From positions 1,798,001 through 1,862,000 of the forward strand of contig NZ_CP041406.1 in NCBI RefSeq assembly GCF_014905135.1: a stretch of 64,000 bases of DNA. The letters are read 5' to 3'. The DNA is from Sulfurimonas paralvinellae. GTDB lineage: Bacteria > Campylobacterota > Campylobacteria > Campylobacterales > Sulfurimonadaceae. The number at the start of each line of letters is the position of its first letter. Position 1 is the stretch's first letter. The notes under the pieces are model-generated. The model made no database searches and was not told the DNA's origin. It saw only the letters and a program-made list of their open reading frames with translations. Positions 1 to 64,000 of the stretch are shown one piece after another. Position numbers and translations under genes: made by a program.

Positions 1-2
1 AT

Positions 3-161
3 GTTGTTGCAGAAGGGGTGGAGGACGCAGAACAGTTGGCATTGCTAAGAGAGTATGGATGTGACCTTATCCAAGGATACCTCTTTTCCAAGCCATTGGA
101 TGAGAAAGCTTTTATAAATAAACTCATGAAGAGTTATCATGAAGCTGTTGCAAATTCATAA
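3..161 (+). CDS. EAL-domain protein, C-terminal end only
   Basis: An open frame enters from the left edge and stops at TAA 159-161. It encodes [15 protein letters not shown] followed by [13 protein letters not shown]. These are the last conserved blocks of an EAL-type cyclic-di-GMP phosphodiesterase domain: the VAEGVE strand and the QGYLFSKP loop. The start and any sensor domains lie outside the window, so catalytic competence cannot be judged. Its last 23 bases overlap the start of the porin gene, which suggests the two are co-transcribed. Confidence 0.85.
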
Positions 162-1374
162 AAAGAGCTATCTTGTCACATATTGTTTTTTACTCCTGGC
201 ACTTAGTAATAGTGCCATAGCCTCTACAAATCAATCAGATTCCATCTACCAATCGCTTCACAATGGAAAAATCTCTTTTGACACAAAACTTTTCTATATG
301 GTTCGAACCTTTGAGAAAACACCGGATCCAAGCACAAAAGCACTCACTTTTGGTGGTATTATGAAGTATGAGAGCCTGTCCTATCGGGGTTTAAAGATTG
401 GCATCGGCTACTATGGGAACTTCAACACCGGTCTCTATTCCGACTACACCGCTGCAAATCCAAAAGGTGGTACAAGTCTTTTGGAGAGAAAAACAGGGGA
501 TGATATCAACTTTTTAGGTGAAGCTTATCTACAATATAAGTACCAAAACACCGAAGTGAAAATAGGCCGTCAACAATTAGAAACTCCCATTATAGATATA
601 CTACAGCTTAGAACACTTCCTGCTGTTTATGAAGCTTGTGTTGTAAAAAATAGAGATATAGCAAATACGATGATAGAGCTATCTTATGTCAGAGCCTACA
701 GCGGTTTTGCTTCCAAAGACAACGGGTTTTTACGCCATGATGACGAATGGGGTAAAGATGGTCTTGGCTCTCTCTATATTACAAATAAAAGTATCCAAAA
801 CCTTTATATAAGTGCTCAGTATGTTCTACCACTCTCAAAAAAGAGTAATAGCGGCAGCCATATTGCTATAGAAGATTACAGCTATCTTGATGCAAAATAC
901 AGCTTGCCTTATGGAGACGTGAGTTACATAAAATTTCAAGCCGGCGGTAACAGATACGACAAAAAATCTGACTCTAAAATGATAGGTGCAAGAGTAGGCG
1001 GCATGTTCAACAAAAAGATTGGAGCTGAACTCTCTTACAACCAGATCTTTTCCAACAGTTTTGCAACAATTCTGTCTGCGCCTATGTATACCGATTGGCA
1101 GCAGGGCTATAGCAATTATGAACCAAGTATGGCATATGGTGCAAGGTTCATACTCTATCCTCTGAAAAATTTGAAAATAAAAGCAGGCTCTGTCAATGTC
1201 AATGCCGCATCAGGTTATAATAGAGATAACTACATAGAGTCCATCTTTTACGGTGCCTATACTTTGAATAAAGCATCAAAATTTGAACTGCTTTACTCAT
1301 TCAAAGACCAAAAAGCTGGTTCATCCCGTGAGAGTAGACAGGATTTTAGAATGGTTTATAATTTTAATTTTTAG
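139..1374 (+). CDS. outer-membrane porin (OprD-like beta-barrel)
   Basis: A 411-residue protein with an N-terminal signal peptide (hydrophobic stretch about residues 12-28, likely cleavage after SAIA). Alternating polar/aromatic beta-strand sequence follows, and it ends in ...YNFNF, whose terminal Phe is typical of proteins inserted by the Bam machinery. The [11 protein letters not shown] block resembles the FRAGRQLVETF block of the porin at 35326, so both probably belong to the OprD-like porins common in Campylobacterota. The substrate is unknown. The gene overlaps the EAL gene upstream, so expression may be coupled. It ends 22 bp before the old transposon-end remnant at 1396, so it is either host flank or the last cargo of an earlier element. 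Confidence 0.75.
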
Positions 1375-1395
1375 AGCTGCCCTTATCTTAGATAT

Positions 1396-1421
1396 ATTCT
1401 CATACTTTATTGGATCTTGCA
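1396..1421 (-). mobile_element. solo copy of the transposon right terminus (old insertion scar)
   Basis: These 26 bp match the right terminus at 16450-16475 at 25 of 26 positions and in the same orientation; the only difference is T1403 versus C16457. The segment contains a complete TnsB-type site (ATTCTCATACTTTATTG). It lies directly outside the left target-duplication copy. The second and third TnsB sites seen at the real right end are absent here. I infer a relic of an earlier element inserted at the same mnmG site. The alternative is that it is the original 3' end of mnmG, since on the minus strand it reads ...AARSNKV-stop. Confidence 0.7.
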
Positions 1422-1426
1422 GCCAT
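1422..1426. repeat. target-site duplication GCCAT, left copy
   Basis: GCCAT lies immediately outside the left terminus (TGATAG... from 1427). The same five bases lie immediately outside the right terminus at 16476-16480. A five-base duplication is what Tn7-family transposition makes. Confidence 0.85.
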
Positions 1427-1580
1427 TGATAGATTCAAAAAAGTATGAGAATATTCATTTTGCATGTTTAAAGCCTTGTTTTTAAGTATTATACAGTTAT
1501 CTAAATTAATTTTTTCCTTATCTTTCTTAATTATAAGCATCATTAAAGATTGATATTATATCAATAAAGTATGATAATAG
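1427..1580. repeat. transposon left end with TnsB-type binding sites
   Basis: The terminus is TGATAGATTC, followed by the core AAAAAAGTATGAGAAT (1437-1452). Further inward-facing copies of the core (consensus AATAAAGTATGAGAAT) occur at 1540-1557 (weaker, TCATTAAAGATTGATATT) and 1561-1580 (TCAATAAAGTATGATAATAG). Spaced sites here and closely packed sites at the other end match the asymmetric left/right design of Tn7. The innermost site lies just upstream of the tnsA promoter. Confidence 0.75.
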
Positions 1581-1600
1581 ATATGTTTACTTTCGTATAG

Positions 1601-1606
1601 TATAAT
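1601..1606 (+). promoter_or_regulatory. candidate -10 element for tnsABCD
   Basis: A perfect TATAAT begins 15 bases before the tnsA ATG, 21 bases downstream of the innermost left-end TnsB-type site. There is no convincing -35, which is common in Campylobacterota. A start point this close would leave a very short leader, and no clear ribosome-binding site is seen before the ATG. Confidence 0.45.
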
Positions 1607-1615
1607 TTAAACACT

Positions 1616-2266
1616 ATGATTACTTTTCCTCAACGCAAAATTAAGAAGAACTATCGCTCTGTCACAGGTCATTTTCCCAGTATAAAAAATGGTAAGTCGG
1701 TTGCTTATGAATCCAAGCTGGAGAAAACTTTCTTTTTAACACTGGAATTTGATGACAATGTTATTTCATATCAGGAACAACCTCAAATCTCTATAGATTT
1801 CCAAAAGAGAATAAAAACATACAGTGCAGACTGTTATGTCCGGTATGATAAAGCAGCGAATATAGATGATTCGCTAGTCGAAGTAAAATATACGCAGGAA
1901 CTCGAAAAAAAGAAAGAATACTTTGAGGAAAAATTTGCATCTATTCGCCAAGCATGTGATGATCTTAACTTAGACTTTCAAATTTTTACAGAGCAAAACT
2001 ATCCGCAAGTCTATATAGATAATTTGGATTTCTTGTATCGCTATAAAACTCATGGCAGAGAAAAAAGATATGATAATCAGATTTTATCATTCAATTTTAC
2101 AGATGCTACTACCGCCTCAAAGATAGCAAACACTTTAACTAATGATCCAAAAGAACTTATTATCGCAGCCAATGCTATTTGGGGATTGGTCGCTGCCGGT
2201 AAACTCACAACCGACTTACATAATACAAAAGTCAGTATGTATTCCATTATAGAGCCGGCTTTATGA
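1616..2266 (+). CDS. tnsA: TnsA-like endonuclease subunit of Tn7-type transposase
   Basis: The 216-residue protein has the TnsA restriction-endonuclease-like core: YESKLEKTFF with acidic residues E32/E36, the QEQP motif at about 53-56, YSADCYV with D72, and LVEVK with E89 and K91. In the Tn7 family TnsA cuts the 5' ends of the element so that it moves by cut-and-paste rather than by cointegrate formation. Keeping the E/D/K residues suggests an active nuclease. The C-terminal part, which in Tn7 contacts TnsC, is shorter than in Tn7 TnsA (273 residues). The stop overlaps the tnsB start in an ATGA arrangement, so the two are translationally coupled. Confidence 0.88.
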   Translation: MITFPQRKIKKNYRSVTGHFPSIKNGKSVAYESKLEKTFFLTLEFDDNVISYQEQPQISIDFQKRIKTYSADCYVRYDKAANIDDSLVEVKYTQELEKKKEYFEEKFASIRQACDDLNLDFQIFTEQNYPQVYIDNLDFLYRYKTHGREKRYDNQILSFNFTDATTASKIANTLTNDPKELIIAANAIWGLVAAGKLTTDLHNTKVSMYSIIEPAL

Positions 2267-4140
2267 GTATCGTCCGTTTTGATATAGGTCGGAGAATTAT
2301 TTATAATGACACTCCATATGTCATCAAAGGATACGCTTCTTTTAGTGAAGTGCTTGCAAAAGAGGTGCACCCTCCATACAAAGAAAAAATCATAAAAATC
2401 AATGAAATTATCAAAGATCCAAAGAATATCACTGCTTCGAAGAAAACGCTTGTTGATATAAGTGATACGGAATTTTCAGAAGCAAAAGAGCGTTATCTCA
2501 TTATCAAGCCACTTTTAGAACTTGAAAAACGAACCACAAAAGATGTTCAAAAAATTGCAAAACAACACAAAAAAAGTCCGGCAACTCTTTACAGATGGAT
2601 AAAGAAGTTTGAAGCATACGGAACAATCACTGCTCTTGCCAACTCATTCGATAACTGTGGAGCGAAAGGTAAAGGAAGACTTGATCCATCGATTGAAGCA
2701 ATTATACAGTCTGTTATAGATGAACTCTATTTAAACAAACAACAATATTCACTTTCATATATCCATTTAAAAATCCAAAATAAATGCCAAAACGCAGGGC
2801 TTAAAGCACCAACTTTAAATACCGTTCGAAACCGCATTGCACAACTTAGTCCAAAACTAGTTGCAAAAAATAGAAAAGGACTCAGTGTTCGAGATACTCG
2901 AGGGACACCGGGAAAATTCCCCGATGTACATATGCCGCTTGATGTAATACAGATAGATCATACTCCTATGGATGTCATAATCGTAGATGAAGAGTCACGC
3001 CAAGAGATAGGAAGACCATATATAACTTTGGCAATTGATGTCTACAGCAGAATGATCTTTGGATTTTACATTTCTCTTGAAGCGCCAAGCTATTTCAGCG
3101 TCGGACAGACACTTCTCAATGCTATTCTTCCAAAAGATGACCTTTTGCAATATCATAATATTCAAGGGGAATGGCCCGTCTATGGATTACCAAGAGCGAT
3201 CCATATGGATAATGCGGCTGAATTTCGTAGTGAAAGCCTCAAAAGATTTGCCGAAGAGTACCGCATCACACATATTTTACGCCCTGTTGCAAGACCGGAG
3301 TTCGGCGGACATGTAGAAAGTGCCATAAAAACGGCTATGGGTAAAGTACACCAATTACCCGGAAGTACTTTTTCAAACATCAATGAAAAAGGTACTTACA
3401 ATTCTCAAAAAGAGGCATCGTTAACACTCAAAGAACTTGAACAATGGTTTCTTGAATTTATTGTCAATATTTACCATAAATCAGTTCACAGCTCAATCGG
3501 CATGACACCGGAAGAGAAATTTTACCAAGGAATGCTCGGGGTTGAAGACGGTGCCATACCTTTTCTGCCAACGGTACCCGCTAATACACTCAAGCTGCGT
3601 ATGGCACTGCTTCCTGCAATGGAGCGTACAGTACAGAAAAACGGTATCACTATCGATCATATCACCTATTTTTCCGAAACACTGCGTAAATGGATTATTC
3701 CGGTAAGCTATAAAAAAATTACAAAAAATATTCATCCAAAAAAAGTACTCTGCCGAAGAGACCCCAGAGACATTAGTAAAATCTATGTTTTTGACGATGA
3801 CGTTAACGATTATATCATTGTTCCCTATGCAGATATAAAACGACCGGCAATCAATCTCAAAGAGCTTCGCCGTGCAATCTCCGAAGCGAAAAAAGCTGTA
3901 ACGGGAAGAGGGATAGAATCACACGATATTTTTGAAGCACATGAACGGCTATATCAGTATGCTCAAAAATCAAAGAGAGAACAAAAATCGGTAAGGCGGG
4001 CTAAAAGTTCCAAAAAGCATATGAAAAGAACAATAGAGTTTGAAAAAAAACAGATTCCTGAGGTGGCAAAAAACACAGCTCAAAATCATACTATCATTGA
4101 AAACGATGATAGTGATTTTGAGTATTATCCTGTAGATTGA
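2263..4140 (+). CDS. tnsB: TnsB-like DDE transposase
   Basis: The 625-residue protein has N-terminal helix-turn-helix DNA-binding modules (KKSPATLYRWIKKF, about residues 105-120) and an RNase H-fold catalytic core. The catalytic triad is visible: D232 in IQIDHTP, D316 in IHMDNAAEF and E352 in FGGHVESAIK. This gives the D-35-E spacing usual for retroviral-type integrases and Mu/Tn7 transposases. A beta-barrel segment and a basic tail follow (about 565-610), the latter probably contacting the ATPase. TnsB binds the repeated end sites and joins the 3' ends to target DNA. It overlaps tnsA by four bases and lies seven bases from tnsC. Confidence 0.92.
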   Translation: MSIVRFDIGRRIIYNDTPYVIKGYASFSEVLAKEVHPPYKEKIIKINEIIKDPKNITASKKTLVDISDTEFSEAKERYLIIKPLLELEKRTTKDVQKIAKQHKKSPATLYRWIKKFEAYGTITALANSFDNCGAKGKGRLDPSIEAIIQSVIDELYLNKQQYSLSYIHLKIQNKCQNAGLKAPTLNTVRNRIAQLSPKLVAKNRKGLSVRDTRGTPGKFPDVHMPLDVIQIDHTPMDVIIVDEESRQEIGRPYITLAIDVYSRMIFGFYISLEAPSYFSVGQTLLNAILPKDDLLQYHNIQGEWPVYGLPRAIHMDNAAEFRSESLKRFAEEYRITHILRPVARPEFGGHVESAIKTAMGKVHQLPGSTFSNINEKGTYNSQKEASLTLKELEQWFLEFIVNIYHKSVHSSIGMTPEEKFYQGMLGVEDGAIPFLPTVPANTLKLRMALLPAMERTVQKNGITIDHITYFSETLRKWIIPVSYKKITKNIHPKKVLCRRDPRDISKIYVFDDDVNDYIIVPYADIKRPAINLKELRRAISEAKKAVTGRGIESHDIFEAHERLYQYAQKSKREQKSVRRAKSSKKHMKRTIEFEKKQIPEVAKNTAQNHTIIENDDSDFEYYPVD

Positions 4141-4147
4141 GAAAAAG

Positions 4148-5020
4148 ATGACACAAAGAAGATTAACAAGAAAAGCACACGAATACCTAGACAAAAGCGA
4201 TGAAGAACGAATTATCTGCTGCAAGGAGGATGTTTGGATAGGTTACAGTGCGGCAGTCACTTTACTTGAGCTACTCGAAGACAAATTCAACGATCCAAAA
4301 CAGCTTCGCCATGAAGGACTATTGATTTATGGAGACCCTCATAACGGTAAAACAGCCATTTTGAGAAAATTTTACGATCTGCACAAAACAACTTTGGATA
4401 AAGTTGATGAAAATGGTGATACTATTTACGAGATACCCATTATTTACTTTGAAGCTCCAAACAGCCCAAATGAGAGTAAACTCTACAGCTATATTCTTGA
4501 CCAACTACATGTTCCCCATAAAGGAACAGAAAAAGTGCTTGAGAAAGCAAGATTAGCAGAACACTATCTCAATAAGCTCAATACAAAAATGATCCTAATA
4601 GATGAGATACACTCTGCACTTACAGGCAACCTCACAAAACAGCGCGCTTTTGTGAATGATCTTAAACTACTCAGTAACAAACTCTCTTTGAGAATTGTTC
4701 TTGCCGGTACACGAGAAGCACATTCCGCACTCAACATAAGCGGAGAGACGAGTTCTCGGTTTCCTTCTATCGAACTGCCACGATGGAGTAATGACAAAAA
4801 ATTTCGTTCTTTTGTTGCAACTTATGAGACCTGTCTTCCTTTAAAAGAGGCATCCAATCTTGTCAAAGATGCTGAAATTATGAGTGCCTTGTATTATGCA
4901 TCGGAGGGGCTTATAGGTCGTACAGTCAATCTGTTAAAAAAAGCGGCAGTCAAAGCGATAAAATCCGGACGAGAAAGAATCGTTCTCGAAGATATAGAGT
5001 ATCTACCGACACTCTCTTAA
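4148..5020 (+). CDS. tnsC: TnsC/TniB-type AAA+ transposition regulator
   Basis: The 290-residue AAA+ protein has Walker A GDPHNGKT (residues 62-69) and Walker B MILIDEIH (148-155; D152, E153). LAGTREAH follows as the sensor-1 strand. It links the target-selecting protein to the TnsAB transposase and forms ATP-dependent rings on DNA. It is close to TniB and the short TnsC proteins in length and much shorter than Tn7 TnsC (about 555 residues). A TnsE partner is therefore somewhat unexpected. The stop codon directly precedes the tniQ/tnsD start, so the four genes form one transcription unit. Confidence 0.88.
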   Translation: MTQRRLTRKAHEYLDKSDEERIICCKEDVWIGYSAAVTLLELLEDKFNDPKQLRHEGLLIYGDPHNGKTAILRKFYDLHKTTLDKVDENGDTIYEIPIIYFEAPNSPNESKLYSYILDQLHVPHKGTEKVLEKARLAEHYLNKLNTKMILIDEIHSALTGNLTKQRAFVNDLKLLSNKLSLRIVLAGTREAHSALNISGETSSRFPSIELPRWSNDKKFRSFVATYETCLPLKEASNLVKDAEIMSALYYASEGLIGRTVNLLKKAAVKAIKSGRERIVLEDIEYLPTLS

Positions 5021-6184
5021 ATGTATAAACGCAAACGGAACTGGATAGAGGATTACAAGTTTCATATCATCCCAAAAATCCTTCCGGATGAACTGCTTAG
5101 CTCATGGCTAACACGCACCGCATTTGCACACAGCAGAACCCTGTCGCTCTTTACAACCACCTACATTAAAAACGAGGGAGCAAATCTCAGCAGAATCGAT
5201 CTTGACTTTAGATATGACGAACAACTGTTTGCTATTTTGGCAGATAAAAGCCGGCTGTCTGTTTCCGAAATTTTAAAAATGTCTTTACGAAATGAAGAGG
5301 GATATTTGTTTGCATGCAATAAGTGCCTCTACCCTCCAAAACAGATCAGAAAACTGCTGGACAAGCGCACACACTATGGGCTTATGTTTTGCCCTATATG
5401 TTTGAGAGAAGACAAAACACCCTATTTTCGAAAACAGTGGCGCTATCTTTTTTATAATGCTTGTCCAAAGCATCAAGTGTATCTTGTTGATAGATGTGGA
5501 GGTTGCTTTGAACGAATACGGTTTCACAAAATGGCTCTGAGTGATGCAATTGTGTACTGCCACAACTGTGGCAGAGATTTACGAAAAACACGACCGAAAA
5601 AAGTAAATGACAAACATCGTTACGGCATCCAAGCTGTTGAATGGTTTGAAACAGGACTCAAAAACGGCTATTTTATTATTGATCATGAAAAAATCAACTC
5701 TCTGTGGATTTTTCAAGCTTTCACAAACTTATACGCTATGTTAAAATCTCTTAAAAATTTACAACTGAGCAATTTTCCACTGCTTCATGAATACCAAGAG
5801 TTGCAAGCCAAACTTAGTAAGTATAATTCAAAAAAAGCTTCCCTGATTTATGAAAACTTTTTACTAACTGCGATGGTATATCATCTTTTCCAAAATTTCC
5901 CTCGTAATTTTCGTGCTTTTATCAAAGAAAACAACTTGACGCATAGAGATTTTATTCATGGTTTTAAAAATATACCGTTTTGGTATCTTGGCATAATTCA
6001 AGACCTTGTTCCCGTAGAAAATAAAATTGGTAGAGAGATTAGTGAATCTGAAGTCATAGGAGCTATTAACTATCTCAAGCAAAATAATCAAAAAGTTACC
6101 CAACAAAGTGTTGCTCATGTTGTTGGATGTCATTTTAGTATTCATAAGCAGTTCGTAAAAATTTATCAACGGCGAGCCGACTAG
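5021..6184 (+). CDS. tnsD: TniQ/TnsD-like target-site selector
   Basis: The 387-residue TniQ-family protein opens with the typical PKILPDELLSSWLTRTAFAH block. Two zinc-finger-like sets follow: CNKC and CPIC (about residues 98-127), then CPKH, CGGC and CHNC (about 150-190). The C-terminal region (about 340-385, QSVAHVVGCHF) looks like a helix-turn-helix. TnsD-type members bind a conserved gene end and place the element at a fixed distance. Here the insertion sits in the last codons of mnmG, so I infer this protein reads the mnmG 3' coding sequence. It is shorter than Tn7 TnsD (508) but longer than CRISPR-coupled TniQ proteins often are. No other TniQ copy is present. Confidence 0.85.
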   Translation: MYKRKRNWIEDYKFHIIPKILPDELLSSWLTRTAFAHSRTLSLFTTTYIKNEGANLSRIDLDFRYDEQLFAILADKSRLSVSEILKMSLRNEEGYLFACNKCLYPPKQIRKLLDKRTHYGLMFCPICLREDKTPYFRKQWRYLFYNACPKHQVYLVDRCGGCFERIRFHKMALSDAIVYCHNCGRDLRKTRPKKVNDKHRYGIQAVEWFETGLKNGYFIIDHEKINSLWIFQAFTNLYAMLKSLKNLQLSNFPLLHEYQELQAKLSKYNSKKASLIYENFLLTAMVYHLFQNFPRNFRAFIKENNLTHRDFIHGFKNIPFWYLGIIQDLVPVENKIGREISESEVIGAINYLKQNNQKVTQQSVAHVVGCHFSIHKQFVKIYQRRAD

Positions 6185-6215
6185 GATAATGATTTTACGC
6201 TTCCCTCAAGTAATT

Positions 6216-6737
6216 CTATTTTAAATAGACCTCTATCATCTTACTCTTTGCCATAAAATTTGTTCCGTAACCTAGCAGCTCATAAAAATCTTTATCGCTA
6301 AAACCTACACTATACAACTCTTCTAAATCATCCCTACTAAATTTATCAGCATTATATATGGCATCAATAACTTTACTAAGTAAAAGTTTTTGTTTTACAT
6401 CAAATGGCAATTTGGAAATATTAGAGCATATGTCACCAAGTATCGCTTTATCTACTCCCATCTCTTGTAACATTTTTGTATTAAAACTTATACAATACTT
6501 CCTACACTCTTTTTGAGCTATACAGAGTCGCAAATATGGCAATAAATCTTCATCTATATTTGAATGATTTTTAAAGTACAGATTGTACTCTATAAAATCC
6601 ATCAAAGATTTAGCATCAATTGTTGCAAATAATTCAAAGTGCGGCGGTACAAATCCAAGTGTTTTTTGAATTTTTTTATATATAAGTTTTAACTCACCTG
6701 TTGCTTCTTCTGCTTTTATGGGTTTTATAATAAACAT
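6216..6737 (-). CDS. carboxymuconolactone decarboxylase/AhpD-like protein
   Basis: The 173-residue all-helical protein matches the CMD/AhpD family: a GFVPPHFELFATIDAK start and the central helix LRLCIAQKECRKYCISF. In AhpD-type peroxidases this helix carries CxxC followed by His. Here the cysteines are spaced C-x3-C and the His is replaced by Asn, so classic thiol peroxidase activity is doubtful. It lies downstream of the TetR gene on the same strand, separated by two AGAC-N6-GTCT palindromes, which suggests TetR-controlled expression. The convergent tniQ/tnsD gene ends 32 bp away. No substrate can be assigned. Confidence 0.7.
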   Translation of the reverse strand: MFIIKPIKAEEATGELKLIYKKIQKTLGFVPPHFELFATIDAKSLMDFIEYNLYFKNHSNIDEDLLPYLRLCIAQKECRKYCISFNTKMLQEMGVDKAILGDICSNISKLPFDVKQKLLLSKVIDAIYNADKFSRDDLEELYSVGFSDKDFYELLGYGTNFMAKSKMIEVYLK

Positions 6738-6758
6738 TACCTACCTTTAGTTTAAACT

Positions 6759-6772
6759 AGACCTATCGGTCT
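6759..6772. promoter_or_regulatory. operator-like palindrome 1 (AGAC-N6-GTCT)
   Basis: AGACCTATCGGTCT has perfect AGACC/GGTCT arms and lies 22 bp upstream of the CMD-like gene start. The same arms and spacing recur 47 bp away at 6806-6819. Together they are a plausible paired operator for the adjacent TetR protein. Confidence 0.6.
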
Positions 6773-6802
6773 GTTTTAAAAGTATAGTAATTTTATTCTT
6801 CA

Positions 6803-6822
6803 ATTAGACTGAATGGTCTAAT
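6803..6822. promoter_or_regulatory. operator-like palindrome 2 (ATTAGAC-N6-GTCTAAT)
   Basis: This has seven-base perfect arms around a six-base centre, immediately after the TetR stop codon. It shares AGAC-N6-GTCT with palindrome 1. Its position between the TetR gene and the CMD-like gene suggests the downstream gene has its own TetR-repressed promoter. Confidence 0.62.
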
Positions 6823-6823
6823 T

Positions 6824-7408
6824 TTAGTTTTTAAGTGATTGCAAATAATTTATAAGGTGTTGTACCGAGCTAAGATATTGCTCTTGAGAGGAATTTGAAG
6901 GACTAAGAGAGAGTGCACCCCATACTGTCGTTATGATATATGAAGAAAGAGAATCTTTATCTATATTTTGTTGTATTGAAGAGAAATTAAGAACTTTTTT
7001 TATTTTTATTTTTATATTTTTATAGATAATGTTGATTGCATTTTCAAAATCTTTATCTCTCGGTGACATCTCTTGATTCAGTCGATTGAGTGGACATCCA
7101 TATATTAAAAGGTTCTCTTTTTGTGCTACTTGTAAAATTGATTCTATTACAGTATCTATACCATCTTTATCATCTCTTACATCAAGCGAATAAAACTCGT
7201 CCATTCTAGGTAAAAGTCGCTCTTTTATAACAGCTAGCACCATATCTTTTTTTGATTTAAAATGATGATAAAGTGAGCCTTTTGGTATACCGCACTCTTT
7301 AAGTATCATCGACATACTTGTACCGTTATACCCATGGATATAGACAAGTTCAAAGACTACATCAAGGATTTTTTCTCTGGTTGGTTGATTCATTTGTTCT
7401 TTACCCAT
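6824..7408 (-). CDS. TetR-family transcriptional regulator
   Basis: The 194-residue protein has the canonical N-terminal TetR helix-turn-helix (residues about 10-55: TREKILDVVFELV, then GTSMSMILKECGIPKGSLYHHF, described here in parts) and a helical ligand-binding domain. The YHHFKSKKDM segment is typical of the YcdC/AcrR-like group that senses small hydrophobic or electrophilic compounds. The ligand is unknown. It lies three bases after the acetyltransferase stop and upstream of the CMD-like gene, on the same strand. Two candidate operators follow its stop codon. The module looks like a transferred stress or detoxification cassette. Confidence 0.88.
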   Translation of the reverse strand: MGKEQMNQPTREKILDVVFELVYIHGYNGTSMSMILKECGIPKGSLYHHFKSKKDMVLAVIKERLLPRMDEFYSLDVRDDKDGIDTVIESILQVAQKENLLIYGCPLNRLNQEMSPRDKDFENAINIIYKNIKIKIKKVLNFSSIQQNIDKDSLSSYIITTVWGALSLSPSNSSQEQYLSSVQHLINYLQSLKN

Positions 7409-7411
7409 TAG

Positions 7412-7855
7412 CTAAATAACCTTTTGTAGAAGCTGCCACTCAAAAGCCTGTTCTTGATTTTTAAAGATAGCCATAGCAGTATTCATTTTTGCAAATCCAA
7501 GCTTGCGATAGAAATCTTCTTTCCCTGGATATGAGTAGAGAATTATTTTATTATAACCGTTAGAAAATTCAACAAGTTTACCGACTATACTCTTGCCTAT
7601 TCCTTGTCCTTGATACCTAGGATGTATCGCAACATCGCAAATATAGGAACAATCTACACCATCTGCCAAAGCTCTTCCGACACCTATTAGTTTCTCTTCT
7701 ACATACACAAAACATTTATACAAACTATTTGAGAATACTACTTTTAAATCTTCTGCTTTTTTATCACCAAGCAAAGTTATTTTGTATAGGTTTGAGAGTT
7801 CATTATAATCTATACTCTCACAATCATATACCCATCGTATTGCTTTATTTTCCAT
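7412..7855 (-). CDS. GNAT-family N-acetyltransferase
   Basis: The 147-residue GNAT-fold protein shows the acetyl-CoA-binding motif A (VAIHPRYQGQGIGKSIVGKL, about residues 75-95, with the Q/R-x-x-G-x-G/A pyrophosphate loop). The C-terminal FYRKLGF motif is also present. Members acetylate amines on small molecules or proteins; the substrate here is not predictable. It is the first intact gene of a minus-strand run with the TetR and CMD-like genes. A broken cysteine hydrolase lies just upstream, so the original operon probably had four genes. Confidence 0.85.
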   Translation of the reverse strand: MENKAIRWVYDCESIDYNELSNLYKITLLGDKKAEDLKVVFSNSLYKCFVYVEEKLIGVGRALADGVDCSYICDVAIHPRYQGQGIGKSIVGKLVEFSNGYNKIILYSYPGKEDFYRKLGFAKMNTAMAIFKNQEQAFEWQLLQKVI

Positions 7856-7858
7856 TAT

Positions 7859-8262
7859 TTACCTTAGTGTATTTACTGTCATGCTTACCTTACAAAAAAT
7901 CCCATTTAACGAAGCCATAAAAGCACAATGTACTTCCTCAGCTTTTATCACCTCTTTGTGAAATATCAAGTCCTTCGTCGCACAAGCATTACTTATAAGT
8001 TCAATATTATAGCTTAAATTAAATCTAGCTCTCACTGTTGTATCTACACACATATGTGTCATAACACCGCAGATTATGAGATTGTTTATCTCTCTGCTTT
8101 GTAATTCCTCTTGTAAATTTGTCCCACGAAAACTATTTAATGGTGCTTTGTGACAACTGTGCTATCATTTATGTTAAAAGAAGGATGCAGCTCTACACCT
8201 TCACTATTTGGCAGAAAAAAAGTCGCGCCTTTTCTCATAGAGATATGCTGTATAAAAAATAT
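7859..8262 (-). pseudogene. isochorismatase-like cysteine hydrolase, frameshifted and 5'-truncated
   Basis: The 3' part (7859-8100) encodes the family hallmark ICGVMTHMCVDTTVRA and the CATKDL strand, with the catalytic Cys in MCVD. Upstream, another frame encodes IQHISMRKGATFFLP, GVELHP and STVVTK, which is the preceding part of the same fold. The frames change by one base at about 8140, in the VVTK / PLNSFRGT stretch, where the first frame runs into TAA. The first third of the gene, with the catalytic Asp and Lys region, is missing. It is replaced by an IS256-family transposase fragment, so the gene is dead. Confidence 0.82.
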
Positions 8263-8515
8263 TTCGTATTAAAACCGTTATATCTATTTGGTTTGCCGCC
8301 AAGTACATCATTGGCTATATGAGATTCAACCTCTGCTTCGAGTGTAGCTTCTGTAAGTTGTTTTATTAGTGGTGCTAAAAGCCCACCTTTACAGGTAAGC
8401 TTTTTTCCATTTCTGAATTCTTTTAAAATTTCATCAAAATCAAATTCTACTTCTTCATTCATTGTCAGTCCTTAATAGTATTTTATCAAACTGACACGGA
8501 ATTTCTAACACTCCC
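8262..8515 (-). mobile_element. IS256-family insertion sequence remnant (5' end only)
   Basis: The start of an IS256-type transposase (MNEEVEFDFDEILKEF, then LLAPLIKQLTEATLEAEVE) begins at 8462. It runs for about 64 residues before leaving the family at the junction with the cysteine hydrolase. The open frame then continues out of family to a stop at 8235. Outside the start codon lies an inverted-repeat-like end (GACACGGAATTTCTAACACT, 8493-8512), as in IS256-family termini. The DDE core and the other end are absent, so it cannot move by itself. Deletion between IS and hydrolase probably happened after insertion. Confidence 0.78.
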
Positions 8516-8525
8516 TTTAAGTATA

Positions 8526-10076
8526 CTAATTTTTTGGATACTTTGATAATATTTCTTGAAAATTTTTTAAAAAATTTTGAACTTCTTCTGGATTTTCCTG
8601 CATCCATAGATTAATAATTTTTACGGATTCTCGTCCCCAATATTTTTCTTGAGATTTAAACCATTCTTTAGCTTTTACTCTGTTTGTTTTTATTTCATTG
8701 TAATCTATATCTTTAAATGCTATTTGTCTCGTATAATCTGAATAAATTTTTTCAAGTTTATTTTCATCGATATTTTGAATTAAATCTGCTAGTAATAATT
8801 CTGGTGGATTCTGTCCTGGTAGTAAAATTATATTCTTTACTTTTTGAATTTTTTTCATTTGTTTTGCATTCCTTTTCACATCACCATCCAATACAACTAA
8901 TGATTCAGGGAAAACAAACGAAGGTATTTTAAAATCAACTACTAACTGAATTAAATTATTACATCCAGTTGCCATCTTAATAAAATTAAATTTTGAAGAT
9001 TCTCTTTTTATTAAACATTTAAAGAATAATCGACACTCATTATCTTCTGAAAATAAAAGTATTTTATTATTTTCTTTCTTCTTGCTATCTAATGCAACAT
9101 TTAAATTTTGTTTTATTCTATTATAACTAATTCCATTATCGATAATAATTTCATTATTCCTAATTTTTAAAAATACAACTTTTACTTGTTCTTTGATTTT
9201 TTCATCAAATTGCCATTCACAAGCCTTATTTAAAATCTCTAATGAATGAGTTGTTACAATTACTTGAATATTAAGTTTAGCAGCAAACTTTTTCAGGAAT
9301 TCAATAAGCCTTACTTGTGAAGCAGGATATAATGTAGCATCAACTTCATCAATGGCCAATATACCTCCCTTATAGTATTCTGGATATTTATCTTTTAATC
9401 GCTTAAAAGATAAAACAGCAAGTATAATTTTCCCTACGTTATCTTGCCCAGCAGAATTCATCTTCCAGTCATAAAATTCTGTATTGGCTCCGATAGTTTT
9501 TTTCAATTTACTATCGAGATAGTTAATATTTTGGATATTTAAATTTGGAATAATTAAAATATTGTTATGCCAAGTTTCATAAAACTGTTGCTCTTCCTCT
9601 GTGAGAACAATAGAATCACTTTCTGATAAAACCTTATCTTCTCCTATTGGCAACAACCTGGATAAGCTTAAATAAATAACTGGCAACTGGATATACCCAG
9701 ATCCTTTCTCTTTTGTTCCTTTTTTCCAGAACCGTATAGTGTTATTTCTTGGAATACTTTCTATTGTAAACTCAGAAATTTCTGCTATGGATTCATTTAA
9801 ATGCAGCGTCCATTGATGCATTTTGGGTTTATCAAATTCTTCTGACAACTTAAATTTATCTGCAAAAGCTGATTTATAATTTCCTCCAGACAAAGGCTTT
9901 TCGTTCTTTATCGGATTAGCCTGATCTGTTATTGAAAAAGGTTGGCTTACCATCCCTAATAAAGTTGTTTTTTGTGTACCATTCTGTCCAGCTATCACAG
10001 TTAACTGGCTACCAATTACAAACTTTTGATTTTTAAAGCCACGGAACTTATCTATCATAACATCATTAATAATCAT
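8526..10076 (-). CDS. OLD-like ATPase with C-terminal TOPRIM-like domain
   Basis: The 516-residue protein has an SMC/ABC-type ATPase half: Walker A at residues 30-37, GILAIDEVDATLYP as signature and Walker B, and a TTHSLEIL switch. The C-terminal half carries a TOPRIM-like pattern (LFSEDNECRLF, then VVLDGD), as in OLD-family nucleases used in phage defence. The Walker A reads GQNGTQKT, with Gln in place of the second Gly of GxxxxGKT. I believe similar loops occur in related AAA proteins, so it may still bind ATP. It diverges from the Dam-type methylase gene 105 bp away. The exact defence family (OLD, Gabija-, PARIS- or retron-like) cannot be settled from sequence reading alone. Confidence 0.72.
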   Translation of the reverse strand: MIINDVMIDKFRGFKNQKFVIGSQLTVIAGQNGTQKTTLLGMVSQPFSITDQANPIKNEKPLSGGNYKSAFADKFKLSEEFDKPKMHQWTLHLNESIAEISEFTIESIPRNNTIRFWKKGTKEKGSGYIQLPVIYLSLSRLLPIGEDKVLSESDSIVLTEEEQQFYETWHNNILIIPNLNIQNINYLDSKLKKTIGANTEFYDWKMNSAGQDNVGKIILAVLSFKRLKDKYPEYYKGGILAIDEVDATLYPASQVRLIEFLKKFAAKLNIQVIVTTHSLEILNKACEWQFDEKIKEQVKVVFLKIRNNEIIIDNGISYNRIKQNLNVALDSKKKENNKILLFSEDNECRLFFKCLIKRESSKFNFIKMATGCNNLIQLVVDFKIPSFVFPESLVVLDGDVKRNAKQMKKIQKVKNIILLPGQNPPELLLADLIQNIDENKLEKIYSDYTRQIAFKDIDYNEIKTNRVKAKEWFKSQEKYWGRESVKIINLWMQENPEEVQNFLKNFQEILSKYPKN

Positions 10077-10181
10077 CTGGAAATCACTTTTTTCATTTTA
10101 TATTTTACTATGCAATATTCTATTTAAATTTATATTAATTATTTCTGGCCTTTTTCTCTTTTTTTCACTATACTTTCAATT

Positions 10182-11030
10182 ATGATAAAATCAAAAAAAA
10201 TAGTCACAAGTCCTTTGCGATATCCAGGTTCAAAACAAAAGTTTTGTACAACTTTACAAAAGATTATGCAATCTAATGGCATAAAACCAGATTTATTCAT
10301 TGAACCGTTTGCTGGTGGGGCTAGTGTATCTTTGTATATGCTTCAACACAACTATGTGAATAGAATTGCTCTTATTGAAAAAGATCCATTGGTAGCATCT
10401 TTTTGGCATACTGTTTTTTTTGAATCAGCGTGGTTGGTCAAAGAAATTCAAAAGTTAAAAGTTTCGCTAGATGAATGGCATCACTTTAAGAAGTACAAAC
10501 CAAAAACCAAAAGGACACAAGCTTTAAAATGTTTATTTTTAAACAGAACAAATTTTTCTGGTATTTTGAAAGCTGGACCAATAGGAGGACAAAAGCAAAT
10601 TTCACAATATAAAATAGATTGTAGATTTAACAAAAAAGCCATTATTGAAAAAATAGAAAGATTGTCATCTTATCGCGATAGAGTACTCTTTATAGACGAA
10701 GGTGACTATCAAGATTCTTTAAATAATAGACAGCAATATATTAATGACAATACTTTTATCTATTTTGATCCACCCTATGTTAATAAAGCTAAAGATTTAT
10801 ATAACTTTTACTTTACAGAAGAGGATCACTTATCCTTAAAACAATTCATTGAAAATTTAAATACAAAATGGCTTCTTAGTTATGACTACGAACCACCATT
10901 GAGTGATTTATATAAAAGCTTTGCCCAATATGGCTTTTTTGATATTCGATATACTACATCATCAAATAAAGAAAGAATTTTTAAAAAAGAATTTATTGCG
11001 AGCAATTTGAATCTAAATATTACTTTGTAA
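10182..11030 (+). CDS. Dam-type (D12 class) DNA adenine N6-methyltransferase
   Basis: The 282-residue protein has the order expected of D12-class methylases. An N-terminal PLRYPGSKQK block and LFIEPFAGGASVSL (SAM-binding motif I, about residues 38-55) come first. IYFDPPYVNKA (catalytic DPPY motif IV, about 200) follows. It methylates adenine, usually in short sites such as GATC; the site is not predictable here. As the only methylase in the transposon it may mark host DNA against the neighbouring NurA-HerA or OLD-like nucleases. Its stop codon directly abuts the stop codon of the convergent NurA-like gene. Confidence 0.88.
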   Translation: MIKSKKIVTSPLRYPGSKQKFCTTLQKIMQSNGIKPDLFIEPFAGGASVSLYMLQHNYVNRIALIEKDPLVASFWHTVFFESAWLVKEIQKLKVSLDEWHHFKKYKPKTKRTQALKCLFLNRTNFSGILKAGPIGGQKQISQYKIDCRFNKKAIIEKIERLSSYRDRVLFIDEGDYQDSLNNRQQYINDNTFIYFDPPYVNKAKDLYNFYFTEEDHLSLKQFIENLNTKWLLSYDYEPPLSDLYKSFAQYGFFDIRYTTSSNKERIFKKEFIASNLNLNITL

Positions 11031-12467
11031 TCATTTCTTATTAAAAGCATCTGTCGTCAAGATATCTAAAACCTTTCCACCTGGACGCAAACTAATCGAT
11101 GTATGTTTATGAGCTAGTACAAGTGGAACAACAGAGTTTTCATATAAATCCGCTTCTAGTTCATGTATTACAGCTAGAGCCTGAGCAATTTTTTTATATT
11201 TGCTTAATTCTATTTTTCTTTGCTGAAAGTCTGCACCTTTTTCTCTAAATGGATATGCTAAACAAATTACAAAACGTCCACCTTTCTTTGTTTTTACAAA
11301 AATATCTTGCCCGTAGTATGTGCCTTCTCCATGATTTTTTTCATGATTTTTTTGTGCAGAATCAATAAATCTATACCTATACTCATCACTAATCATAAAA
11401 AAAGTATTTCTAGGAATAAAATCTTTTTTCTCTTCCTTATCAAATACTTTAATTTTATCTACTTTTAAAAAATGCTCATATACCCTTCCACTTTTTGACA
11501 ATCCCATGACCAAAGGCTCATCAAGACCAACTTGTCTAGCCTCTTGTCTTATATCGTCAAGTAAAAGCATTATTGCTTTTCTAAATACTGCACTAGGTCC
11601 AAAAATAGCTAATGGTCCATCTAGAAATATACACATTTGAGAAAGTAGCTGAAGATTGTTCTTCCACAAATAATATATATAATGCACCGATAATAAATGT
11701 TCAAGAAAACTCATAATACGACTATAGGCTTGAACATTACTCTCTGTTTCTGAGAACTCTTCAAAGGTTCGTAAAACATCTGATGCATAATTTTTGCACT
11801 TACAAATAGGACAAACCCCCACCCCCGTCTTAATATCTAAATATATTTTAAAGTTCTTTTTCTCACCCTCATGACAATTATTCACTGAACACTTTGAAAA
11901 AACAATATGTTTTTCTCCATTTTCATTTTCACTTATTCGCCCCAAATAATCAATTAAAATAATTAATGTATCGTAAAGACTTCTGCCATGTAGCTTGGTT
12001 GTATCGCCTTGCAGATAGTCTAATAATGTCTTTCTAAAAGTTTCTGTTACAGTGTCGCAATCTGGCAATCTAACATAGGCACCTGGTAGAGCTAAACTCA
12101 CAGTATCTATCTCTTTTTGTAATTTAGCTATTTCTCTAGGATTTATATATTTACTCTTTGTCATACCAACATCTAAGTATTTTTCCATATTTAATAACAC
12201 TGAACTGATTTTAATGTAACCCACTTGCCTACTTGGATATTCTTCATCAACAAAAGATTCGTAAAATGATCCATCTATGGCCAAAAGTAATTTTGGTAAA
12301 GTTGCATTATAATCATCAATACTCTGAAATTTTTGAATATATTTCTCTAGATCTATTTTTGTAGGAACATCTACATCTGGACATTTTTCGAGAAATTTCT
12401 TGACATCAGGATTCGATGTTATTTGAGCATGTCCATGTTTACTTGCTGATTCATTTTTAAAAGGCAT
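11031..12467 (-). CDS. NurA-like nuclease, partner of HerA
   Basis: The 478-residue protein has the NurA entry motif LLAIDGSFYESF (about residues 62-73) with the metal-binding Asp. It also has a C-terminal LAHKHTSISLRPGG block like the end of the NurA fold. A cysteine-rich insert (CSVNNC ... CPICKC, about residues 190-220) looks like a zinc ribbon and is not part of minimal archaeal NurA. NurA proteins are RNase H-like 5'-3' nucleases driven by the HerA hexameric translocase. The HerA-like gene lies eight bases upstream on the same strand. I infer a two-protein translocase-nuclease complex acting on foreign DNA or DNA ends. Confidence 0.68.
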   Translation of the reverse strand: MPFKNESASKHGHAQITSNPDVKKFLEKCPDVDVPTKIDLEKYIQKFQSIDDYNATLPKLLLAIDGSFYESFVDEEYPSRQVGYIKISSVLLNMEKYLDVGMTKSKYINPREIAKLQKEIDTVSLALPGAYVRLPDCDTVTETFRKTLLDYLQGDTTKLHGRSLYDTLIILIDYLGRISENENGEKHIVFSKCSVNNCHEGEKKNFKIYLDIKTGVGVCPICKCKNYASDVLRTFEEFSETESNVQAYSRIMSFLEHLLSVHYIYYLWKNNLQLLSQMCIFLDGPLAIFGPSAVFRKAIMLLLDDIRQEARQVGLDEPLVMGLSKSGRVYEHFLKVDKIKVFDKEEKKDFIPRNTFFMISDEYRYRFIDSAQKNHEKNHGEGTYYGQDIFVKTKKGGRFVICLAYPFREKGADFQQRKIELSKYKKIAQALAVIHELEADLYENSVVPLVLAHKHTSISLRPGGKVLDILTTDAFNKK

Positions 12468-12475
12468 AACACTTC

Positions 12476-14560
12476 CTAGCTCGAAATGATTTGTTTTAAT
12501 TTTTGTGGTTCAAATTTTAATATTTGAGTTGGAACAACATAAGGAGATGAAAGAGTTTTAATTCTTGCAAAACCAACATCTTGTGCTTTTTTCAAGGATG
12601 ATACAAAATCACCAAAATCATAATATTTAGATAGTGCTCGTAATTCATCGTCATTATTTAAATGCGTAATAAAAAAGTTTTCAGTATTGGCCATAATATT
12701 AGGATGTACAGAAGATGGTTCTTGCGTAGCATATACAAGAGCTATGCCAAATTTTGCACCCTCTTTAGCAATTCTTGGCCAGATTTCAGTTAATTCTGCT
12801 TTTTTACCAATTAAGTTATGAGCTTCTTCTATGTAAGTAACTATTTGCATTGGTTTATTGCCCTTGTTTACATTTTCTGATGCTTGCAATAACAAATAAG
12901 TAGCTATTTGTTTGGATATTCTTTCTTTAACTTTTTGGTCACCTATAGATAGGTCTAAAATTACTATTTTTCCATTCTTCAAATGGTTAAAAACATCTCG
13001 TGGTATATTGTCACTTCCATGTTTCGAATGAAATATTTTAAATTTTCCTATAGTACCTGTAGATCTAATAAAGGTATCATTTTCTGATTTTCCAACTAAT
13101 AAATTTAATAATGATCTATCAATATCACTTAACCATGATTTTCCACTTGATGAAACAAGTCCTTTTGGTAAATCACCTTCTTGTTGCCTAATCTTCTTGT
13201 TGGCAGTTCGAACATTACCAAAAAAATCAGTAGCATCATGTAATGATAAGCCAATACTTGGATCTCCAAATGATTTTTTTGCTGAATCTATTTTATCTTT
13301 TTTTAACTTCTTACTTCCATCATCCAATATAGCATCATACATTTGCTCAAAAATACCATCACCAACTTTAAATTTTATAAAGTTATCATCACTACCATGC
13401 TCATAACCTGACTTATACAACAAACACTTATAAATTGCAGCTTGCTTTTCCCACCTTAAATGTTCTGATTTATCTATTCTATCAGGTTCGTCAAGACTCA
13501 TATTTATTAAATTTTGCATATCTTGCCCATTATTAAAACCATCTTCACTAAGTACTGATTGCAAAATATTTAGTCCGGCACTCAAAGATTTATAGAAATT
13601 ATCTCTCAAATCTTCAAACCCTATTGTTGGAAGCCCACGATATCGAACAACATTATCTTCAAAGACTTCAGCAATTGATGAGCCATCATCTTGTCCCGTA
13701 GCATTGGCATACTCGCCATTTAAATCAAAAATTAACTGCCCTATATTTAAATCTGATTTAATTGCGGCCAAAGCCACAGCCGAAACAGTAGTTTTGATGG
13801 TATTTGATTTACCAGTTCTTGTCATACCTAGAACCGCGGTTCTTCTGCTTAAAAAATCAGTCGGTTGTATTTTTACAATAACATTATTTGTACCTTCTTT
13901 TTTTTGTATTCTATTTGTAGATGTATATCGTACATTTCCTATTTGAAATGCTTCTGGCATTTTAGAAAAGCCCATTTTCATAGCTGAAGATTCCATACTG
14001 TGTATTTTGATGGGATCAATAAAGTTAACAATTGTAGACAACGCTTCATTCGATGGTTTGTATACTCTTAAGTGTGCTACAGATTGAAAGTCCTCAATGT
14101 CTGCACCCAAACATAATCGTCCAAGTTCATCTAAATAAAAGCAGCCTAATATACTGCATGTCAAACCACCAAACTGTAAAATTGAATGAGTAATTTGTTC
14201 TATACCATCCCGGTTATCTGCCGGAATAATATCATCTAGACTTTGAAAATGTTCAATAATTGTATTTAAATTAACATCATCTTGAGGCAATTTACAAGAA
14301 TCTTGAACCCGCAATAATAATATCATCTTATCAGTATCTTGTGAATTTTCAAAGTTATTGGGATTAAATGCAGTTGCTAATAAAAAACTATTTTGAGGAA
14401 CACCACCTGCTGTTTCTTTAAAAAAATCATTAGTTAAGATATCTACCGTATCATATGCCATTCTTATTACAAAGCCCACATGAAGTTTTTCAATATTTGT
14501 AATAAGTTTTACTAAATTATTTTCTCTACTAAATTGTTGTCCTATACTTTCTAAAGCCAT
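12476..14560 (-). CDS. HerA-like DNA translocase ATPase
   Basis: The 694-residue FtsK/HerA-superfamily ATPase starts with a HAS-barrel-like N-terminal region. Walker A VLGMTRTGKSNTIK follows at about residues 243-256, then LIFDLNGEYA, Walker B IVTYIEEAHNLIG (about 577-590), and the YATQEPSSVHPNIM / FFITHLNN blocks. These last segments are typical of HerA, with arginine-finger-bearing C-terminal motifs. An insert of roughly 200 residues sits between Walker A and Walker B. HerA rings pump DNA and control NurA. The NurA-like gene follows by eight bases. HerA proteins also power bacterial defence systems with SIR2 or DUF4297 effectors, so a defence role is plausible here. Confidence 0.82.
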   Translation of the reverse strand: MALESIGQQFSRENNLVKLITNIEKLHVGFVIRMAYDTVDILTNDFFKETAGGVPQNSFLLATAFNPNNFENSQDTDKMILLLRVQDSCKLPQDDVNLNTIIEHFQSLDDIIPADNRDGIEQITHSILQFGGLTCSILGCFYLDELGRLCLGADIEDFQSVAHLRVYKPSNEALSTIVNFIDPIKIHSMESSAMKMGFSKMPEAFQIGNVRYTSTNRIQKKEGTNNVIVKIQPTDFLSRRTAVLGMTRTGKSNTIKTTVSAVALAAIKSDLNIGQLIFDLNGEYANATGQDDGSSIAEVFEDNVVRYRGLPTIGFEDLRDNFYKSLSAGLNILQSVLSEDGFNNGQDMQNLINMSLDEPDRIDKSEHLRWEKQAAIYKCLLYKSGYEHGSDDNFIKFKVGDGIFEQMYDAILDDGSKKLKKDKIDSAKKSFGDPSIGLSLHDATDFFGNVRTANKKIRQQEGDLPKGLVSSSGKSWLSDIDRSLLNLLVGKSENDTFIRSTGTIGKFKIFHSKHGSDNIPRDVFNHLKNGKIVILDLSIGDQKVKERISKQIATYLLLQASENVNKGNKPMQIVTYIEEAHNLIGKKAELTEIWPRIAKEGAKFGIALVYATQEPSSVHPNIMANTENFFITHLNNDDELRALSKYYDFGDFVSSLKKAQDVGFARIKTLSSPYVVPTQILKFEPQKLKQIISS

Positions 14561-14701
14561 TTTGCATAATCCATGTTGATTTTACAATGATTTTATCCTA
14601 AAAAAAATATACACAACCTTTATTCATTAAAAATAATACTATTTTTATAAAGAACCCTATTTATAGAAATTTAATTCGAAAGCCGCATGTTTATTAACTC
14701 A

Positions 14702-16396
14702 CTATCTTAACTTTATTAATTTCCCCAACACCCCAACCATCCATCGAGCTAAATCTTCTTTACTAAGTATCTCATTTCTCTCATGATTTTTAGTAGCAAA
14801 TTTCAATTCACTATTCTCCTTATACAATTCTTTTATATCATTGATATTCATTTTCTCATCAACATAGTAATGCAAAAACTTATCAAACACCATTTGATTT
14901 ACTGGTTTTTTTGATGAAATCACCCAAGTGCTTGCAGCACCTCCTGAAGCGTTTTCAAGTTCCAAAAGTCCAACATATACACTACCATATTGAAATGTTG
15001 CCGTGATATACTGTCTTTCTCTACCTGCAATACTGCATCTTACATATGCTCTATCGGTTGTCGGATCTATTACCTGTTGCATTTTTTGATTACCATGAAC
15101 TATAAGATTTTTTATGCTCTTTCGAGTGGCCAAAAAATTCATATATTGAGAAAATTCATCAAAGTTATGAGTGTACTCTTTTTTCTCCTGCTCTTTTTTT
15201 TCATATTCATTAGATATGCGTGTTTTGCGGATCTTTTTCTCTAAACTTTTCGATGACTCCGTTAAACTTTGATCGACAACTTCATTTGCCATCTCCTCCT
15301 GATATATTTTTAAAACCTGTGGAATATCTTCACTCGCCACAGTATCTTCTATGATTTCAATATCATCAAGACTACTGCAAGATCTTCTTTTTGAGCGAAT
15401 TGTTCTATGTTGCTTTTTCTTGCTTGCACCTTCAACTTTTAAGATCTCTGTTGTCACTCCCGGTATCTCTTTTTTCACCGTTGGAAGATTTTCAAACTCA
15501 TCTAAATTAATAGAGCTTGTCTTACTTTCTCGTAATACCTGGAGTTTTTTGAACCCAATATCTGAATTATCATCTAAAATTTCATGCACATAGATAATTC
15601 TCTTGCCACTATTCCAAAACTCATGCACTTTTGCTTTTAAAGAAAAATCCTCATCGACAGGCAGTTTTGCTTTAATTGGCATATCATTTGGTGATCTTGA
15701 AGTTTTTTCTTGCGTATAATCGATATAAACATTTATAAAGTTTCCCATCCTATCAAACATTTGTGTGGCATACTCGATTGTAGCAAAGCGACAGATAAAC
15801 GGTGCTTCTGCTTTAGTAACATATTTTGGAATGGTTATTGAAGCTTGAACACCATCATTATGTACTGCAATGTATAAGTCATCTAACTTACATCTAAGTG
15901 CTGCTTCACGCATAACAGTTGTTCTATAATAGTAATAAATTGCAACTGCATAATGAGGAATAATTATTGTCTCAAATCTATTGTCAATTTTAAAACATGG
16001 TGTTTTTTTGGTATCATTTAAATAGGTTCTTTTCCAGCCCAAAAGCTCAACAATTTTGTCTTCATCTATCAATTTATCGAGAATTATATCTTTGTCTATT
16101 ATCTGATACTGGGAAAGTTCAATTTGTTTTTTAGTTATTAGCAGATTGCTCTTGCTTTTTTTGTCTTGTTTACCATTTTTATATGGCTGATGAAATCGAA
16201 ACTTTGTAAAGAAGATTTCGGGAGAGAGATGCACATCAAAAAATTCATTTTTCGTAATGTTTTTAACAGCTACTTTAAACATAGAGTTTCCGTAATCTTC
16301 GTAGTCAATTTTTAAACGAAGCGGCATCAAAAACATAAAAGTATCATCTTTATTTTTTGTCATAAACTCAGGAATGATACTTTTTGGTTTCTTCAT
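14702..16396 (-). CDS. tnsE: TnsE-like transposition targeting protein
   Basis: The 564-residue protein matches the layout I recall for Tn7 TnsE (538). An N-terminal region holds an IIIPHYAVAIYYYYRTTVMR-like helix; a basic Ser/Arg patch follows (RTIRSKRRSCSS, about residue 335). The C-terminal domain has VYVGLLELENASGG and a closing LSKEDLARWMVGVLGKL, comparable to FVLLEVDASDG and VSREDMEGWAERVV in Tn7. TnsE directs Tn7 to conjugating plasmids and replicating DNA through the sliding clamp. Here it stands alone at the right end, transcribed inward, with the TnsB-type sites starting 11 bp before its ATG. The match is from memory of the family, not an alignment. Confidence 0.75.
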   Translation of the reverse strand: MKKPKSIIPEFMTKNKDDTFMFLMPLRLKIDYEDYGNSMFKVAVKNITKNEFFDVHLSPEIFFTKFRFHQPYKNGKQDKKSKSNLLITKKQIELSQYQIIDKDIILDKLIDEDKIVELLGWKRTYLNDTKKTPCFKIDNRFETIIIPHYAVAIYYYYRTTVMREAALRCKLDDLYIAVHNDGVQASITIPKYVTKAEAPFICRFATIEYATQMFDRMGNFINVYIDYTQEKTSRSPNDMPIKAKLPVDEDFSLKAKVHEFWNSGKRIIYVHEILDDNSDIGFKKLQVLRESKTSSINLDEFENLPTVKKEIPGVTTEILKVEGASKKKQHRTIRSKRRSCSSLDDIEIIEDTVASEDIPQVLKIYQEEMANEVVDQSLTESSKSLEKKIRKTRISNEYEKKEQEKKEYTHNFDEFSQYMNFLATRKSIKNLIVHGNQKMQQVIDPTTDRAYVRCSIAGRERQYITATFQYGSVYVGLLELENASGGAASTWVISSKKPVNQMVFDKFLHYYVDEKMNINDIKELYKENSELKFATKNHERNEILSKEDLARWMVGVLGKLIKLR

Positions 16397-16407
16397 CTTG
16401 CTATCTC

Positions 16408-16475
16408 ATTCTCAAACTTTATTGTAACTATTCGCATACTTTAATGAACATTCTCACACTTTATTGGATCTTGCA
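16408..16475. repeat. transposon right end with three TnsB-type sites
   Basis: Three same-direction copies occur on the plus strand: ATTCTCAAACTTTATTG (16408-16424), ATTCGCATACTTTAATG (16430-16446) and ATTCTCACACTTTATTG (16450-16466), at 22- and 20-bp steps. The terminus is at 16475, where TTGCA meets the GCCAT duplication. Tight packing is the rule for right ends in Tn7. The outermost site doubles as the end of the mnmG coding sequence. Confidence 0.82.
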
Positions 16476-18337
16476 GCCATTTTTATATAGATGTGCAGTA
16501 TCTCAATCGCAGCAGGGGTAATACCGCTGATGTTCATTGCCGCTTGCAGTGTCGGCGGGTTGAAATCCGCCAATTTTTCCTGTACCTCTTTTGAGAGTCC
16601 GCTAACAATGGTAAAATCAAAGCCTTCAGGAATTTTTACTTTAAGATATTTCTTCATTCGCTCTATCTCTTCACTCTGCTTATCGATGTAACGCGCATAC
16701 TTTCCTTCGACAAGTATCTCATCTTGAATGTATGCATCAAATTTTTCAAGTTCCGGAACGATTTTGAGCATCTTCTCAACCGTAAAGCTTTTACGCGCTA
16801 CAAGCTGCTGTGCAGTTGAAACATCCTTGAGCGGTTCTTCATCCATAGAGGCAAGCAGTGTATTGAACTCTTTGTTTGGAGTAAATCTTGTCTCCTCCAA
16901 AAGCTGCGCACCGTAACGAATCTGTTCATCTTTTTGCTTGACACGTTCATAGAACTCATCTGAAATAAGCCCGAGTTCGTGACCGTAATGAGCCAGACGG
17001 GTATCGGCACTCTCCTCACGCAAGAGCAGTCTGTACTCCGCACGGCTTGTAAACATACGGTAAGGCTCGTTCGTTCCTTTAGTAACAAGGTCGTCTATGA
17101 GCACACCAATATAAGCTTCATCACGACGTAGTATCAACGGCTCTTTATCCTGCAGTGACAGGCTTGCATTTATCCCTGCCATGATTCCCTGCGCAGCCGC
17201 TTCTTCGTAGCCTGTCGTTCCGTTTATCTGTCCGGCACAATAGAGTCCTTTGATCTTCTTCGTCTCGAGTGAATGTTTAAGCTCACGCGGATCGACAAAA
17301 TCGTACTCGATAGCATAGCCGTAACGCACGATCTTCGCTTTTTCCATCCCTTTTACCGAGTGAATCATATCACGCTGCACATCAGGCGGCAAAGAGGTGC
17401 TCATACCGTTGATATAGCACTCCGTATTGTCCGCAGTCTGGGGTTCTATGAAAAGATGGTGTCGCTCTTTGTCCGGAAATTTATCTATCTTGTCTTCGAT
17501 TGAAGGGCAGTATCTTGGTGATTTCCCTGCAATCTGTCCTGTAAAGAGCGGTGCTCTGTAGAAATTCGATTCAATGATGTTGTGTGTATTCTCATTTGTA
17601 TAGGCAATGTAGCAAGGCAGTTGTTTTTTTGTCGCACGAAATTGCTCTCTATCAGTTCGAAAAGAAAAAGGGTTCGGCAGTGCGTCACCGTCTTGTTTTT
17701 CCATTTGGTCAAAGTCGATAGTGGAGCTGTCTATACGTGCACAGGTTCCCGTCTTTAAACGTGCCATAGTAAGCCCTGCATCATTTTTCAGTGAAGCTGA
17801 AAGTCCTACACTTGTCTGCTCTCCAAAGCGTCCGCCAACCTGCTGAATCTCACCGACATGGATGATGCCGTTTAAAAACGTTCCGCTTGTTATGATGACC
17901 TTTTTGGCTTGGTATTCATTTAAAAGAGCGGTTTTTACGCCTTTTACTTCTCCATTATCAATGATTAACGACTCCACTGTATCTTGAGCGAGGTCAAGAT
18001 TTGGTGTATTTAAGATGGTATTTCTTGCGATGACACGGTACTTGTCCATATCTATCTGTGCGCGGCTTCCTCGAACTGCAGGACCTTTTGTCTGGTTAAG
18101 TATGCGAAACTGTATGCCCACTTCATCCGTTATGAGCCCCATCTCTCCACCGAGTGCGTCTATCTCACGTACAAGGTGTCCTTTTGCCAAACCGCCTACG
18201 GCAGGATTACAACTCGTCGCACCTACATTTTCAGCGAGCATAGAGACCAAAAGTGTTTTATTTCCCATTCGAGCAGAAGCAAGCGCTGCTTCAATACCTG
18301 CGTGACCGCCGCCTACTACTATTACATCATAATTCAT
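16454..18337 (-). CDS. mnmG: tRNA uridine-5-carboxymethylaminomethyl modification enzyme MnmG (GidA)
   Basis: A full-length FAD-dependent MnmG: Rossmann motif [15 protein letters not shown] at the N-terminus, [15 protein letters not shown] and the [22 protein letters not shown] block. The C-terminal helical domain contacts MnmE ([13 protein letters not shown]). With MnmE it installs the cmnm5 group on U34 of tRNAs. I choose the ATG at 18337 (MNYDVIV) because GGA lies seven bases upstream; the ATG 15 bases earlier has no such signal. Oddity: the last codons (A-A-R-S-N-K-V-stop) lie in the transposon right end. The boundary falls after the second base of the first Ala codon, so the native C-terminus has been replaced. 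Confidence 0.95.
16476..16480. repeat. target-site duplication GCCAT, right copy
   Basis: This is the same pentamer as 1422-1426, immediately outside the right terminus. On the minus strand it is ATGGC, part of the Met-Ala codons near the end of mnmG. Confidence 0.85.
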
Positions 18338-18427
18338 AAAAAATCCGTTCATTATTTCTTAATGCGAATTTTATCATTTTTCAGTATCATTTGCATAATA
18401 TAAACGAAATTAATTGAGGTTTTTAAG

Positions 18428-18634
18428 TTGAGTGACGATTTGTTTAAAGATTACGTTCCGGAGATACTTGTCTATGATGAGGCAGTTGACGGAAGCGGTG
18501 AATACAAGATAAGAGATGAACACTTAAATACAAAAGAAAATCTACTCGAAAAGATACGTCGAAAAAAAGCTGCCGCAAAAGGCAATAAAACAGTTTTTCG
18601 ACAAAACATCAGAACAGAGAATGAGGACAAATGA
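18428..18634 (+). CDS. small conserved-looking hypothetical protein (68 aa)
   Basis: A charged 68-residue protein starting at TTG 18428, with GAGG nine bases upstream. Its stop overlaps the start of the Sel1-repeat gene (ATGA), which supports it as a real translated gene. It has no signal peptide, membrane segment or cysteines; the middle is Lys/Arg-rich (LEKIRRKKAAAKG). I do not recognise the family. Coupling suggests it works or is regulated with the Sel1 protein. Confidence 0.6.
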   Translation: MSDDLFKDYVPEILVYDEAVDGSGEYKIRDEHLNTKENLLEKIRRKKAAAKGNKTVFRQNIRTENEDK

Positions 18635-19317
18635 TACAAGAAGCAAATGCTGCATATAATGCAAAAGATTACGAAAAAGCCTATGCGCTTTTCTCACAAC
18701 TCGCAGAAGAAGGAAATGTCGATGCTATGACCTCTCTTGGCTATATGCATCAAATGGGACAGGGGTGTGAAGTCGATGAAGCAAAAACTCTTGAGCTCTA
18801 CACAAAAGCAGCAGAGGCGAAACAGCCATATGCCCTTTTTAACCTTGCTATTCTTTACGAAAACGGTGTCGGCGGTGTTGAGCACGATATGTTCAAAGCC
18901 CATGAACTGCATATGGAAGCAGCTGTACGAGAAGTTCCCCCTGCCATGTATGAAGTAGCCCTTATGCTTGAGAGAGGTCTTGGATGCATACAAAACTATT
19001 CAGAGGCGGCATTTTGGTATGAAGAGGCAGCAAAACGCGGTCACGCAGCCGCTTTTAACAACCTCGGTACGCTTTATAAAGAGGGACACGGAGTTGAACA
19101 GGATGATGCAAAATGCTTTATCTGCTTCTCACGCGCTGCCGAAGCAGGTCTTCCCGAAGGTCTCTACAACTTAGGTCTTTTGTACGACCAAGGAGTAGGC
19201 TGTGAGATGGACAATGACAAAGCACTGGACTTGTGTCGTAAAGCTGCTTATGCAGGTCATGAAAAAGCAAAATCAATCATAAAAAATCTTCAAGAAGATG
19301 GCAAGATAGTCTTTTGA
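18631..19317 (+). CDS. Sel1-repeat (TPR-like) protein
   Basis: The 228-residue protein is made of about six Sel1-type repeats of 36 residues, for example AMTSLGYMHQMGQG, ALFNLAILYENGVGG, AFNNLGTLYKEGHGV and GLYNLGLLYDQGVG. These fold as paired helices that bind proteins. There is no signal peptide, unlike the secreted Helicobacter cysteine-rich Hcp proteins, and the repeats lack the regular Cys pair, so it is probably cytoplasmic. The ligand is unknown. It is coupled to the 68-residue gene upstream and followed 22 bp later by ribE. Confidence 0.85.
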   Translation: MIQEANAAYNAKDYEKAYALFSQLAEEGNVDAMTSLGYMHQMGQGCEVDEAKTLELYTKAAEAKQPYALFNLAILYENGVGGVEHDMFKAHELHMEAAVREVPPAMYEVALMLERGLGCIQNYSEAAFWYEEAAKRGHAAAFNNLGTLYKEGHGVEQDDAKCFICFSRAAEAGLPEGLYNLGLLYDQGVGCEMDNDKALDLCRKAAYAGHEKAKSIIKNLQEDGKIVF

Positions 19318-19339
19318 TCTTTAATAAAAAGGTATTCAT

Positions 19340-19960
19340 GTGTTTACAGGTCTCATAAGAGAAGTCGCCACTGTCAAAAGTTTTGCAGGCTCGAAACTCA
19401 GTATAAAGTCAAAGTACAAAGCCGCTCTTGGTGACTCTATTGCCATCAATGGTGCCTGCTTGACAGTTGTCGAAGTAACACATGACGGCTTTGCAGTAGA
19501 ACTCTCTCCCGAGAGTCAAAAGCTTCTTGCGATCGAGAACTATAAAAACGAAGTGCATATTGAACCGGCAATGGCGATGGGCGATAGATTTGAAGGGCAT
19601 ATTGTCCAAGGGCATGTCGATACCATCGGTGAGATAGAAGCCATGAAGAACAATGGTAACTCCTATGATGTTTTTGTCAAAGTAGATAAAAAGTTCATCC
19701 CTTACATCGTGCCAAAAGGCTCTATTACCATCGATGGTGTAAGTCTGACCGTTAATGATGTCAGCAGTGACAACTTCCGCCTGACGATCATCCCCCACAC
19801 TATGAAAGAGACACTCTTTAAAAACTACAAAAAAGGCTCACGTGTCAATGTGGAGACCGATATGTTCGCCCGTTACATCGCCCATATACTCAAACACCAG
19901 TCAGGCTCAAAAGATTCTCTTTCTTGGGATGAAGTCGATGCAATTTCCGCTGCATTTTAA
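19340..19960 (+). CDS. ribE: riboflavin synthase, alpha subunit
   Basis: The 206-residue protein starts with the family signature MFTGLIREVA, read from a GTG codon with AAAAGG upstream. It has two tandem lumazine-binding barrels (about 1-90 and 95-190; LGDSIAINGACLTVVEV and KGSITIDGVSLTVNDV). It dismutates two 6,7-dimethyl-8-ribityllumazine molecules to riboflavin. The size is normal. An ATG two bases upstream is out of frame, so GTG is the correct start. Confidence 0.93.
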   Translation: MFTGLIREVATVKSFAGSKLSIKSKYKAALGDSIAINGACLTVVEVTHDGFAVELSPESQKLLAIENYKNEVHIEPAMAMGDRFEGHIVQGHVDTIGEIEAMKNNGNSYDVFVKVDKKFIPYIVPKGSITIDGVSLTVNDVSSDNFRLTIIPHTMKETLFKNYKKGSRVNVETDMFARYIAHILKHQSGSKDSLSWDEVDAISAAF

Positions 19961-19966
19961 GGCAAA

Positions 19967-21745
19967 ATTATAAAAAATCAAGTTTTAAAAGACACCTTTG
20001 GGCATAACGATTTTCGCTCCCTGCAAGAAGAGGGAGTCGATGCTATTTTAAGCGGACAGGATCTTTTAATGATACTGCCAACAGGTGGCGGAAAATCACT
20101 TGTCTATCAACTCCCAACCATGATGATGTCCGGTATTACCATCGTTATCTCACCGCTAATAGCACTTATGCAGGATCAGGTCGCTTCACTTGTCGCACAG
20201 AAGATTCCGGCAGCTATGATAAGCTCAGCACAATCGTATGATGAGATAGAGAGTATCCTCACGCAGGCGCACAACAACGAGTTGAAGTTTCTCTATCTCT
20301 CTCCGGAGAGACTCAACTCCAACAACACGATAGCAATACTGCAAAACCTGTCGATAAACTTCTTTGTCATTGACGAAGCACACTGTATCAGCCAGTGGGG
20401 ACATGAGTTTCGTGATGATTATCGACTGCTTGGCAACTTAAAAGCAAACTTTCCGGACAAAAGCATCGCCGCTTTTACAGCAACCTCAACGGACAATGTC
20501 ACCGATGATATCCTGCGTGAGCTTCGCTTGCAAGACCCGCTGCTTTTAAAGGGAAGTGTCTTTCGTAAAAACATCTTTATCTCAGCCGAGCGACGCATTA
20601 GCAATGGTCAGGCACAGCTTAAAAATTTCCTACTTCGTCACCAGAACGAAAGCGGCATCATCTATGTAAGCTCACGCAAGAAAGCCGAAGAACTAAGTAC
20701 CTTTTTAAATCAAAACGGCTACAGATCACTCGCCTATCATGCCGGAATGCCACAGCATGTACGAGAGCAGAACTTTCGAATCTTTATTAATGACAAAGTG
20801 GATATCATAGTCGCAACCATCGCTTTTGGTATGGGAATAGACAAAAGTGATATCCGCTTTGTGGTGCATATGAGCCTGCCGAAATCTTTAGAGAACTACT
20901 ATCAAGAGATTGGGCGTGCAGGACGTGACGGCGAAGACTCTGAAGCACTGCTGCTCTTTAACGCAGCTGATATGATGCAGCATAAACGCTTTTTGCAAGA
21001 GATAGAGAGTGAAGAGTACAAGGAACATCTCGCCTTGAAAATAGACACCATCTACAAATATGCAACAGGTGAGATCTGCTTTCACAAACAGCTAGCCGAA
21101 TACTTCAACGACTCGCTTGAAAGCTGTCAAACACGTTGTGACAACTGTCTTAGCTCAGATGACAAGCGTCAGGACATCACAAAAGAGGCACAGATGCTGC
21201 TGAGTGCCATCTATAAAACGAACCAGAGCTTCGGAAAGAACTACATCATAGACATTCTAAGAGGATCGAACGAGCAGAAGATTCTTGCCAATGGAGCGGA
21301 CAAACTCTCCGTCTATGATATCGGTACCCATTTGAGTAAAAAAGAGTGGTTCGTCATTGTTGAGCGGCTTTTAGAGCTTAAAATCATTACCTTAGGAGAT
21401 TTCTCGACACTCAAACTTACCAATGATGCCATAGCGATTTTAAAGTCACAAAAACTCATTGACATTAAATCATCACGCCTGCAGGTTGATAAAAAAGCAA
21501 AAGCGGTGCGTCAGGTCGAGGAGTTTGACTTTGACAGAGAGCTTTTTGAGAAGCTGCGTGAGAAGCGCACAGAACTAGCAAGTGAAATGGGCGTTCCGGC
21601 TTACATCATCTTCTCAGATAAAACACTCAAACACCTAGCCAACGATATGCCGACGAATAAAGAAGAGATGCTTGAGGTCAATGGCGTTGGAATGAAAAAG
21701 TACGAGCAGTTTGGTGAAGAGTTCTTAACTGTCATCAACAACTAA
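19967..21745 (+). CDS. recQ: ATP-dependent DNA helicase RecQ
   Basis: RecQ helicase with Walker A LPTGGGKSLVYQ, DEAH box VIDEAHCISQWGHEFR, helicase C-terminal domain ending GRAGRDG, RQC zinc ligands (CFHKQL, SCQTRCDNC) and a C-terminal HRDC domain (about the last 75 residues). The first ATG in frame (20069) would cut off motif 0. The frame continues upstream through VLKDTFGHNDFRSLQ, which RecQ needs. The only fitting start I see is ATT at 19967, with AAGG at 19959-19962. An ATT start is rare (infC is the known example), so a start-site sequencing error or TTG-like usage should be considered. Confidence 0.9.
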   Translation: MIKNQVLKDTFGHNDFRSLQEEGVDAILSGQDLLMILPTGGGKSLVYQLPTMMMSGITIVISPLIALMQDQVASLVAQKIPAAMISSAQSYDEIESILTQAHNNELKFLYLSPERLNSNNTIAILQNLSINFFVIDEAHCISQWGHEFRDDYRLLGNLKANFPDKSIAAFTATSTDNVTDDILRELRLQDPLLLKGSVFRKNIFISAERRISNGQAQLKNFLLRHQNESGIIYVSSRKKAEELSTFLNQNGYRSLAYHAGMPQHVREQNFRIFINDKVDIIVATIAFGMGIDKSDIRFVVHMSLPKSLENYYQEIGRAGRDGEDSEALLLFNAADMMQHKRFLQEIESEEYKEHLALKIDTIYKYATGEICFHKQLAEYFNDSLESCQTRCDNCLSSDDKRQDITKEAQMLLSAIYKTNQSFGKNYIIDILRGSNEQKILANGADKLSVYDIGTHLSKKEWFVIVERLLELKIITLGDFSTLKLTNDAIAILKSQKLIDIKSSRLQVDKKAKAVRQVEEFDFDRELFEKLREKRTELASEMGVPAYIIFSDKTLKHLANDMPTNKEEMLEVNGVGMKKYEQFGEEFLTVINN

Positions 21746-21757
21746 AGAAAAACGAAT

Positions 21758-23005
21758 ATGGCTGTACTGCAACTCTTTAGTCTTCTTTTAGCAATACCAC
21801 TTATACTTTTTTTCATGTTCGTCTTTCCGGAAAAATTTTATGCGACACTACTCTTTTTTTATGAACCGCAAACTCGCATACCATTTATTTTACTTTTTAC
21901 TCTCCTATTCCTGTGGCGACACCTAACAAAAAGACATAAAGAGCATACCTATGACTATTTTGATGACCTTTCTCTAACCGAAAAACGCATTGATGGAAAA
22001 TTTTATCACTATAGTAATTATATTGATGCCAAAGACAAAGGTGCCAACTTTACACTTTTTATCGATGGAAAATGTGGTTATGACTTTATGCTCAAGTATG
22101 AAAACAGATTTGAGAAGCTGTTAAAATCACTGCACTTGAGTTATGAATGTCAAAGCGGCAATAAAAAATTTGATGATACGATATATATTCTGTCTGATGA
22201 TAAAATACTGTGCCGGGATTTAAAAACTGATACACAGCTGCAAACGCTAATATTTGAGCTTTTTTGGAATCTAAAAGAACATAACTTTACTCTGAAGTAT
22301 CTCCAGTATTATGATGGACGACTTATTCTTCATGCAGCAACAAAAGAATCAAATGACCGGACACTCCAAGAGATAGAAAAGCTGTGTGATATGGCAGCAC
22401 CCATAATGAGAGAAGTCATTATGCATCTGCCTGATAAAACAGAACAAAAAAATCATAACATCTATAGAGAAAAAAGCAGTAGAATGATCACAATTTCTCT
22501 TGCACTTTTTATAGCACTCTTTTTAAATGGTGCAATCAAACTTCTTTTGGAAAGCGCTTCCATCTTTTATACACCAAGACTTATAGAAAGATATCACTTT
22601 TTAGTTCCATCACTTGAGATCACACTACTGTTAGTCTCCGTATATAGTATATTTGTACTTATCTATTTTTATAAAAGTTCACGTCTTGCTTTGGCTCTTT
22701 TTATAGGTATTTCTTTAGGTTCTGCTGCTCTTTTTCTAACAAGCATAACAGCGTTAAAAGAGATGAATATCTATCTTGACACAAGTAAAGCACGAGTAGA
22801 ACTTCATCGTGTTACAGATACACGTGCCGTAAGAGGTAGAAACAGCCGTTATTATGTTACATTTGATAAATTAGACGAAATGCGAGTGCCCTATGGGGTA
22901 TATAAACAGTATCAGAAAAACAACTTTTCAATTATCTATATAAGACAAGGCTTTTTAGATGCGCCTTGGATATATTCTATTAAGAGGGTCAGTCATTCAC
23001 AATAA
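21758..23005 (+). CDS. multi-pass membrane protein of unknown function
   Basis: The 415-residue protein has two N-terminal membrane segments (about residues 1-24 and 37-52). A soluble region of about 185 residues follows, then about three further hydrophobic segments (about 243-262, 283-304, 308-330), then a short C-terminal domain. The soluble part contains FTLFIDGKCGYDFMLKYENRFEKLL but no motif I recognise. It begins 12 bp after recQ and its last bases overlap the convergent mnmC-like gene. Genes like this are often lineage-specific; I assign no function. Confidence 0.6.
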   Translation: MAVLQLFSLLLAIPLILFFMFVFPEKFYATLLFFYEPQTRIPFILLFTLLFLWRHLTKRHKEHTYDYFDDLSLTEKRIDGKFYHYSNYIDAKDKGANFTLFIDGKCGYDFMLKYENRFEKLLKSLHLSYECQSGNKKFDDTIYILSDDKILCRDLKTDTQLQTLIFELFWNLKEHNFTLKYLQYYDGRLILHAATKESNDRTLQEIEKLCDMAAPIMREVIMHLPDKTEQKNHNIYREKSSRMITISLALFIALFLNGAIKLLLESASIFYTPRLIERYHFLVPSLEITLLLVSVYSIFVLIYFYKSSRLALALFIGISLGSAALFLTSITALKEMNIYLDTSKARVELHRVTDTRAVRGRNSRYYVTFDKLDEMRVPYGVYKQYQKNNFSIIYIRQGFLDAPWIYSIKRVSHSQ

Positions 23006-23776
23006 CTGACTATCTCTCAGTGGCTTTGTATCCGGATTGCATGCAATTTTATGTTCCATATTGACACATTCATACCCGCTTAGCTCACGCAAAGATGCAA
23101 GCGTGGCACTTCTAAAATTTTCGCCCTTGTTCAAGTAAACATGAAATCCATTTTCATAGAGCGCCAAACGGGTTTTAAGCGCTATGGAGTATGTAGTCAA
23201 AATACCGTCTTCTTTTATAGCATTTTTAATATCTGCAAAATACTCTTTTGTCCAAAGAAGAGGATTTACAGTTGGTGAAAAAGCATCCTGATAGACTATG
23301 TCGAATCTGTTTTGAAATTTTTTGATATATTCTCGCGCATTGCCTAAAAAGAGTTCTACAAACAGGTTGTCATCTTCATATCTTCCAGTAGTGCTGAGCG
23401 ATACAACAACCTCACGCAGCGCTTCAAACTCTTTGGGATACGTAAAATCTTTCAATGACGCGACCAGATCTGCATCGAGTTCTGGTGAGTATATGGAAAG
23501 TTTCATCTGAGGTGCATGCTCTTGATAATAAAGTATAGTCGCCAAGGTATTAAAACCCAATCCGTAGCAGATATCTAAAACGGTAACCTCATTTTTATCC
23601 GATACATGCTTATACGCAGGGATAATATGTTTATAGAGCGATTCACTCAGCGCACCATCTTTTGTTGAGTGATAGTGTTCATCGTACTCTTTCGAATATG
23701 CCGTAAAAGAGCCGTCTTCACTCAAAGCAAGCGAATGAAGTTCATCTTCAAAATTACTCAAAGACCATTCCCCCAC
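22997..23776 (-). CDS. MnmC-like tRNA 5-methylaminomethyl-2-thiouridine methyltransferase (MTase domain only)
   Basis: The 259-residue class I SAM methyltransferase has VTVLDICYGLGFNTL (SAM loop) and DIVYQDAFSPTVNPLLWT, the MnmC2 active-site motif. The FAD-oxidase half of E. coli MnmC is absent, as in many stand-alone MnmC2/DUF752 proteins. It would complete mnm5(s2)U34 made by MnmEG; mnmG lies about 5 kb away. It overlaps the upstream 163-residue gene by 19 bases and is the last gene of a luxS-led operon. Confidence 0.78.
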   Translation of the reverse strand: MGEWSLSNFEDELHSLALSEDGSFTAYSKEYDEHYHSTKDGALSESLYKHIIPAYKHVSDKNEVTVLDICYGLGFNTLATILYYQEHAPQMKLSIYSPELDADLVASLKDFTYPKEFEALREVVVSLSTTGRYEDDNLFVELFLGNAREYIKKFQNRFDIVYQDAFSPTVNPLLWTKEYFADIKNAIKEDGILTTYSIALKTRLALYENGFHVYLNKGENFRSATLASLRELSGYECVNMEHKIACNPDTKPLRDSQLL

Positions 23777-24249
23777 ATATGCATTTTTTTTGCCATCACG
23801 AGGTCATACTCTTCTAGGACATCAATGGCATTGGGTGCACGAAACTCAAATTTGTCCAGCAGTTCTTTTGTTTTTTCAATATCCAAAGTGTTTTTTTTCT
23901 CCATAATGATGATATCAGCGGTATTTGCCAGTGTCGTGTAAGCGATACGAAGCAGGAGTTCCGGATTTGCGTGAGTGTTCAAAATATCTTTTAATATTAC
24001 GATGTCATTATCACGAGGCAGAGCTCGAAAAGGGGTTTTAAAGTTTTTTACAAACTGTACTTTTGCATTTTTTAATTCAGAACTTAGAGGGAACTCTTCT
24101 TCAGCATATACGGCTAAACGAAATTCTCCATTAACTTCCTCAAGTAAAGAGGCCAAAGCAGCAGACGTTGCATCCGGCTTAGTAGTTACCTGTATGTAAT
24201 GGTTTCCCGGAAGCGGGTTAAAAAGTTCTAAAAACTGTTTTAACTCCAT
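23758..24249 (-). CDS. conserved hypothetical protein (163 aa) in luxS operon
   Basis: A soluble alpha/beta-looking protein with segments IQVTTKPDATSAALASLL, NDIVILKDILNTHANPELL and ANTADIIIMEKKN. The pattern recalls the nucleotide-binding half of a methyltransferase-like Rossmann fold without a clear SAM loop. It overlaps mnmC-like and lies 10 bp after the 100-residue gene, so it is part of the same transcript. No function is assigned. Confidence 0.6.
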   Translation of the reverse strand: MELKQFLELFNPLPGNHYIQVTTKPDATSAALASLLEEVNGEFRLAVYAEEEFPLSSELKNAKVQFVKNFKTPFRALPRDNDIVILKDILNTHANPELLLRIAYTTLANTADIIIMEKKNTLDIEKTKELLDKFEFRAPNAIDVLEEYDLVMAKKMHMWGNGL

Positions 24250-24259
24250 AAAGAATCTT

Positions 24260-24562
24260 TTAGTAGGCTAAATCGTGAAGCTCACGGAAAAGAAACGCTT
24301 CGACTATCTCATCAATGCTCTTTTGTGTATGCGCAACTAAAACCATCATGGACATATTTATAAAATCCATAACCGGTTCACCGTCACTATGCACAACAAC
24401 AGCTTCATTCCACTCTTCAAAAGCATCATAGGCATCTGCGTGAAGGACTTCAACAAGTTCACCCTCTTCTATACGCAGCTGTGCCCATGTTTTAGCTTCT
24501 AAAACAGGTGTTATCTTTGCCTCTTGTACATCCGTTGAATCCATTGGAACGGCTACGAGCAT
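24260..24562 (-). CDS. small protein, possibly NifX/NifB-type cofactor-binding fold
   Basis: The 100-residue protein begins [10 protein letters not shown] and continues with alternating beta/alpha segments and an acidic middle. The start resembles the dinitrogenase iron-molybdenum cofactor-binding family, but the remaining match is weak and there is no conserved His/Cys cluster. It overlaps the luxS stop by ten bases, so it is translated from the luxS message. Confidence 0.5.
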
Positions 24563-25077
24563 GATTTATTTATCTCTTTTAGTTTTTTCTTGCTAAGTTG
24601 CAGTTTTTTGTTATCCATCACGCCTATTTTGTGCGACAAGATATCTGATGCTATCTTTTTCGCATTTTTCAGTGAGTGCATTTTATATGTACCACATTGG
24701 TAAACATTCAACTCCGGAATATCTTTTTTACTTTTTACTTTTAAAACATCTTCCATCGCTTTTTTCCATGCTTTGGCAACTCTTGCCTCACGCGGCGTAC
24801 CTATGACAGACATATAAAAACCTGTGCGGCATCCCATTGGGGAAAGATCAATAATCTCTACACCTTTGCCGTTTAAATGCTCACGCATAAATCCCGCAAA
24901 CAGATGTTCAAGCGTATGAATCCCTCGGCCATCCATCTTATCTTCATTTGGTTTATAAAAACGAAGATCAAATACTGTAATTTTATCTCCGCATTGCGTC
25001 TTCATCACTTTTGCTTTTCTAACTGCAGGAGCAGGCATAATTGTATGGTCAACTGTAAATGAGTCTAATAATGGCAT
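24553..25077 (-). CDS. luxS: S-ribosylhomocysteine lyase LuxS
   Basis: The 174-residue protein carries the metal-binding HTLEH motif (about residues 55-59), a GCRTGFYM block with the catalytic Cys, and a second-half CGTYKMHSL. It splits S-ribosylhomocysteine into homocysteine and the AI-2 precursor DPD in the activated methyl cycle. The size is normal for the family. It heads a minus-strand operon with two small genes and the SAM-dependent mnmC-like gene, consistent with a role in SAM by-product recycling. Confidence 0.93.
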
Positions 25078-25137
25078 ATTTCATTCCTTGAATTTATTTA
25101 TATCGATATTTTACCGACTTTTAGTTTATAAAGTATA

Positions 25138-26295
25138 TTACTCACTAAGATATACACGATCCCTACCGGACATCTTCGCTCTATAGAGTGCTTCATCAGC
25201 TTTTTTCAACATTTCATCAAATGGTTTTTCATTACGTGCATATGGATTAACACCTATGGAAACTGTGATACGGCATTCAATATTTTTATAGTATATGGGC
25301 TCTTTTTTCACATGTTCACGCAGACGCTCTGCAAATGCTTTACTCTGCTGTGCATTCAGCTTCGTTGTATATATCACAAACTCTTCCCCACCATAACGAA
25401 TAATAGAATCTTCGTTGCGTGTTAAACTTTTCAGTCTCTTGGCGACCTCTTGCAGTATAACATCTCCTGCATCATGCCCATAGGTGTCATTGACTTTTTT
25501 AAAATGGTCAATATCAACCATAAAAAGCTGGTATCTGCGTGAGAGTTTTTTGATCAATATATCATAGAGGTATTTACGATTATACACATTGGTAAGAGGA
25601 TCCCTGTAACCTTCATAATATTTTTTCCTAAAATAGAGTGTCAAGATATAGTGTGCAACAAAAGTCAATAGACCTATAATAACCAACCATAGAAAAAATC
25701 TATTGAAGCTCTGCAGACGTGTCTGCATAATCAAGTCAAGATTATGTGAAATATCTGCACCTATTAATGCTACTGTTTGATTATTTTCAACAATTGGGTA
25801 TGCAATAGTAATCCAAAGATTCGTTCCTTGCTTATGATGAAAGACCTCCACCTTTTTTTGTTTATAGGCCTCATCCCAAAAATTCCCCAAAGGACTAAAA
25901 GGTTCAAAGATATTCGCCCGTGTTGTAAGATTATTATCACTGTCCAAAAGAAAATAATAATTACCATCTTCATCTTTTGTAATAACAAAAAGATTTTGAA
26001 TAGTGGAGATGCGAATAAGTCGAAGCATATCCTCAAAATTATGACGTAATTTAGCATTTGTTGTAACACTTTGTAGAAAATGACACTTGCTGTCCTTTTC
26101 ATATACATGTGAAAGTTTCGAAAAAGTCTCTGTATGAAGATGAATAATTTTTGTATTTAACTCATGAGTGGTTTTTTGAAGAGTCTTTGCATACTCTGTA
26201 TAGGCGAGAATAGAAATGAATGTAATAATAAGGAGTAAAACAGTAAACTGAATAATCGGTCTGCTAATTATATTCTTAGTTTCTTGTTGAGACAA
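25138..26295 (-). CDS. membrane diguanylate cyclase (periplasmic sensor + GGDEF)
   Basis: The 385-residue protein has membrane segments at about 13-30 and 196-216 bracketing a periplasmic Cache/PAS-like sensor (ATSCHFLQ-type region, GADISHNLD). The GGDEF domain follows (DPLTNVYNRKYLYD, FMVDIDHFKKVNDTYGHDAGD). The active site reads GGEEF. An RNED sequence five residues before it fits the RxxD product-inhibition site, so it is probably an active, feedback-controlled enzyme. It overlaps the YfiR-like periplasmic gene by 20 bases, downstream of a TonB-type receptor. The arrangement resembles YfiN in YfiBNR systems. Confidence 0.88.
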   Translation of the reverse strand: MSQQETKNIISRPIIQFTVLLLIITFISILAYTEYAKTLQKTTHELNTKIIHLHTETFSKLSHVYEKDSKCHFLQSVTTNAKLRHNFEDMLRLIRISTIQNLFVITKDEDGNYYFLLDSDNNLTTRANIFEPFSPLGNFWDEAYKQKKVEVFHHKQGTNLWITIAYPIVENNQTVALIGADISHNLDLIMQTRLQSFNRFFLWLVIIGLLTFVAHYILTLYFRKKYYEGYRDPLTNVYNRKYLYDILIKKLSRRYQLFMVDIDHFKKVNDTYGHDAGDVILQEVAKRLKSLTRNEDSIIRYGGEEFVIYTTKLNAQQSKAFAERLREHVKKEPIYYKNIECRITVSIGVNPYARNEKPFDEMLKKADEALYRAKMSGRDRVYLSE

Positions 26296-26695
26296 ATTTT
26301 AACAACTCCCCTTTTACTTGTAATCCAAACTGCTGTAGACGTTTGGATGAAAAACGAATTGTTGGACGTCCCTTTTGCCAGAAAAAGACACCAACTGCCT
26401 TTGGGTCTTTAAGATATTTTTCATAACTAAAAACAATAATTGGTTTCTTGCATGACTTTTGAATACCCTTATCAGAAAGCACAAAGTCTGCTTTTTCACA
26501 GTTCTTCACCACGAAGATTTTTTCTGAATCGGCAGCAATATGCTCTAAATGTGTATCATGAGAATAGACTCTGATTTCACTTTTTGTACTCATGCCCTCT
26601 AGCATTTTTTTGATAATGAGTGCCTCCCAATGGGAATCGGAAGCAGAGACATCAACAACCAAAAGCATAAGCAAAAAGAGAGTAAAAGTTTTCAA
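26276..26695 (-). CDS. periplasmic YfiR-like (DUF4154-type) protein
   Basis: The 139-residue protein has a signal peptide (MKTFTLFLLMLLVVDVSA). The C-terminal pattern IRFSSKRLQQFGLQVKGELL resembles the YfiR/DUF4154 ending, where a strand is followed by a helix containing G-L-x-x-x-x-x-LL. YfiR proteins sit in the periplasm and inhibit the YfiN cyclase. This one is shorter than YfiR of Pseudomonas (about 190). It overlaps both neighbours, the receptor upstream and the cyclase downstream. Two cysteines (NCEKAD, SCKKP) could form a redox-sensitive disulfide. The family call is tentative. Confidence 0.55.
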   Translation of the reverse strand: MKTFTLFLLMLLVVDVSASDSHWEALIIKKMLEGMSTKSEIRVYSHDTHLEHIAADSEKIFVVKNCEKADFVLSDKGIQKSCKKPIIVFSYEKYLKDPKAVGVFFWQKGRPTIRFSSKRLQQFGLQVKGELLKFVSTRN

Positions 26696-28575
26696 AAGCT
26701 ATACTCCATTCCGACTGTAAAAGTTTGGTCGATTGGAAAGATATAGAGTGATTTTTGTTCGGGAACAAAACCGTTCATTTTAATATAACTGTATCTGCTC
26801 TTGGCAGCACTGTTAAATATATTTGTCCCTTTTACAGAAAAGATGAGTGAAGCAGTAGGCTTATAACGAATACCAACATTATAATTAATGCCATTTATCG
26901 GTGTCTTTTTTACACGGTAATAATCAGCTTCATTATAGAAGTCAAATTTTCGCCATGTATTGAGAAAACGTACAAAAGCACCATTTACTCTCTTATCCTC
27001 AGTTGTTGCAGGATCATGATATCTATTGGCATAGAGCATTGATTTGAGATTGTTAAATGCATCAAACTTATAATCATACTTCACGCTGGCACTATAGTTA
27101 TTATAATATTTCGGTGCACCTTGTGAAATGGTTATTCGCGAATTTTCATTTTGAATATACTCTAAACATGCGCCTATTGTATGATTTGCAATATTTTTAT
27201 TATATTCAGCAGAAACATCTCGAATGCGAAGCACTTCTATTGCAGCGTTTGCTGCACTTGATAAAGCATACTGTTCCGTTGGTAGCTGCATCTGTGATGC
27301 AAAAGCTTTAAATGTACTCCCTTTCGAAGTAACAATATATCCAAGACGTGCCTGAAATGTATCAAAATTACGTTGTGTTGCATTTGATTTACTGTGATAA
27401 TAATTTTGTTTTATAGAGGCGGTCAGCATTTGACTTTCAGTGAGAATATAGTCATCTTGAATATACAATGAAAATATAGAATTGTCTACAAAAGTTGGAT
27501 TACTCTCTAAAATTCCATTATTGTATGCGACAGTATCATGAAGAGATTTTTTAATATATTCAGAACCTATAATAAAATTATTTGCTTTATAAGCAAACTT
27601 TTTATCAACTTTCACATTATAGACGTCATCAATACTATTAGAATGTAAACTATCTTGCGGCAACAAAAGCTTAGCAGGATTTGTAGTCCATCGCGTCCTA
27701 TCCATATTGAGGTTCAGGTATTCATTAATTCTGATAAATGAGAGGGAAAGTTTAAGCGAATCATCATTTAAAAAGGTGCTTGTTGCACTCACTCTTTTAA
27801 GTTTATAATCAATATCACCATTCTTAGGTGTTGCAAACATACTCAATGATAAAAATGGATCCATCTTATGGTCAATGTATTCAGCGCCTACTTTAACATT
27901 TTTATAATTCACTGTCATAAGTGCATGTTTGTTTTGATAATCACGGGAAAGATCATAGGTATCATGAGTATAATCTGTTCTCTCTACTTTACTATGGCTC
28001 GCATATGCATAATATTTCAGATCATCTGATGCTGCAGCATAGGATATATTTTCATGATGAGTACCCCTAGAACCTGCATATGCCTGAATGTTGGTTCCAA
28101 CTTCTCTCGCCGGATCTTTAGAGTATAATTTGATTGTAACTACAGAGGGTTCAGAGTTTACAGAACTTGATGTACTCCCTTCATATACCTCAACATGGTC
28201 AACAAACCCAAGATCAATGTTACCATATATAAAAAGGCCGCTTCCCGCAAAAGCAGATGTGATTTCATGATTGTTTATAAATATTTTAACAATATCACTT
28301 GCATACGTTGCAGGATCAGCATGCAAAACATCAGGCATGCCAAACAAATTTTCATCATAGCGAAAAGAGCGCAAAGAGTTAAGCAACTCACTTAAATTAT
28401 GTGCCTGCATTCTTTCAATATCATCCCGAGTATATACAGTTAGATGCCCGAGTGATTCATTTTTTGTTTTTTTGGAAAGGTCACTCTCTTTACGGTATAA
28501 ATCAAGAATCTGATCTATATTGTAAGCTTGCAACAGTGTAGAAAAAAGTATGACTAATAGAAAAAATAATTTCAT
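26692..28575 (-). CDS. TonB-dependent receptor-like outer-membrane protein
   Basis: The 627-residue protein has a signal peptide and a plug domain (YTRDDIERMQAHNLSELLNS, VEVYEGSTSS). A 22-strand-type barrel ends in VGMEYSF with the C-terminal Phe. No TonB box is obvious at the start of the mature protein. It is translationally coupled to a YfiR-like protein and a diguanylate cyclase, which suggests it senses or delivers a ligand for a cyclic-di-GMP switch. The plug tolerates no obvious metal-site prediction; the ligand is unknown. Confidence 0.82.
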   Translation of the reverse strand: MKLFFLLVILFSTLLQAYNIDQILDLYRKESDLSKKTKNESLGHLTVYTRDDIERMQAHNLSELLNSLRSFRYDENLFGMPDVLHADPATYASDIVKIFINNHEITSAFAGSGLFIYGNIDLGFVDHVEVYEGSTSSSVNSEPSVVTIKLYSKDPAREVGTNIQAYAGSRGTHHENISYAAASDDLKYYAYASHSKVERTDYTHDTYDLSRDYQNKHALMTVNYKNVKVGAEYIDHKMDPFLSLSMFATPKNGDIDYKLKRVSATSTFLNDDSLKLSLSFIRINEYLNLNMDRTRWTTNPAKLLLPQDSLHSNSIDDVYNVKVDKKFAYKANNFIIGSEYIKKSLHDTVAYNNGILESNPTFVDNSIFSLYIQDDYILTESQMLTASIKQNYYHSKSNATQRNFDTFQARLGYIVTSKGSTFKAFASQMQLPTEQYALSSAANAAIEVLRIRDVSAEYNKNIANHTIGACLEYIQNENSRITISQGAPKYYNNYSASVKYDYKFDAFNNLKSMLYANRYHDPATTEDKRVNGAFVRFLNTWRKFDFYNEADYYRVKKTPINGINYNVGIRYKPTASLIFSVKGTNIFNSAAKSRYSYIKMNGFVPEQKSLYIFPIDQTFTVGMEYSF

Positions 28576-28668
28576 TATTACTCTTATATTGTTTATTATT
28601 TATTGTATCAAAAATGTTGCTAGTAAGAACTTAAAGTGGAATTTTTATCAAGAGAAATAAAAGAAAAT

Positions 28669-28707
28669 ATCCAACAAAGGCTAGACTATAAGCCTGCCAT
28701 GTTGGAT
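28669..28707 (-). terminator. hairpin after the por operon
   Basis: ATCCAACA (28669-28676) pairs with TGTTGGAT (28700-28707), and AGGCT (28678-28682) with AGCCT (28691-28695). On the minus strand T-rich sequence follows the hairpin. It sits 37 bp after the porB stop and fits an intrinsic terminator. Confidence 0.65.
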
Positions 28708-28743
28708 TTTTATGCAATATGCGTGAAAGCTAGAAGTTCGCGA

Positions 28744-29700
28744 CTAAACTCTCGCTTCTTCGCGTCTGTTTAGATATTCCCAGTTTTTATCTACACGCTC
28801 CTGCCACTCTTTGATTAAGTATTTATACTCATCTTTGAAAAGGTGTCTAAAACGTCCTTGTGCTGCTAGATACTCTTCAACAGGAACAACATTTTTCGGT
28901 CTGTAAGTAATATTCAGTTCATGACCATCAATGATCTCATAAAGTGGGAAAACCAATGAATCTGTTGCAAGATCAGTTAAATGCATAGTGTCTTTAGGAT
29001 CAAATTTCCACTCAGTGGTACAAGGAGAAACTGCATTGATAAATACTGCACCTTCAGTGTTCATACCATGCTGAATTTTCTTAACCATATCTTTCCATTT
29101 ATTTGGAGCTACTTGTGCTGCATATGGAATATTATGAGCAGCCATAATGCCCATCATATCTTTTTTATTTCTTGTCTCACCATAAGAGATTTTACCTGCT
29201 GGCGTGGTTGTAGCACTTGCGCCTATTGGTGTAGAAGATGAACGCTGCCCACCTGTATTTGCATAGACTTCATTGTCAAGAACAACATACATCATGTCAT
29301 GATTTCTTTCCATACAACCGGAAATCCATTGGAAACCAATATCATAAGATGCACCGTCACCACCAAAAGCTATAAACTTAGGGTTACGGTCAGGCTGTTT
29401 CAAACGACCTTTTGTTTTGAGTGCTTTATACATTGCTTCAGCACCTGCAACAGCAGTAGAACCATTCTCAAATCCAATATGAATCCAAGAAGCATCCCAA
29501 GATGTATATGGGTATACAGCTGTACAAACTTCAAGACAACCGGTAGAAGCTGCTAGAACTAAATCATCATTTGTTGCATTTAAAACTTCACGAACGATGA
29601 TAGAGTGAGCACAACCAGGACAAAGAAGATTTGCACCTTCAAAACGGTCAGCTGATGTCGAAAACTCTTTTAAGTTTTTAATTTTTTTCATTTCACTCAT
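28744..29700 (-). CDS. porB: pyruvate:ferredoxin/flavodoxin oxidoreductase, beta subunit
   Basis: The 318-residue TPP-binding subunit has CPGCAHSIIVREV and CLEVC cysteines that may hold a 4Fe-4S cluster. The TPP-binding block FGGDGASYDIGFQWISG and NEVYANTGGQRSSSTP follow. Together with PorA, PorD and PorC it converts pyruvate and CoA to acetyl-CoA, CO2 and reduced ferredoxin/flavodoxin. It is the last gene of the four-gene operon, nine bases after porA. In autotrophic Campylobacterota using the reductive TCA cycle the reverse reaction fixes CO2. Confidence 0.93.
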   Translation of the reverse strand: MSEMKKIKNLKEFSTSADRFEGANLLCPGCAHSIIVREVLNATNDDLVLAASTGCLEVCTAVYPYTSWDASWIHIGFENGSTAVAGAEAMYKALKTKGRLKQPDRNPKFIAFGGDGASYDIGFQWISGCMERNHDMMYVVLDNEVYANTGGQRSSSTPIGASATTTPAGKISYGETRNKKDMMGIMAAHNIPYAAQVAPNKWKDMVKKIQHGMNTEGAVFINAVSPCTTEWKFDPKDTMHLTDLATDSLVFPLYEIIDGHELNITYRPKNVVPVEEYLAAQGRFRHLFKDEYKYLIKEWQERVDKNWEYLNRREEARV

Positions 29701-29709
29701 CTTATCTTC

Positions 29710-30933
29710 CTATAAAAAAGCTAGTTTCGGTCCACGAACACCGATAAACTGTTGTTGTTTAGTTAATAACTTACCTGCATCAGCATTTGCTTGAAGCTCA
29801 GTATATAGATCTACTAAATGTTTTTTTGTTAAATCACGACCACCAAGTCCATAGATGTAACCAGAAAGCAGCATTTTACTATCTGTGTTAAAAAGTGAAC
29901 CCGCAATTTCGTTAAATAACATACCCGCAGCACCACCTGGAGCTGAACGGTCAAGTGCAGCTACAGCTTTTACATCTTTTAATGTTTCAGCTATCTCCAT
30001 AAATGGGAATGGACGGACAACACGTAGACCGACTACACCTGCCTTAATGCCTTTTTCTCTCATTTCACCTGCAACTTCACGTGCAGTTTCAACTGATGTA
30101 CCCATACAGACAACAGCAACATCCGCATCATCCATATTATATTTTTCAACTTGATTATATTTACGACCTGTAAGTTTTTCAAATTCAGCAAATACTTCAT
30201 CAATTTTTCCAGGAACAATGTTCATCGTATCAGCATGTTGACGAGCTTTATGCTCAAAGTGCCAATCTTCTTCAGTCTGAACACCATGAGTAACAGGATG
30301 TTCAAAGTCAAGCATATCGTTCATTGGTTTATATTCACCAACAAAATTAAATGCTGCATCATCACTTAGTGTGTGTACACCTTGTGCTGTATGAGAAGTT
30401 AAAAAGCCATCTTGATTTACTATAGCCGGAAGTCTAACCTCATGATCTTCACTTACTCTAAAAGCAATAAGGTTTAAATCATACGCTTCTTGTGGAGAAA
30501 ATGCATCAAATTGAATCCAACCACTGTCACGGACCATATACATATCTGAATGGTCACAGTTAACATTAAGTGGAGCTGCTAATGCACGGTTTACGATATT
30601 TAAAACGATTGGCAAACGCATACCAGAAGCCTGATACAATGTCTCAGCCATAAGAGCAAGACCTTGAGAAGCTGTAGCAGTTGCAACACGACCACCTGCA
30701 GCAGCAGCACCAATACAACCACTCATTGCGGCATGTTCTGATTCAACCATTACAAATTCACCCTCAACAAGGTTATCTGACTTAAATTTTGCATATCCCT
30801 CAACAATAGCGGTTGATGGCGTAATTGGGTAAGCTGATACAACATCAACCTGAGCTTGTCTTAAAGCTTGTGCTGCTGCATAATTTCCATCCCATACTTC
30901 TATTTCATTTAATTCTAATTTATCAAATGCCAT
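29710..30933 (-). CDS. porA: pyruvate:ferredoxin/flavodoxin oxidoreductase, alpha subunit
   Basis: The 407-residue protein has the PorA N-terminal block (QAQVDVVSAYPITPSTAIVE), the substrate loop SEHAAMSGCIGAAAAGGR with TATASQGLALMAE, and a C-terminal transketolase-like domain (RPFPFMEIAE, LDRSAPGGAAG). It pairs with PorB to form the TPP active site. The stop of porD directly precedes its start region, so translation is probably coupled. Confidence 0.93.
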   Translation of the reverse strand: MAFDKLELNEIEVWDGNYAAAQALRQAQVDVVSAYPITPSTAIVEGYAKFKSDNLVEGEFVMVESEHAAMSGCIGAAAAGGRVATATASQGLALMAETLYQASGMRLPIVLNIVNRALAAPLNVNCDHSDMYMVRDSGWIQFDAFSPQEAYDLNLIAFRVSEDHEVRLPAIVNQDGFLTSHTAQGVHTLSDDAAFNFVGEYKPMNDMLDFEHPVTHGVQTEEDWHFEHKARQHADTMNIVPGKIDEVFAEFEKLTGRKYNQVEKYNMDDADVAVVCMGTSVETAREVAGEMREKGIKAGVVGLRVVRPFPFMEIAETLKDVKAVAALDRSAPGGAAGMLFNEIAGSLFNTDSKMLLSGYIYGLGGRDLTKKHLVDLYTELQANADAGKLLTKQQQFIGVRGPKLAFL

Positions 30934-31332
30934 CTATTTCTCCTTCTCTTCTTTACTAGGCCATCTAGCAATTTCTGTCTCTTCATCTGCCTGTTCTGGG
31001 AACATCAACAATGATTTTGGATTTGTAGGACAAACCTCAACACAGATACCACACCCTTTACAGTGATCCATATCAATACCTATCATTTTTTTATCTCTTG
31101 AAATAATCGAAATATCCGGACAATATACCCAGCAAAATTGGCAATCAATACAATAGTCTTTATTGAAAACCGGTTTAATAAGTCTCCAATCAGCTACACT
31201 AGCAGTAAAAGAACTGTTTTGTGTATAGTGTCGATCTTCCTGGAGTGTTCCTGCGATATCTCCAGCTTCACCTTCAAATGTACGAAGCATAGCTCCGATT
31301 TCAAATTCGTCCCAACCTGTGTTTGCCATCAT
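30934..31332 (-). CDS. porD: pyruvate:ferredoxin/flavodoxin oxidoreductase, delta (ferredoxin-like) subunit
   Basis: The 132-residue protein carries two 4Fe-4S motifs in its C-terminal half: CIDCQFCWVYCP and CKGCGICVEVCP. It passes electrons from the PorAB active site to the external carrier. The N-terminal 60 residues are the usual PorD extension. It lies between porC and porA, abutting porA. Confidence 0.92.
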   Translation of the reverse strand: MMANTGWDEFEIGAMLRTFEGEAGDIAGTLQEDRHYTQNSSFTASVADWRLIKPVFNKDYCIDCQFCWVYCPDISIISRDKKMIGIDMDHCKGCGICVEVCPTNPKSLLMFPEQADEETEIARWPSKEEKEK

Positions 31333-31339
31333 CAGCTCC

Positions 31340-31927
31340 TTATTTCACTTCATCATATGCACGCTGAATAGCAATCATATTCGCGTCAACAATTTTTTGA
31401 GGTAATTTTTTCAAAATTCTCTTCATGCTCTCTTTGAAAAATTCAATATCATACATACCGGAGACTTTCATAAATGCACCAAGCATCGGTGTATTTGGAA
31501 TAGGACGGCCAATAGTCTCATTTGCAATAGTAATACAATCGAGTGTATATACTTCTTTACCCTCAAGTTTTGGCTGTGATGCTATTAACTCATCTGTAGT
31601 CATGTGTGTTGTGATAATATATTTTGTATTTTCTTTTCCATTAACAGTTACATCTGTTGTGTAAACCAAAGCAGGATCAATTACAAAAACATAATCAGGC
31701 TCCATATATTTTTCATGATTCAAAATCACTTTATCATCAACACGATTATATGCAGTCATAGCAGCCCCGCGTTTAGCCGAACCGTAAAATGCAAATGCCT
31801 GCACTTCTTTTCCAGTTGTAGAAATAACGTCTGCTAAACCTTTAGCACCAGTTACAGCACCTTGACCAGCACGACTATGCCATCTAATTTCTAGCATAAA
31901 TTCTCCTTTTCTTTTCTCAAGAAACAT
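31340..31927 (-). CDS. porC: pyruvate:ferredoxin/flavodoxin oxidoreductase, gamma subunit
   Basis: The 195-residue protein has the gamma-subunit start EIRWHSRAGQGAVTGAKGLA and the AFYGSAKRGAAMTAYNR loop involved in CoA binding. First gene of porCDAB. The ATG 27 bases inside the frame (MLEIRWH, preceded by GGAG) is a better start than the upstream MFLEKR, so the protein is probably about 186 residues, starting at 31897. Confidence 0.92.
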   Translation of the reverse strand: MFLEKRKGEFMLEIRWHSRAGQGAVTGAKGLADVISTTGKEVQAFAFYGSAKRGAAMTAYNRVDDKVILNHEKYMEPDYVFVIDPALVYTTDVTVNGKENTKYIITTHMTTDELIASQPKLEGKEVYTLDCITIANETIGRPIPNTPMLGAFMKVSGMYDIEFFKESMKRILKKLPQKIVDANMIAIQRAYDEVK

Positions 31928-32007
31928 TTATTTTTTCTATTTATCTGTATTTTAGGTAAACGGCACTTAAATGTAGCTTGATGATATAATGTAGCTTATA
32001 ACATCAG

Positions 32008-32655
32008 TTACGTATGTGATATTTTTCTACGCTTTAACCACTTTACAGCTTCATAAGCATCATTAAAAACAACATCTGTAAATTTTTTCAGTGTATCACG
32101 TGAATCATATCCGCTTGTTACAGCTATGGCATTGACACCGGCTGCTTCTGCCGCAACCATATCCATCTGTGTATCACCTATCATCCATACATCTTTATCT
32201 TCAATATCAAAAGCTTCAAGTGCTTTTAAGATAGGCTCTGCGTGAGGCTTGGGATGTTCGACATGCTCGCGGCCGATAAGCACCTTGAACTTATTCATAA
32301 TGCCGAAATACTCCATTAATACCTTAGAGTACTTTCCGGTCTTTGTTGTCACAATACCAAGTTTTGCAAAAGTGGCAGCCAGTTCAACAGCTTCTCTTGC
32401 GTGAGGCAGCAGTACCGTCTTTTGCGTCGATATCTCTCTATAGTGTTCTTTATAAACAGCCACAAAATCCCAGACTTTTTCGTCCTCGACACCGAGTTTT
32501 GCAAACATATAGTCCAGTGGATGTCCTATCAGTGCTTTTATTGATTCATCATCAGGATGTCTATAACCGTAAAAATCAAAAGCATAATGAAAACTCTCCA
32601 AAATCGCTTCCGTTGAATCTATGAGTGTGCCATCCAAATCAAATAGTATTATCAT
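32008..32655 (-). CDS. HAD-family phosphatase, phosphoglycolate phosphatase-like
   Basis: A HAD hydrolase beginning MIILFDLDGTLIDST (nucleophile Asp in DLDGT). Thr/Lys motifs II-III follow (VTTKTG, EHPKPHAEPI), then motif IV VWMIGDTQMDMVAAE. A cap domain lies between residues about 15 and 80, as in Gph/PpaX proteins. I place the start at 32655, where TAATG couples it to the stop of the peptide-binding protein. The upstream ATG at 32670 lies inside that gene. The substrate is unproven; phosphoglycolate is plausible. Confidence 0.82.
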   Translation of the reverse strand: MIILFDLDGTLIDSTEAILESFHYAFDFYGYRHPDDESIKALIGHPLDYMFAKLGVEDEKVWDFVAVYKEHYREISTQKTVLLPHAREAVELAATFAKLGIVTTKTGKYSKVLMEYFGIMNKFKVLIGREHVEHPKPHAEPILKALEAFDIEDKDVWMIGDTQMDMVAAEAAGVNAIAVTSGYDSRDTLKKFTDVVFNDAYEAVKWLKRRKISHT

Positions 32656-34154
32656 TAATCTTTTTCCCATGAAATATAGTTGTGCCAGATACCGCCGAGT
32701 GCCGGTTCTATATGTTTTATCTTTTTATTGACCGCCGTAATGGAGTTTGGAATGTATAAAAAGAGGTAGGGATTATCATGCGTGATGATGGCAAACATTT
32801 TACGCCACATCGCCCCGAGTTTCTCTTTATCTATAACAGACTGTGATTTCTCTATAAGCATGTCTATTTTTTTATTATGATAGCCGACAAGATTGAATCC
32901 GCCCTTCTTATCACTCTCGCTATGCCAAAAAAGATACGGATCGGGTGTCGGAGAGAGTCCCCAACCAAGAAGAACTGCATCGAACTTATGCGGAAAGACG
33001 ACCATATTTAAAAAAGCCTGCCACTCCATCACACGCAGTTTGACGACAACCCCCGCTTTTTGCAGCTGATACTGCAGTATCTCTGCCGCATAAGGACGGA
33101 TGGAACTTGAGTTTGATGTTGCTATCTCAAAAGTAAAGGGGTGCTTTTCATTATAGCCTGCCTCACGCAGCAGCTCTTTAGCTCTCTTTATATTCTGTTT
33201 AGGGGTTTTTACCTCAGAATTGAAAGCTTTCGTTCCCGGTAGAAATGGTCCAGTGCAGACCTTCGCATGTTTAAAGAAAAGTATATCTACCAGCTCTTCT
33301 CTGTTGATGGCCAAAGAGAGTGCCTCACGCACACGCGGATCTTGAAACTTTTTCTCACGCAGGTTAAAACCAAGATAGGTATAAGAGAGCGAGATCTTCT
33401 CATAGATGTTAAAGTGTTTAAAAAAATCTTTTTTAAGCTGTCGCTCCATTACAAGCGGTTCAACAGTTCCAATGTCTAGTTCATGGTTTTTCAGCATCAA
33501 AAGGCGTGTCATCGGATCGGCTATGACATGAAAAGAGATCTTGTCAATCTTGGGACGCCCTTCAAAATAGTCATCAAAAGCCGAGAGCTCGATATTTTTA
33601 GAAAATTCCAGCTGCGTGAGCCTGTAGGGGCCCGTGCCTATTGGATGCGTATTAAAAGTCGAATTCATAAGATTTTTTTCATCTTTTAAGATATGCTCAG
33701 GAAGTATTCCCATCATCCAGGTCTCAAGTGCTTTAAAATAAGGCTTTTTATAATCAACTTCAACGGCATAATCATCTAAAGCTTTGACATCTTTTACAAA
33801 ACGAAAGCCAGTGCTGTAAGGGGAAGCTATCTTATCTGAAATGAGTGTCTTATAGGTAAAGAGGACATCTTTGGCAGAAAAATCTTTGCCATCATGCCAT
33901 TTTACATTATGGCGCAATTCGAAGATAAGCGTCGTATCATTTTTAAAATAAAACTTCTTCGCCAGATCACCGATGATCTCTTTAGAGTCTTTGTCATACT
34001 TTACAAGCCCGTTAAATAAAAATCCCGTTATCTCTGAAGATGATGAATCAGTTGCCAGTATAGGGTTTAAGCGTGAAGGATTTGCAGAGGTTGCCAGCTG
34101 CAGCGTTGAAGCAAAAAGCTCTGTAAAGAAAAGAAATACGAGTAATATTTTCAT
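32655..34154 (-). CDS. extracellular solute-binding protein, family 5 (peptide/nickel ABC type)
   Basis: The 499-residue protein has a signal peptide (MKILLVFLFFTELFAS) and the SBP_bac_5 fold. Marks are LATSANPSRLNPILATDSSS at the mature start, VKWHDGKDFSAKDVLFTY, PIGTGPYRL and REALSLAINREELV. No permease or ATPase gene adjoins it, only a HAD phosphatase coupled by TAATG. It therefore either shares a transporter encoded elsewhere or is an orphan. The ligand is probably a short peptide or a metal chelate. Confidence 0.85.
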   Translation of the reverse strand: MKILLVFLFFTELFASTLQLATSANPSRLNPILATDSSSSEITGFLFNGLVKYDKDSKEIIGDLAKKFYFKNDTTLIFELRHNVKWHDGKDFSAKDVLFTYKTLISDKIASPYSTGFRFVKDVKALDDYAVEVDYKKPYFKALETWMMGILPEHILKDEKNLMNSTFNTHPIGTGPYRLTQLEFSKNIELSAFDDYFEGRPKIDKISFHVIADPMTRLLMLKNHELDIGTVEPLVMERQLKKDFFKHFNIYEKISLSYTYLGFNLREKKFQDPRVREALSLAINREELVDILFFKHAKVCTGPFLPGTKAFNSEVKTPKQNIKRAKELLREAGYNEKHPFTFEIATSNSSSIRPYAAEILQYQLQKAGVVVKLRVMEWQAFLNMVVFPHKFDAVLLGWGLSPTPDPYLFWHSESDKKGGFNLVGYHNKKIDMLIEKSQSVIDKEKLGAMWRKMFAIITHDNPYLFLYIPNSITAVNKKIKHIEPALGGIWHNYISWEKD

Positions 34155-34199
34155 AGTGGTGAAATTATAGTATAAAAATGAAAAAAGTTTGGGAAGTTT

Positions 34200-34240
34200 A
34201 AAAAAAAGAGAGATTTTACCAAGAGAAAAAACTCTTGATA
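34200..34240 (-). terminator. intrinsic terminator of rplM-rpsI
   Basis: On the minus strand TCAAGAG and CTCTTGG form a hairpin (CAAGAG 34220-34225 with CTCTTG 34232-34237). A run of eight T residues (34200-34207) follows about 15 bases later. It lies 13 bases after the rpsI stop. Confidence 0.7.
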
Positions 34241-34250
34241 AAAAAGAATA

Positions 34251-34643
34251 TTAACGTTTTGAGAACTGGCGAGAACGACGTGCTTTACGTTTACCTGGTT
34301 TCTTACGCTCAACAACACGTGAATCACGAGTCATCATACCCTCTGGTTTGAGGATAGTTTTTAATTCAGGGTTGAACGCTACAAGCGCACGGCTGATACC
34401 GTGACGAAGTGCATCTGCCTGACCACCGAAACCACCACCTAAAGTAGTAGCAACGATATCTACGTTTTCATCTTGTTTTGTTAGTACAAGCGGTTGTTTT
34501 ACACGAAGTTTTTTCGCTTCAAGTCCACCTAACCATGCGTCTAATGAAAGACCATTGATAGTGATTTTACCACTTCCTGGAGTTAACCATACTTTTGCGA
34601 TAGACGCTTTACGACGACCTGTTGCATAAATTTTATTTGCCAT
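34251..34643 (-). CDS. rpsI: 30S ribosomal protein S9
   Basis: A full-length 130-residue S9: [20 protein letters not shown] start, [19 protein letters not shown] middle and the basic tail [12 protein letters not shown] that reaches the P-site tRNA. It follows rplM after eight bases, the standard bacterial order. Confidence 0.97.
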
Positions 34644-34651
34644 GTTAATCC

Positions 34652-35074
34652 TTACTTAGCAATTTGTGCAGTGTGAGGATGCTCAGCACCTGCATATACT
34701 TTTAATTTTTTAAGCATTTTAGCACCAAGCTTAGTTTTAGGAAGCATACCACGAGTCGCTAATTTGTATAGTTTCTCAGGATTTTTCTCTAAAAGCTCAG
34801 TCAATTTAACACTCTTAGTAGAACCGAAGTAACCAGAGTGAGAGAAGTACTCTTTGTTAGCGATTTTTCCAAGACCGTTGAATTTTGCTTTAGAAGCGTT
34901 GATGATTACTACATAATCACCACAGTCAATGTTAGGAGTAAAACATGCTTTGTTCTTACCACGAAGTATAGTAGCTACTTCAGTGATCATACGACCAAAA
35001 GTTTTACCTTCAGCATCAATCAAAACCCATTTTTGATCGATTTGTTCAGGAGTTGCAATTTTTGTAAATTTCAT
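34652..35074 (-). CDS. rplM: 50S ribosomal protein L13
   Basis: The 140-residue L13 has the [20 protein letters not shown] start, the [11 protein letters not shown] block, and the [21 protein letters not shown]-terminal motif. It is the first gene of the rplM-rpsI operon. The 251 bp upstream (35075-35325) hold the promoters of this operon and of the divergent porin-mod operon. Confidence 0.97.
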
Positions 35075-35274
35075 TCTTGAACCTTTCTTTAGGAATTTTT
35101 ATAACAAACACTATAAATGATTCTATAGTAAACATCTGTTTTAGTGGCGAAAGTATAACTGCATAAACTTATAAATAGCTGAATTTAAGTCATTTATAAG
35201 CTTTTTATTGTTGAAGCAAGTTGAGAATGAAATTATAACATATCTCCAATATTTACACTATTTTTCAGATACTT

Positions 35275-35288
35275 CGTACTATACTACG
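35275..35288. promoter_or_regulatory. palindrome upstream of porin-mod operon
   Basis: CGTACTATACTACG has inverted arms CGTA/TACG around CTATAC and lies 37 bp before the porin ATG, where it would overlap a promoter. A molybdate-responsive repressor site is possible given the operon, but it does not match the E. coli ModE consensus as I know it. Confidence 0.3.
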
Positions 35289-35325
35289 TCATTATATTAA
35301 CAAGATTATAAGGAAAGAACTTCCA

Positions 35326-36777
35326 ATGAAACGCAGATATTCATTATTGTTACTCTTCACTTTAACAGCATCTTTATCACAGGCAGAAGCAACACTTCCA
35401 AAACAGGCACTCAAAACAAATGGGCAGCTTATATACCAAGAACAAAAAACTGCAGAGATTTTCAAGGAGATGTTTCAGCAGGGTGATTTTTACGGCCGCC
35501 TTCGCAGTAACAACTTTTACTTCGGTTATGACCATGATGACAGCGGACACGAAAGTAATCTTGTCAGCTCCGTTGGTGCAAGTTTTGTTTTCAGATCTGC
35601 TTCTTTGAACAATTTTGACTTTACACTTGGCCTCTATGGATCCCAGGCTTTTTTCTCTGCCGATGATTTTAAGAACAACATATCTTTCGCAAAAGCGGCA
35701 AAAGATACTTTTAGCAGATACAAATACATAACAAACGGCTCAAAATCTCTCTTTGCATTCGGACAGGCCAACATCAGCTACAGCTACTCAAAAACAAACT
35801 TCAGAGCCGGCCGCCAGCTTGTTGAGACTTTTTATACAAAAAGCAATGATACGAAGATGATTCCAAACAGTTTTGACGGTCTTGTTGTCTCTTCAAAAGA
35901 TATCAAAAAAACAAAATTAACACTTGCCTATCTTGCTAAGCAGAAACTGCGTGACCATGAGTCTGCACACTCTGTTTTGATGTATGATGATTCCAATAGT
36001 GCCAACCACTCACAATGGACAGGCAATGATGATTCGGCAATGCACAAAGGATTGAGTTATACAAATCTAAAAGCAGCAGGAAAAAAAACAGATGCACCGC
36101 TTATTATTTTAGATGCACAAAACAACTCTGTAAAAAATCTTAAAATAAACTTCTCCTCATACGTTGTTCCCTCCTTGCTTTCTCAGGTAATGGGTGAACT
36201 CAACTACAAAATAGCACTTAAAAGCTTTTCCATCACACACAGTGTACGCTATATAGAACAGTTTGACAATGGAGCAGGAGATGTCGGTGGTGCTTCCATC
36301 ACAACAGATACAACAGGCTACAAAGATCCAAATTCACTAAACAGTGGTATGATTGCAGCAAGAATCGTCACAAAGATAGATGACTATAAACTAAATCTCG
36401 GTTACACGCAAGTACTCGACAAAGCAGACCTTGTAACACCGTGGCGAGGTTTTCCGACAGCCGGCTATACCCGTTCGATGGGAATGTATAACTGGCGTGC
36501 TAATGTCAAAAGTTATAGAATCGAACTTGTAAAAGGTGCCAATGCAAAAGGAATCTATACAAAACCTTTTTTGCAGACTTCTGTTTTATATATGGACGGA
36601 GATACAAATAAAAAGGAAACTGATTCTATGTTCTACTATGCAGGTATCGTGCAGAACATTCCTTCCATGCAGGAACTTCAGTACAGAGTTCGTTTAGGCT
36701 GGCGTGATTTTATCGGTGATTCTTCCCAAGTATCAGATTATCTTGATGCCCGGTTTGAGCTGAACTATCTCTTTTGA
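35326..36777 (+). CDS. outer-membrane porin (OprD-like) heading the molybdate operon
   Basis: The 483-residue protein has a signal peptide (MKRRYSLLLLFTLTASLSQAEA). OprD-like barrel features follow, such as FYGRLRSNNFYFGYD, FRAGRQLVET and the terminal FELNYLF. It lies 14 bp upstream of modA with a ribosome-binding site (AAAGGA), so it is probably in one operon with modA-TOBE-modB-modC. I infer a role in oxyanion entry across the outer membrane. It shares the GRQ-x-x-ET block with the porin at 139. Confidence 0.78.
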   Translation: MKRRYSLLLLFTLTASLSQAEATLPKQALKTNGQLIYQEQKTAEIFKEMFQQGDFYGRLRSNNFYFGYDHDDSGHESNLVSSVGASFVFRSASLNNFDFTLGLYGSQAFFSADDFKNNISFAKAAKDTFSRYKYITNGSKSLFAFGQANISYSYSKTNFRAGRQLVETFYTKSNDTKMIPNSFDGLVVSSKDIKKTKLTLAYLAKQKLRDHESAHSVLMYDDSNSANHSQWTGNDDSAMHKGLSYTNLKAAGKKTDAPLIILDAQNNSVKNLKINFSSYVVPSLLSQVMGELNYKIALKSFSITHSVRYIEQFDNGAGDVGGASITTDTTGYKDPNSLNSGMIAARIVTKIDDYKLNLGYTQVLDKADLVTPWRGFPTAGYTRSMGMYNWRANVKSYRIELVKGANAKGIYTKPFLQTSVLYMDGDTNKKETDSMFYYAGIVQNIPSMQELQYRVRLGWRDFIGDSSQVSDYLDARFELNYLF

Positions 36778-36791
36778 ATACTTAAAGGAAT

Positions 36792-37547
36792 ATGGTGAAA
36801 AAAATATTTATAACGCTTTTACTACTGAGTGTAACACTTTTTGCACAGAAGATTACTATCTTTGCGGCAAGTGACCTGAAGTTTGCGCTTGACACCATTA
36901 AAGCAGATTTTTTAAAAGCCCACAAGAACGACACCATCAACATCATCTACGGATCTTCCGGTAAAGGGCGTGTCCAGATAGAACGCGGTGCACCCTACGA
37001 CATCTATTTTTCGGCAAATATGGATTATGTAAAGTATCTTTACAACAAAGGCTTCATCATCACCAAGCCAAAACTTTACGCCATCGGCAGACTCGTTATC
37101 TGGAGTAAGAACAAAAATTTTCAATCAGCAAAAAGTTTTGAAAACTTCACACAGCCATGGGTCAATAAGATTACCATTGCAAACCCAAACCACGCTCCTT
37201 ATGGACAAAAAGCAAAACAGGCACTGCAGAGCATGCATCTTTATAAAAAACTAAAGCCAAAGATCGTCTTTGGAGAAAACATCTCACAAACTACCAATTA
37301 CATCAACATCAAAGCGGCAGATATCGGCATCATCGCTCTTTCACTTGCTCTTGCTCCAAACATCAGACAAAGTCCGTTTCATGACTATTACCTCATCGAT
37401 GATAGTCTGCATGAGCCACTTTATCAGGGGTATGGCATAACAAGTCATGCAAAATCCTCCTCTTTGGCACAGGAGTTTATCAGCTTCTTTCAGCAAGCCG
37501 ATTCGCAAAAGATCATGCGTGCCTACGGATTTAAAGTAGCAAAATGA
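36792..37547 (+). CDS. modA: molybdate/tungstate ABC transporter, periplasmic binding protein
   Basis: The 251-residue protein has a signal peptide and the ModA start KITIFAASDLKFALDTI. The GSSGKGRVQIERGAPYDIYFSAN oxyanion-binding loops follow, then IANPNHAPYG and a C-terminal lobe (HEPLYQGYGI). It delivers molybdate or tungstate to ModBC. It overlaps the next gene by four bases. Confidence 0.92.
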   Translation: MVKKIFITLLLLSVTLFAQKITIFAASDLKFALDTIKADFLKAHKNDTINIIYGSSGKGRVQIERGAPYDIYFSANMDYVKYLYNKGFIITKPKLYAIGRLVIWSKNKNFQSAKSFENFTQPWVNKITIANPNHAPYGQKAKQALQSMHLYKKLKPKIVFGENISQTTNYINIKAADIGIIALSLALAPNIRQSPFHDYYLIDDSLHEPLYQGYGITSHAKSSSLAQEFISFFQQADSQKIMRAYGFKVAK

Positions 37548-37945
37548 ACACAATTGTCACAAACGTCACAGCCATAGAAAATGTCAACAACCTGACACTG
37601 CTTCACTGTGAATCCCATACGACAGCAATTGTTATGATGAGTTTGAAGCTCAATCCAGACATCAGACAAGGCAGCCAGGTAGCACTGGCTGTCAAGCCAA
37701 CAAATATCATCCTTGCAAAAGAACATCCACAACAAACAAGCTGCGAAAATATCCTTCACGCAACTGTAAAAACAGTCGAAGCCGGTGAACTGCTCTGTAG
37801 TGTAACCGTATCTTTTGAAGAGACAATCCTTGAAGCGATCATAACTCGCGAAGCACACAACAGACTTCTTTTAAAACAAGGGGATGCCGTTTCACTTCTC
37901 ATTGGGGCAAATGATATCTACATTCAGGAGATACTCGATGTTTAA
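37544..37945 (+). CDS. TOBE/Mop-domain molybdate-binding protein
   Basis: The 133-residue protein is made of two Mop-like domains (about 1-65 and 70-133). They are marked by NTIVTNVTAIENVNNLTLL / ALAVKPTNIILAKE and ILHATVKTVEAGELLCSV / VSLLIGANDIYIQEIL. Such proteins bind molybdate as oligomers and act as storage or sensing partners of ModABC. It overlaps modA by four bases, and its stop overlaps the modB start. Confidence 0.78.
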   Translation: MNTIVTNVTAIENVNNLTLLHCESHTTAIVMMSLKLNPDIRQGSQVALAVKPTNIILAKEHPQQTSCENILHATVKTVEAGELLCSVTVSFEETILEAIITREAHNRLLLKQGDAVSLLIGANDIYIQEILDV

Positions 37946-38630
37946 GACTCTTAGCAACCTTGATTTCATGCCCTTTCTCATCTCTTTCAAACTGGCATTT
38001 ATCACCTCTGCTATTCTTTTTGTCTTTGCTCTGCCTTTAGCTTGGTATCTCTCACAGACAAAGTCACGCTCAAAGCCTTTTATTGAAGCAGTGACTGCCC
38101 TGCCTATTGTTCTGCCCCCTTCTGTTTTAGGTTTTTATATGCTCTGGGCATTTTCTTTCAACTCGCCGCTGGGTGCTTTTTTTGAAGATATCTTCGGCGT
38201 AAAACTCGCCTTTAGTTTTACGGGCATCGTCATTGCAAGTTGTTTTTACTCCCTGCCATTTATGGTACAGCCGCTGCAAAACGGTTTTGAAAGTCTCAAC
38301 AAAAATATGCTTGAAGCCAGTTACATCGCAGGCAAAAGCAAAGTGACAACGCTTTTTAAAGTTGCCCTGCCAAATATGAAACCAGCACTTCTAACGGCCA
38401 TCATTGTCACCTTTGCCCATACTGTCGGTGAGTTCGGTGTTGTTTTAATGGTCGGAGGCAGCATACCGGGTGAGACAAAAGTCGCCTCAGTCGCTATCTA
38501 TGATATGGTAGAGGTTATGGACTATACTGCTGCGCATATCTACAGCGCTATCATGCTTATCATCTCTTTTATCGTGCTCTTTAGTGTCTATCTTTTCAAT
38601 GCACGTCAAAACAAAAGGTTTGGATTATGA
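37938..38630 (+). CDS. modB: molybdate ABC transporter permease
   Basis: The 230-residue permease has about five to six membrane spans. The EAA-type loop for the ATPase reads LEASYIAGKSKVTTLFKVALPNM, seen in parts here at about residues 133-155. I choose ATG 37938 (MFKTLSNL), preceded by AGGAG. The longer frame from 37884 overlaps the TOBE gene by 62 bases. Its stop overlaps modC by ATGA. Confidence 0.92.
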   Translation: MFKTLSNLDFMPFLISFKLAFITSAILFVFALPLAWYLSQTKSRSKPFIEAVTALPIVLPPSVLGFYMLWAFSFNSPLGAFFEDIFGVKLAFSFTGIVIASCFYSLPFMVQPLQNGFESLNKNMLEASYIAGKSKVTTLFKVALPNMKPALLTAIIVTFAHTVGEFGVVLMVGGSIPGETKVASVAIYDMVEVMDYTAAHIYSAIMLIISFIVLFSVYLFNARQNKRFGL

Positions 38631-39475
38631 TAGATATCAAGATTCAAAAAAAGCTCTATGGCGCAAAAGGTCTTATGCCCCTTCAGGTAGATCTGCAGAT
38701 ACAAGAGGGAGAATTCGTTGCACTCAGCGGTACAAGCGGCAGTGGGAAAACAACACTCCTGCGAATCTTGGCAGGTCTTGAAGAAGCATCAGGCGAGATT
38801 CAGGTCGGCAGTGAAATCTGGCTGCGTGAGCAAAAAGCACTGCCGCCGCAAAAAAGAGAGATAGGCTTTGTATTTCAGGATTATGCCCTTTTTGAGAACA
38901 TGACCATCGAGCAAAATCTCCTCTTCGTTGCCAATAATACAAACCTTGCTGCACATCTTTTGGAACTTACCGAATTGCGTGAGCTTAAAAACAGGTACCC
39001 CTCTTCACTCAGCGGGGGACAAAAACAGCGCGTGAGCATCTGCCGCGCTCTGATGCGAAAACCAAAAATCTTGCTGCTCGATGAGCCTCTCTCCGCACTC
39101 GATGCTGCCATGCGTGCAAAACTCCAAAATGAACTGCTCACACTGCACAAAGAGTTTGGTACGACTACCATTATGGTCAGCCACGATCCAAGTGAGATAT
39201 ATCGCTTGGCTTCACGTGTTGTTGTCTTGGATAACGGCAGCATAACCAATGACGGAAAACCGACCGAAGTCCTTCTCAAACGCCAAGGGAGTCAAAAGTT
39301 CTCATTTGAAGGAGAATTGCTTGAGATAAAAAAGGTTGATGTTATTTATATTGCTATTGTAGCCATCGGTCAACAGTTAGTCGAAATTGTAATATCACAA
39401 GAAGAAGCAAAAAACCTTCAAATCGGAGACACAGTCAATGTTTCAACAAAGGCTTTCAACCCAAATTTAACATAA
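38627..39475 (+). CDS. modC: molybdate ABC transporter ATPase
   Basis: The 282-residue ATPase has Walker A LSGTSGSGKTTLLR, Q-loop FVFQDYALF, signature SLSGGQKQRVSICRAL, Walker B ILLLDEPLSALD and the switch His in VSHDPSEIYR. A C-terminal Mop-like domain (about 225-282) follows. Degenerate copies of its 3' part occur at 41352-41567 and 44186-44390, the marks of repeated insertions downstream of this gene. Confidence 0.94.
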   Translation: MIDIKIQKKLYGAKGLMPLQVDLQIQEGEFVALSGTSGSGKTTLLRILAGLEEASGEIQVGSEIWLREQKALPPQKREIGFVFQDYALFENMTIEQNLLFVANNTNLAAHLLELTELRELKNRYPSSLSGGQKQRVSICRALMRKPKILLLDEPLSALDAAMRAKLQNELLTLHKEFGTTTIMVSHDPSEIYRLASRVVVLDNGSITNDGKPTEVLLKRQGSQKFSFEGELLEIKKVDVIYIAIVAIGQQLVEIVISQEEAKNLQIGDTVNVSTKAFNPNLT

Positions 39476-39561
39476 TTATCCCCCCTATATTTTTAATAAT
39501 TTTTTAATATTAAAAGTGATATTATGATTAATATAACTATTTTTAATATTAAGGATAAAAA

Positions 39562-41220
39562 TTGTCCTCTAATTTTTGGGAAATATTACTAGTTGATGAC
39601 GATGAAAAATTTCATCAGATAGTAGCAGAAAGTTTTGATGAAATTTTCATAAACGATAAAAAAGTAAAAATGCTTCATGCCAGAAATGCACAAGAAGCAA
39701 AAAAAATTTTACAACAATATTCTGATATTGCCATTGCCTTTATAGATATTGCCATGCATACACCTGATGCCGGCTTAGACTTAGTAAACTACATAAGACA
39801 GACACTTTACAATAGTTCTATGCGAATTGTAATCATTAACAGTGATGATTCACCTGTACCCGCAAGTGATATTATAGCCCATTATGATATCAACGATTAT
39901 AAAGACAGCCGATGCATAAAATCCCAAAGACTTTTTACAACTATTCGTACGGCTATTAAACAATACCAACAATTTAAAGACCTCAAAGACAAAAGAGATG
40001 AAATCTATAAAAAAATGACGACGAATGAAATCACCTCATTACCCAATAGAATGAAACTCAGCGAAAATCTTGACACTATCGGAGGGAAATCTCTTATCCT
40101 TATCAATATTGATGATTTTAGCCTTATTAATAATCACAACGGTTTTGAATTTGGTGATGAAGTTTTAAAATCTTTTGCCAAATTTCTCATTGAAAAATAT
40201 TCCAGATATGCTGAAGTCTATCATTTAGAAGCAGATAAATTTGCTTTATTATGCCTGCAATCAGACACGAGTCATACGCAAGAAGAGAGTATATCAATAA
40301 TTAAAGAAGATATATACAAACATGAATTTAATGTAAAAGATGTAAAATTTCACTTAACCGCAACACTTGGAGCTGTTTTAGATGAGCGAGGCAATATCAT
40401 CCAAAAAGCTGAATTTGCATTAAAAGAAGCAAGGCTTTATGGTAAAAACAATGCAAAGAAATATAGTGATGACTTACAGATAGTAAGAACAATTCACTCA
40501 AATTCCATATGGACAGGTCGTATTCGAGAAGCTATTGCACACAACAACATACTAGCATACTTTCAACCCATACAAAATGCTAAAAATGGAAAAATAGAAA
40601 AATATGAAACCCTTGTCCGCTTAAAATATGAAAATGAAATATACTCTCCTTTTCATTTTTTAGATGCCGCGCTGTATAGCGGACAAATGTTTGAAATATT
40701 CAAAGTAATGTTAAGTGGAGCCTGCCAAAAAGCACAGACAACAGCTTCTGTTCTCAGTATTAATATAAGTGAATATGATTTAAAACATCCTAAATTTCTT
40801 CAAACCATTCATAAAACCATACAATCATATGACATTTCTTCTCAACAGATTGTTTTTGAAATTCTTGAAAATAATAGTATCTCAAGGGATAAAAACATAC
40901 AAAATACACTCAATATCCTCCATCAAGATGGTTTCAACTTAGCTATAGATGATTTTGGAGCTGATTGTTCCAACTTTGCACAACTCAACAACTTACCAAT
41001 CAATTTCATAAAGATAGACGGCCAGTTTATCAAAAATATTATTGAAGATAAAAATTCACAAATCGTGACAAAAACCATACTCGATTATGCTCATCAAAAA
41101 GGTATTCCTGTTGTCGCAGAGTTTGTTTGTTCAAAAGAGATCTATGAGTATGTCAAAGAGATAGGTGTAGATTTTCTACAAGGCTATTATATTTCCGAAC
41201 CTAAACCCGAACTAATCTAA
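39562..41220 (+). CDS. response-regulator-like protein with degenerate GGDEF and EAL-type domains
   Basis: The 552-residue protein starts at TTG 39562 with AAGGA upstream. Domains are a REC-like domain (ILLVDDDEKFHQIV; phospho-acceptor in AFIDIAMHT), a GGDEF domain without the GGDEF motif (LEADKFALL), and an EAL-type domain. In the last, EAL reads ETL (KYETLVRLKYE), but AIDDFGADCSNF and FIKIDGQFI are kept. VAEFVCS replaces the usual VAEGVE. It probably binds cyclic-di-GMP or GTP or signals by contact; phosphodiesterase activity is uncertain. It is the first block inserted between modC and addA. Confidence 0.82.
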   Translation: MSSNFWEILLVDDDEKFHQIVAESFDEIFINDKKVKMLHARNAQEAKKILQQYSDIAIAFIDIAMHTPDAGLDLVNYIRQTLYNSSMRIVIINSDDSPVPASDIIAHYDINDYKDSRCIKSQRLFTTIRTAIKQYQQFKDLKDKRDEIYKKMTTNEITSLPNRMKLSENLDTIGGKSLILINIDDFSLINNHNGFEFGDEVLKSFAKFLIEKYSRYAEVYHLEADKFALLCLQSDTSHTQEESISIIKEDIYKHEFNVKDVKFHLTATLGAVLDERGNIIQKAEFALKEARLYGKNNAKKYSDDLQIVRTIHSNSIWTGRIREAIAHNNILAYFQPIQNAKNGKIEKYETLVRLKYENEIYSPFHFLDAALYSGQMFEIFKVMLSGACQKAQTTASVLSINISEYDLKHPKFLQTIHKTIQSYDISSQQIVFEILENNSISRDKNIQNTLNILHQDGFNLAIDDFGADCSNFAQLNNLPINFIKIDGQFIKNIIEDKNSQIVTKTILDYAHQKGIPVVAEFVCSKEIYEYVKEIGVDFLQGYYISEPKPELI

Positions 41221-41279
41221 CTTCATCACTTAATATATAACATATACAGCCTTCTACAGTACATCCAGTTATCTCTTCC

Positions 41280-41348
41280 ACTGCTTACGGTGTTTGTCCT
41301 GAAAGTTCATGGCGCTTGTATAATCTATCAGGTTTAAAAAATTCTGCT
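41280..41348 (-). pseudogene. addA 3'-end fragment (scar 1)
   Basis: Bases 41280-41326 resemble addA at about 48200-48245 (CTGCTTACG-TGTTTGTC-TGAAAGTTCATGGC). Bases 41327-41348 then match addA at about 48345-48366 (ATCAGGTTTAAAAA-TTC), with the part between deleted. Weaker similarity extends left to about 41245. Orientation is the same as real addA. It is noncoding debris directly followed by a modC fragment. Confidence 0.78.
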
Positions 41349-41351
41349 ACT

Positions 41352-41567
41352 CAATGACGGAAAACCGTCAGAAGTCCTTCTCAAACGACAAGAAAGTCAA
41401 AAGTTCTCGTTTGAAGGTGAACTGCTCGAGATAAAAAAGTCAATGTTATCTATATTGCCATTGTCACCATCGAGCAACAGCTCACAGAAGTTGTCCTCTC
41501 TAAAGACGAAGCAGCCAAACTCACAGTCGTTGTGATACAGTGACGCTTAGTATAAAAGCCTTTCAAC
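41352..41567 (+). pseudogene. modC 3'-end fragment (scar 1)
   Basis: This region is similar throughout to modC 39247-39466, beginning CAATGACGGAAAACCG and including GAAGTCCTTCTCAAACG and GCCTTTCAACC at the end. Small indels break the frame. It covers the Mop-like C-terminal domain only. The divergence from the intact copy suggests an old duplication or DNA from a related strain. Confidence 0.85.
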
Positions 41568-41640
41568 CAACGCTATCTTCTTAGCTTCTTTTAATTCCAT
41601 TATGTTATTATTTAACATTTCAAAATAAAAAGGATCTCTT

Positions 41641-42630
41641 TTGCAAAGAAAAAGCATATTGAGTGTACTCGGAATCGCGCTGATGTTGAGTGCCTGTGCA
41701 ACTGTACAAAAAAGTGAAGAACATGAGGTGCCAAAAAGCTCTGCTGTTGTTAAGAGTAAGAGCATAGAAGCAAAAGAAGCCAACGCTGGCAAACCGACCG
41801 GAATCAAAAGAAAAGTGGCTATCGCCCGTTTTACAAATGAAACACGCTATGGACAGAGTTTTTTCATTGATAAAGACAACAACCGTATCGGAAAACAGGC
41901 AATGGATATTCTCTCTGCAAAACTGTTCCAGACAGGAAAGTTCATCATGCTTGAACGTGCTGATCTATCAAAGATAGATGATGAACTCAAGATGAAAGAT
42001 CATAAAAAACTTGACAATGCCGCTGATTATATCATTCTGGGTTCCATCACGGAATTTGGACGTAAAGAGGTGAGTGATGTCGGTCTATTCAGCCGTGTTA
42101 AAAAACAGGAAGCCTTTGCCCGTGTGCATATCCGCATCGTCGATGTAAGCACCGGAGAGATCATCTACTCAGACGAAGGTAAAGGAACTGCTTTTAGTGA
42201 AGCAGGAAATGTAATGGGTGTCGGTGACAAAGCGGGATACGATTCACAACTCAACGATAAAGCCATTGATGCAGCCATTTCCGATCTTGCTTCAAATATC
42301 ATCGAACATATGCTTGACAAACCATGGAGAGGCTACATTTTGGATTACCAAGACGGCAATCTCATCATTTCTGGCGGAAAAAGCCAAAACATCAAAGCAG
42401 GCGATAGATTTGATGTTTATGTACAAGGTAAAAAGGTCACAAACCCACAAACACATATGACCATAACCCTTCCGGGCAAAAAACTGGCAACAATAGAAGT
42501 AGTCACAACACTTGGAGACAGACCGGAAAATGAAGTTTCACTGACAAAGATAGTCAGCGGTAATTTAGACAGCTATATAAAATCGAAAGATTTTTCAAAG
42601 CTGTACATTGAAGTAGGAGCATCAAAATGA
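41641..42630 (+). CDS. CsgG/HfaB-like outer-membrane lipoprotein
   Basis: The 329-residue protein starts at TTG 41641 (AAAAGGA upstream) and has a lipoprotein signal with LMLSACAT. The CsgG-type core reads KVAIARFTNETRYGQSF, LFQTGKFIMLERADLSKI, ADYIILGSITEFG and ARVHIRIVDVSTGEIIYSDEG. CsgG proteins form outer-membrane secretion pores or related assemblies. It starts a four-gene lipoprotein operon (ATGA overlap with the next gene). In Neisseria and others this set (CsgG, DUF4810, DUF799) recurs without curli genes, and its role is unsettled. Confidence 0.85.
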   Translation: MQRKSILSVLGIALMLSACATVQKSEEHEVPKSSAVVKSKSIEAKEANAGKPTGIKRKVAIARFTNETRYGQSFFIDKDNNRIGKQAMDILSAKLFQTGKFIMLERADLSKIDDELKMKDHKKLDNAADYIILGSITEFGRKEVSDVGLFSRVKKQEAFARVHIRIVDVSTGEIIYSDEGKGTAFSEAGNVMGVGDKAGYDSQLNDKAIDAAISDLASNIIEHMLDKPWRGYILDYQDGNLIISGGKSQNIKAGDRFDVYVQGKKVTNPQTHMTITLPGKKLATIEVVTTLGDRPENEVSLTKIVSGNLDSYIKSKDFSKLYIEVGASK

Positions 42631-42926
42631 AGTACATCATTGCAATAATAGCGTTTATATCTCTTCTTGGCCTTAGTGGTTGCGGATACAAAGAGGGCGT
42701 ACGTACAGCTGCAGCAAAATCACATCTCTATTTTACAGGCGACACCTCAAATGTTCTTGTATCGATCGATAATTCAGAAAAATTTCCTGTAAAAAGCGGT
42801 ATAGACCATCTCTATAATGTCGCTCCGGGAAAACATTTGGTTCAGGTATACAGAGACGACAAACTCATTGTCAAAATAGAGATCTTCGTAAGTGACGGTG
42901 TATCCAAAGAGATAGAGGTAAGATAA
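42627..42926 (+). CDS. small lipoprotein (99 aa)
   Basis: A lipoprotein signal (FISLLGLSGCGYKEG) is followed by a short beta-rich domain with PEGA-like features (VAPGKHLVQVYRDDKLIVK). It lies between the CsgG-like and DUF4810 genes, overlapping the first by four bases, so it is a fourth component of this outer-membrane lipoprotein set. No enzyme motif is visible. Confidence 0.68.
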   Translation: MKYIIAIIAFISLLGLSGCGYKEGVRTAAAKSHLYFTGDTSNVLVSIDNSEKFPVKSGIDHLYNVAPGKHLVQVYRDDKLIVKIEIFVSDGVSKEIEVR

Positions 42927-42929
42927 TAG

Positions 42930-43316
42930 ATGCGCAAAAACAATCTTATTTTTCCAAGCATACTTTTTGCCGCCTTGTTTATGGCAGGATGCAGCTCACA
43001 TAATCAGGCTCTATACAACTATGGCACATATAGTGAAAGTTACTACAGCGATGTGAAAGATCATACACACGAATCCCAGCTCGCCCTGCAAAAATCTATA
43101 GAAGATGCCATTCAAAATGCTCAGGACAGCACATCAGGAAGAGTAGCACCCGGTCTTTATGCAAATCTCGGTTACATCTACCTCAAAAAGGGACAAAGCA
43201 AACTCGCTGTTGAAAACTTCAAAAAAGAGAAAGTACTCTATCCGGAATCTGCGAAACTCATGGATATGCTCATCAAAAAAGTAGCAATGGCAGAGGAGGA
43301 TAAAAATGAAAAATAG
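42930..43316 (+). CDS. DUF4810-type lipoprotein
   Basis: The 128-residue protein has the lipobox FMAGCSSH and the typical LYNYGTYSESYYSDVKD block. A TPR-like helical tail follows (GLYANLGYIYLKKGQSKLAVENF, seen in parts). The DUF4810 protein regularly accompanies CsgG-like and DUF799 lipoproteins. Its end overlaps the next gene by 11 bases. Confidence 0.82.
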   Translation: MRKNNLIFPSILFAALFMAGCSSHNQALYNYGTYSESYYSDVKDHTHESQLALQKSIEDAIQNAQDSTSGRVAPGLYANLGYIYLKKGQSKLAVENFKKEKVLYPESAKLMDMLIKKVAMAEEDKNEK

Positions 43317-43998
43317 ACTCACACTTTATACTCTGTTCCTGTTTTTAGTGGCTCTGTTAAGCGGTTGTGCAGGCACAACACCGACTACAAAAGGCTCGGC
43401 ATTTCCGAAAATGTATGAAGAGCAGCCTCGCTCTATTCTCATACTGCCGCCAATGAATGAAAGTAGTGACGCAGAAGCGAAGTCTTATTATATGACAACT
43501 GTCGAGGTCCCTTTTGCACAGATGGGTTACTATGTTTTTCCTGTTGAAATGGTCAGTGATATCATGAAACAAGAGGGTGTATATGATACGGAACTTCTCT
43601 ACAATATGCCGCTTGATAAATTTTATGAATACTTTGGTGCCGATGCGGTACTCTTTACCAAGATCAAGCAGTGGAAGGTCTCTTATGCCGTCATAGCATC
43701 ATCACTAACCGTCTCCATCGAAGCTGTGTTAAAATCAACAAAGACAAATCAGGAATTATGGAGATATTATGATACAATCGTTGTCGATCTAAGCGGCGGT
43801 AACAGCGGCGGCGGTATCGGCGGGCTTATAGCCAGTGCTATTGCAACAGCTATCAACACTGCAGCTGCAGACTATGTAACCTATGCAAGAGTGGCAAATT
43901 CCCATATCGTTTTTGCCCTGCCTGCCGGACCTTACAGCCCTCTTTATATGCAGGATCAAAGCATTCAAATTACCGATAAAAGAGCGAAAGAGAAATAA
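43306..43998 (+). CDS. DUF799/GNA1162-type lipoprotein
   Basis: The 230-residue protein has a lipobox (ALLSGCAGT) and the family core SILILPPMNESSDAEAKSYY, TTVEVPFAQMGYYVFPVE, LLYNMPLDKFYEYFGADAVLF and a glycine-rich GGNSGGGIGGLIASAIATAI helix. GNA1162 of Neisseria is surface-located and forms part of an outer-membrane assembly. It is the last gene of the four-gene set; a strong hairpin at 44016-44043 follows. Confidence 0.83.
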   Translation: MKNRLTLYTLFLFLVALLSGCAGTTPTTKGSAFPKMYEEQPRSILILPPMNESSDAEAKSYYMTTVEVPFAQMGYYVFPVEMVSDIMKQEGVYDTELLYNMPLDKFYEYFGADAVLFTKIKQWKVSYAVIASSLTVSIEAVLKSTKTNQELWRYYDTIVVDLSGGNSGGGIGGLIASAIATAINTAAADYVTYARVANSHIVFALPAGPYSPLYMQDQSIQITDKRAKEK

Positions 43999-44117
43999 TC
44001 AAACGCCAACAATCTCTATGCTATCTTTTAGAAGATAGCATAGATACCCTTCAACCTCTGCATTCGTTATATTTCTCACAGCTTCTTTTATCAGGTCTAA
44101 AATTCCTAATGCTGTAG
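43999..44117 (-). pseudogene. addA 3'-end fragment (scar 2)
   Basis: This is nearly identical to addA 48096-48184, starting exactly at the addA stop codon (TCAAAC...). It is joined by an internal deletion to the equivalent of 48340-48370 (TTTATCAGGTCTAAAATTCC). It lies in the same orientation as addA and is followed by a modC fragment. Confidence 0.88.
44016..44043. terminator. 12-bp perfect hairpin (copied addA end hairpin)
   Basis: CTATGCTATCTT (44016-44027) and AAGATAGCATAG (44032-44043) flank a TTAG loop. The same hairpin with one mismatch is at 48113-48140 inside the real addA 3' end. It can serve as a bidirectional terminator for the lipoprotein operon, though no long T run follows. 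Confidence 0.5.
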
Positions 44118-44185
44118 ATGTTCGTTACGCTCAGTGGAGAGTAAAATAAGTAGGTGAGTGTATCTAACATACGTTAATATTGCGA

Positions 44186-44390
44186 CAAAAAATCCTGCTA
44201 CGCAATGAACCACTCTCTCTCCGCACTCAATGCTACCATGTGAACAAAACTTCAAAATAAATTACTTACACTTCACAAAAGTTTGGTACGATCATCATTA
44301 TTGTCAGTCAAGATCTATCGGCTTCGCGTGTTATTATCTTGGATAACGGTAGTATAACTAAAGTAACACTCAGCACAAAAGTATTTACCC
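44186..44390 (+). pseudogene. modC fragment (scar 2)
   Basis: This resembles modC from about 39062: AAAAATCCTGCTACG-CAATGAACC against the Walker B region, then CTCTCTCCGCACTC, TTTGGTACGA and TTGGATAACGG. After a deletion of the Mop domain it continues with the last about 30 bases of modC. Frameshifts and stops are present. It directly precedes the methyltransferase stop at 44397. Confidence 0.82.
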
Positions 44391-44396
44391 CTATTA

Positions 44397-45752
44397 TCAG
44401 CTGATCTTTTTTATAATGAAATAGCTATAGTTTTGTTCACTCTCTTTTGGAGTGATATGTCTGTACGCTTCACTCTCAATAAGTTGTAGATTATTTGGCA
44501 ACTCTTGTAAGATTTTTGTATCATCATATGCTTCTATGTCAAGTCCTGCACACTGTATCTCTCCATCCTTTGAAAATGTAGCAATGATAGCAATTGCATT
44601 TGGCTTGATCACTGATGAGAGCACTTCAAAATATTTTTGCCGTTCTTTTTTTGTCAGCAAGAAATGAAAAACTGCTCTGTCATGCCACAAATCAAATTTC
44701 TTTTGACTCTCAAAAGCGAGAATATCTTCACGCATATAAGTAACATGTTCACTTTTCACTCTTTTTTTAACAATATCGAGCGAAGCTTTGGACGTGTCTA
44801 ATAATGTTATATCTTCATATCCAAGTTCCAAAAGCTTATCGACGAGTAGTGAAGCACCACATCCTGCGTCTATAACAGCATCCTCTTTTTTTGCATAGCT
44901 GCTGATAAGTTCAAGAGATTTTTGCGGAGATCTTTGGTGCCACAATACCTGCGTATAATCTTTGTTCTGGAAAATATTTTCCCAATGCTGTTGGCGCTTT
45001 ATCTCTGCCGGTATTTTTGTTGCTTGAAACGTAGCACCCCTTGTCGTTTCTGCTGTTGTGTAATGTGTATGTCCCGTACACTCTACATCTTTAAACCCGG
45101 CTTTTTGCATAAGTTCTATAAGCTCATACTCACGCATAGTTCCAGCAACACAGTTTGCCCAATCCTCTTCACCGAAAGATGAACAGCATGAACTCTCTTG
45201 GACTGCACAACAAGTAGGTTCTGAAATATCTATCATATCTGCAAAATAGATTTTCCCCTCCGGCTTTAAGAGACGATATATCTCTGAAAAAACAGATTCT
45301 TTACATGAAGTAAGGTTGATCGCTCCATTTGAGATAACGACATCAACACTTTCATCCTCCAGCGGCACATTATCAAAACTGCTCTCTAAAATCTCGACAT
45401 TATCAAAACCGACCATCTTCGCATGTTCGGATGCCGCTGCAACCATTTTCGGTGTTATATCAACACCATACACTTTTCCACTCTCTCCTGCATGCAGGCG
45501 AGCAACTAAAACATCAACTCCTGCACCACATCCAAGATCTAATATAGTATCCCCTTCAGATATTATTGCATTTTTAAAAGGATTGCCGACCGCTGCACAG
45601 TACTCCCAAACTTCTGATGGTGTGGCATCTATCCACGCTTGTTTGTACCCATGCGCTTTTGCATTCTCTAAACCTTTATCCCAACCAAAATCTTTTTCGG
45701 GGTTTTGCGCCAACTCTGTATATAGTTCGATTATTTGATTGTTGTCTGCCAT
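44397..45752 (-). CDS. two-domain SAM methyltransferase fusion, arsenite-methyltransferase-like N half
   Basis: The 451-residue protein holds two Rossmann methyltransferase domains. Domain 1 (about 45-245: ILDLGCGAGVDVLVA, DVVISNGAINL, YFADMIDI) is ArsM-like and contains a cysteine-rich segment EPTCCAVQESSCCSSF at about 190-205. Domain 2 (about 265-450: VIDAGCGASLLVDKL, FDLWHDRAVFHFL) resembles small-molecule thiol or tellurite-type methyltransferases. Beside DsbD-like, rhodanese and ArsR genes, a role with arsenic, selenium or reactive sulfur is plausible. The conserved ArsM cysteines are not all visible, so arsenite methylation is not proven. Confidence 0.75.
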   Translation of the reverse strand: MADNNQIIELYTELAQNPEKDFGWDKGLENAKAHGYKQAWIDATPSEVWEYCAAVGNPFKNAIISEGDTILDLGCGAGVDVLVARLHAGESGKVYGVDITPKMVAAASEHAKMVGFDNVEILESSFDNVPLEDESVDVVISNGAINLTSCKESVFSEIYRLLKPEGKIYFADMIDISEPTCCAVQESSCCSSFGEEDWANCVAGTMREYELIELMQKAGFKDVECTGHTHYTTAETTRGATFQATKIPAEIKRQQHWENIFQNKDYTQVLWHQRSPQKSLELISSYAKKEDAVIDAGCGASLLVDKLLELGYEDITLLDTSKASLDIVKKRVKSEHVTYMREDILAFESQKKFDLWHDRAVFHFLLTKKERQKYFEVLSSVIKPNAIAIIATFSKDGEIQCAGLDIEAYDDTKILQELPNNLQLIESEAYRHITPKESEQNYSYFIIKKIS

Positions 45753-45761
45753 TTTCGCTCC

Positions 45762-47045
45762 TTATTCTGCATTCATATCAAGCATATCAAAAAGATTTTG
45801 TGCTGATTGATATCCATAAGCTATTTCATCTTCAAGCACTTTACCATCTGCATCAATGATAACAAAAGCAGGCGGTCCGAAAACTTTAAGACTCTTTTTG
45901 ATTGCATTGGCTTCTGCATCAGATTTATCTGTCATGTCAACCATAAGCGGGATATAACTCTCTCCCAGTATTTTTCTTATTTTTGAGTCTTTGAGTGTTG
46001 TATTTTTCAATTTTTCGCACACCTTGCAATGTTCGGCATGAAAGTAAATAACAATAGGTTTATGCTGAGTCAGTGCTTTAGCTTTCTCTGCATCAAACTC
46101 ATTAAGATTTTTTATCTGTTCAAAAGGAAGGGCTGACTCTTTTTTTACCGATGTTGCAGTTACTGCACCTGTAATCATTCCTTGTTCATTTTTAAGTGGC
46201 AGCAACAGGTCGTTGTTGCCTCGTGCTCCTCCAACAAGTGTGATGATACCCCAGATAAACAATAGCACTGACACTATTTTTTTCAATTTCTGCCAGCCGC
46301 TTGAAACCTCTACACTTACATCTACAGCTCCCATATAAACAGCAATACCTGTGAAATAGATTCCCCATAATAAAAGCGATGGTATAAGTTGTAATTCTGA
46401 AAAGATACTAATAGCAACACCAATGAGAAGTATTCCAAAGAAATGTTTTACACCATCCATCCATGCACCTGCTTTTGGAAGCAGATAGCCGGCACCGACA
46501 CCCATAAACATCAACGGCACACCCATACCAAGAGCAAGCGTAAACATTGTCTCTGCACCTAATAGCGGATTGCTTGTTGCAATAGAAACACTCAAAAACG
46601 AGATAAGCACAGGAGAGACACAAGCTCCTAAAATCAAGGCAGAGACAAGTCCAAGAAAAAAAACTGCAAAGAATTTTCCACCCTTAAGATTGTGTGTACT
46701 GCCTTCAAGTCGTGTCTGCAAAAAAGCAGGCATCTGAATTGTGAAAGCTCCAAACATTCCAAACGCCATGACAACAAAAACGAGACTCATTGTCCCGATT
46801 GCCCATGCATTTTGAAAATAGGACTGCAACTGTTCTCCCGTTGCACCGGCCAATGCACCCATGACGGCATAGGTAACAGCAGTTCCAAGTACATAAGCAA
46901 AAGAGAGCTGAAATGCCTTTGCTTTTGAGATTTTTTCACCTTCACCGGCTATAACACTTGAGAGAATAGGTATCATCGGCAAAACGCAAGGTGTAAAGGT
47001 CAGCAGTATTCCTGCAATAAAAGCGCCGCTTAAAATTGCCAACAT
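45762..47045 (-). CDS. DsbD-like thiol:disulfide transporter (membrane + thioredoxin domains)
   Basis: The 427-residue protein has eight membrane segments with the buried cysteine pair motifs (FTPCVLPMIPI near the start; GACVSPVLISF at about 135). A C-terminal thioredoxin-like domain carries EHCKVCEK (about 340). The N-terminal DsbD-alpha domain is absent. It carries electrons from cytoplasmic thioredoxin to periplasmic proteins, here probably to the neighbouring rhodanese. It lies four bases after the rhodanese gene and nine before the methyltransferase, so the three form one operon. Confidence 0.88.
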   Translation of the reverse strand: MLAILSGAFIAGILLTFTPCVLPMIPILSSVIAGEGEKISKAKAFQLSFAYVLGTAVTYAVMGALAGATGEQLQSYFQNAWAIGTMSLVFVVMAFGMFGAFTIQMPAFLQTRLEGSTHNLKGGKFFAVFFLGLVSALILGACVSPVLISFLSVSIATSNPLLGAETMFTLALGMGVPLMFMGVGAGYLLPKAGAWMDGVKHFFGILLIGVAISIFSELQLIPSLLLWGIYFTGIAVYMGAVDVSVEVSSGWQKLKKIVSVLLFIWGIITLVGGARGNNDLLLPLKNEQGMITGAVTATSVKKESALPFEQIKNLNEFDAEKAKALTQHKPIVIYFHAEHCKVCEKLKNTTLKDSKIRKILGESYIPLMVDMTDKSDAEANAIKKSLKVFGPPAFVIIDADGKVLEDEIAYGYQSAQNLFDMLDMNAE

Positions 47046-47048
47046 TGC

Positions 47049-47531
47049 TTATTTTTCTTTATTAAGTACTACATTCCCAAGACCGGTTTTAACAGGATAC
47101 CCTGCTTTCGCCCATCCTTTAAGCCCGCCTTTAAGTGTTGTTACATGTGTATAACCCATCTCTTTCATAACCTGTGCAGCCAACGCTCCACGCCCGCCTC
47201 TGCGGCAGTATGTCACCACGTATGCATCTTTATCCGGAATAATCTTGTTGATTTTCCATTCTAAATTACCACGTGTGACAGCACGGAAATTCTCTTTGTT
47301 AAAATCATCGAATGGGATGCTTCCCTCTGCATGCTGCTCTGTCTCACGCACATCAAGAACAAAGACATCTTCGCCATCATCGAGCATACTCTTTAACTTT
47401 TGGGGTGTTACCTCACCTACCTCTTTTTTTGCCTGGTTGATCAGATCCATCTTGCTTAAAGACTTCGCCATTACACTGCTTGATGCTACAAGTACTCCTA
47501 CAATTAACAATTTTACTAGAGAATATCTCAT
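47049..47531 (-). CDS. periplasmic rhodanese-like sulfurtransferase
   Basis: The 160-residue protein has a signal peptide (KLLIVGVLVASSSVMAKS) and a rhodanese domain (FVLDVRETEQHAEGSIP). The active-site loop CRRGGRGALAAQ has the catalytic Cys in YCRRGGRG. Exported single-domain rhodaneses move sulfane sulfur or, with the loop Arg/Gly makeup, bind related oxyanions. First gene of a three-gene operon that diverges from arsR. Confidence 0.87.
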   Translation of the reverse strand: MRYSLVKLLIVGVLVASSSVMAKSLSKMDLINQAKKEVGEVTPQKLKSMLDDGEDVFVLDVRETEQHAEGSIPFDDFNKENFRAVTRGNLEWKINKIIPDKDAYVVTYCRRGGRGALAAQVMKEMGYTHVTTLKGGLKGWAKAGYPVKTGLGNVVLNKEK

Positions 47532-47614
47532 TTTTCTATCCTTTTTTTTGATTTTCCATATACTAATGATAAAGTGTAAAATATATATAAAATAAATTTA
47601 TGAATTTAGCAATT

Positions 47615-47630
47615 TAACTAAATAGATTTA
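47615..47630. promoter_or_regulatory. candidate ArsR operator, copy 1
   Basis: TAACTAAATAGATTTA is repeated with two differences at 47675-47690, 60 bp away. Both lie in the 195-bp gap between the divergent rhodanese and arsR genes. Confidence 0.45.
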
Positions 47631-47674
47631 CAAGACTATACTATTATTACTTAATATAATGTTAATTGTCTAAA

Positions 47675-47690
47675 TAACTAAGTAGATTTT
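47675..47690. promoter_or_regulatory. candidate ArsR operator, copy 2, with arsR -10
   Basis: TAACTAAGTAGATTTT lies four bases before TATAAT (47694-47699), a good -10 for arsR, so a bound repressor would cover the promoter. The nested ACTAAGTAG core is partly symmetric, as in many ArsR/SmtB sites. Confidence 0.5.
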
Positions 47691-47726
47691 AGCTATAATT
47701 CCGCATAGACAATAAAAAGGGCTCAT

Positions 47727-48095
47727 ATGTTAAATATGGATGATAAGATCAAGATTTTTAAAGCTTTGGGAAATGAAACAAGATTTAAAATTTTTAAAAA
47801 TGTTTTTACAGGTGGTTATGCCTGTTCTATCGACAAAACACAACCGCAAGATGATATCATAGCCCAAGCGACTTGTGTCACAAGCATAGCAGAGAACTTC
47901 GACTTTGCCCTACCTACCATCTCCCGCCATCTCAAAGAGCTTAAAGATGCAAAGATTATCACTATGGTCAAGAAAAAAAACAAGATCTACATAGAGCCGA
48001 ATATAGAGACAATCAATGAGATAGCAGACTGTTTTGCAACACTTATGAAAGAGTATGATGAACGCATGGGATACCAGTTTGACAATACAAAATAA
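47727..48095 (+). CDS. ArsR/SmtB-family winged-helix regulator
   Basis: The 122-residue protein has the ArsR fold: IFKALGNETRFKIFKNVF, recognition helix FALPTISRHLKELKDA and wing IITMVKKKNKIYIEPN. An insert in the N-terminal part carries Cys33 (YACSID) and a second Cys (ATCVTS) that could bind a thiol-reactive ligand such as arsenite or polysulfide. It is divergent from the rhodanese-DsbD-methyltransferase operon, with two repeated operator-like sequences between. The sequence after its stop is the convergent addA end. Confidence 0.88.
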   Translation: MLNMDDKIKIFKALGNETRFKIFKNVFTGGYACSIDKTQPQDDIIAQATCVTSIAENFDFALPTISRHLKELKDAKIITMVKKKNKIYIEPNIETINEIADCFATLMKEYDERMGYQFDNTK

Positions 48096-50813
48096 TCAAA
48101 CTGCAACAATCTCTATGCTGTCTTCTAAAAGATAGCATAGATACCCTTCAACCTCTGCATTCGTTATATTTCTCACAGCTTCTTTATAATAGTTAACCTG
48201 CTTACGATGTTTATCTTGAAAGTTCATAGCACTTTTATAGTCTATAACAATGAAAGAGCCATCTTCTTTTTGTACCAGCAGATCAAGATAGCGCAGATTG
48301 TTTTTATAACGCAGCGCTTTTTCTTTATAGTATCTGCCCTCTTTTATCAGGTTTAAAAATTCCGAATGCTGCAGCAGTCTCTCTACCCGCATGCAGATAT
48401 CATCTATCTCTTTAGGTGTCAAGATAAAGCCGTATTTGTTAAGCAGCATATTTTTGGCATCTGCGATTGCATCGAGAGAGAATGCCGGTATCATCTCGAG
48501 CATATAGTGGAGTGCCAGACCAAAGTTAATGGCTTGCAGATCCTCTTCGCCTTCATTTTCCAATGCCAAGATCTCGCTCTGTGTTCCATAGTAAAGATTT
48601 TCATAAGGCAGTTTTTTTGTTTTGCGTTCATGGCGTTGTTCCTGCTGCTCGACTTTCAAACTGCCAAAACTGCCGACTTCCAGATCCAGTAGCTCAAAAC
48701 TTGAGTGTTCACTCTTTTTAATGACAAATAGATGCTCTTTAGCACGCGTAAAAGCGACATACAGAGCATTGAGGCTGTCCTCACGCACTAGGGCTTTCTC
48801 TTTTGCCAAAGCATTTGCATAGGCAGTGTCAATAGTATCACGGCCTGCAGTTCGCAGATAGACATTCTGCAATATAATGCCGTCATATTCATAGATGATA
48901 CTATCACGTGAGGCAGGTGCACGTTTAAGTCTGTCCATGACAATGACATGCTTATACTCAAGCCCTTTTGATTTATGCACAGTAAGTACACGCACACCGC
49001 TCAAGTCAGATGCCGCGGCACTCACATCAAGACGTTCATACTCGAAGATAAGCGCGTCGATATCTTCATACTTCGCAACCGCATCCAAAAAGCGTATAAT
49101 ATGAAAATCATCGCTGAAAAGTCCATACCTCTCAATGCACTGCTTGATGATATCAAAGAGTTTGATGCGTGTGACATCCAGCTTTGGCAGAGGCATGCTC
49201 TTTTGATCTATAAGAGCAAAGAAGTTGTGTCTGTAGATATCTTCCTCAAAGTAAAGATATTTCAAATACTCAAGGATTGCTTTGACGCTGCGTTGGTTGA
49301 TCAGTTTTGTCGTTGTCTCGGTAACGACCTCTATCGCTCTGTTTTGCAACAGATTCTTGATCTCTTCACCGTCACCGTTCGTTGCACAAAGAATGGCAAT
49401 ATCATTGAGAGCTGCCCCCAAAGATATCAAACGCTCAACCTGCGTGAGCGTCGCTTCTAATAACTCATCATTTTCTATTACTTCCACATAACCGCCATCC
49501 GCTTCTTTGCGTGAGAGCTGTGGCGAGTAATTCGTTATTTTCTCTTCAAAGACTCTGTTGACAAACTCTATGACCTCTCTTTGCGATCGGTAGTTTGTCA
49601 ACAGTTTTTTTACCTCTGTGTGATTCTCACGTGCAACTTCACCAAAGAGCGCCGAAACCCCGCCGCGAAATCTGTAGATAGACTGCTTCACATCGCCCAC
49701 GAAGAAGAAACTGCCCGACTCAAAGACTCCCTGACCGGAGACTATCTCTGAGATCAGCGGTTTTAATATCTTGTACTGCATTATGCTGGTATCTTGAAAC
49801 TCATCGAGCAGCATATGCTCTATTGTTGCATCAAGACGGAAGTAAAGAAATTCACTGTCATCTAAACGATGTAAGATAGTGTAAACAAGCTGTGTAACAT
49901 CGGAAAAACCGAGTTCACTCTCCTCTTGATAGAGCGCTTTTTTTGCTTTTTTATAGATACTTGTAAGCTCACGCAGACCATAAAAGAAATTCTGCTCTTT
50001 GGCTCTGTTATAAGCACGCAGAGCATCTTGAATAGTATGAAGTGCACTGTCCATCTCCGGTGTATAACACTTTTTGAAGACCCAGTACTCAAGCGTCTCT
50101 TTCCCAATCCAGCTTTTTGAGCGCAGTACATCAAAACTATCTGCTTCCACCGCTTTTAGCAGTGTCGCCGAAGCACCCTTGCAGTTCTTGACAATATTTT
50201 GCAGCTGCGTGAGCGCTTGAAGCGCCTGATCTTCATACTCTTTCAATGAAGATTTTTGAAAGCTGATACTGCCGAACTCCTCTTCTTTTTCATAGAACTC
50301 ATTGAGCAGTTGAAAAATATCGCTGACGCGCTTGTTTGACTCCAGTGCAAGTGCCACAAGCAGCTCTTTCTTTCCTGCAACACTCACCTCTTTTAAAAAT
50401 CGTGAGAGCAGTTTTATCTCATGCTGTGAGGCATAAGTTGTAAAGTCAGGCATCAATCCAACATACAAAGAGAACTTTCGCAGTATCTGCGTAAAAAAAC
50501 TGTCTATCGTCATGATCTTTGTATGCGCATTTAAAAATGATGTCAAGACCTTGGCTCTTTGCGTGAGGATCTTTTCTTTACTCATACCACTCTCTTTGAT
50601 GATCTCATCAAGTTCACCACGCGTCTCAAGATGCTCGAGTGTCTCGACGATTCGCTCACTCATTTCTGATGCGGCTTTGTTGGTAAATGTAAGGGCAAGT
50701 ATCTTCGAGGCATCTGCGCCTTGAAAGAGCAGTGTAAGATAGCGAACAACCAGCATAAAGGTCTTACCGCTGCCCGCACTCGCTTCATAGGCAAGATTTT
50801 TCACAAATGCCAT
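48096..50813 (-). CDS. addA: AddA-type helicase-nuclease subunit (RecB-like)
   Basis: The protein is about 905 residues, starting at ATG 50813 (TGATG overlap with the addB stop). Motif I reads YEASAGSGKTFMLV; motifs Ia (LALTFTNKAASEM), II (LLDEFQDTS), III-V and VI (LYVAFTRAKEHLF) follow. The C-terminal RecB-type nuclease has GSFIVIDYKSA. It is shorter than Bacillus AddA (about 1230), as usual in Campylobacterota. With AddB it processes double-strand breaks for recombination. Its 3' end is duplicated as fragments at 41280 and 43999. Confidence 0.93.
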   Translation of the reverse strand: MAFVKNLAYEASAGSGKTFMLVVRYLTLLFQGADASKILALTFTNKAASEMSERIVETLEHLETRGELDEIIKESGMSKEKILTQRAKVLTSFLNAHTKIMTIDSFFTQILRKFSLYVGLMPDFTTYASQHEIKLLSRFLKEVSVAGKKELLVALALESNKRVSDIFQLLNEFYEKEEEFGSISFQKSSLKEYEDQALQALTQLQNIVKNCKGASATLLKAVEADSFDVLRSKSWIGKETLEYWVFKKCYTPEMDSALHTIQDALRAYNRAKEQNFFYGLRELTSIYKKAKKALYQEESELGFSDVTQLVYTILHRLDDSEFLYFRLDATIEHMLLDEFQDTSIMQYKILKPLISEIVSGQGVFESGSFFFVGDVKQSIYRFRGGVSALFGEVARENHTEVKKLLTNYRSQREVIEFVNRVFEEKITNYSPQLSRKEADGGYVEVIENDELLEATLTQVERLISLGAALNDIAILCATNGDGEEIKNLLQNRAIEVVTETTTKLINQRSVKAILEYLKYLYFEEDIYRHNFFALIDQKSMPLPKLDVTRIKLFDIIKQCIERYGLFSDDFHIIRFLDAVAKYEDIDALIFEYERLDVSAAASDLSGVRVLTVHKSKGLEYKHVIVMDRLKRAPASRDSIIYEYDGIILQNVYLRTAGRDTIDTAYANALAKEKALVREDSLNALYVAFTRAKEHLFVIKKSEHSSFELLDLEVGSFGSLKVEQQEQRHERKTKKLPYENLYYGTQSEILALENEGEEDLQAINFGLALHYMLEMIPAFSLDAIADAKNMLLNKYGFILTPKEIDDICMRVERLLQHSEFLNLIKEGRYYKEKALRYKNNLRYLDLLVQKEDGSFIVIDYKSAMNFQDKHRKQVNYYKEAVRNITNAEVEGYLCYLLEDSIEIVAV
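48113..48140. terminator. hairpin within the addA 3' end
   Basis: CTATGCTGTCTT pairs with AAGATAGCATAG around CTAA, with one mismatch. It lies inside the last codons of addA and 17 bases after the arsR stop, so it may terminate arsR transcripts. The copy at 44016-44043 has a perfect stem. Confidence 0.45.
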
Positions 50814-53158
50814 CACGCTCTCCCGCACATCAGTGCAAATTCACAATACTGACACATTTTTGCATCTTCCGTCTTCTCAAAATTCACCTCTTCGACCTGC
50901 AGCAGATCCGCTATGTGTGACCTTAGTATCTCCAGCTTTTGCTCAAGGAAAAGTTCTTCAACCACTCTGCCCTCTTTAAGATCATAAAAGGCACAGCTGT
51001 TCACATTCCCAAGTCCACCCGCAAGTATATGGTAGAACTCAAGTTGAAAATCTGTTGCTTCTGTAAAGTTATTTTTATTGTAAAGCGTGAAAGAGCCTGT
51101 TTTATAATCAAGCACATCCACAAGATTCTCTTTTTTATCCACTCTGTCTATCTGCCCCTGCAGTGTCATGCCTGCATAGGGTGCCTGAAAACTTTTCTCT
51201 ACACTGTGAACACGCCAGCCTTCTTTAAAGCGTTTCACCTCATTGAGACAAAAACGCTCCAGCCTTTTTTTCTGTATTGCCATAAGATATTTCTCAAGCT
51301 CACTTTTGCCGGTTACGTTTTCAAGCTCTCTTTCAAGGTCATGCTGCAGCTCTCGTACATCATCATAGTGATCTTTTTTGGCATACAGCTGCTCAAGCGC
51401 TTTATGAACATCCGTTCCTATTGCATGTTCCTGCGGCATATCACGCGGAATCTCATGGGCGTTGATATGCTTCACATAATGGTAATAATACTTTCGCTTA
51501 CAGCTCAGATATGTTTTAAGCCGTGAATTTGAGAGTGCAATATTCTTAAAACTGTACGGCTCTATTATCTCAGGCTCATAGAGAGCTTTTTTTGAACTCC
51601 TTGCAAAAAGTATCTCTGCATAATTGATCTCATCATAGCTGTTCTTTGTTGTAATGCCCAGCTCTTTTAAAAAACGCGAAGGATGATTTTGCTCCGAAGA
51701 GACATAGGAGATAGCCACCTCTTTGGAGCGCGACATTAACATCTCGTAGTAATGTTTTTGCAGATTTTCCCGCTCCTGCATTGTCGGCAAGCCTGCCATC
51801 TCACGCAGCTTTGTATTTAAGAACATATCTTTATTGCTGCGTTTTGGAACATTGTCATCATCAAAATCAATAATGATAACAGCATCAAAGGCAATACTCC
51901 GTGTCTCCAAGACACCCATAACCGTCACCTTGCCGCCACGGACATCATCAATGCTGCGTGAGCCTAAACGCTGCATAAAAAGAGATAAAACAGAACGTAC
52001 GTTCATATGCTGCAAATATGGCAGAATCTTTACAAAACTGTGCAGTTCTTCATAAAATATCTTTGCCTCAGTTTTACTTGCTATGCTCTCTTGAACCTTT
52101 TGCATCAGCACCGTAAAATCTACGTCCACAATATTTTTTCTATAGACATCATAAAAGAGTTGATAGTATGTATCACCATAATGATTCAGCCTGCTGCTGT
52201 TTTCACAGGTAGCATCATCAAGATATAAAAACGCAGCATGGAGATTTTTATATATCTGACTCTCTTTAAAGCTCGCCCCCATTGCAAAGTTAAAGTTTGA
52301 TTTCTCATCAAAGCTCTGTATGCTTTTTGCAGTATGCTCATTTGGCAAAATCACAGCAATCTTTTCAGGGTCGTAACCTTTAGAGACAAATTCATAGAGC
52401 TTTTGTTTGATGAACGCTACCTGCAAGATCCCTTCACTAAAACTCTCACAGCTTATCTCTGAGTTTTTTGAAAGTGATTCTTTTTGAAGAACTTCTATTT
52501 CGTTCAGATGAAGCAGGTAGTGATGTCCCGGCATAATTTCAAAGCCAAGTTCACGCAGTTTATTCTGCATTTTCATATTAAATCGGGTTGCAGTGAAGCG
52601 AATCTTAATCTCACTATACAGTGTTGCTTTTTGTAAAAGTTCAAGTTCAAAATTTGTCAGATAACCCTCTAAAACTATTTCGACAGATCTGTAGTTTTTA
52701 AGATATGGGGCATTGAAAGTGTAGTGCTTTGACAGAAAGATCCGATCAAGCAGTTTTTTCTCATCACACAATTTTTCATAACGTCTGTAGAGTTCCTGCA
52801 GGATTGTTATGTGCTCTTCATATTCACCATAGAGATCGGCACTACTGAGGTTTTCTATCTCAAATAGCTCTGCACTGAGCTCTTCAAAAAATTTAAAGAT
52901 ATACGAGCTGTTTTTTGTAAAAGTAAAGAAGTTCCTCTCGATTTGCAGGTTGGAAAAGTTTTGAAAGTCTGAAGCTTCTAACAAAAGAAGTGTTCGAGTG
53001 TCTTCATCCAAAAATGTATACCCTTCAACAAGAGTAAGTTTTGCAATGAAGTCACTCATCATAATGAAGTTTGGCAGAAACAGTGTATCTAATTCTACTG
53101 CTAATTGCTTATGCCTAATGGCACGAGCAGAGGGAAGAACTATGAGCTCATCATCCAT
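50813..53158 (-). CDS. addB: AddB-type subunit of the helicase-nuclease
   Basis: The 781-residue protein lacks a working N-terminal Walker A. It has a helicase-like body (VAVILPNEHTAKS-type region written AVILPNEHTAKSI, VIIIDFDDDNVP, ENLQKHYYEMLMSRSKEVAI). A C-terminal RecB-family nuclease domain (QGQIDRVDKKENLVDVLDYK) and a cysteine cluster (CQYCEFALMCGR, with an earlier CKRKYYYHY) suggest an iron-sulfur staple, as in AddB. It overlaps addA by TGATG. Confidence 0.9.
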   Translation of the reverse strand: MDDELIVLPSARAIRHKQLAVELDTLFLPNFIMMSDFIAKLTLVEGYTFLDEDTRTLLLLEASDFQNFSNLQIERNFFTFTKNSSYIFKFFEELSAELFEIENLSSADLYGEYEEHITILQELYRRYEKLCDEKKLLDRIFLSKHYTFNAPYLKNYRSVEIVLEGYLTNFELELLQKATLYSEIKIRFTATRFNMKMQNKLRELGFEIMPGHHYLLHLNEIEVLQKESLSKNSEISCESFSEGILQVAFIKQKLYEFVSKGYDPEKIAVILPNEHTAKSIQSFDEKSNFNFAMGASFKESQIYKNLHAAFLYLDDATCENSSRLNHYGDTYYQLFYDVYRKNIVDVDFTVLMQKVQESIASKTEAKIFYEELHSFVKILPYLQHMNVRSVLSLFMQRLGSRSIDDVRGGKVTVMGVLETRSIAFDAVIIIDFDDDNVPKRSNKDMFLNTKLREMAGLPTMQERENLQKHYYEMLMSRSKEVAISYVSSEQNHPSRFLKELGITTKNSYDEINYAEILFARSSKKALYEPEIIEPYSFKNIALSNSRLKTYLSCKRKYYYHYVKHINAHEIPRDMPQEHAIGTDVHKALEQLYAKKDHYDDVRELQHDLERELENVTGKSELEKYLMAIQKKRLERFCLNEVKRFKEGWRVHSVEKSFQAPYAGMTLQGQIDRVDKKENLVDVLDYKTGSFTLYNKNNFTEATDFQLEFYHILAGGLGNVNSCAFYDLKEGRVVEELFLEQKLEILRSHIADLLQVEEVNFEKTEDAKMCQYCEFALMCGRA

Positions 53159-53161
53159 AGT

Positions 53162-53689
53162 TTAGTATTGCGAAGCTTCCTGAATACTTCTGTCATTTTT
53201 GATTCGTGTATCGGTTTTTATTGCATAAAATCTGCTTTTATCACCTGCATCCACTTTGAGCATTAGATTCCAAACACCTGTTTTTGGAAATTTCACATCA
53301 TGAAAAACATACAGATTTTCTTCAAATTTTGGATTATCAAATTTTTTAGTGTATGTTTCAACTTCCGGGCGGCTGATCTCTAAAACCATCTTTGCACCCT
53401 CAACCGCTTTACCGTCTTTTGTAGTAAGTGCGTATTTAACATCACAGCCATTCTCTTTGATCTGCTCTGTAACGTATTTTAATCTATACTCTTTATCAAA
53501 AGCTATTCTTGACTTTATCAGTTTATTTGCATTTGCATCTGCATCCTGATAATTTGTCATATAGGCATCACTTGGCTGGATATCAGCTTTACTTGTCTCT
53601 ATAATCGTCCAAGCGCCTAAACCGACAACACCTGTAATAGCCAATGCAATTGCAAACGGCCATAGCTTACCACTCTTAATTATGCTCAT
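53162..53689 (-). CDS. FixH-family protein of the cbb3 oxidase cluster
   Basis: The 175-residue protein has one N-terminal membrane anchor (LWPFAIALAITGVVGLGAWTII, in parts) and a periplasmic Ig-like FixH domain (VKFPKTGVWNLMLKVDAGD). FixH/CcoG-group proteins help assemble cbb3 oxidase, probably in copper handling. It overlaps the upstream gene by 14 bases and closes the cco operon. Confidence 0.82.
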   Translation of the reverse strand: MSIIKSGKLWPFAIALAITGVVGLGAWTIIETSKADIQPSDAYMTNYQDADANANKLIKSRIAFDKEYRLKYVTEQIKENGCDVKYALTTKDGKAVEGAKMVLEISRPEVETYTKKFDNPKFEENLYVFHDVKFPKTGVWNLMLKVDAGDKSRFYAIKTDTRIKNDRSIQEASQY

Positions 53690-54407
53690 TCTGATGCCTC
53701 TTTTTATAAATTCTTCTTTTTATATACATTATAGTACCATATAAAACAAAACCATAGAAAAACAACTTCACATAAAAAAGAGAGGACTGATTGGCCGTAC
53801 TGTCATACTCTTCGCCAAGTTTAACGCCTTTAGCTTTTGCAATCTGCTGTGCAATGTCCAAATAGCCGTTAAACATGGCTGCAGAGTATTTTGCAAGTTT
53901 CTCTTTTGGTTTCTTTGCCTTTTCTCCAAGCAGAGGGAGTATGGTTCCATCTACATTAGTCATCATACTTTTAAATTCATCCCAGCTTTTAGCATAGAAT
54001 ACTCCCATCATAAAAGCTTGTACGTATGATGTCACAGGGCTGAGTACCTGTTTCTTATTAAAATATTTATATAAAGAGCTATCGTTTGCTTCTATATCAA
54101 TCTGTTGATTCAATTCTGAAAAGGTTAACAAGATAGTCGGTTCATTCATAGTTTTCAAAATCTGATTTTCATACTGATACATATTCATGCCATCAGGAAG
54201 TTTTTTAAGCATTACAAGACGTAGAGCAATACCTGTTTTTTCATACAAAATAGTACCGAGAGTGTTTATCTCTTGTGTAAATTTTGCATTGTGTATTAGT
54301 TCATCTTTATATAAATATTCTGTAGCTAGTAATGGTGAGTGAATAAATAGTGTAAGGACGAGGGCATAAAGCCCTCTAGTTAAAGCTTTCAATAAACTTC
54401 TACCCAA
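53676..54407 (-). CDS. conserved membrane-anchored periplasmic protein of the cco operon
   Basis: The 243-residue frame starts at TTG 54407, overlapping the 29-residue peptide gene by eight bases. It has a signal-like N-terminus (LYALVLTLFIHSPLLA), a periplasmic domain and a C-terminal membrane helix (LFFYGFVLYGTIMYI) followed by Lys/Arg residues. The region ILYEKTGIALRLVMLKKLPDG resembles TPM/YgcG-like domains found in Photosystem II repair and oxidase clusters. Its role is unknown; the context suggests oxidase assembly. Confidence 0.65.
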   Translation of the reverse strand: MGRSLLKALTRGLYALVLTLFIHSPLLATEYLYKDELIHNAKFTQEINTLGTILYEKTGIALRLVMLKKLPDGMNMYQYENQILKTMNEPTILLTFSELNQQIDIEANDSSLYKYFNKKQVLSPVTSYVQAFMMGVFYAKSWDEFKSMMTNVDGTILPLLGEKAKKPKEKLAKYSAAMFNGYLDIAQQIAKAKGVKLGEEYDSTANQSSLFYVKLFFYGFVLYGTIMYIKRRIYKKRHQNEHN

Positions 54408-54489
54408 CGTAAAGATGGTTAGGAGTTACAACAGCCCAAAGAGTATACGCGGCCATTATTACAAGGCCCCAAGAAATAATTTTTTCCAT
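54400..54489 (-). CDS. 29-residue single-span membrane peptide in the cco operon
   Basis: ATG at 54489 is preceded six bases upstream by AAGGAG, a perfect ribosome-binding site. The frame encodes MEKIISWGLVIMAAYTLWA, then VVTPNHLYVG and stop, i.e. one membrane helix with a short tail. Its stop overlaps the next gene's start. Small one-helix subunits are typical of cbb3 oxidase clusters (CcoS, CcoQ, CcoM-like). It is too short for usual gene-calling cut-offs. Confidence 0.7.
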   Translation of the reverse strand: MEKIISWGLVIMAAYTLWAVVTPNHLYVG

Positions 54490-54499
54490 TCTAAACTCC

Positions 54500-54709
54500 T
54501 TATTTCACATCAACTACGTGTTTGTAGCTTTCTGTATCAATTCTTTTGATTGATTTTTCATCTTTTATCTTATAAAAGTTTTCAGCTTGAGCATGTTGTA
54601 CACTTACTGCATTAACACTTAAAAAAGCCAGTATGCTAAGTAATAAAACAGTCGCTATCAACATTCCTGTAACACCATCTAGAGCGAAAACACTTCTATT
54701 TTCATTCAT
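54500..54709 (-). CDS. DUF4006-type small membrane protein
   Basis: The 69-residue protein has one membrane helix (VTGMLIATVLLLSILAFLSV) and a short C-terminal tail (YKHVVDVK). DUF4006 proteins are found next to ccoP in Campylobacterota. It lies one base after the ccoP stop is counted from upstream, so it is co-transcribed. Function is inferred from context as an oxidase assembly or accessory part. Confidence 0.78.
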   Translation of the reverse strand: MNENRSVFALDGVTGMLIATVLLLSILAFLSVNAVSVQHAQAENFYKIKDEKSIKRIDTESYKHVVDVK

Positions 54710-54710
54710 G

Positions 54711-55652
54711 TTACTCTCCTTTGCTTAAGCTCATTACATATGCTGCAATAGCTTCTTTTTGTTTAGGGTTTAGTCTATCCATTGCTGGCATTTTACCAAT
54801 AGCACCAACTTTACCGTTATCTAAAACATTAACGATTAGTTTTTGATTCCAATCAGCGATATCAGGAGCAACGTATTCCATACCTTTACCATCAGGACCG
54901 TGACAAGAAGAACATACATTAGCAAATACTTTTGCTCCTGCACTGTTTGCATCTTTTAATCCACCGGCAACGTATTTTGCTACATCATCAATCTCTTTAT
55001 CAGTAATCAATGCACCAGTTGCGGCATTGAAAAGACCGTTACGATCCGGCATTGGCATTTCAGTACCTAAAAGCTTGTTGTTTGAACCGTGGTTGACAAC
55101 ATACTTAACGCTTTTTTCAGAAATTCTTCTGTTTAAATCTGCTGCGTCAACTTCATTGTTTCCATCAGCATTCAGACCGTGACAGTTCACACACTCAACA
55201 AGGTAAACTGACTCACCCATATTGACAAGCTGCTCACCTTTGATATTTGCATATTTTTTTGCAAATTCTGCGTCTTTTTCTTTTACTTCTTCATTGTATT
55301 GACCAATTTGAGAAAAAGCATTTACCGGATAACCGATTGTAAAATACCACATACCCCAAATAATCGTACCTAAGAACATAACTGCCCAACCAAAAGGTAC
55401 CGGGTTTTTATATTCACCTATGTTGTCCCATGTTTCATCTGCCAATTCACCAGTAGCCTGATCGACTTGCATTTGACGTACATACTTGATTACAACAAAT
55501 ATTGTAATGATTACAAGTGCAACTGCACCTGCGATTGCAAGCATATTGACGATATCACCATTAAGACCACCTTTTTGGTATCCAACTGTCGCATATGTTG
55601 CACCCAACATTGCCGCAGTAATGATAATTCCCCAAAGATAAAGCTTATTCAT
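54711..55652 (-). CDS. ccoP: cbb3 cytochrome c oxidase subunit III (di-heme)
   Basis: The 313-residue protein has two N-terminal membrane helices (ATYATVGYQKGG region and AVALVIITIFVVIKYV). The family segment WDNIGEYKNPVPFGWAVMF follows. Two heme c sites, CVNCH (about 150) and CSSCH (about 238), each have a distal Met region (EMPMPDRNG, KMPAMDRL). It passes electrons from donor cytochromes to CcoO. Confidence 0.95.
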   Translation of the reverse strand: MNKLYLWGIIITAAMLGATYATVGYQKGGLNGDIVNMLAIAGAVALVIITIFVVIKYVRQMQVDQATGELADETWDNIGEYKNPVPFGWAVMFLGTIIWGMWYFTIGYPVNAFSQIGQYNEEVKEKDAEFAKKYANIKGEQLVNMGESVYLVECVNCHGLNADGNNEVDAADLNRRISEKSVKYVVNHGSNNKLLGTEMPMPDRNGLFNAATGALITDKEIDDVAKYVAGGLKDANSAGAKVFANVCSSCHGPDGKGMEYVAPDIADWNQKLIVNVLDNGKVGAIGKMPAMDRLNPKQKEAIAAYVMSLSKGE

Positions 55653-55661
55653 ATATCTCTC

Positions 55662-55865
55662 CTATTTTTCTTTATCACGTGACACAGGCTTTACCGGAGC
55701 ATCGCCTATATCATCTTTCAGTGCCATATTGCTATAGTGCTCATAATCAACTCCGGTAGCATCTTTCTTCTTTGTGTAGAGATGATAGACATACGCATAT
55801 GTAACCACCACCAAAAACACTACTAAAAAGAAGTACGCATACGCTGCAAATTCATTAAAGTCCAC
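55662..55865 (-). CDS. ccoQ: cbb3 oxidase small subunit IV
   Basis: The 67-residue protein has one membrane helix (AAYAYFFLVVFLVVVTYAYV) and the CcoQ-like YHLYTKKKDATG tail. It sits between ccoO and ccoP, the normal order N-O-Q-P. Confidence 0.88.
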   Translation of the reverse strand: MDFNEFAAYAYFFLVVFLVVVTYAYVYHLYTKKKDATGVDYEHYSNMALKDDIGDAPVKPVSRDKEK

Positions 55866-55880
55866 TATCTTGCACCTTTC

Positions 55881-56573
55881 CTATTTAAGACTGTTTAAAT
55901 ATGCAATAAGTGCAACGATTTCTGGAATTTCACCACGTGCAACTGCATCTTTTACGTCTTGATCTTTCATTTTTGCTGTAATCTCTTTTGCTTCTTTCAA
56001 TGCCATAGCATGAGCTTCTGCAACAGATTTCGCCATTGGAACCACTGTAGTAGACCCGTCTTTCATAGGAACAGGTTTATTATATGGTACACCAAAGAAC
56101 TGTGCATTTGTCAACTGTGTTGCATATGCAGTATCAATATCTGCTTTATTCGTAAACATCCATGGATAACCAGGCATAATACTTGAAGGCATTACAGACT
56201 TAGGATCTTTCATGTGGTTTTCATGCCACTCAGTAGTTCTGTAGTTTCCTACACGGTGAAGATCCGGACCAGTTCTTTTAGAACCCCAAAGGAATGGTCT
56301 GTCATATGCATACTCACCACTTAAAGAGTAGTGACCGTAACGGTCAGTTTCAGCTTTAAACGGACGAATTAACTGTGAGTGACATGCATTACAGCTGTTT
56401 TTAATATATACATCACGACCAGCCTGCTCTAACAAAGTTACCGGTTTAGTACCGATTACTGGGCGAGAAGCCTGTGCGAAGTTTGGCACGATTTCAATCA
56501 AACCGGCAAAAGCAATTGTTACGAAGACACCTACCGCGAATAAGAACGGATGTTTTTCTAACCAATGAAACAT
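55881..56573 (-). CDS. ccoO: cbb3 cytochrome c oxidase subunit II (mono-heme)
   Basis: The 230-residue protein has an N-terminal anchor (PFLFAVGVFVTIAFAGLIEI, in parts) and one heme c site CNACH (about residue 61). The FixO motifs RPFKAETDRYGHYSL and KRTGPDLHRVG are present, with the axial Met in MPSSIMPGYPW. It transfers electrons from CcoP to the catalytic subunit. Confidence 0.96.
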   Translation of the reverse strand: MFHWLEKHPFLFAVGVFVTIAFAGLIEIVPNFAQASRPVIGTKPVTLLEQAGRDVYIKNSCNACHSQLIRPFKAETDRYGHYSLSGEYAYDRPFLWGSKRTGPDLHRVGNYRTTEWHENHMKDPKSVMPSSIMPGYPWMFTNKADIDTAYATQLTNAQFFGVPYNKPVPMKDGSTTVVPMAKSVAEAHAMALKEAKEITAKMKDQDVKDAVARGEIPEIVALIAYLNSLK

Positions 56574-56591
56574 AATATAATCCTCCCTTTC

Positions 56592-58085
56592 TTAAGCGCC
56601 CATAGGCGAAGCATTTTGAAGCTCAGACTCTTCAACAGGACGAGCAGACATAGTTTTATAAATGTTGTAAGCAAACATAAAGAAACCAACTAGATATAAC
56701 AATCCACCTGTACCACGTAGTGCATAGTAAGGGTGTAGTACATCAACAGTATCCATAAATGAGTAAGCCAAGTTACCAAACTCATCATGCGCACGCCACA
56801 TCATACCTTGTGTGATACCTGCGATCCACATAGAAGTAAAGTATAAAACGATACCTAATGTCTGAATCCAGAATTGTGCAGCCATAAGACCTTTTGAGTA
56901 TAACTCACGTTTAAATACACGTGGTGCCATATGGTAAAGCGCAGCAATGATCATGAATCCAACCCAACCAAGAGTACCATCATGAACGTGACCAACGATC
57001 CAGTCAGTAAAGTGAGCAATAGCATTTACAGATTTGATAGCTTGGATAGGACCTTCCAATGTTGAGAACATATAGAAAGTGGAAGCAAGCACCATAAACT
57101 TAATGAGTGGAGATGCCGCAACTTGTTGCCATTCACCCTTCATTGTAAGAAGCATATTGATCGCTGAACCCCAAGATGGCAAGATAAGGATTACTGAGAA
57201 GATAGAACCCATAGTCTGCATCCAGTCTGGAACAGTAGAATAAAGAAGGTGGTGACCACCAGCCCAAAGATATACAAACATTAGACCCCAGAATGCAAGT
57301 AAAGACAATTTATATGAATAAATCGCTTGACCAGATTCTTTTGGTAAAAAGTAGTAAATCATAGCAATAATAGGCACTGTAAATACGAATGCAACCGCAT
57401 TGTGTCCATACCACCATTGTACAAGCGCATCATTTGTACCTGCATACATAGAAATAGAGTGATACCATGCACCAATACCTGTTTCACCTGCAGCTGAAGA
57501 TGCCAACATTGTAGGTATTTCCATATTGTTAAACAGGTAAAGCATAGCAACACCTAAGAATGTAGCAATATAATACCAGATAGAAATATATAAAGACTTC
57601 TCACGACGAATACCGATAAGACCGAATATACTGACACCCCAAAGTACCCATACCACAACGATAGCGATATCAATAGGCCATTCGAATTCTGCATACTCTT
57701 TTGAAGTTGTAATACCCATAAATAGTGAAACTACAACAGCAGTTACACCTAAAATATAAAGCCAAAAATGTAATTTTCCAATAAACATCAAAAACTTAGA
57801 TTCTGCCATAGATACTTTTAGTACCCTTTGACCAACATAATACCAAGTGGCCCAAATACCACTTAACGTAAAACCAAATGCAACTGCATCAGTGTGCAAT
57901 GGACGAAGACGACTAAAGTTTGTGTACTCTGCAAGACCGCTTCCTAGAACTGTATTTAGTCCTGGAAAAGCAAGTTCAAATGCAATAAATACACCGATAC
58001 TCATACCAACAATCCCTAAAATAATTGTTGTTAGCATAAACATCTTTGCAACCGTATAGTCGTACTCTAATGGACGATTCTCCAT
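56592..58085 (-). CDS. ccoN: cbb3 cytochrome c oxidase catalytic subunit I
   Basis: The 497-residue heme-copper oxidase subunit has about 12 membrane helices. Heme/copper ligands are visible: LRPLHTDAVAFGF (low-spin heme His), WWYGHNAVAF (Cu-B His with the crosslinked Tyr region), WAGGHHLLYS (Cu-B His pair) and DWIVGHVHDGTLGW (heme His pair). It reduces O2 at high affinity. First gene of ccoNOQP, behind an FNR-type box. Confidence 0.97.
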   Translation of the reverse strand: MENRPLEYDYTVAKMFMLTTIILGIVGMSIGVFIAFELAFPGLNTVLGSGLAEYTNFSRLRPLHTDAVAFGFTLSGIWATWYYVGQRVLKVSMAESKFLMFIGKLHFWLYILGVTAVVVSLFMGITTSKEYAEFEWPIDIAIVVVWVLWGVSIFGLIGIRREKSLYISIWYYIATFLGVAMLYLFNNMEIPTMLASSAAGETGIGAWYHSISMYAGTNDALVQWWYGHNAVAFVFTVPIIAMIYYFLPKESGQAIYSYKLSLLAFWGLMFVYLWAGGHHLLYSTVPDWMQTMGSIFSVILILPSWGSAINMLLTMKGEWQQVAASPLIKFMVLASTFYMFSTLEGPIQAIKSVNAIAHFTDWIVGHVHDGTLGWVGFMIIAALYHMAPRVFKRELYSKGLMAAQFWIQTLGIVLYFTSMWIAGITQGMMWRAHDEFGNLAYSFMDTVDVLHPYYALRGTGGLLYLVGFFMFAYNIYKTMSARPVEESELQNASPMGA

Positions 58086-58197
58086 ATATAGCCTCCTTAA
58101 GATTCAAAGCAATTAAGTCTCATAAGTGCACAATCACACTTATCAAACTAATCAACACTTGTATATTAGCAATCTATATGTTTAAATAATCTTAATC

Positions 58198-58211
58198 TTG
58201 ACCTAAATCAA
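58198..58211. promoter_or_regulatory. FNR/CRP-type box upstream of ccoN
   Basis: TTGACCTAAATCAA matches the FNR-family consensus TTGAT-N4-ATCAA at nine of ten arm bases. It is centred about 119 bp upstream of the ccoN ATG in the otherwise gene-free 58086-58310 segment. Oxygen- or nitrosative-stress-responsive CRP/FNR regulation of cbb3 oxidase is common. The distance allows an activator site if the transcription start is 40-60 bp downstream. Confidence 0.6.
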
Positions 58212-58283
58212 GGAATTTATTATGTTTTTGTTTAGTTTTGGAATTTTATTTTTTGTTAAGAATAAAAAGAGAGTTTTTTCGCC

Positions 58284-58312
58284 AATAAGCAACGCTTGTA
58301 TGGTTGCCTATT
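58284..58312 (-). terminator. hairpin at the carA stop codon
   Basis: AATAAGCAAC (58284-58293) pairs with GTTGCCTATT (58303-58312) with one mismatch. It overlaps the carA stop. The T run after it on the minus strand is missing, so terminator function is uncertain. Confidence 0.4.
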
Positions 58313-59447
58313 ATCGTTTTACAAGAGAGAGAAATTCACCAAAGATATAACGGCTCTCTTTTGGACCCGGAGAAGCTTCCGGGTGATGCTGTACAGAAAA
58401 AATCGGTTCATCATTATATTTCAAACCTTCGATAGTGTTATCGAAAAGATTTTTATGTGTCACCTCTACAATTTCCGTGATATTATCAGGAACATTGTAG
58501 TTGTGGTTTTGTGCTGTGATCTCTACTAATCCTGTTTTTTCATTTTTAACAGGATGATTACCACCATGGTGGCCGAACTTTAGTTTAAAAGTATCGTATC
58601 CATGTGAGATCGAAAGCAGCTGATGACCTAAACAGATACCGAACATCGGCACTTTTGCAGCAATAAGTTTTTTAATCTCTTCCTGTTCTTTTTTTAAAAC
58701 AAGCGGATCACCAGGACCGTTTGACAAAAAGACACCATCAATTAACTTGCTATTATACTTCTCTATCAAATCTTCTGCAATGAAGTCATTTGGAATCACT
58801 TCTACCTCAATGCCGGCTGCAACAAGTTCATTTAAAATATTACGTTTAACACCAAAATCAATTGCTACAATTTTTGCTTCTGCTTTTGGCGGTTCATCAT
58901 ACTTAAACTCACGATAATTGTAAGTACTTGAATTATGTTTATAAGCCTCTTTCGTACTTACTTTTTCGATATAGTTTACATCTTCTATGCGCGGTGAGTT
59001 TTCAAGGATCTTTTTTAACTCCTCTTTATCACTCACTTCCGTCGAGGCAACCATCATCATGGAACCTTCAGAACGAAGCATCTTTGTCAAAAAACGCGTA
59101 TCGATATCACAAATGCCCATAACATCAAATTTTTTCAAAAAGTCATGCAGTGAATCCTCTGCTCTAAAGTTCGAGTATCTTTCCTGATAACGTCTAACGA
59201 TCATCCCTTTTGCGTGAGCAGCTTGTGATTCCATATCTTCATCATTCACACCGACATTCCCGATCTCAGGCATTGTAAAAGTAACAAACTGCCCTGCATA
59301 AGAAGGGTCACTCATGATTTCCTGATATCCTGTCATAGAAGTGTTAAATACGATCTCACCAACTTCCGTCTTCTCGGCACCAAAACTGTTTGCTTCCAAA
59401 AAAGTACCGTTTTCCAAATATATCCAAGCTTTTTTCAGTGACTGCAT
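58311..59447 (-). CDS. carA: carbamoyl-phosphate synthase small (glutaminase) subunit
   Basis: The 378-residue protein has the CarA N-terminal domain (EIVFNTSMTGYQEIMSDPSY) and a class I glutamine amidotransferase domain. The catalytic Cys lies in PMFGICLGHQLLS, and His/Glu in SVQHHPEASPG. It makes ammonia from glutamine for carbamoyl phosphate (pyrimidines, arginine). carB is not in the window. It lies two bases after the DUF507 gene, a pairing typical of Campylobacterota. Confidence 0.95.
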   Translation of the reverse strand: MQSLKKAWIYLENGTFLEANSFGAEKTEVGEIVFNTSMTGYQEIMSDPSYAGQFVTFTMPEIGNVGVNDEDMESQAAHAKGMIVRRYQERYSNFRAEDSLHDFLKKFDVMGICDIDTRFLTKMLRSEGSMMMVASTEVSDKEELKKILENSPRIEDVNYIEKVSTKEAYKHNSSTYNYREFKYDEPPKAEAKIVAIDFGVKRNILNELVAAGIEVEVIPNDFIAEDLIEKYNSKLIDGVFLSNGPGDPLVLKKEQEEIKKLIAAKVPMFGICLGHQLLSISHGYDTFKLKFGHHGGNHPVKNEKTGLVEITAQNHNYNVPDNITEIVEVTHKNLFDNTIEGLKYNDEPIFSVQHHPEASPGPKESRYIFGEFLSLVKR

Positions 59448-59449
59448 GT

Positions 59450-60001
59450 TTACTCCATTCCCCGCTTCATCAATTCTTCGCGGTAAAGTTTTTCATGTAA
59501 AATTTCAAACTCATCCGTTCCAGGAATAAATTTTCTTTTATATGAACGGATCTTGTCCATAACAGCATCTTCGATCTCAGAAGTATCTGCTAAAAATGAC
59601 GTAATAGCATTATAGATAATATTTTTTATACGATTTTCAGTTACATCAAAATGGATGAGATCTTCTTCATACAATTCATCCAAAATTTTATGTGCAATGT
59701 CAGAAAAACGCTCTTCATAATCCAAAATAACATCGTACTGAGGTGCTAACTTTTTCTTGATCATAAAGAAGAGTTGACGCTCATCGGCAAGCATAAATTC
59801 TATCTCCTCTTCATTCTCTTCAAGGTAATCATTTACCTTCTCTTCAAGTGCCATCTCTTTTTTAATATTCTCTTCGAAAATCTTTTGTGCTTCTGCTGCA
59901 ACAGGCTCTAAGCCTTTGGTCATAGTAACAACGCCGCTTTTATTGAGATCAATTGCAATTTTGTTGGAAATATGGGGAATAGTTTTGAGTGATACTTTCA
60001 T
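59450..60001 (-). CDS. DUF507 family protein
   Basis: The 183-residue acidic helical protein has the DUF507 halves, each with an ELLEEG-like acidic patch (EENEEEIEFMLADERQLFFMIKKKLA, seen in parts; ILDELYEEDLIHFDV). No catalytic motif is visible. It is conserved beside carA in this phylum and probably cytoplasmic. The function is unknown. Confidence 0.83.
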   Translation of the reverse strand: MKVSLKTIPHISNKIAIDLNKSGVVTMTKGLEPVAAEAQKIFEENIKKEMALEEKVNDYLEENEEEIEFMLADERQLFFMIKKKLAPQYDVILDYEERFSDIAHKILDELYEEDLIHFDVTENRIKNIIYNAITSFLADTSEIEDAVMDKIRSYKRKFIPGTDEFEILHEKLYREELMKRGME

Positions 60002-60074
60002 GATGGCGACCCTACTTATTAATTAAATTCAGACATTTTACAATAAGTTAGGTAAAAATCTTATTAGAGCAAAA

Positions 60075-60584
60075 TTATTGTGCGAGAAGCTGTGTCAACT
60101 GTGAGGCTTTTTGCGGATCCATTTTCGTTAAGATCTTTCCAACAACTTTCGGCTTGAGTGATTGTAAGATTGCCGCTGCTTCATCTACTTTCATATTGGA
60201 GAGAACATTAGCAGCAGCGCCGGCTTTCATTTTGGAAAATGTCTGCGCGATCTTATTCATCTTCGTACTTTTAAGCTCGGCAAGTATTTTTTTGTTCTCA
60301 GCAAGCATTTTTTTTACAGAAGCCTCTTTGTCAGATATCTCCTGAAGTTTTGCATTGACCTGCTCTTCTTGCAGATCCAGCTTCGCTTTTTTCTTCTTCA
60401 AAAGCTCTTCTGTTGCAGTTTTAAGTGCATTGAGCGACTGCTTTTGCTCATCTATCCGCTCCAGTTCTACAAGCAGTTCACTCTTTCTCTCTTTGAATAT
60501 CTCTGTACACTCAAAAAGTTTATCACTTGTCTGTAAGGCAAATAAAAAGGAGTGTGTCAAAAAAAGCAGTAATAAAAATCGCAT
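60075..60584 (-). CDS. MotE-like flagellar motor protein (MgtE_N-type)
   Basis: The 169-residue protein has a signal-type N-terminus (MRFLLLLFLTHSFLFA) and a long coiled coil (about 25-105). The C-terminal MgtE-N-like helices read AANVLSNMKVDEAAAILQSL and VVGKILTKMDPQKASQLTQL. MotE-type proteins stabilise MotC/MotB or the stator ring in the periplasm. It is coupled by TAATG to the FliJ-like gene, which supports a flagellar role. Confidence 0.75.
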   Translation of the reverse strand: MRFLLLLFLTHSFLFALQTSDKLFECTEIFKERKSELLVELERIDEQKQSLNALKTATEELLKKKKAKLDLQEEQVNAKLQEISDKEASVKKMLAENKKILAELKSTKMNKIAQTFSKMKAGAAANVLSNMKVDEAAAILQSLKPKVVGKILTKMDPQKASQLTQLLAQ

Positions 60585-61018
60585 TAGGAAGCCTGTCTCA
60601 TCTTTATTTTTTTACCGTGCGTCATCAGAGCCACTTCATCGAGATCTTTTGCTTCTTGAAGTTTCTGTGCTTTGAGCACTTTTTCTATCTCTTGAAGTTC
60701 AAGATATTTGAACTTCTCATACTCTATCATATCGTGTTTGAGCTGTTCTTTGGCATCTGCGACCTCTTTTTGAGCATACGTTACCCACTTTTCATTATAC
60801 TCGATCAGTGATCTTTGTGCATCAAGCAGACTTCTGTTTGCTAAGAATTCAGCCATACTGCCTTCTTTTGGTAGAGTGATTTCATCAAGAGCCATGAGAG
60901 ACTCCTGCAGAGCATTTTTTGCATTTTGGAGATTTTTGTTCGCCTGCTGCAAAACCCGTTCACTTTTTTGCAGCATATTCTTTTTGATAGTAACCAACGA
61001 ACTAAAACGGGTCTTCAT
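60584..61018 (-). CDS. FliJ-like flagellar export chaperone
   Basis: The 144-residue, almost wholly coiled-coil protein starts FSSLVTIKKNMLQKSERVLQ, with a central segment around LDAQRSLIEYNEKWV, like FliJ/YscO proteins. FliJ activates the FliI ATPase of the flagellar export machine. Low sequence complexity makes the call depend partly on context: it is coupled to a MotE-like gene. Confidence 0.65.
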   Translation of the reverse strand: MKTRFSSLVTIKKNMLQKSERVLQQANKNLQNAKNALQESLMALDEITLPKEGSMAEFLANRSLLDAQRSLIEYNEKWVTYAQKEVADAKEQLKHDMIEYEKFKYLELQEIEKVLKAQKLQEAKDLDEVALMTHGKKIKMRQAS

Positions 61019-61037
61019 CTGTTGTAGCGTCCTTAAT

Positions 61038-62297
61038 CTAGAGGATTATTGTGTCATCTCTCTCAGGTGATGTAGAAATTATACCAACTTTTGTCTGACT
61101 TATCTCTTGAATAAGTTTAACATAATCTTGAGCACTTTGCGGCAGATCTTCAAATTTTCGAGCACCAACAGAGCCGTTCCACCCTTTAAAAGTTTTATAA
61201 ATCGGTTTTACATTCTCTAAATCTACAGGAACATAATCGATCTCTTTACCGTTATATTCATAGGCGACACATACTTTAACCTCATCAAACCCGTCAAGAA
61301 CATCAAGCTTCATAAGTGCAAGTTCATCACAGCCGTTAAGGCGGCTTGCGTAGCGTGTAGCTACAGCATCGAACCAACCACAGCGACGCGCACGTCCTGT
61401 CGTTGTTCCAAATTCATGTCCCTGCTCACCAAGACGCTTTCCATCTTCGCCCATATCTTCTGAAGGAAATGGTCCGTTTCCTACACGCGTACAGTAAGCT
61501 TTGACGATCCCTGTCACCTTACCGATATCTTTTGGATTGATTCCAAGTCCTGTACAGGCACCGGCACTGACAGTTGAACTTGAAGTTACATAAGGATAAG
61601 TCCCATGATCAATATCAAGCATCGTTCCCTGTGCACCTTCTAGTAAAACGCGTTTACCTTCGGAGTCAAGTGCACGCCATACCATCTGCGTAGTGTCTGT
61701 GATAAAAGGAGCCAACTTTTCCTTATAAGCGTTCAATTCTGCCAACAGCTCTTCTTTTTTCGGAGCATGAAGATCCATAACGTCAAAGATAGGCTTGTTC
61801 TGTGCAAAATAATCCAAAATAGTCTGACATAGCTTTTCTGTGTTTAAAAGTTCACCAACACGATGTCCGATACGGTTGATCTTATCCGAATAAGCAGGCC
61901 CGATTCCCTTTCCTGTCGTACCGATGGCTTTATCACCTTTGAGGCGCTCTTTTGCCTGATCGATCATAGCATGATAGGAAAGATTAAGATGTGCTTTATC
62001 AGATATGAACAGACGACCTTCAAGACCTTCAAACTGTTCCATCTCTTTAATGATGGAACTTGGAGAGAGAACGACCCCGTTACCAACAACATTGATTGCT
62101 TTTGGATTGAGCACACCCGATGGGATAAGGTGCAATGCATACTTGACGCCGTCAACCCAAATAGTGTGTCCCGCATTATGCCCGCCTTGAGAACGGCAGA
62201 CCATATCATACTCCAATGCAAGTTTATCGACTATTTTCCCTTTACCTTCATCACCCCACTGGATGCCCACGATTACATCAGCTCTATTTCTACTCAT
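61038..62297 (-). CDS. purA: adenylosuccinate synthetase
   Basis: The 419-residue protein has the N-terminal GTP loop [16 protein letters not shown] with catalytic Asp, [11 protein letters not shown] with catalytic His, [14 protein letters not shown] and [14 protein letters not shown]. It joins Asp to IMP using GTP in AMP synthesis. It lies four bases after hisZ and 19 before fliJ-like. Confidence 0.97.
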
Positions 62298-62300
62298 AAT

Positions 62301-63158
62301 TTATTTTTCCTCTTTTTGACATGCTTCGCATAAAGCATCTGTATATATTGCAAATCCTACAGAAGTAAGCTCTTCATTCTTGTAACGTCCGCCTCTTGCA
62401 TAGACTTCATTATCAACGATACAACGGAAGTACAGCTCATCATAATAAAGCATTTTTGCATAGTACATAGGTGCAAGCACTGCATTGTCACACTTCATCT
62501 CACTGCAGAGTTCTTTCATTTTCAGAAGTTCATCTGCTATCTCTTTTGGCGCACTCGCTATAACATCATCCACCTGTTCCACATGCTGCAAATAAACAAG
62601 TTTTGTCAGCCACTCTTCGCCGATATTAATGAATTTATCAATATTGATATGTCGAAAATCATCGATTGTAAGTTCTGAAAACATTCCACTAAGCAGTTGC
62701 GGAATTTTCATATTTGATATCTGAATCAGAGGTTTCACCTCAAGTCTTTCAAATATCTCCACAGCAATGTTCATAACGCTGGAGAGTTTTTTCTCCCCCA
62801 TAAACTCTACGCCGACCTGATACTGTTCCGTTGTCGGAAATGTAAATACAGGCTGAATATAGAACCATTTTTTCTGCTCTGTATTACGACCAAGGCGTTT
62901 TTCAATGATGCGCACGACATCGATCGTCGAGTCTGCACGCAGTGAAAGTGAATGATTTTTTTCGTCATTTATGCGAATCAACTCTTTTTCATCGGCAATG
63001 GATCTGTGCTGATGGTACGAAAAGACAGGGGTAACGATCTCTTCATAACCGTTTGCATCGAGTACTTCGCTCGCCGTATTTTCGATTCGACGTTTTAACT
63101 TGGCACTCTCACCAAAGTACAACTTCGAACCGTTTGGAATTTCATGTTCAAGTATCAT
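62301..63158 (-). CDS. hisZ: ATP phosphoribosyltransferase regulatory subunit HisZ
   Basis: The 285-residue protein resembles class II histidyl-tRNA synthetase without the anticodon domain. It has the motif-2-like segment SLSLRADSTIDVVRII, the GVEFMGEKKLSSVMNIA strand and a C-terminal ARGGRYKNEELTSVGFAIY block. HisZ binds short HisG and restores feedback-regulated activity in histidine synthesis. It adjoins purA, a frequent pairing in this phylum. Confidence 0.85.
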   Translation of the reverse strand: MILEHEIPNGSKLYFGESAKLKRRIENTASEVLDANGYEEIVTPVFSYHQHRSIADEKELIRINDEKNHSLSLRADSTIDVVRIIEKRLGRNTEQKKWFYIQPVFTFPTTEQYQVGVEFMGEKKLSSVMNIAVEIFERLEVKPLIQISNMKIPQLLSGMFSELTIDDFRHINIDKFINIGEEWLTKLVYLQHVEQVDDVIASAPKEIADELLKMKELCSEMKCDNAVLAPMYYAKMLYYDELYFRCIVDNEVYARGGRYKNEELTSVGFAIYTDALCEACQKEEK

Positions 63159-64000
63159 CTATATCTCTTTTTTTTCTAACGCTGTTTTAAAGTATGTTTC
63201 ATTGTAAACTTTTGAAGCAAGACCAGAATACTCCAAGCGTCCCATACGATGTAAAATAAGTTCGATCGCATTGACAACCCAGATAGACTCATATGGCTCG
63301 ATAAGTCCCATTTGGTTGATTCTGAAGATCTTACCTTTTAAATGGTCCTGTCCGCCCGCAACATTCACGCCATATTCTTCTTTGAGAGCTGAACGTATCT
63401 TTGAAGCATCTTTGTCATCAATTGTCGTCATACTTTTTGCAGGAACTTTTGGATAACTATGCAGACCTATCGCTTCAAGTGCGGCACGGGTCGCTTTTGC
63501 ACGGCGCGCAGTATTGCAGTAAAGAACACCGAAACCGCCTTGTTTTTCAATTGTCTCAAGAACTTCCAAAAGACCAATGACCAATGTCGTTGCAGCTGTA
63601 TAAGCTGTTGTATTTTGACGTTGCTTTTTAATCTCTGAAGCAAGATTGAAGTAGTATCCCGTACCTGAGCCGATCTTCTCGATCGCCGCATTTGAAAGAC
63701 CTAAAATAGCAAGTCCCGGTGGCAGCATAAGTGCTTTTTGGCTTCCTGCGATCAGACAGTCGATATGAGAAACATCGATACGCTCAACGCCGACAGCCGT
63801 AATACCGTCAGCGATAATCATAATTTCAGGATTGATCTCTTTAACAGCTTTTGCCAGCTCTTCTACAGGATGGCGCAGGCCGCCTGCCGATTCACTGATC
63901 TGTACCGCTATGGCATCGATATCACTGTTTGCTTTGACAGCTTCAACAACTGCTTCAACACTTACAGGTGTATCCCACTCATTTTTTATCTCAACGTTTT
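63159..64000 (-). CDS. class V aminotransferase (alanine-glyoxylate type), 5' end cut by the window
   Basis: The frame runs to the right edge (codons from about 63998), so the N-terminus is missing. Visible parts are VSVEAVVEAVKANSDIDAIA, SESAGGLRHP, IADGITAVGVERIDV, SQKALMLPPGLAILGLS with the PLP lysine, and the small C-terminal domain. This fits the serine-pyruvate/alanine-glyoxylate aminotransferase group. The substrate cannot be fixed. Its stop directly precedes the hisZ start, so the two are co-transcribed. Confidence 0.88.
   Translation of the reverse strand, partial: NVEIKNEWDTPVSVEAVVEAVKANSDIDAIAVQISESAGGLRHPVEELAKAVKEINPEIMIIADGITAVGVERIDVSHIDCLIAGSQKALMLPPGLAILGLSNAAIEKIGSGTGYYFNLASEIKKQRQNTTAYTAATTLVIGLLEVLETIEKQGGFGVLYCNTARRAKATRAALEAIGLHSYPKVPAKSMTTIDDKDASKIRSALKEEYGVNVAGGQDHLKGKIFRINQMGLIEPYESIWVVNAIELILHRMGRLEYSGLASKVYNETYFKTALEKKEI

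Follow-up and report, generated by a model that had tools for sequence, protein, structure and literature searches.

A divergent ArsR-family repressor and a rhodanese, DsbD-like and double-methyltransferase operon in Sulfurimonas paralvinellae

Arsenite methyltransferases (ArsM) have three conserved cysteines, among them Cys72 of CmArsM. Classic As(III)-responsive ArsR repressors carry the site ELCVCDL, with a CxC at the start of helix 3, and SqrR and BigR have a cysteine pair with one member in helix 2 and one in helix 5. Thioarsenic is expected in sulfidic waters. Cys174 and Cys224 of CmArsM are arsenic ligands and ArsRM of Brevundimonas M20 is an ArsR/methyltransferase fusion (PMC10190100). 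SqrR/BigR-type sulfane-sulfur repressors have two conserved cysteines, and regulators of the SqrR, BigR, SoxR and sHdrR kind are reported near rhodanese and other sulfur genes (PMC12423496). Excerpts of a review name Tso, a three-selenoprotein operon (PMC13188914), and excerpts of PMC12904073 describe the H2S/MeSH S-methyltransferases MddA, MddH, MddM1 and MddM2, of which MddM1 and MddM2 are SAM-dependent and 210 and 204 residues long.

The window, the whole stretch of DNA analysed, comprises 64,000 nt of Sulfurimonas paralvinellae (NZ_CP041406.1 positions 1,798,001–1,862,000, forward strand; GCF_014905135.1), a relative of sulfur-oxidising vent bacteria. A compact operon encodes, in order, a rhodanese, a DsbD-like protein and a two-methyltransferase fusion, with intergenic gaps of 3 and 9 nt, and an ArsR gene is divergent from it (Table 1). 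All four reading frames are complete and free of internal stops. Pfam searches identified a rhodanese domain (60 bits, cut-off 22.2) with its active-site cysteine, DsbD_TM (253 bits) with Thioredoxin_2, two stretches of Methyltransf_31 in the fusion, and HTH_5 in ArsR (25.6 bits, cut-off 22). The DsbD alpha/beta/gamma set is incomplete: beta and gamma are present, and the alpha domain (DsbD_N) was not found by the same Pfam library that detects it in a relative (L009). These results bear out a preliminary description of the locus as a rhodanese, an alpha-less DsbD and a fused methyltransferase pair behind a divergent ArsR. The periplasmic location that it gave the rhodanese is suggested by a signal-like N terminus. 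The fusion enzyme and ArsR are both unusual forms of known families. No literature on the fusion or operon was found in the titles and abstract openings searched, a set with most subscription papers outside its coverage, and the accessible part of PMC10045233 holds nothing on this locus.

Table 1. Features of the locus, numbered from the first nucleotide of the window
Feature	Position	Strand	Basis
96-nt direct repeat, left copy; relic of 3' end of gene 48096–50828	43993–44088		repeat comparison
Two-methyltransferase fusion, 451 aa	44397–45752	-	ORF, Pfam, NCBIfam, AlphaFold2, alignment
DsbD-like protein, beta membrane and gamma thioredoxin domain (CKVC), without alpha	45762–47045	-	ORF, Pfam
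Rhodanese, signal-like N terminus, active-site Cys in CRRGGRG	47049–47531	-	ORF, Pfam; motif from sequence
Operator-like inverted repeat TTTAGC-N6-(G/A)CTAAA	47605–47622		conservation in relatives; window copy 11/12 positions
Direct repeat copy 1, TAACTAAATAGATTT	47615–47629	+	sequence; genome count
Direct repeat copy 2, TAACTAAGTAGATTT, immediately upstream of TATAAT 47694–47699	47675–47689	+	sequence; genome count
ArsR-family repressor type A, 122 aa; Cys33, Cys50, Cys102	47727–48095	+	ORF, Pfam, alignment, fold match
96-nt direct repeat, right copy; 3' end of gene 48096–50828	48090–48185		repeat comparison

AlphaFold2 modelled the fusion as two seven-stranded methyltransferase domains, an ArsM-like domain 1 (about residues 1–246) and a domain 2 (about residues 247–451) with the motif WHDRAVFHFL. 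The Cys-Cys-rich linker of the preliminary description was rejected as an inter-domain element. In the alignment, this stretch is an insertion within domain 1 (CC..CC, residues 181–190) ahead of the CxxG motif with Cys201, and residues 179–201 have pLDDT <50. Domain 1 shares its fold, the CxxG cysteine and SAM motifs with ArsM (CrArsM and CmArsM; PRK11873) and the ArsM selenoprotein fusions NF041537 and NF041536. It differs from ArsM in its fusion to a second methyltransferase, in the extra Cys-Cys insertion, and in having Val and Gly at the equivalents of Cys72 and Cys174. The three ArsM cysteine positions are Val55, Gly143 and Cys201, a V/G/C pattern present in all 12 fusions of a 40-row alignment in which 14 rows have C/C/C. 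Domain 1 retains one of the three ArsM cysteines and adds others (Cys52 and the Cys-Cys pair). Among named NCBIfam families it comes nearest to arsenite-methyltransferase selenoproteins and to arsenite methyltransferase, each matched under cut-off; against PRK11873 (NF008823) it scored 179 bits, below the curated cut-off of 263. Fold comparison of the model with CrArsM (5evj) gave Z 22.8, rmsd 3.0 and 32% identity over 195 aligned residues. This Z was tied with those of unrelated methyltransferases, and the identity was the highest among the best 50 fold matches listed. Domain 1 is thus predicted to have a class I methyltransferase fold like that of ArsM, a fold common to many other methyltransferases that shows no function. 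ArsRM likewise links an ArsR-type regulator to arsenite methylation, but in the window a separate gene encodes the regulator and the fusion joins two methyltransferases.

The repressor belongs to a set of 32 ArsR proteins that all have exactly three cysteines, at Cys33, Cys50 and Cys102 or offset equivalents; the repressor of the locus, of type A, carries an extra loop of 15–18 residues before helix 3. Among the fold matches listed for the ArsR model, the As(III)-responsive repressor 6j05 ranked first (Z 12.8, rmsd 1.4, 87 residues aligned), in a tie with 2oqg, an unassigned ArsR-like protein from Rhodococcus (Z 12.5). SqrR (6o8m) and BigR (3pqj) gave Z 8.7 and 7.9. The classic CxC is absent: Cys50 aligns to its first cysteine, and the three aligned rows show Thr, Ser or Gly in place of the second. 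SqrR, BigR, SoxR and sHdrR are of the same ArsR family, but the window repressor has three cysteines, none of them in helix 2, and the extra loop. A SqrR/BigR-type sensor was rejected on this cysteine pattern; the Sphingomonas regulator of L180 does have a helix-2 cysteine. The subtype, with three invariant cysteines and an extra loop, fits neither classic ArsR nor SqrR/BigR. Homologs were found in 0 of 369 genomes of the class of G397 (E ≤ 1e-10, search without a positive control), and plasmids yielded one close match and two weak ones.

Two repeated operator-like sites had been proposed upstream of ArsR, and the 15-mer TAACTAARTAGATTT indeed has two perfect matches genome-wide, neither outside the locus. 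Relatives conserve an inverted repeat, TTTAGC-N6-GCTAAA: of 32 upstream regions, 24 match it at 10 positions or more out of 12, with a chance level taken from simple letter shuffles. ArsR starts in this set were placed at conserved ML residues where found, and the ArsR of L173 (<60 bp upstream) was excluded. In its own genome the inverted repeat was not above control (1 match vs 3 control matches), and that count was rejected as proof. A general promoter scan of the region was not clearly above shuffles (18 vs 13.5, sd 3.5). The putative operator is therefore carried by conservation at the same place in relatives, not by the own-genome count or the scan. Recurrence of the divergent placement and the predicted operator in relatives supports the proposed ArsR control.

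The cassette looks inserted, because a 96-nt direct repeat brackets it (copies 95% identical, 4,097 bp apart) and because it is missing beside the neighbour gene, a probable AddA/RecB-like helicase gene by sequence reading, in all 29 same-genus loci read. Base composition shows no contrast between cassette and surroundings, so a distant origin is not supported. A plasmid-borne fusion was rejected: none of 122 matching plasmid records covers 80% of the query at a single site.

A search for similar fusions, as the preliminary description had advised, gave twelve for comparison. Genes within five of the anchors were named by a 16-query panel. ArsR and rhodanese accompany nine of the 12 fusions in varied arrangements, DsbD accompanies four, and two have none of these partners. 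The preliminary description had named fusions without ArsR, DsbD and rhodanese, together with a lack of inducer response, as grounds against its view; the genomic half of this is found in the stretches read of L048 and L049. DsbD and rhodanese did not hold up as fusion-specific partners: another 20 ArsR loci were fetched, all lacking a full fusion, and 17 of them have genes for rhodanese and/or DsrE. With no joint function, the operon might hold a sulfur-relay module and a methyltransferase gene unrelated to it, which share it by chance after insertion. The two solitary fusions, the presence of DsbD with just four and the inserted look of the cassette fit this reading, but the recurrence of ArsR and rhodanese in varied arrangements and of operator sites in relatives speaks against it, and we consider it quite unlikely.

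Coupling of the two domains, also proposed earlier, is seen in two Gammaproteobacteria where a domain-1 gene and a domain-2 gene lie side by side without being fused, in support of a shared pathway. In the gammaproteobacterial class, domain 2 occurs in 8 of 9 genomes with domain 1 (≥200 bits) vs 60 of 360 others (p = 1.7e-4 after collapsing three syntenic genomes). In the organism's own class, type-A ArsR (at least 175 bits, a threshold set once the scores were known) occurs in 6 of 10 fusion genomes vs 3 of 387 others, and any such ArsR in 7 of 10 vs 20 of 387. These counts treat genomes as independent of shared ancestry, and the searches scored at most four fusion or domain candidates per genome, which makes absences soft. 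On a domain-2 tree built by a quick method, with support by SH-aLRT alone, the fusion label needs five changes, at least three by starred branches; the fusion may have had one origin with losses, or several origins. L009, L050, L051 and L058 group together (SH-aLRT 100), and within this group the fusion lies under type-A ArsR (L009), beside type B (L050) and in an ars operon (L051).

The main rival explanation is detoxification of sulfide and sulfane sulfur. ArsR would sense polysulfide or persulfide, the rhodanese and DsbD would handle periplasmic sulfane sulfur, and the methyltransferases would take sulfide, methanethiol or another thiol as the substrate for S-methylation. In relatives, the partner genes are of the sulfur-transfer kind (cytoplasmic and periplasmic DsrE, rhodanese, DsbD, thioredoxin-like, OprD), annotated likewise on Sulfuricurvum kujiense pSULKU02. 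Bacterial cytoplasmic H2S/MeSH methyltransferases of about 210 residues are known (MddM1; PMC12904073, in excerpt), and domain 2 is likened to MddM1 and MddM2 by size alone. Plasmid homologs of domain 2 in other phyla lie near TauE/CydAB/DsbD/DsbG; thioredoxin/CcdA; MerT/GDCCVxC/DsrE/ArsR/YeeE; MBL/rhodanese/SulP; rhodanese/ArsR; SulP/ChrA; and MBL/TrxA/DsrE/OprD. These are raw counts without control windows from 15 contexts fetched of 52 matching records, however, and five have no sulfur or thiol gene, one is unannotated, one has metal genes and VKOR, and one has a GDCCVxC protein only. The plasmid homologs placed in the tree also fall outside the clade holding the fusions, which weakens their contexts as proof for domain 2 of the window. 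By the query panel, 14 gammaproteobacterial domain-2 stretches include rhodanese once (L234) and DsbD once (L243). ArsR has three cysteines, none at the helix-2 position used by the SqrR/BigR pair, and one fusion lies behind ArsB. We regard this explanation as rather unlikely.

The same parts could instead handle selenium, tellurium, antimony or mercury. The selenoprotein ArsM fusions lie closest to domain 1, and the TsoB and TsoR models give weak matches to DsbD, rhodanese and ArsR. The theme of rhodanese, DsbD and ArsR-type regulator is common to Tso, whose side of the comparison comes from NCBIfam model names, but the window genes are separate and have Cys. Membership in Tso was rejected, as the scores are far under cut-off (TsoB rhodanese/DsbD fusion 162 of 805 bits, TsoR 26.8 of 115). 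In L044, L045 and L046 the fusion follows MerT-like/rhodanese proteins, but the MerT matches are marginal (33.1 bits in L044 and 26.5 in L045 vs a cut-off of 32.9; similarity alone in L046). This alternative seems distinctly improbable.

Tentatively, and with a little less than even confidence, we favour the view that this is a thiophile-stress operon, inserted and under local regulation, whose most likely target is trivalent arsenic or thioarsenic in sulfidic surroundings. The preliminary description had proposed handling of arsenic, selenium, tellurium or sulfane sulfur; of this, the thiophilic and sulfane-sulfur theme stands, with rhodanese, DsrE, DsbD and MerT-like partners and an ars operon in one relative. 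Under the arsenic reading, three-cysteine ArsR on the inverted-repeat operator would block its own and the operon promoters until a soft thiol-binding ligand at Cys33, Cys50 and Cys102 released it. DsbD would pass electrons from the cytoplasm out to the periplasm, where the rhodanese might move or remove sulfane sulfur, for example by stripping sulfur from thioarsenic. Cytoplasmic domain 1 would methylate the metalloid held by Cys201, the added Cys52 and the Cys-Cys pair, and domain 2 could add a second methyl group to that product or to its thiol ligand; domain 1 may feed domain 2.

The arsenic reading draws on the family matches of domain 1 and its identity to CrArsM, the match of ArsR to 6j05, the three cysteines of all 32 ArsR proteins, the co-occurrence counts, the coupling of the two domains and the varied settings of the fusion in the L009 group. 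In G337, moreover, an orthologous fusion lies about 50 bp after ArsB, with ArsR, an ArsC-like protein and ArsP running divergently, and in G216 a domain-2 gene and ArsB share a locus with two genes between them. Against the arsenic reading, none of the 12 fusions has more than one of the three ArsM cysteines in domain 1, two of the 12 stand alone, and the ars-operon link comes from one group of relatives. A paralogous type B ArsR goes with a rhodanese/DsrE/DsbD module and a similar operator, and the panel found no arsenic gene in the type B stretches read. The genome carries ArsB and ArsP far from the cassette, so arsenic is served elsewhere in it too.

A more specific proposal, which we hold to be unlikely, is a one-chain, two-step soft-element methyltransferase with a rebuilt Cys52/Cys-Cys/Cys201 thiol site and handover from domain 1 to domain 2, under a new three-cysteine ArsR subtype answering thioarsenic. 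Paralogous regulators with similar operators would thus join periplasmic sulfur transfer and metalloid methylation in one arsenic–sulfur response in Campylobacterota. If the arsenic–sulfur reading is true, the locus would provide genes and a regulator for thioarsenic handling, and an ArsM-like enzyme working with a different cysteine set. Through the conserved operator and the unfused gene pairs, the arsenic–sulfur idea is open to direct testing.

The preliminary description placed a rhodanese gene, an alpha-less DsbD gene and a gene for two fused methyltransferases behind a divergent ArsR gene, and this layout was borne out by gene calls and a domain search. The three minus-strand genes follow one another in that order with spacings of 3 and 9 nt. 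ArsR is transcribed divergently from them, and the DsbD-like protein has beta and gamma parts without the alpha part. The window spans positions 1,798,001–1,862,000 of contig 1 in a genome of 2.08 Mb. Measured across the fusion, the closest named relatives at this locus are Sulfurimonas (73% identity) and Sulfuricurvum (53%), which makes a Sulfurimonas-like member of Campylobacterota the probable host.

The cassette is bracketed by a 96-nt direct repeat, a sign that it was inserted. The right-hand copy forms the 3′ end of a gene that by our reading encodes an AddA/RecB-like helicase, with homologs in all 41 same-genus genomes. Thirty loci of this gene, the window's included, were read for up to 1.5 kb beyond the gene, some contigs ending sooner; within that distance none of the 29 other loci has ArsR, rhodanese, DsbD or the fusion. 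Three of the 29 relatives have, as its neighbor, a homolog of what we read as a GGDEF/EAL gene. In the window these two genes lie about 7 kb apart, with the cassette and a lipoprotein cluster (CsgG, DUF4810 and GNA1162-like by domain search) between them. Base composition of the cassette and its surroundings is without contrast.

Features and their positions, in the window unless a fetched locus (L) is named
Feature	Position	Remark
96-nt direct repeat	43993-44088 and 48090-48185	copies 95% identical
Two-methyltransferase fusion	44397-45752	minus strand
ArsR gene	47727-48095	
Putative AddA/RecB-like helicase gene	48096-50828	
Putative GGDEF/EAL gene	39562-41220	
Lipoprotein cluster	41641-43998	
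Domain-2 gene, genome G331	L054:7256-7963	
Domain-2 gene, genome G216	L058:7272-8018	
MerT-like/rhodanese proteins	L044:8343-9221, L045:6571-7587, L046:8017-9015	
ArsM and rhodanese genes	L062:6155-7691	
Radical SAM/ArsM/DUF5714 protein	L036:106-3090	
Domain 1 with WWHALWP-type gene	L228:5562-6908, L229:4533-6508	

An AlphaFold2 model of the fusion (mean pLDDT 80.1, pTM 0.59, five sequences) contains two seven-stranded methyltransferase domains; the Cys-rich residues 179–201 are not resolved in it. The N-terminal domain 1 is closest to arsenite-methyltransferase selenoproteins and an arsenite methyltransferase, with every score under the cut-off. The 40 domain-1 homologs available from the collected loci (41 less one duplicate of the window) form two sets: in 14 the three ArsM positions are all Cys, and in 26 they are Val, Gly (one Ala) and Cys. 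All 12 fusions belong to the second set, and all 12 have Cys52 and the Cys-Cys pair. Proteins of about 1,000 residues at L034–L037 and L039–L042 combine a radical SAM part, an ArsM domain with three Cys and DUF5714 (Pfam check for L036 only; Cys pattern from the domain-1 table). The C-terminal domain 2 conserves the motif WHDRAVFHFL, and its plasmid homologs are mostly annotated as class I SAM-dependent methyltransferases, without substrate.

A search for similar fusions, as had been proposed, turned up the full-length protein in 10 genomes out of 397 in the window's class and on two more named contigs (L008 and L009). In a gammaproteobacterial class (that of G397, a MAG titled Gammaproteobacteria; 369 genomes searched), the domains are separate genes. 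Domain 1 (at least 200 bits) occurs in nine of these genomes, eight of which also have domain 2; domain 2 occurs in 60 of the 360 genomes without a domain-1 match at that threshold. The separate genes adjoin or overlap in G615 and G498. In a domain-2 tree of 61 rows, the 12 fusions all fall into one 25-row clade (SH-aLRT 99), whose remaining members are six unfused domain-2 genes of domain-1-bearing genomes and seven other single genes. Co-occurrence, adjoining genes and the common clade thus support a probable shared pathway for the two domains. Two of these seven bear traces of domain 1: judged by eye, the G331 gene clearly retains some 20 of its residues at the start and so shows apparent loss of domain 1, and the G216 gene may keep six, also by eye, again an apparent loss. 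Domain 2 can thus persist without domain 1. In two genomes of the gammaproteobacterial class, domain 1 adjoins or lies near a different small methyltransferase-like gene of the WWHALWP type (Pfam check limited to L228), another methyltransferase pair.

The window's ArsR subtype lies near nine of the 12 fusions, a rhodanese near nine (alone or within a MerT-like/rhodanese protein), cytoplasmic DsrE near six, DsbD near four and the MerT-like/rhodanese protein near three; two of the 12 loci have none of these neighbors. The MerT-like/rhodanese proteins join a MerT-like membrane part and a rhodanese domain, immediately upstream of the fusion; two of the three were scanned for Pfam MerT (33.1 and 26.5 bits; cut-off 32.9). 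Twenty further ArsR loci include 17 with rhodanese and/or DsrE genes, one with domain 2 alone (L158) and two with neither (L159, and L173, which begins at a contig end). The same ArsR/sulfur-transfer module is annotated on Sulfuricurvum kujiense plasmid pSULKU02. The module therefore occurs independently of the fusion. Some lineages have the fusion attached to this module, whereas another has it in an ars operon: at one of the 12 loci (L051, genome G337) it immediately follows ArsB, and ArsR, ArsP and an arsenate-reductase-like protein are divergent from it. Elsewhere in the class, a three-Cys ArsM gene adjoins a rhodanese gene (L062).

All 32 ArsR proteins compared, the window's included, have exactly three Cys, at positions 33, 50 and 102 (offset equivalents in three). 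Cys33 lies within an extra loop of 15–18 residues that is missing from eight other aligned ArsR proteins, and Cys50 aligns to the first Cys of CVCDL. The helix-2 Cys that a BigR-like Sphingomonas protein in the alignment has is lacking in this subtype. In 24 of 32 upstream regions (170 bp each), at least 10 of the 12 positions of the inverted repeat TTTAGC-N6-GCTAAA, a putative operator, are matched; the eight below that comprise two of 11 of the window's subtype (L044, L160) and six of 21 of a paralogous subtype. L044 has a perfect site farther upstream, within a longer intergenic stretch, and a perfect site also precedes the fusion gene itself in G128 and G332, ending some 20 bp upstream of it. 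The closest solved fold, tied with an unassigned protein, is an As(III)-responsive ArsR, which is no more than a hint.

The partner genes favor sulfur. A trivalent metalloid is favored by the fusion that sits in an ars operon, by the relation of domain 1 to ArsM and by the repressor fold. Our tentative preference, at somewhat less than even confidence, is that the cassette serves arsenic or thioarsenic; sulfide or sulfane sulfur is the less likely alternative. A Thioalkalivibrio study describes altered expression of DsrE/F-like genes under arsenite and strong induction of a rhodanese operon in one of two strains (PMC6620896). This response fits the arsenic reading, though other genes are involved. 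Sulfidic arsenic chemistry would unite the metalloid and sulfur evidence.
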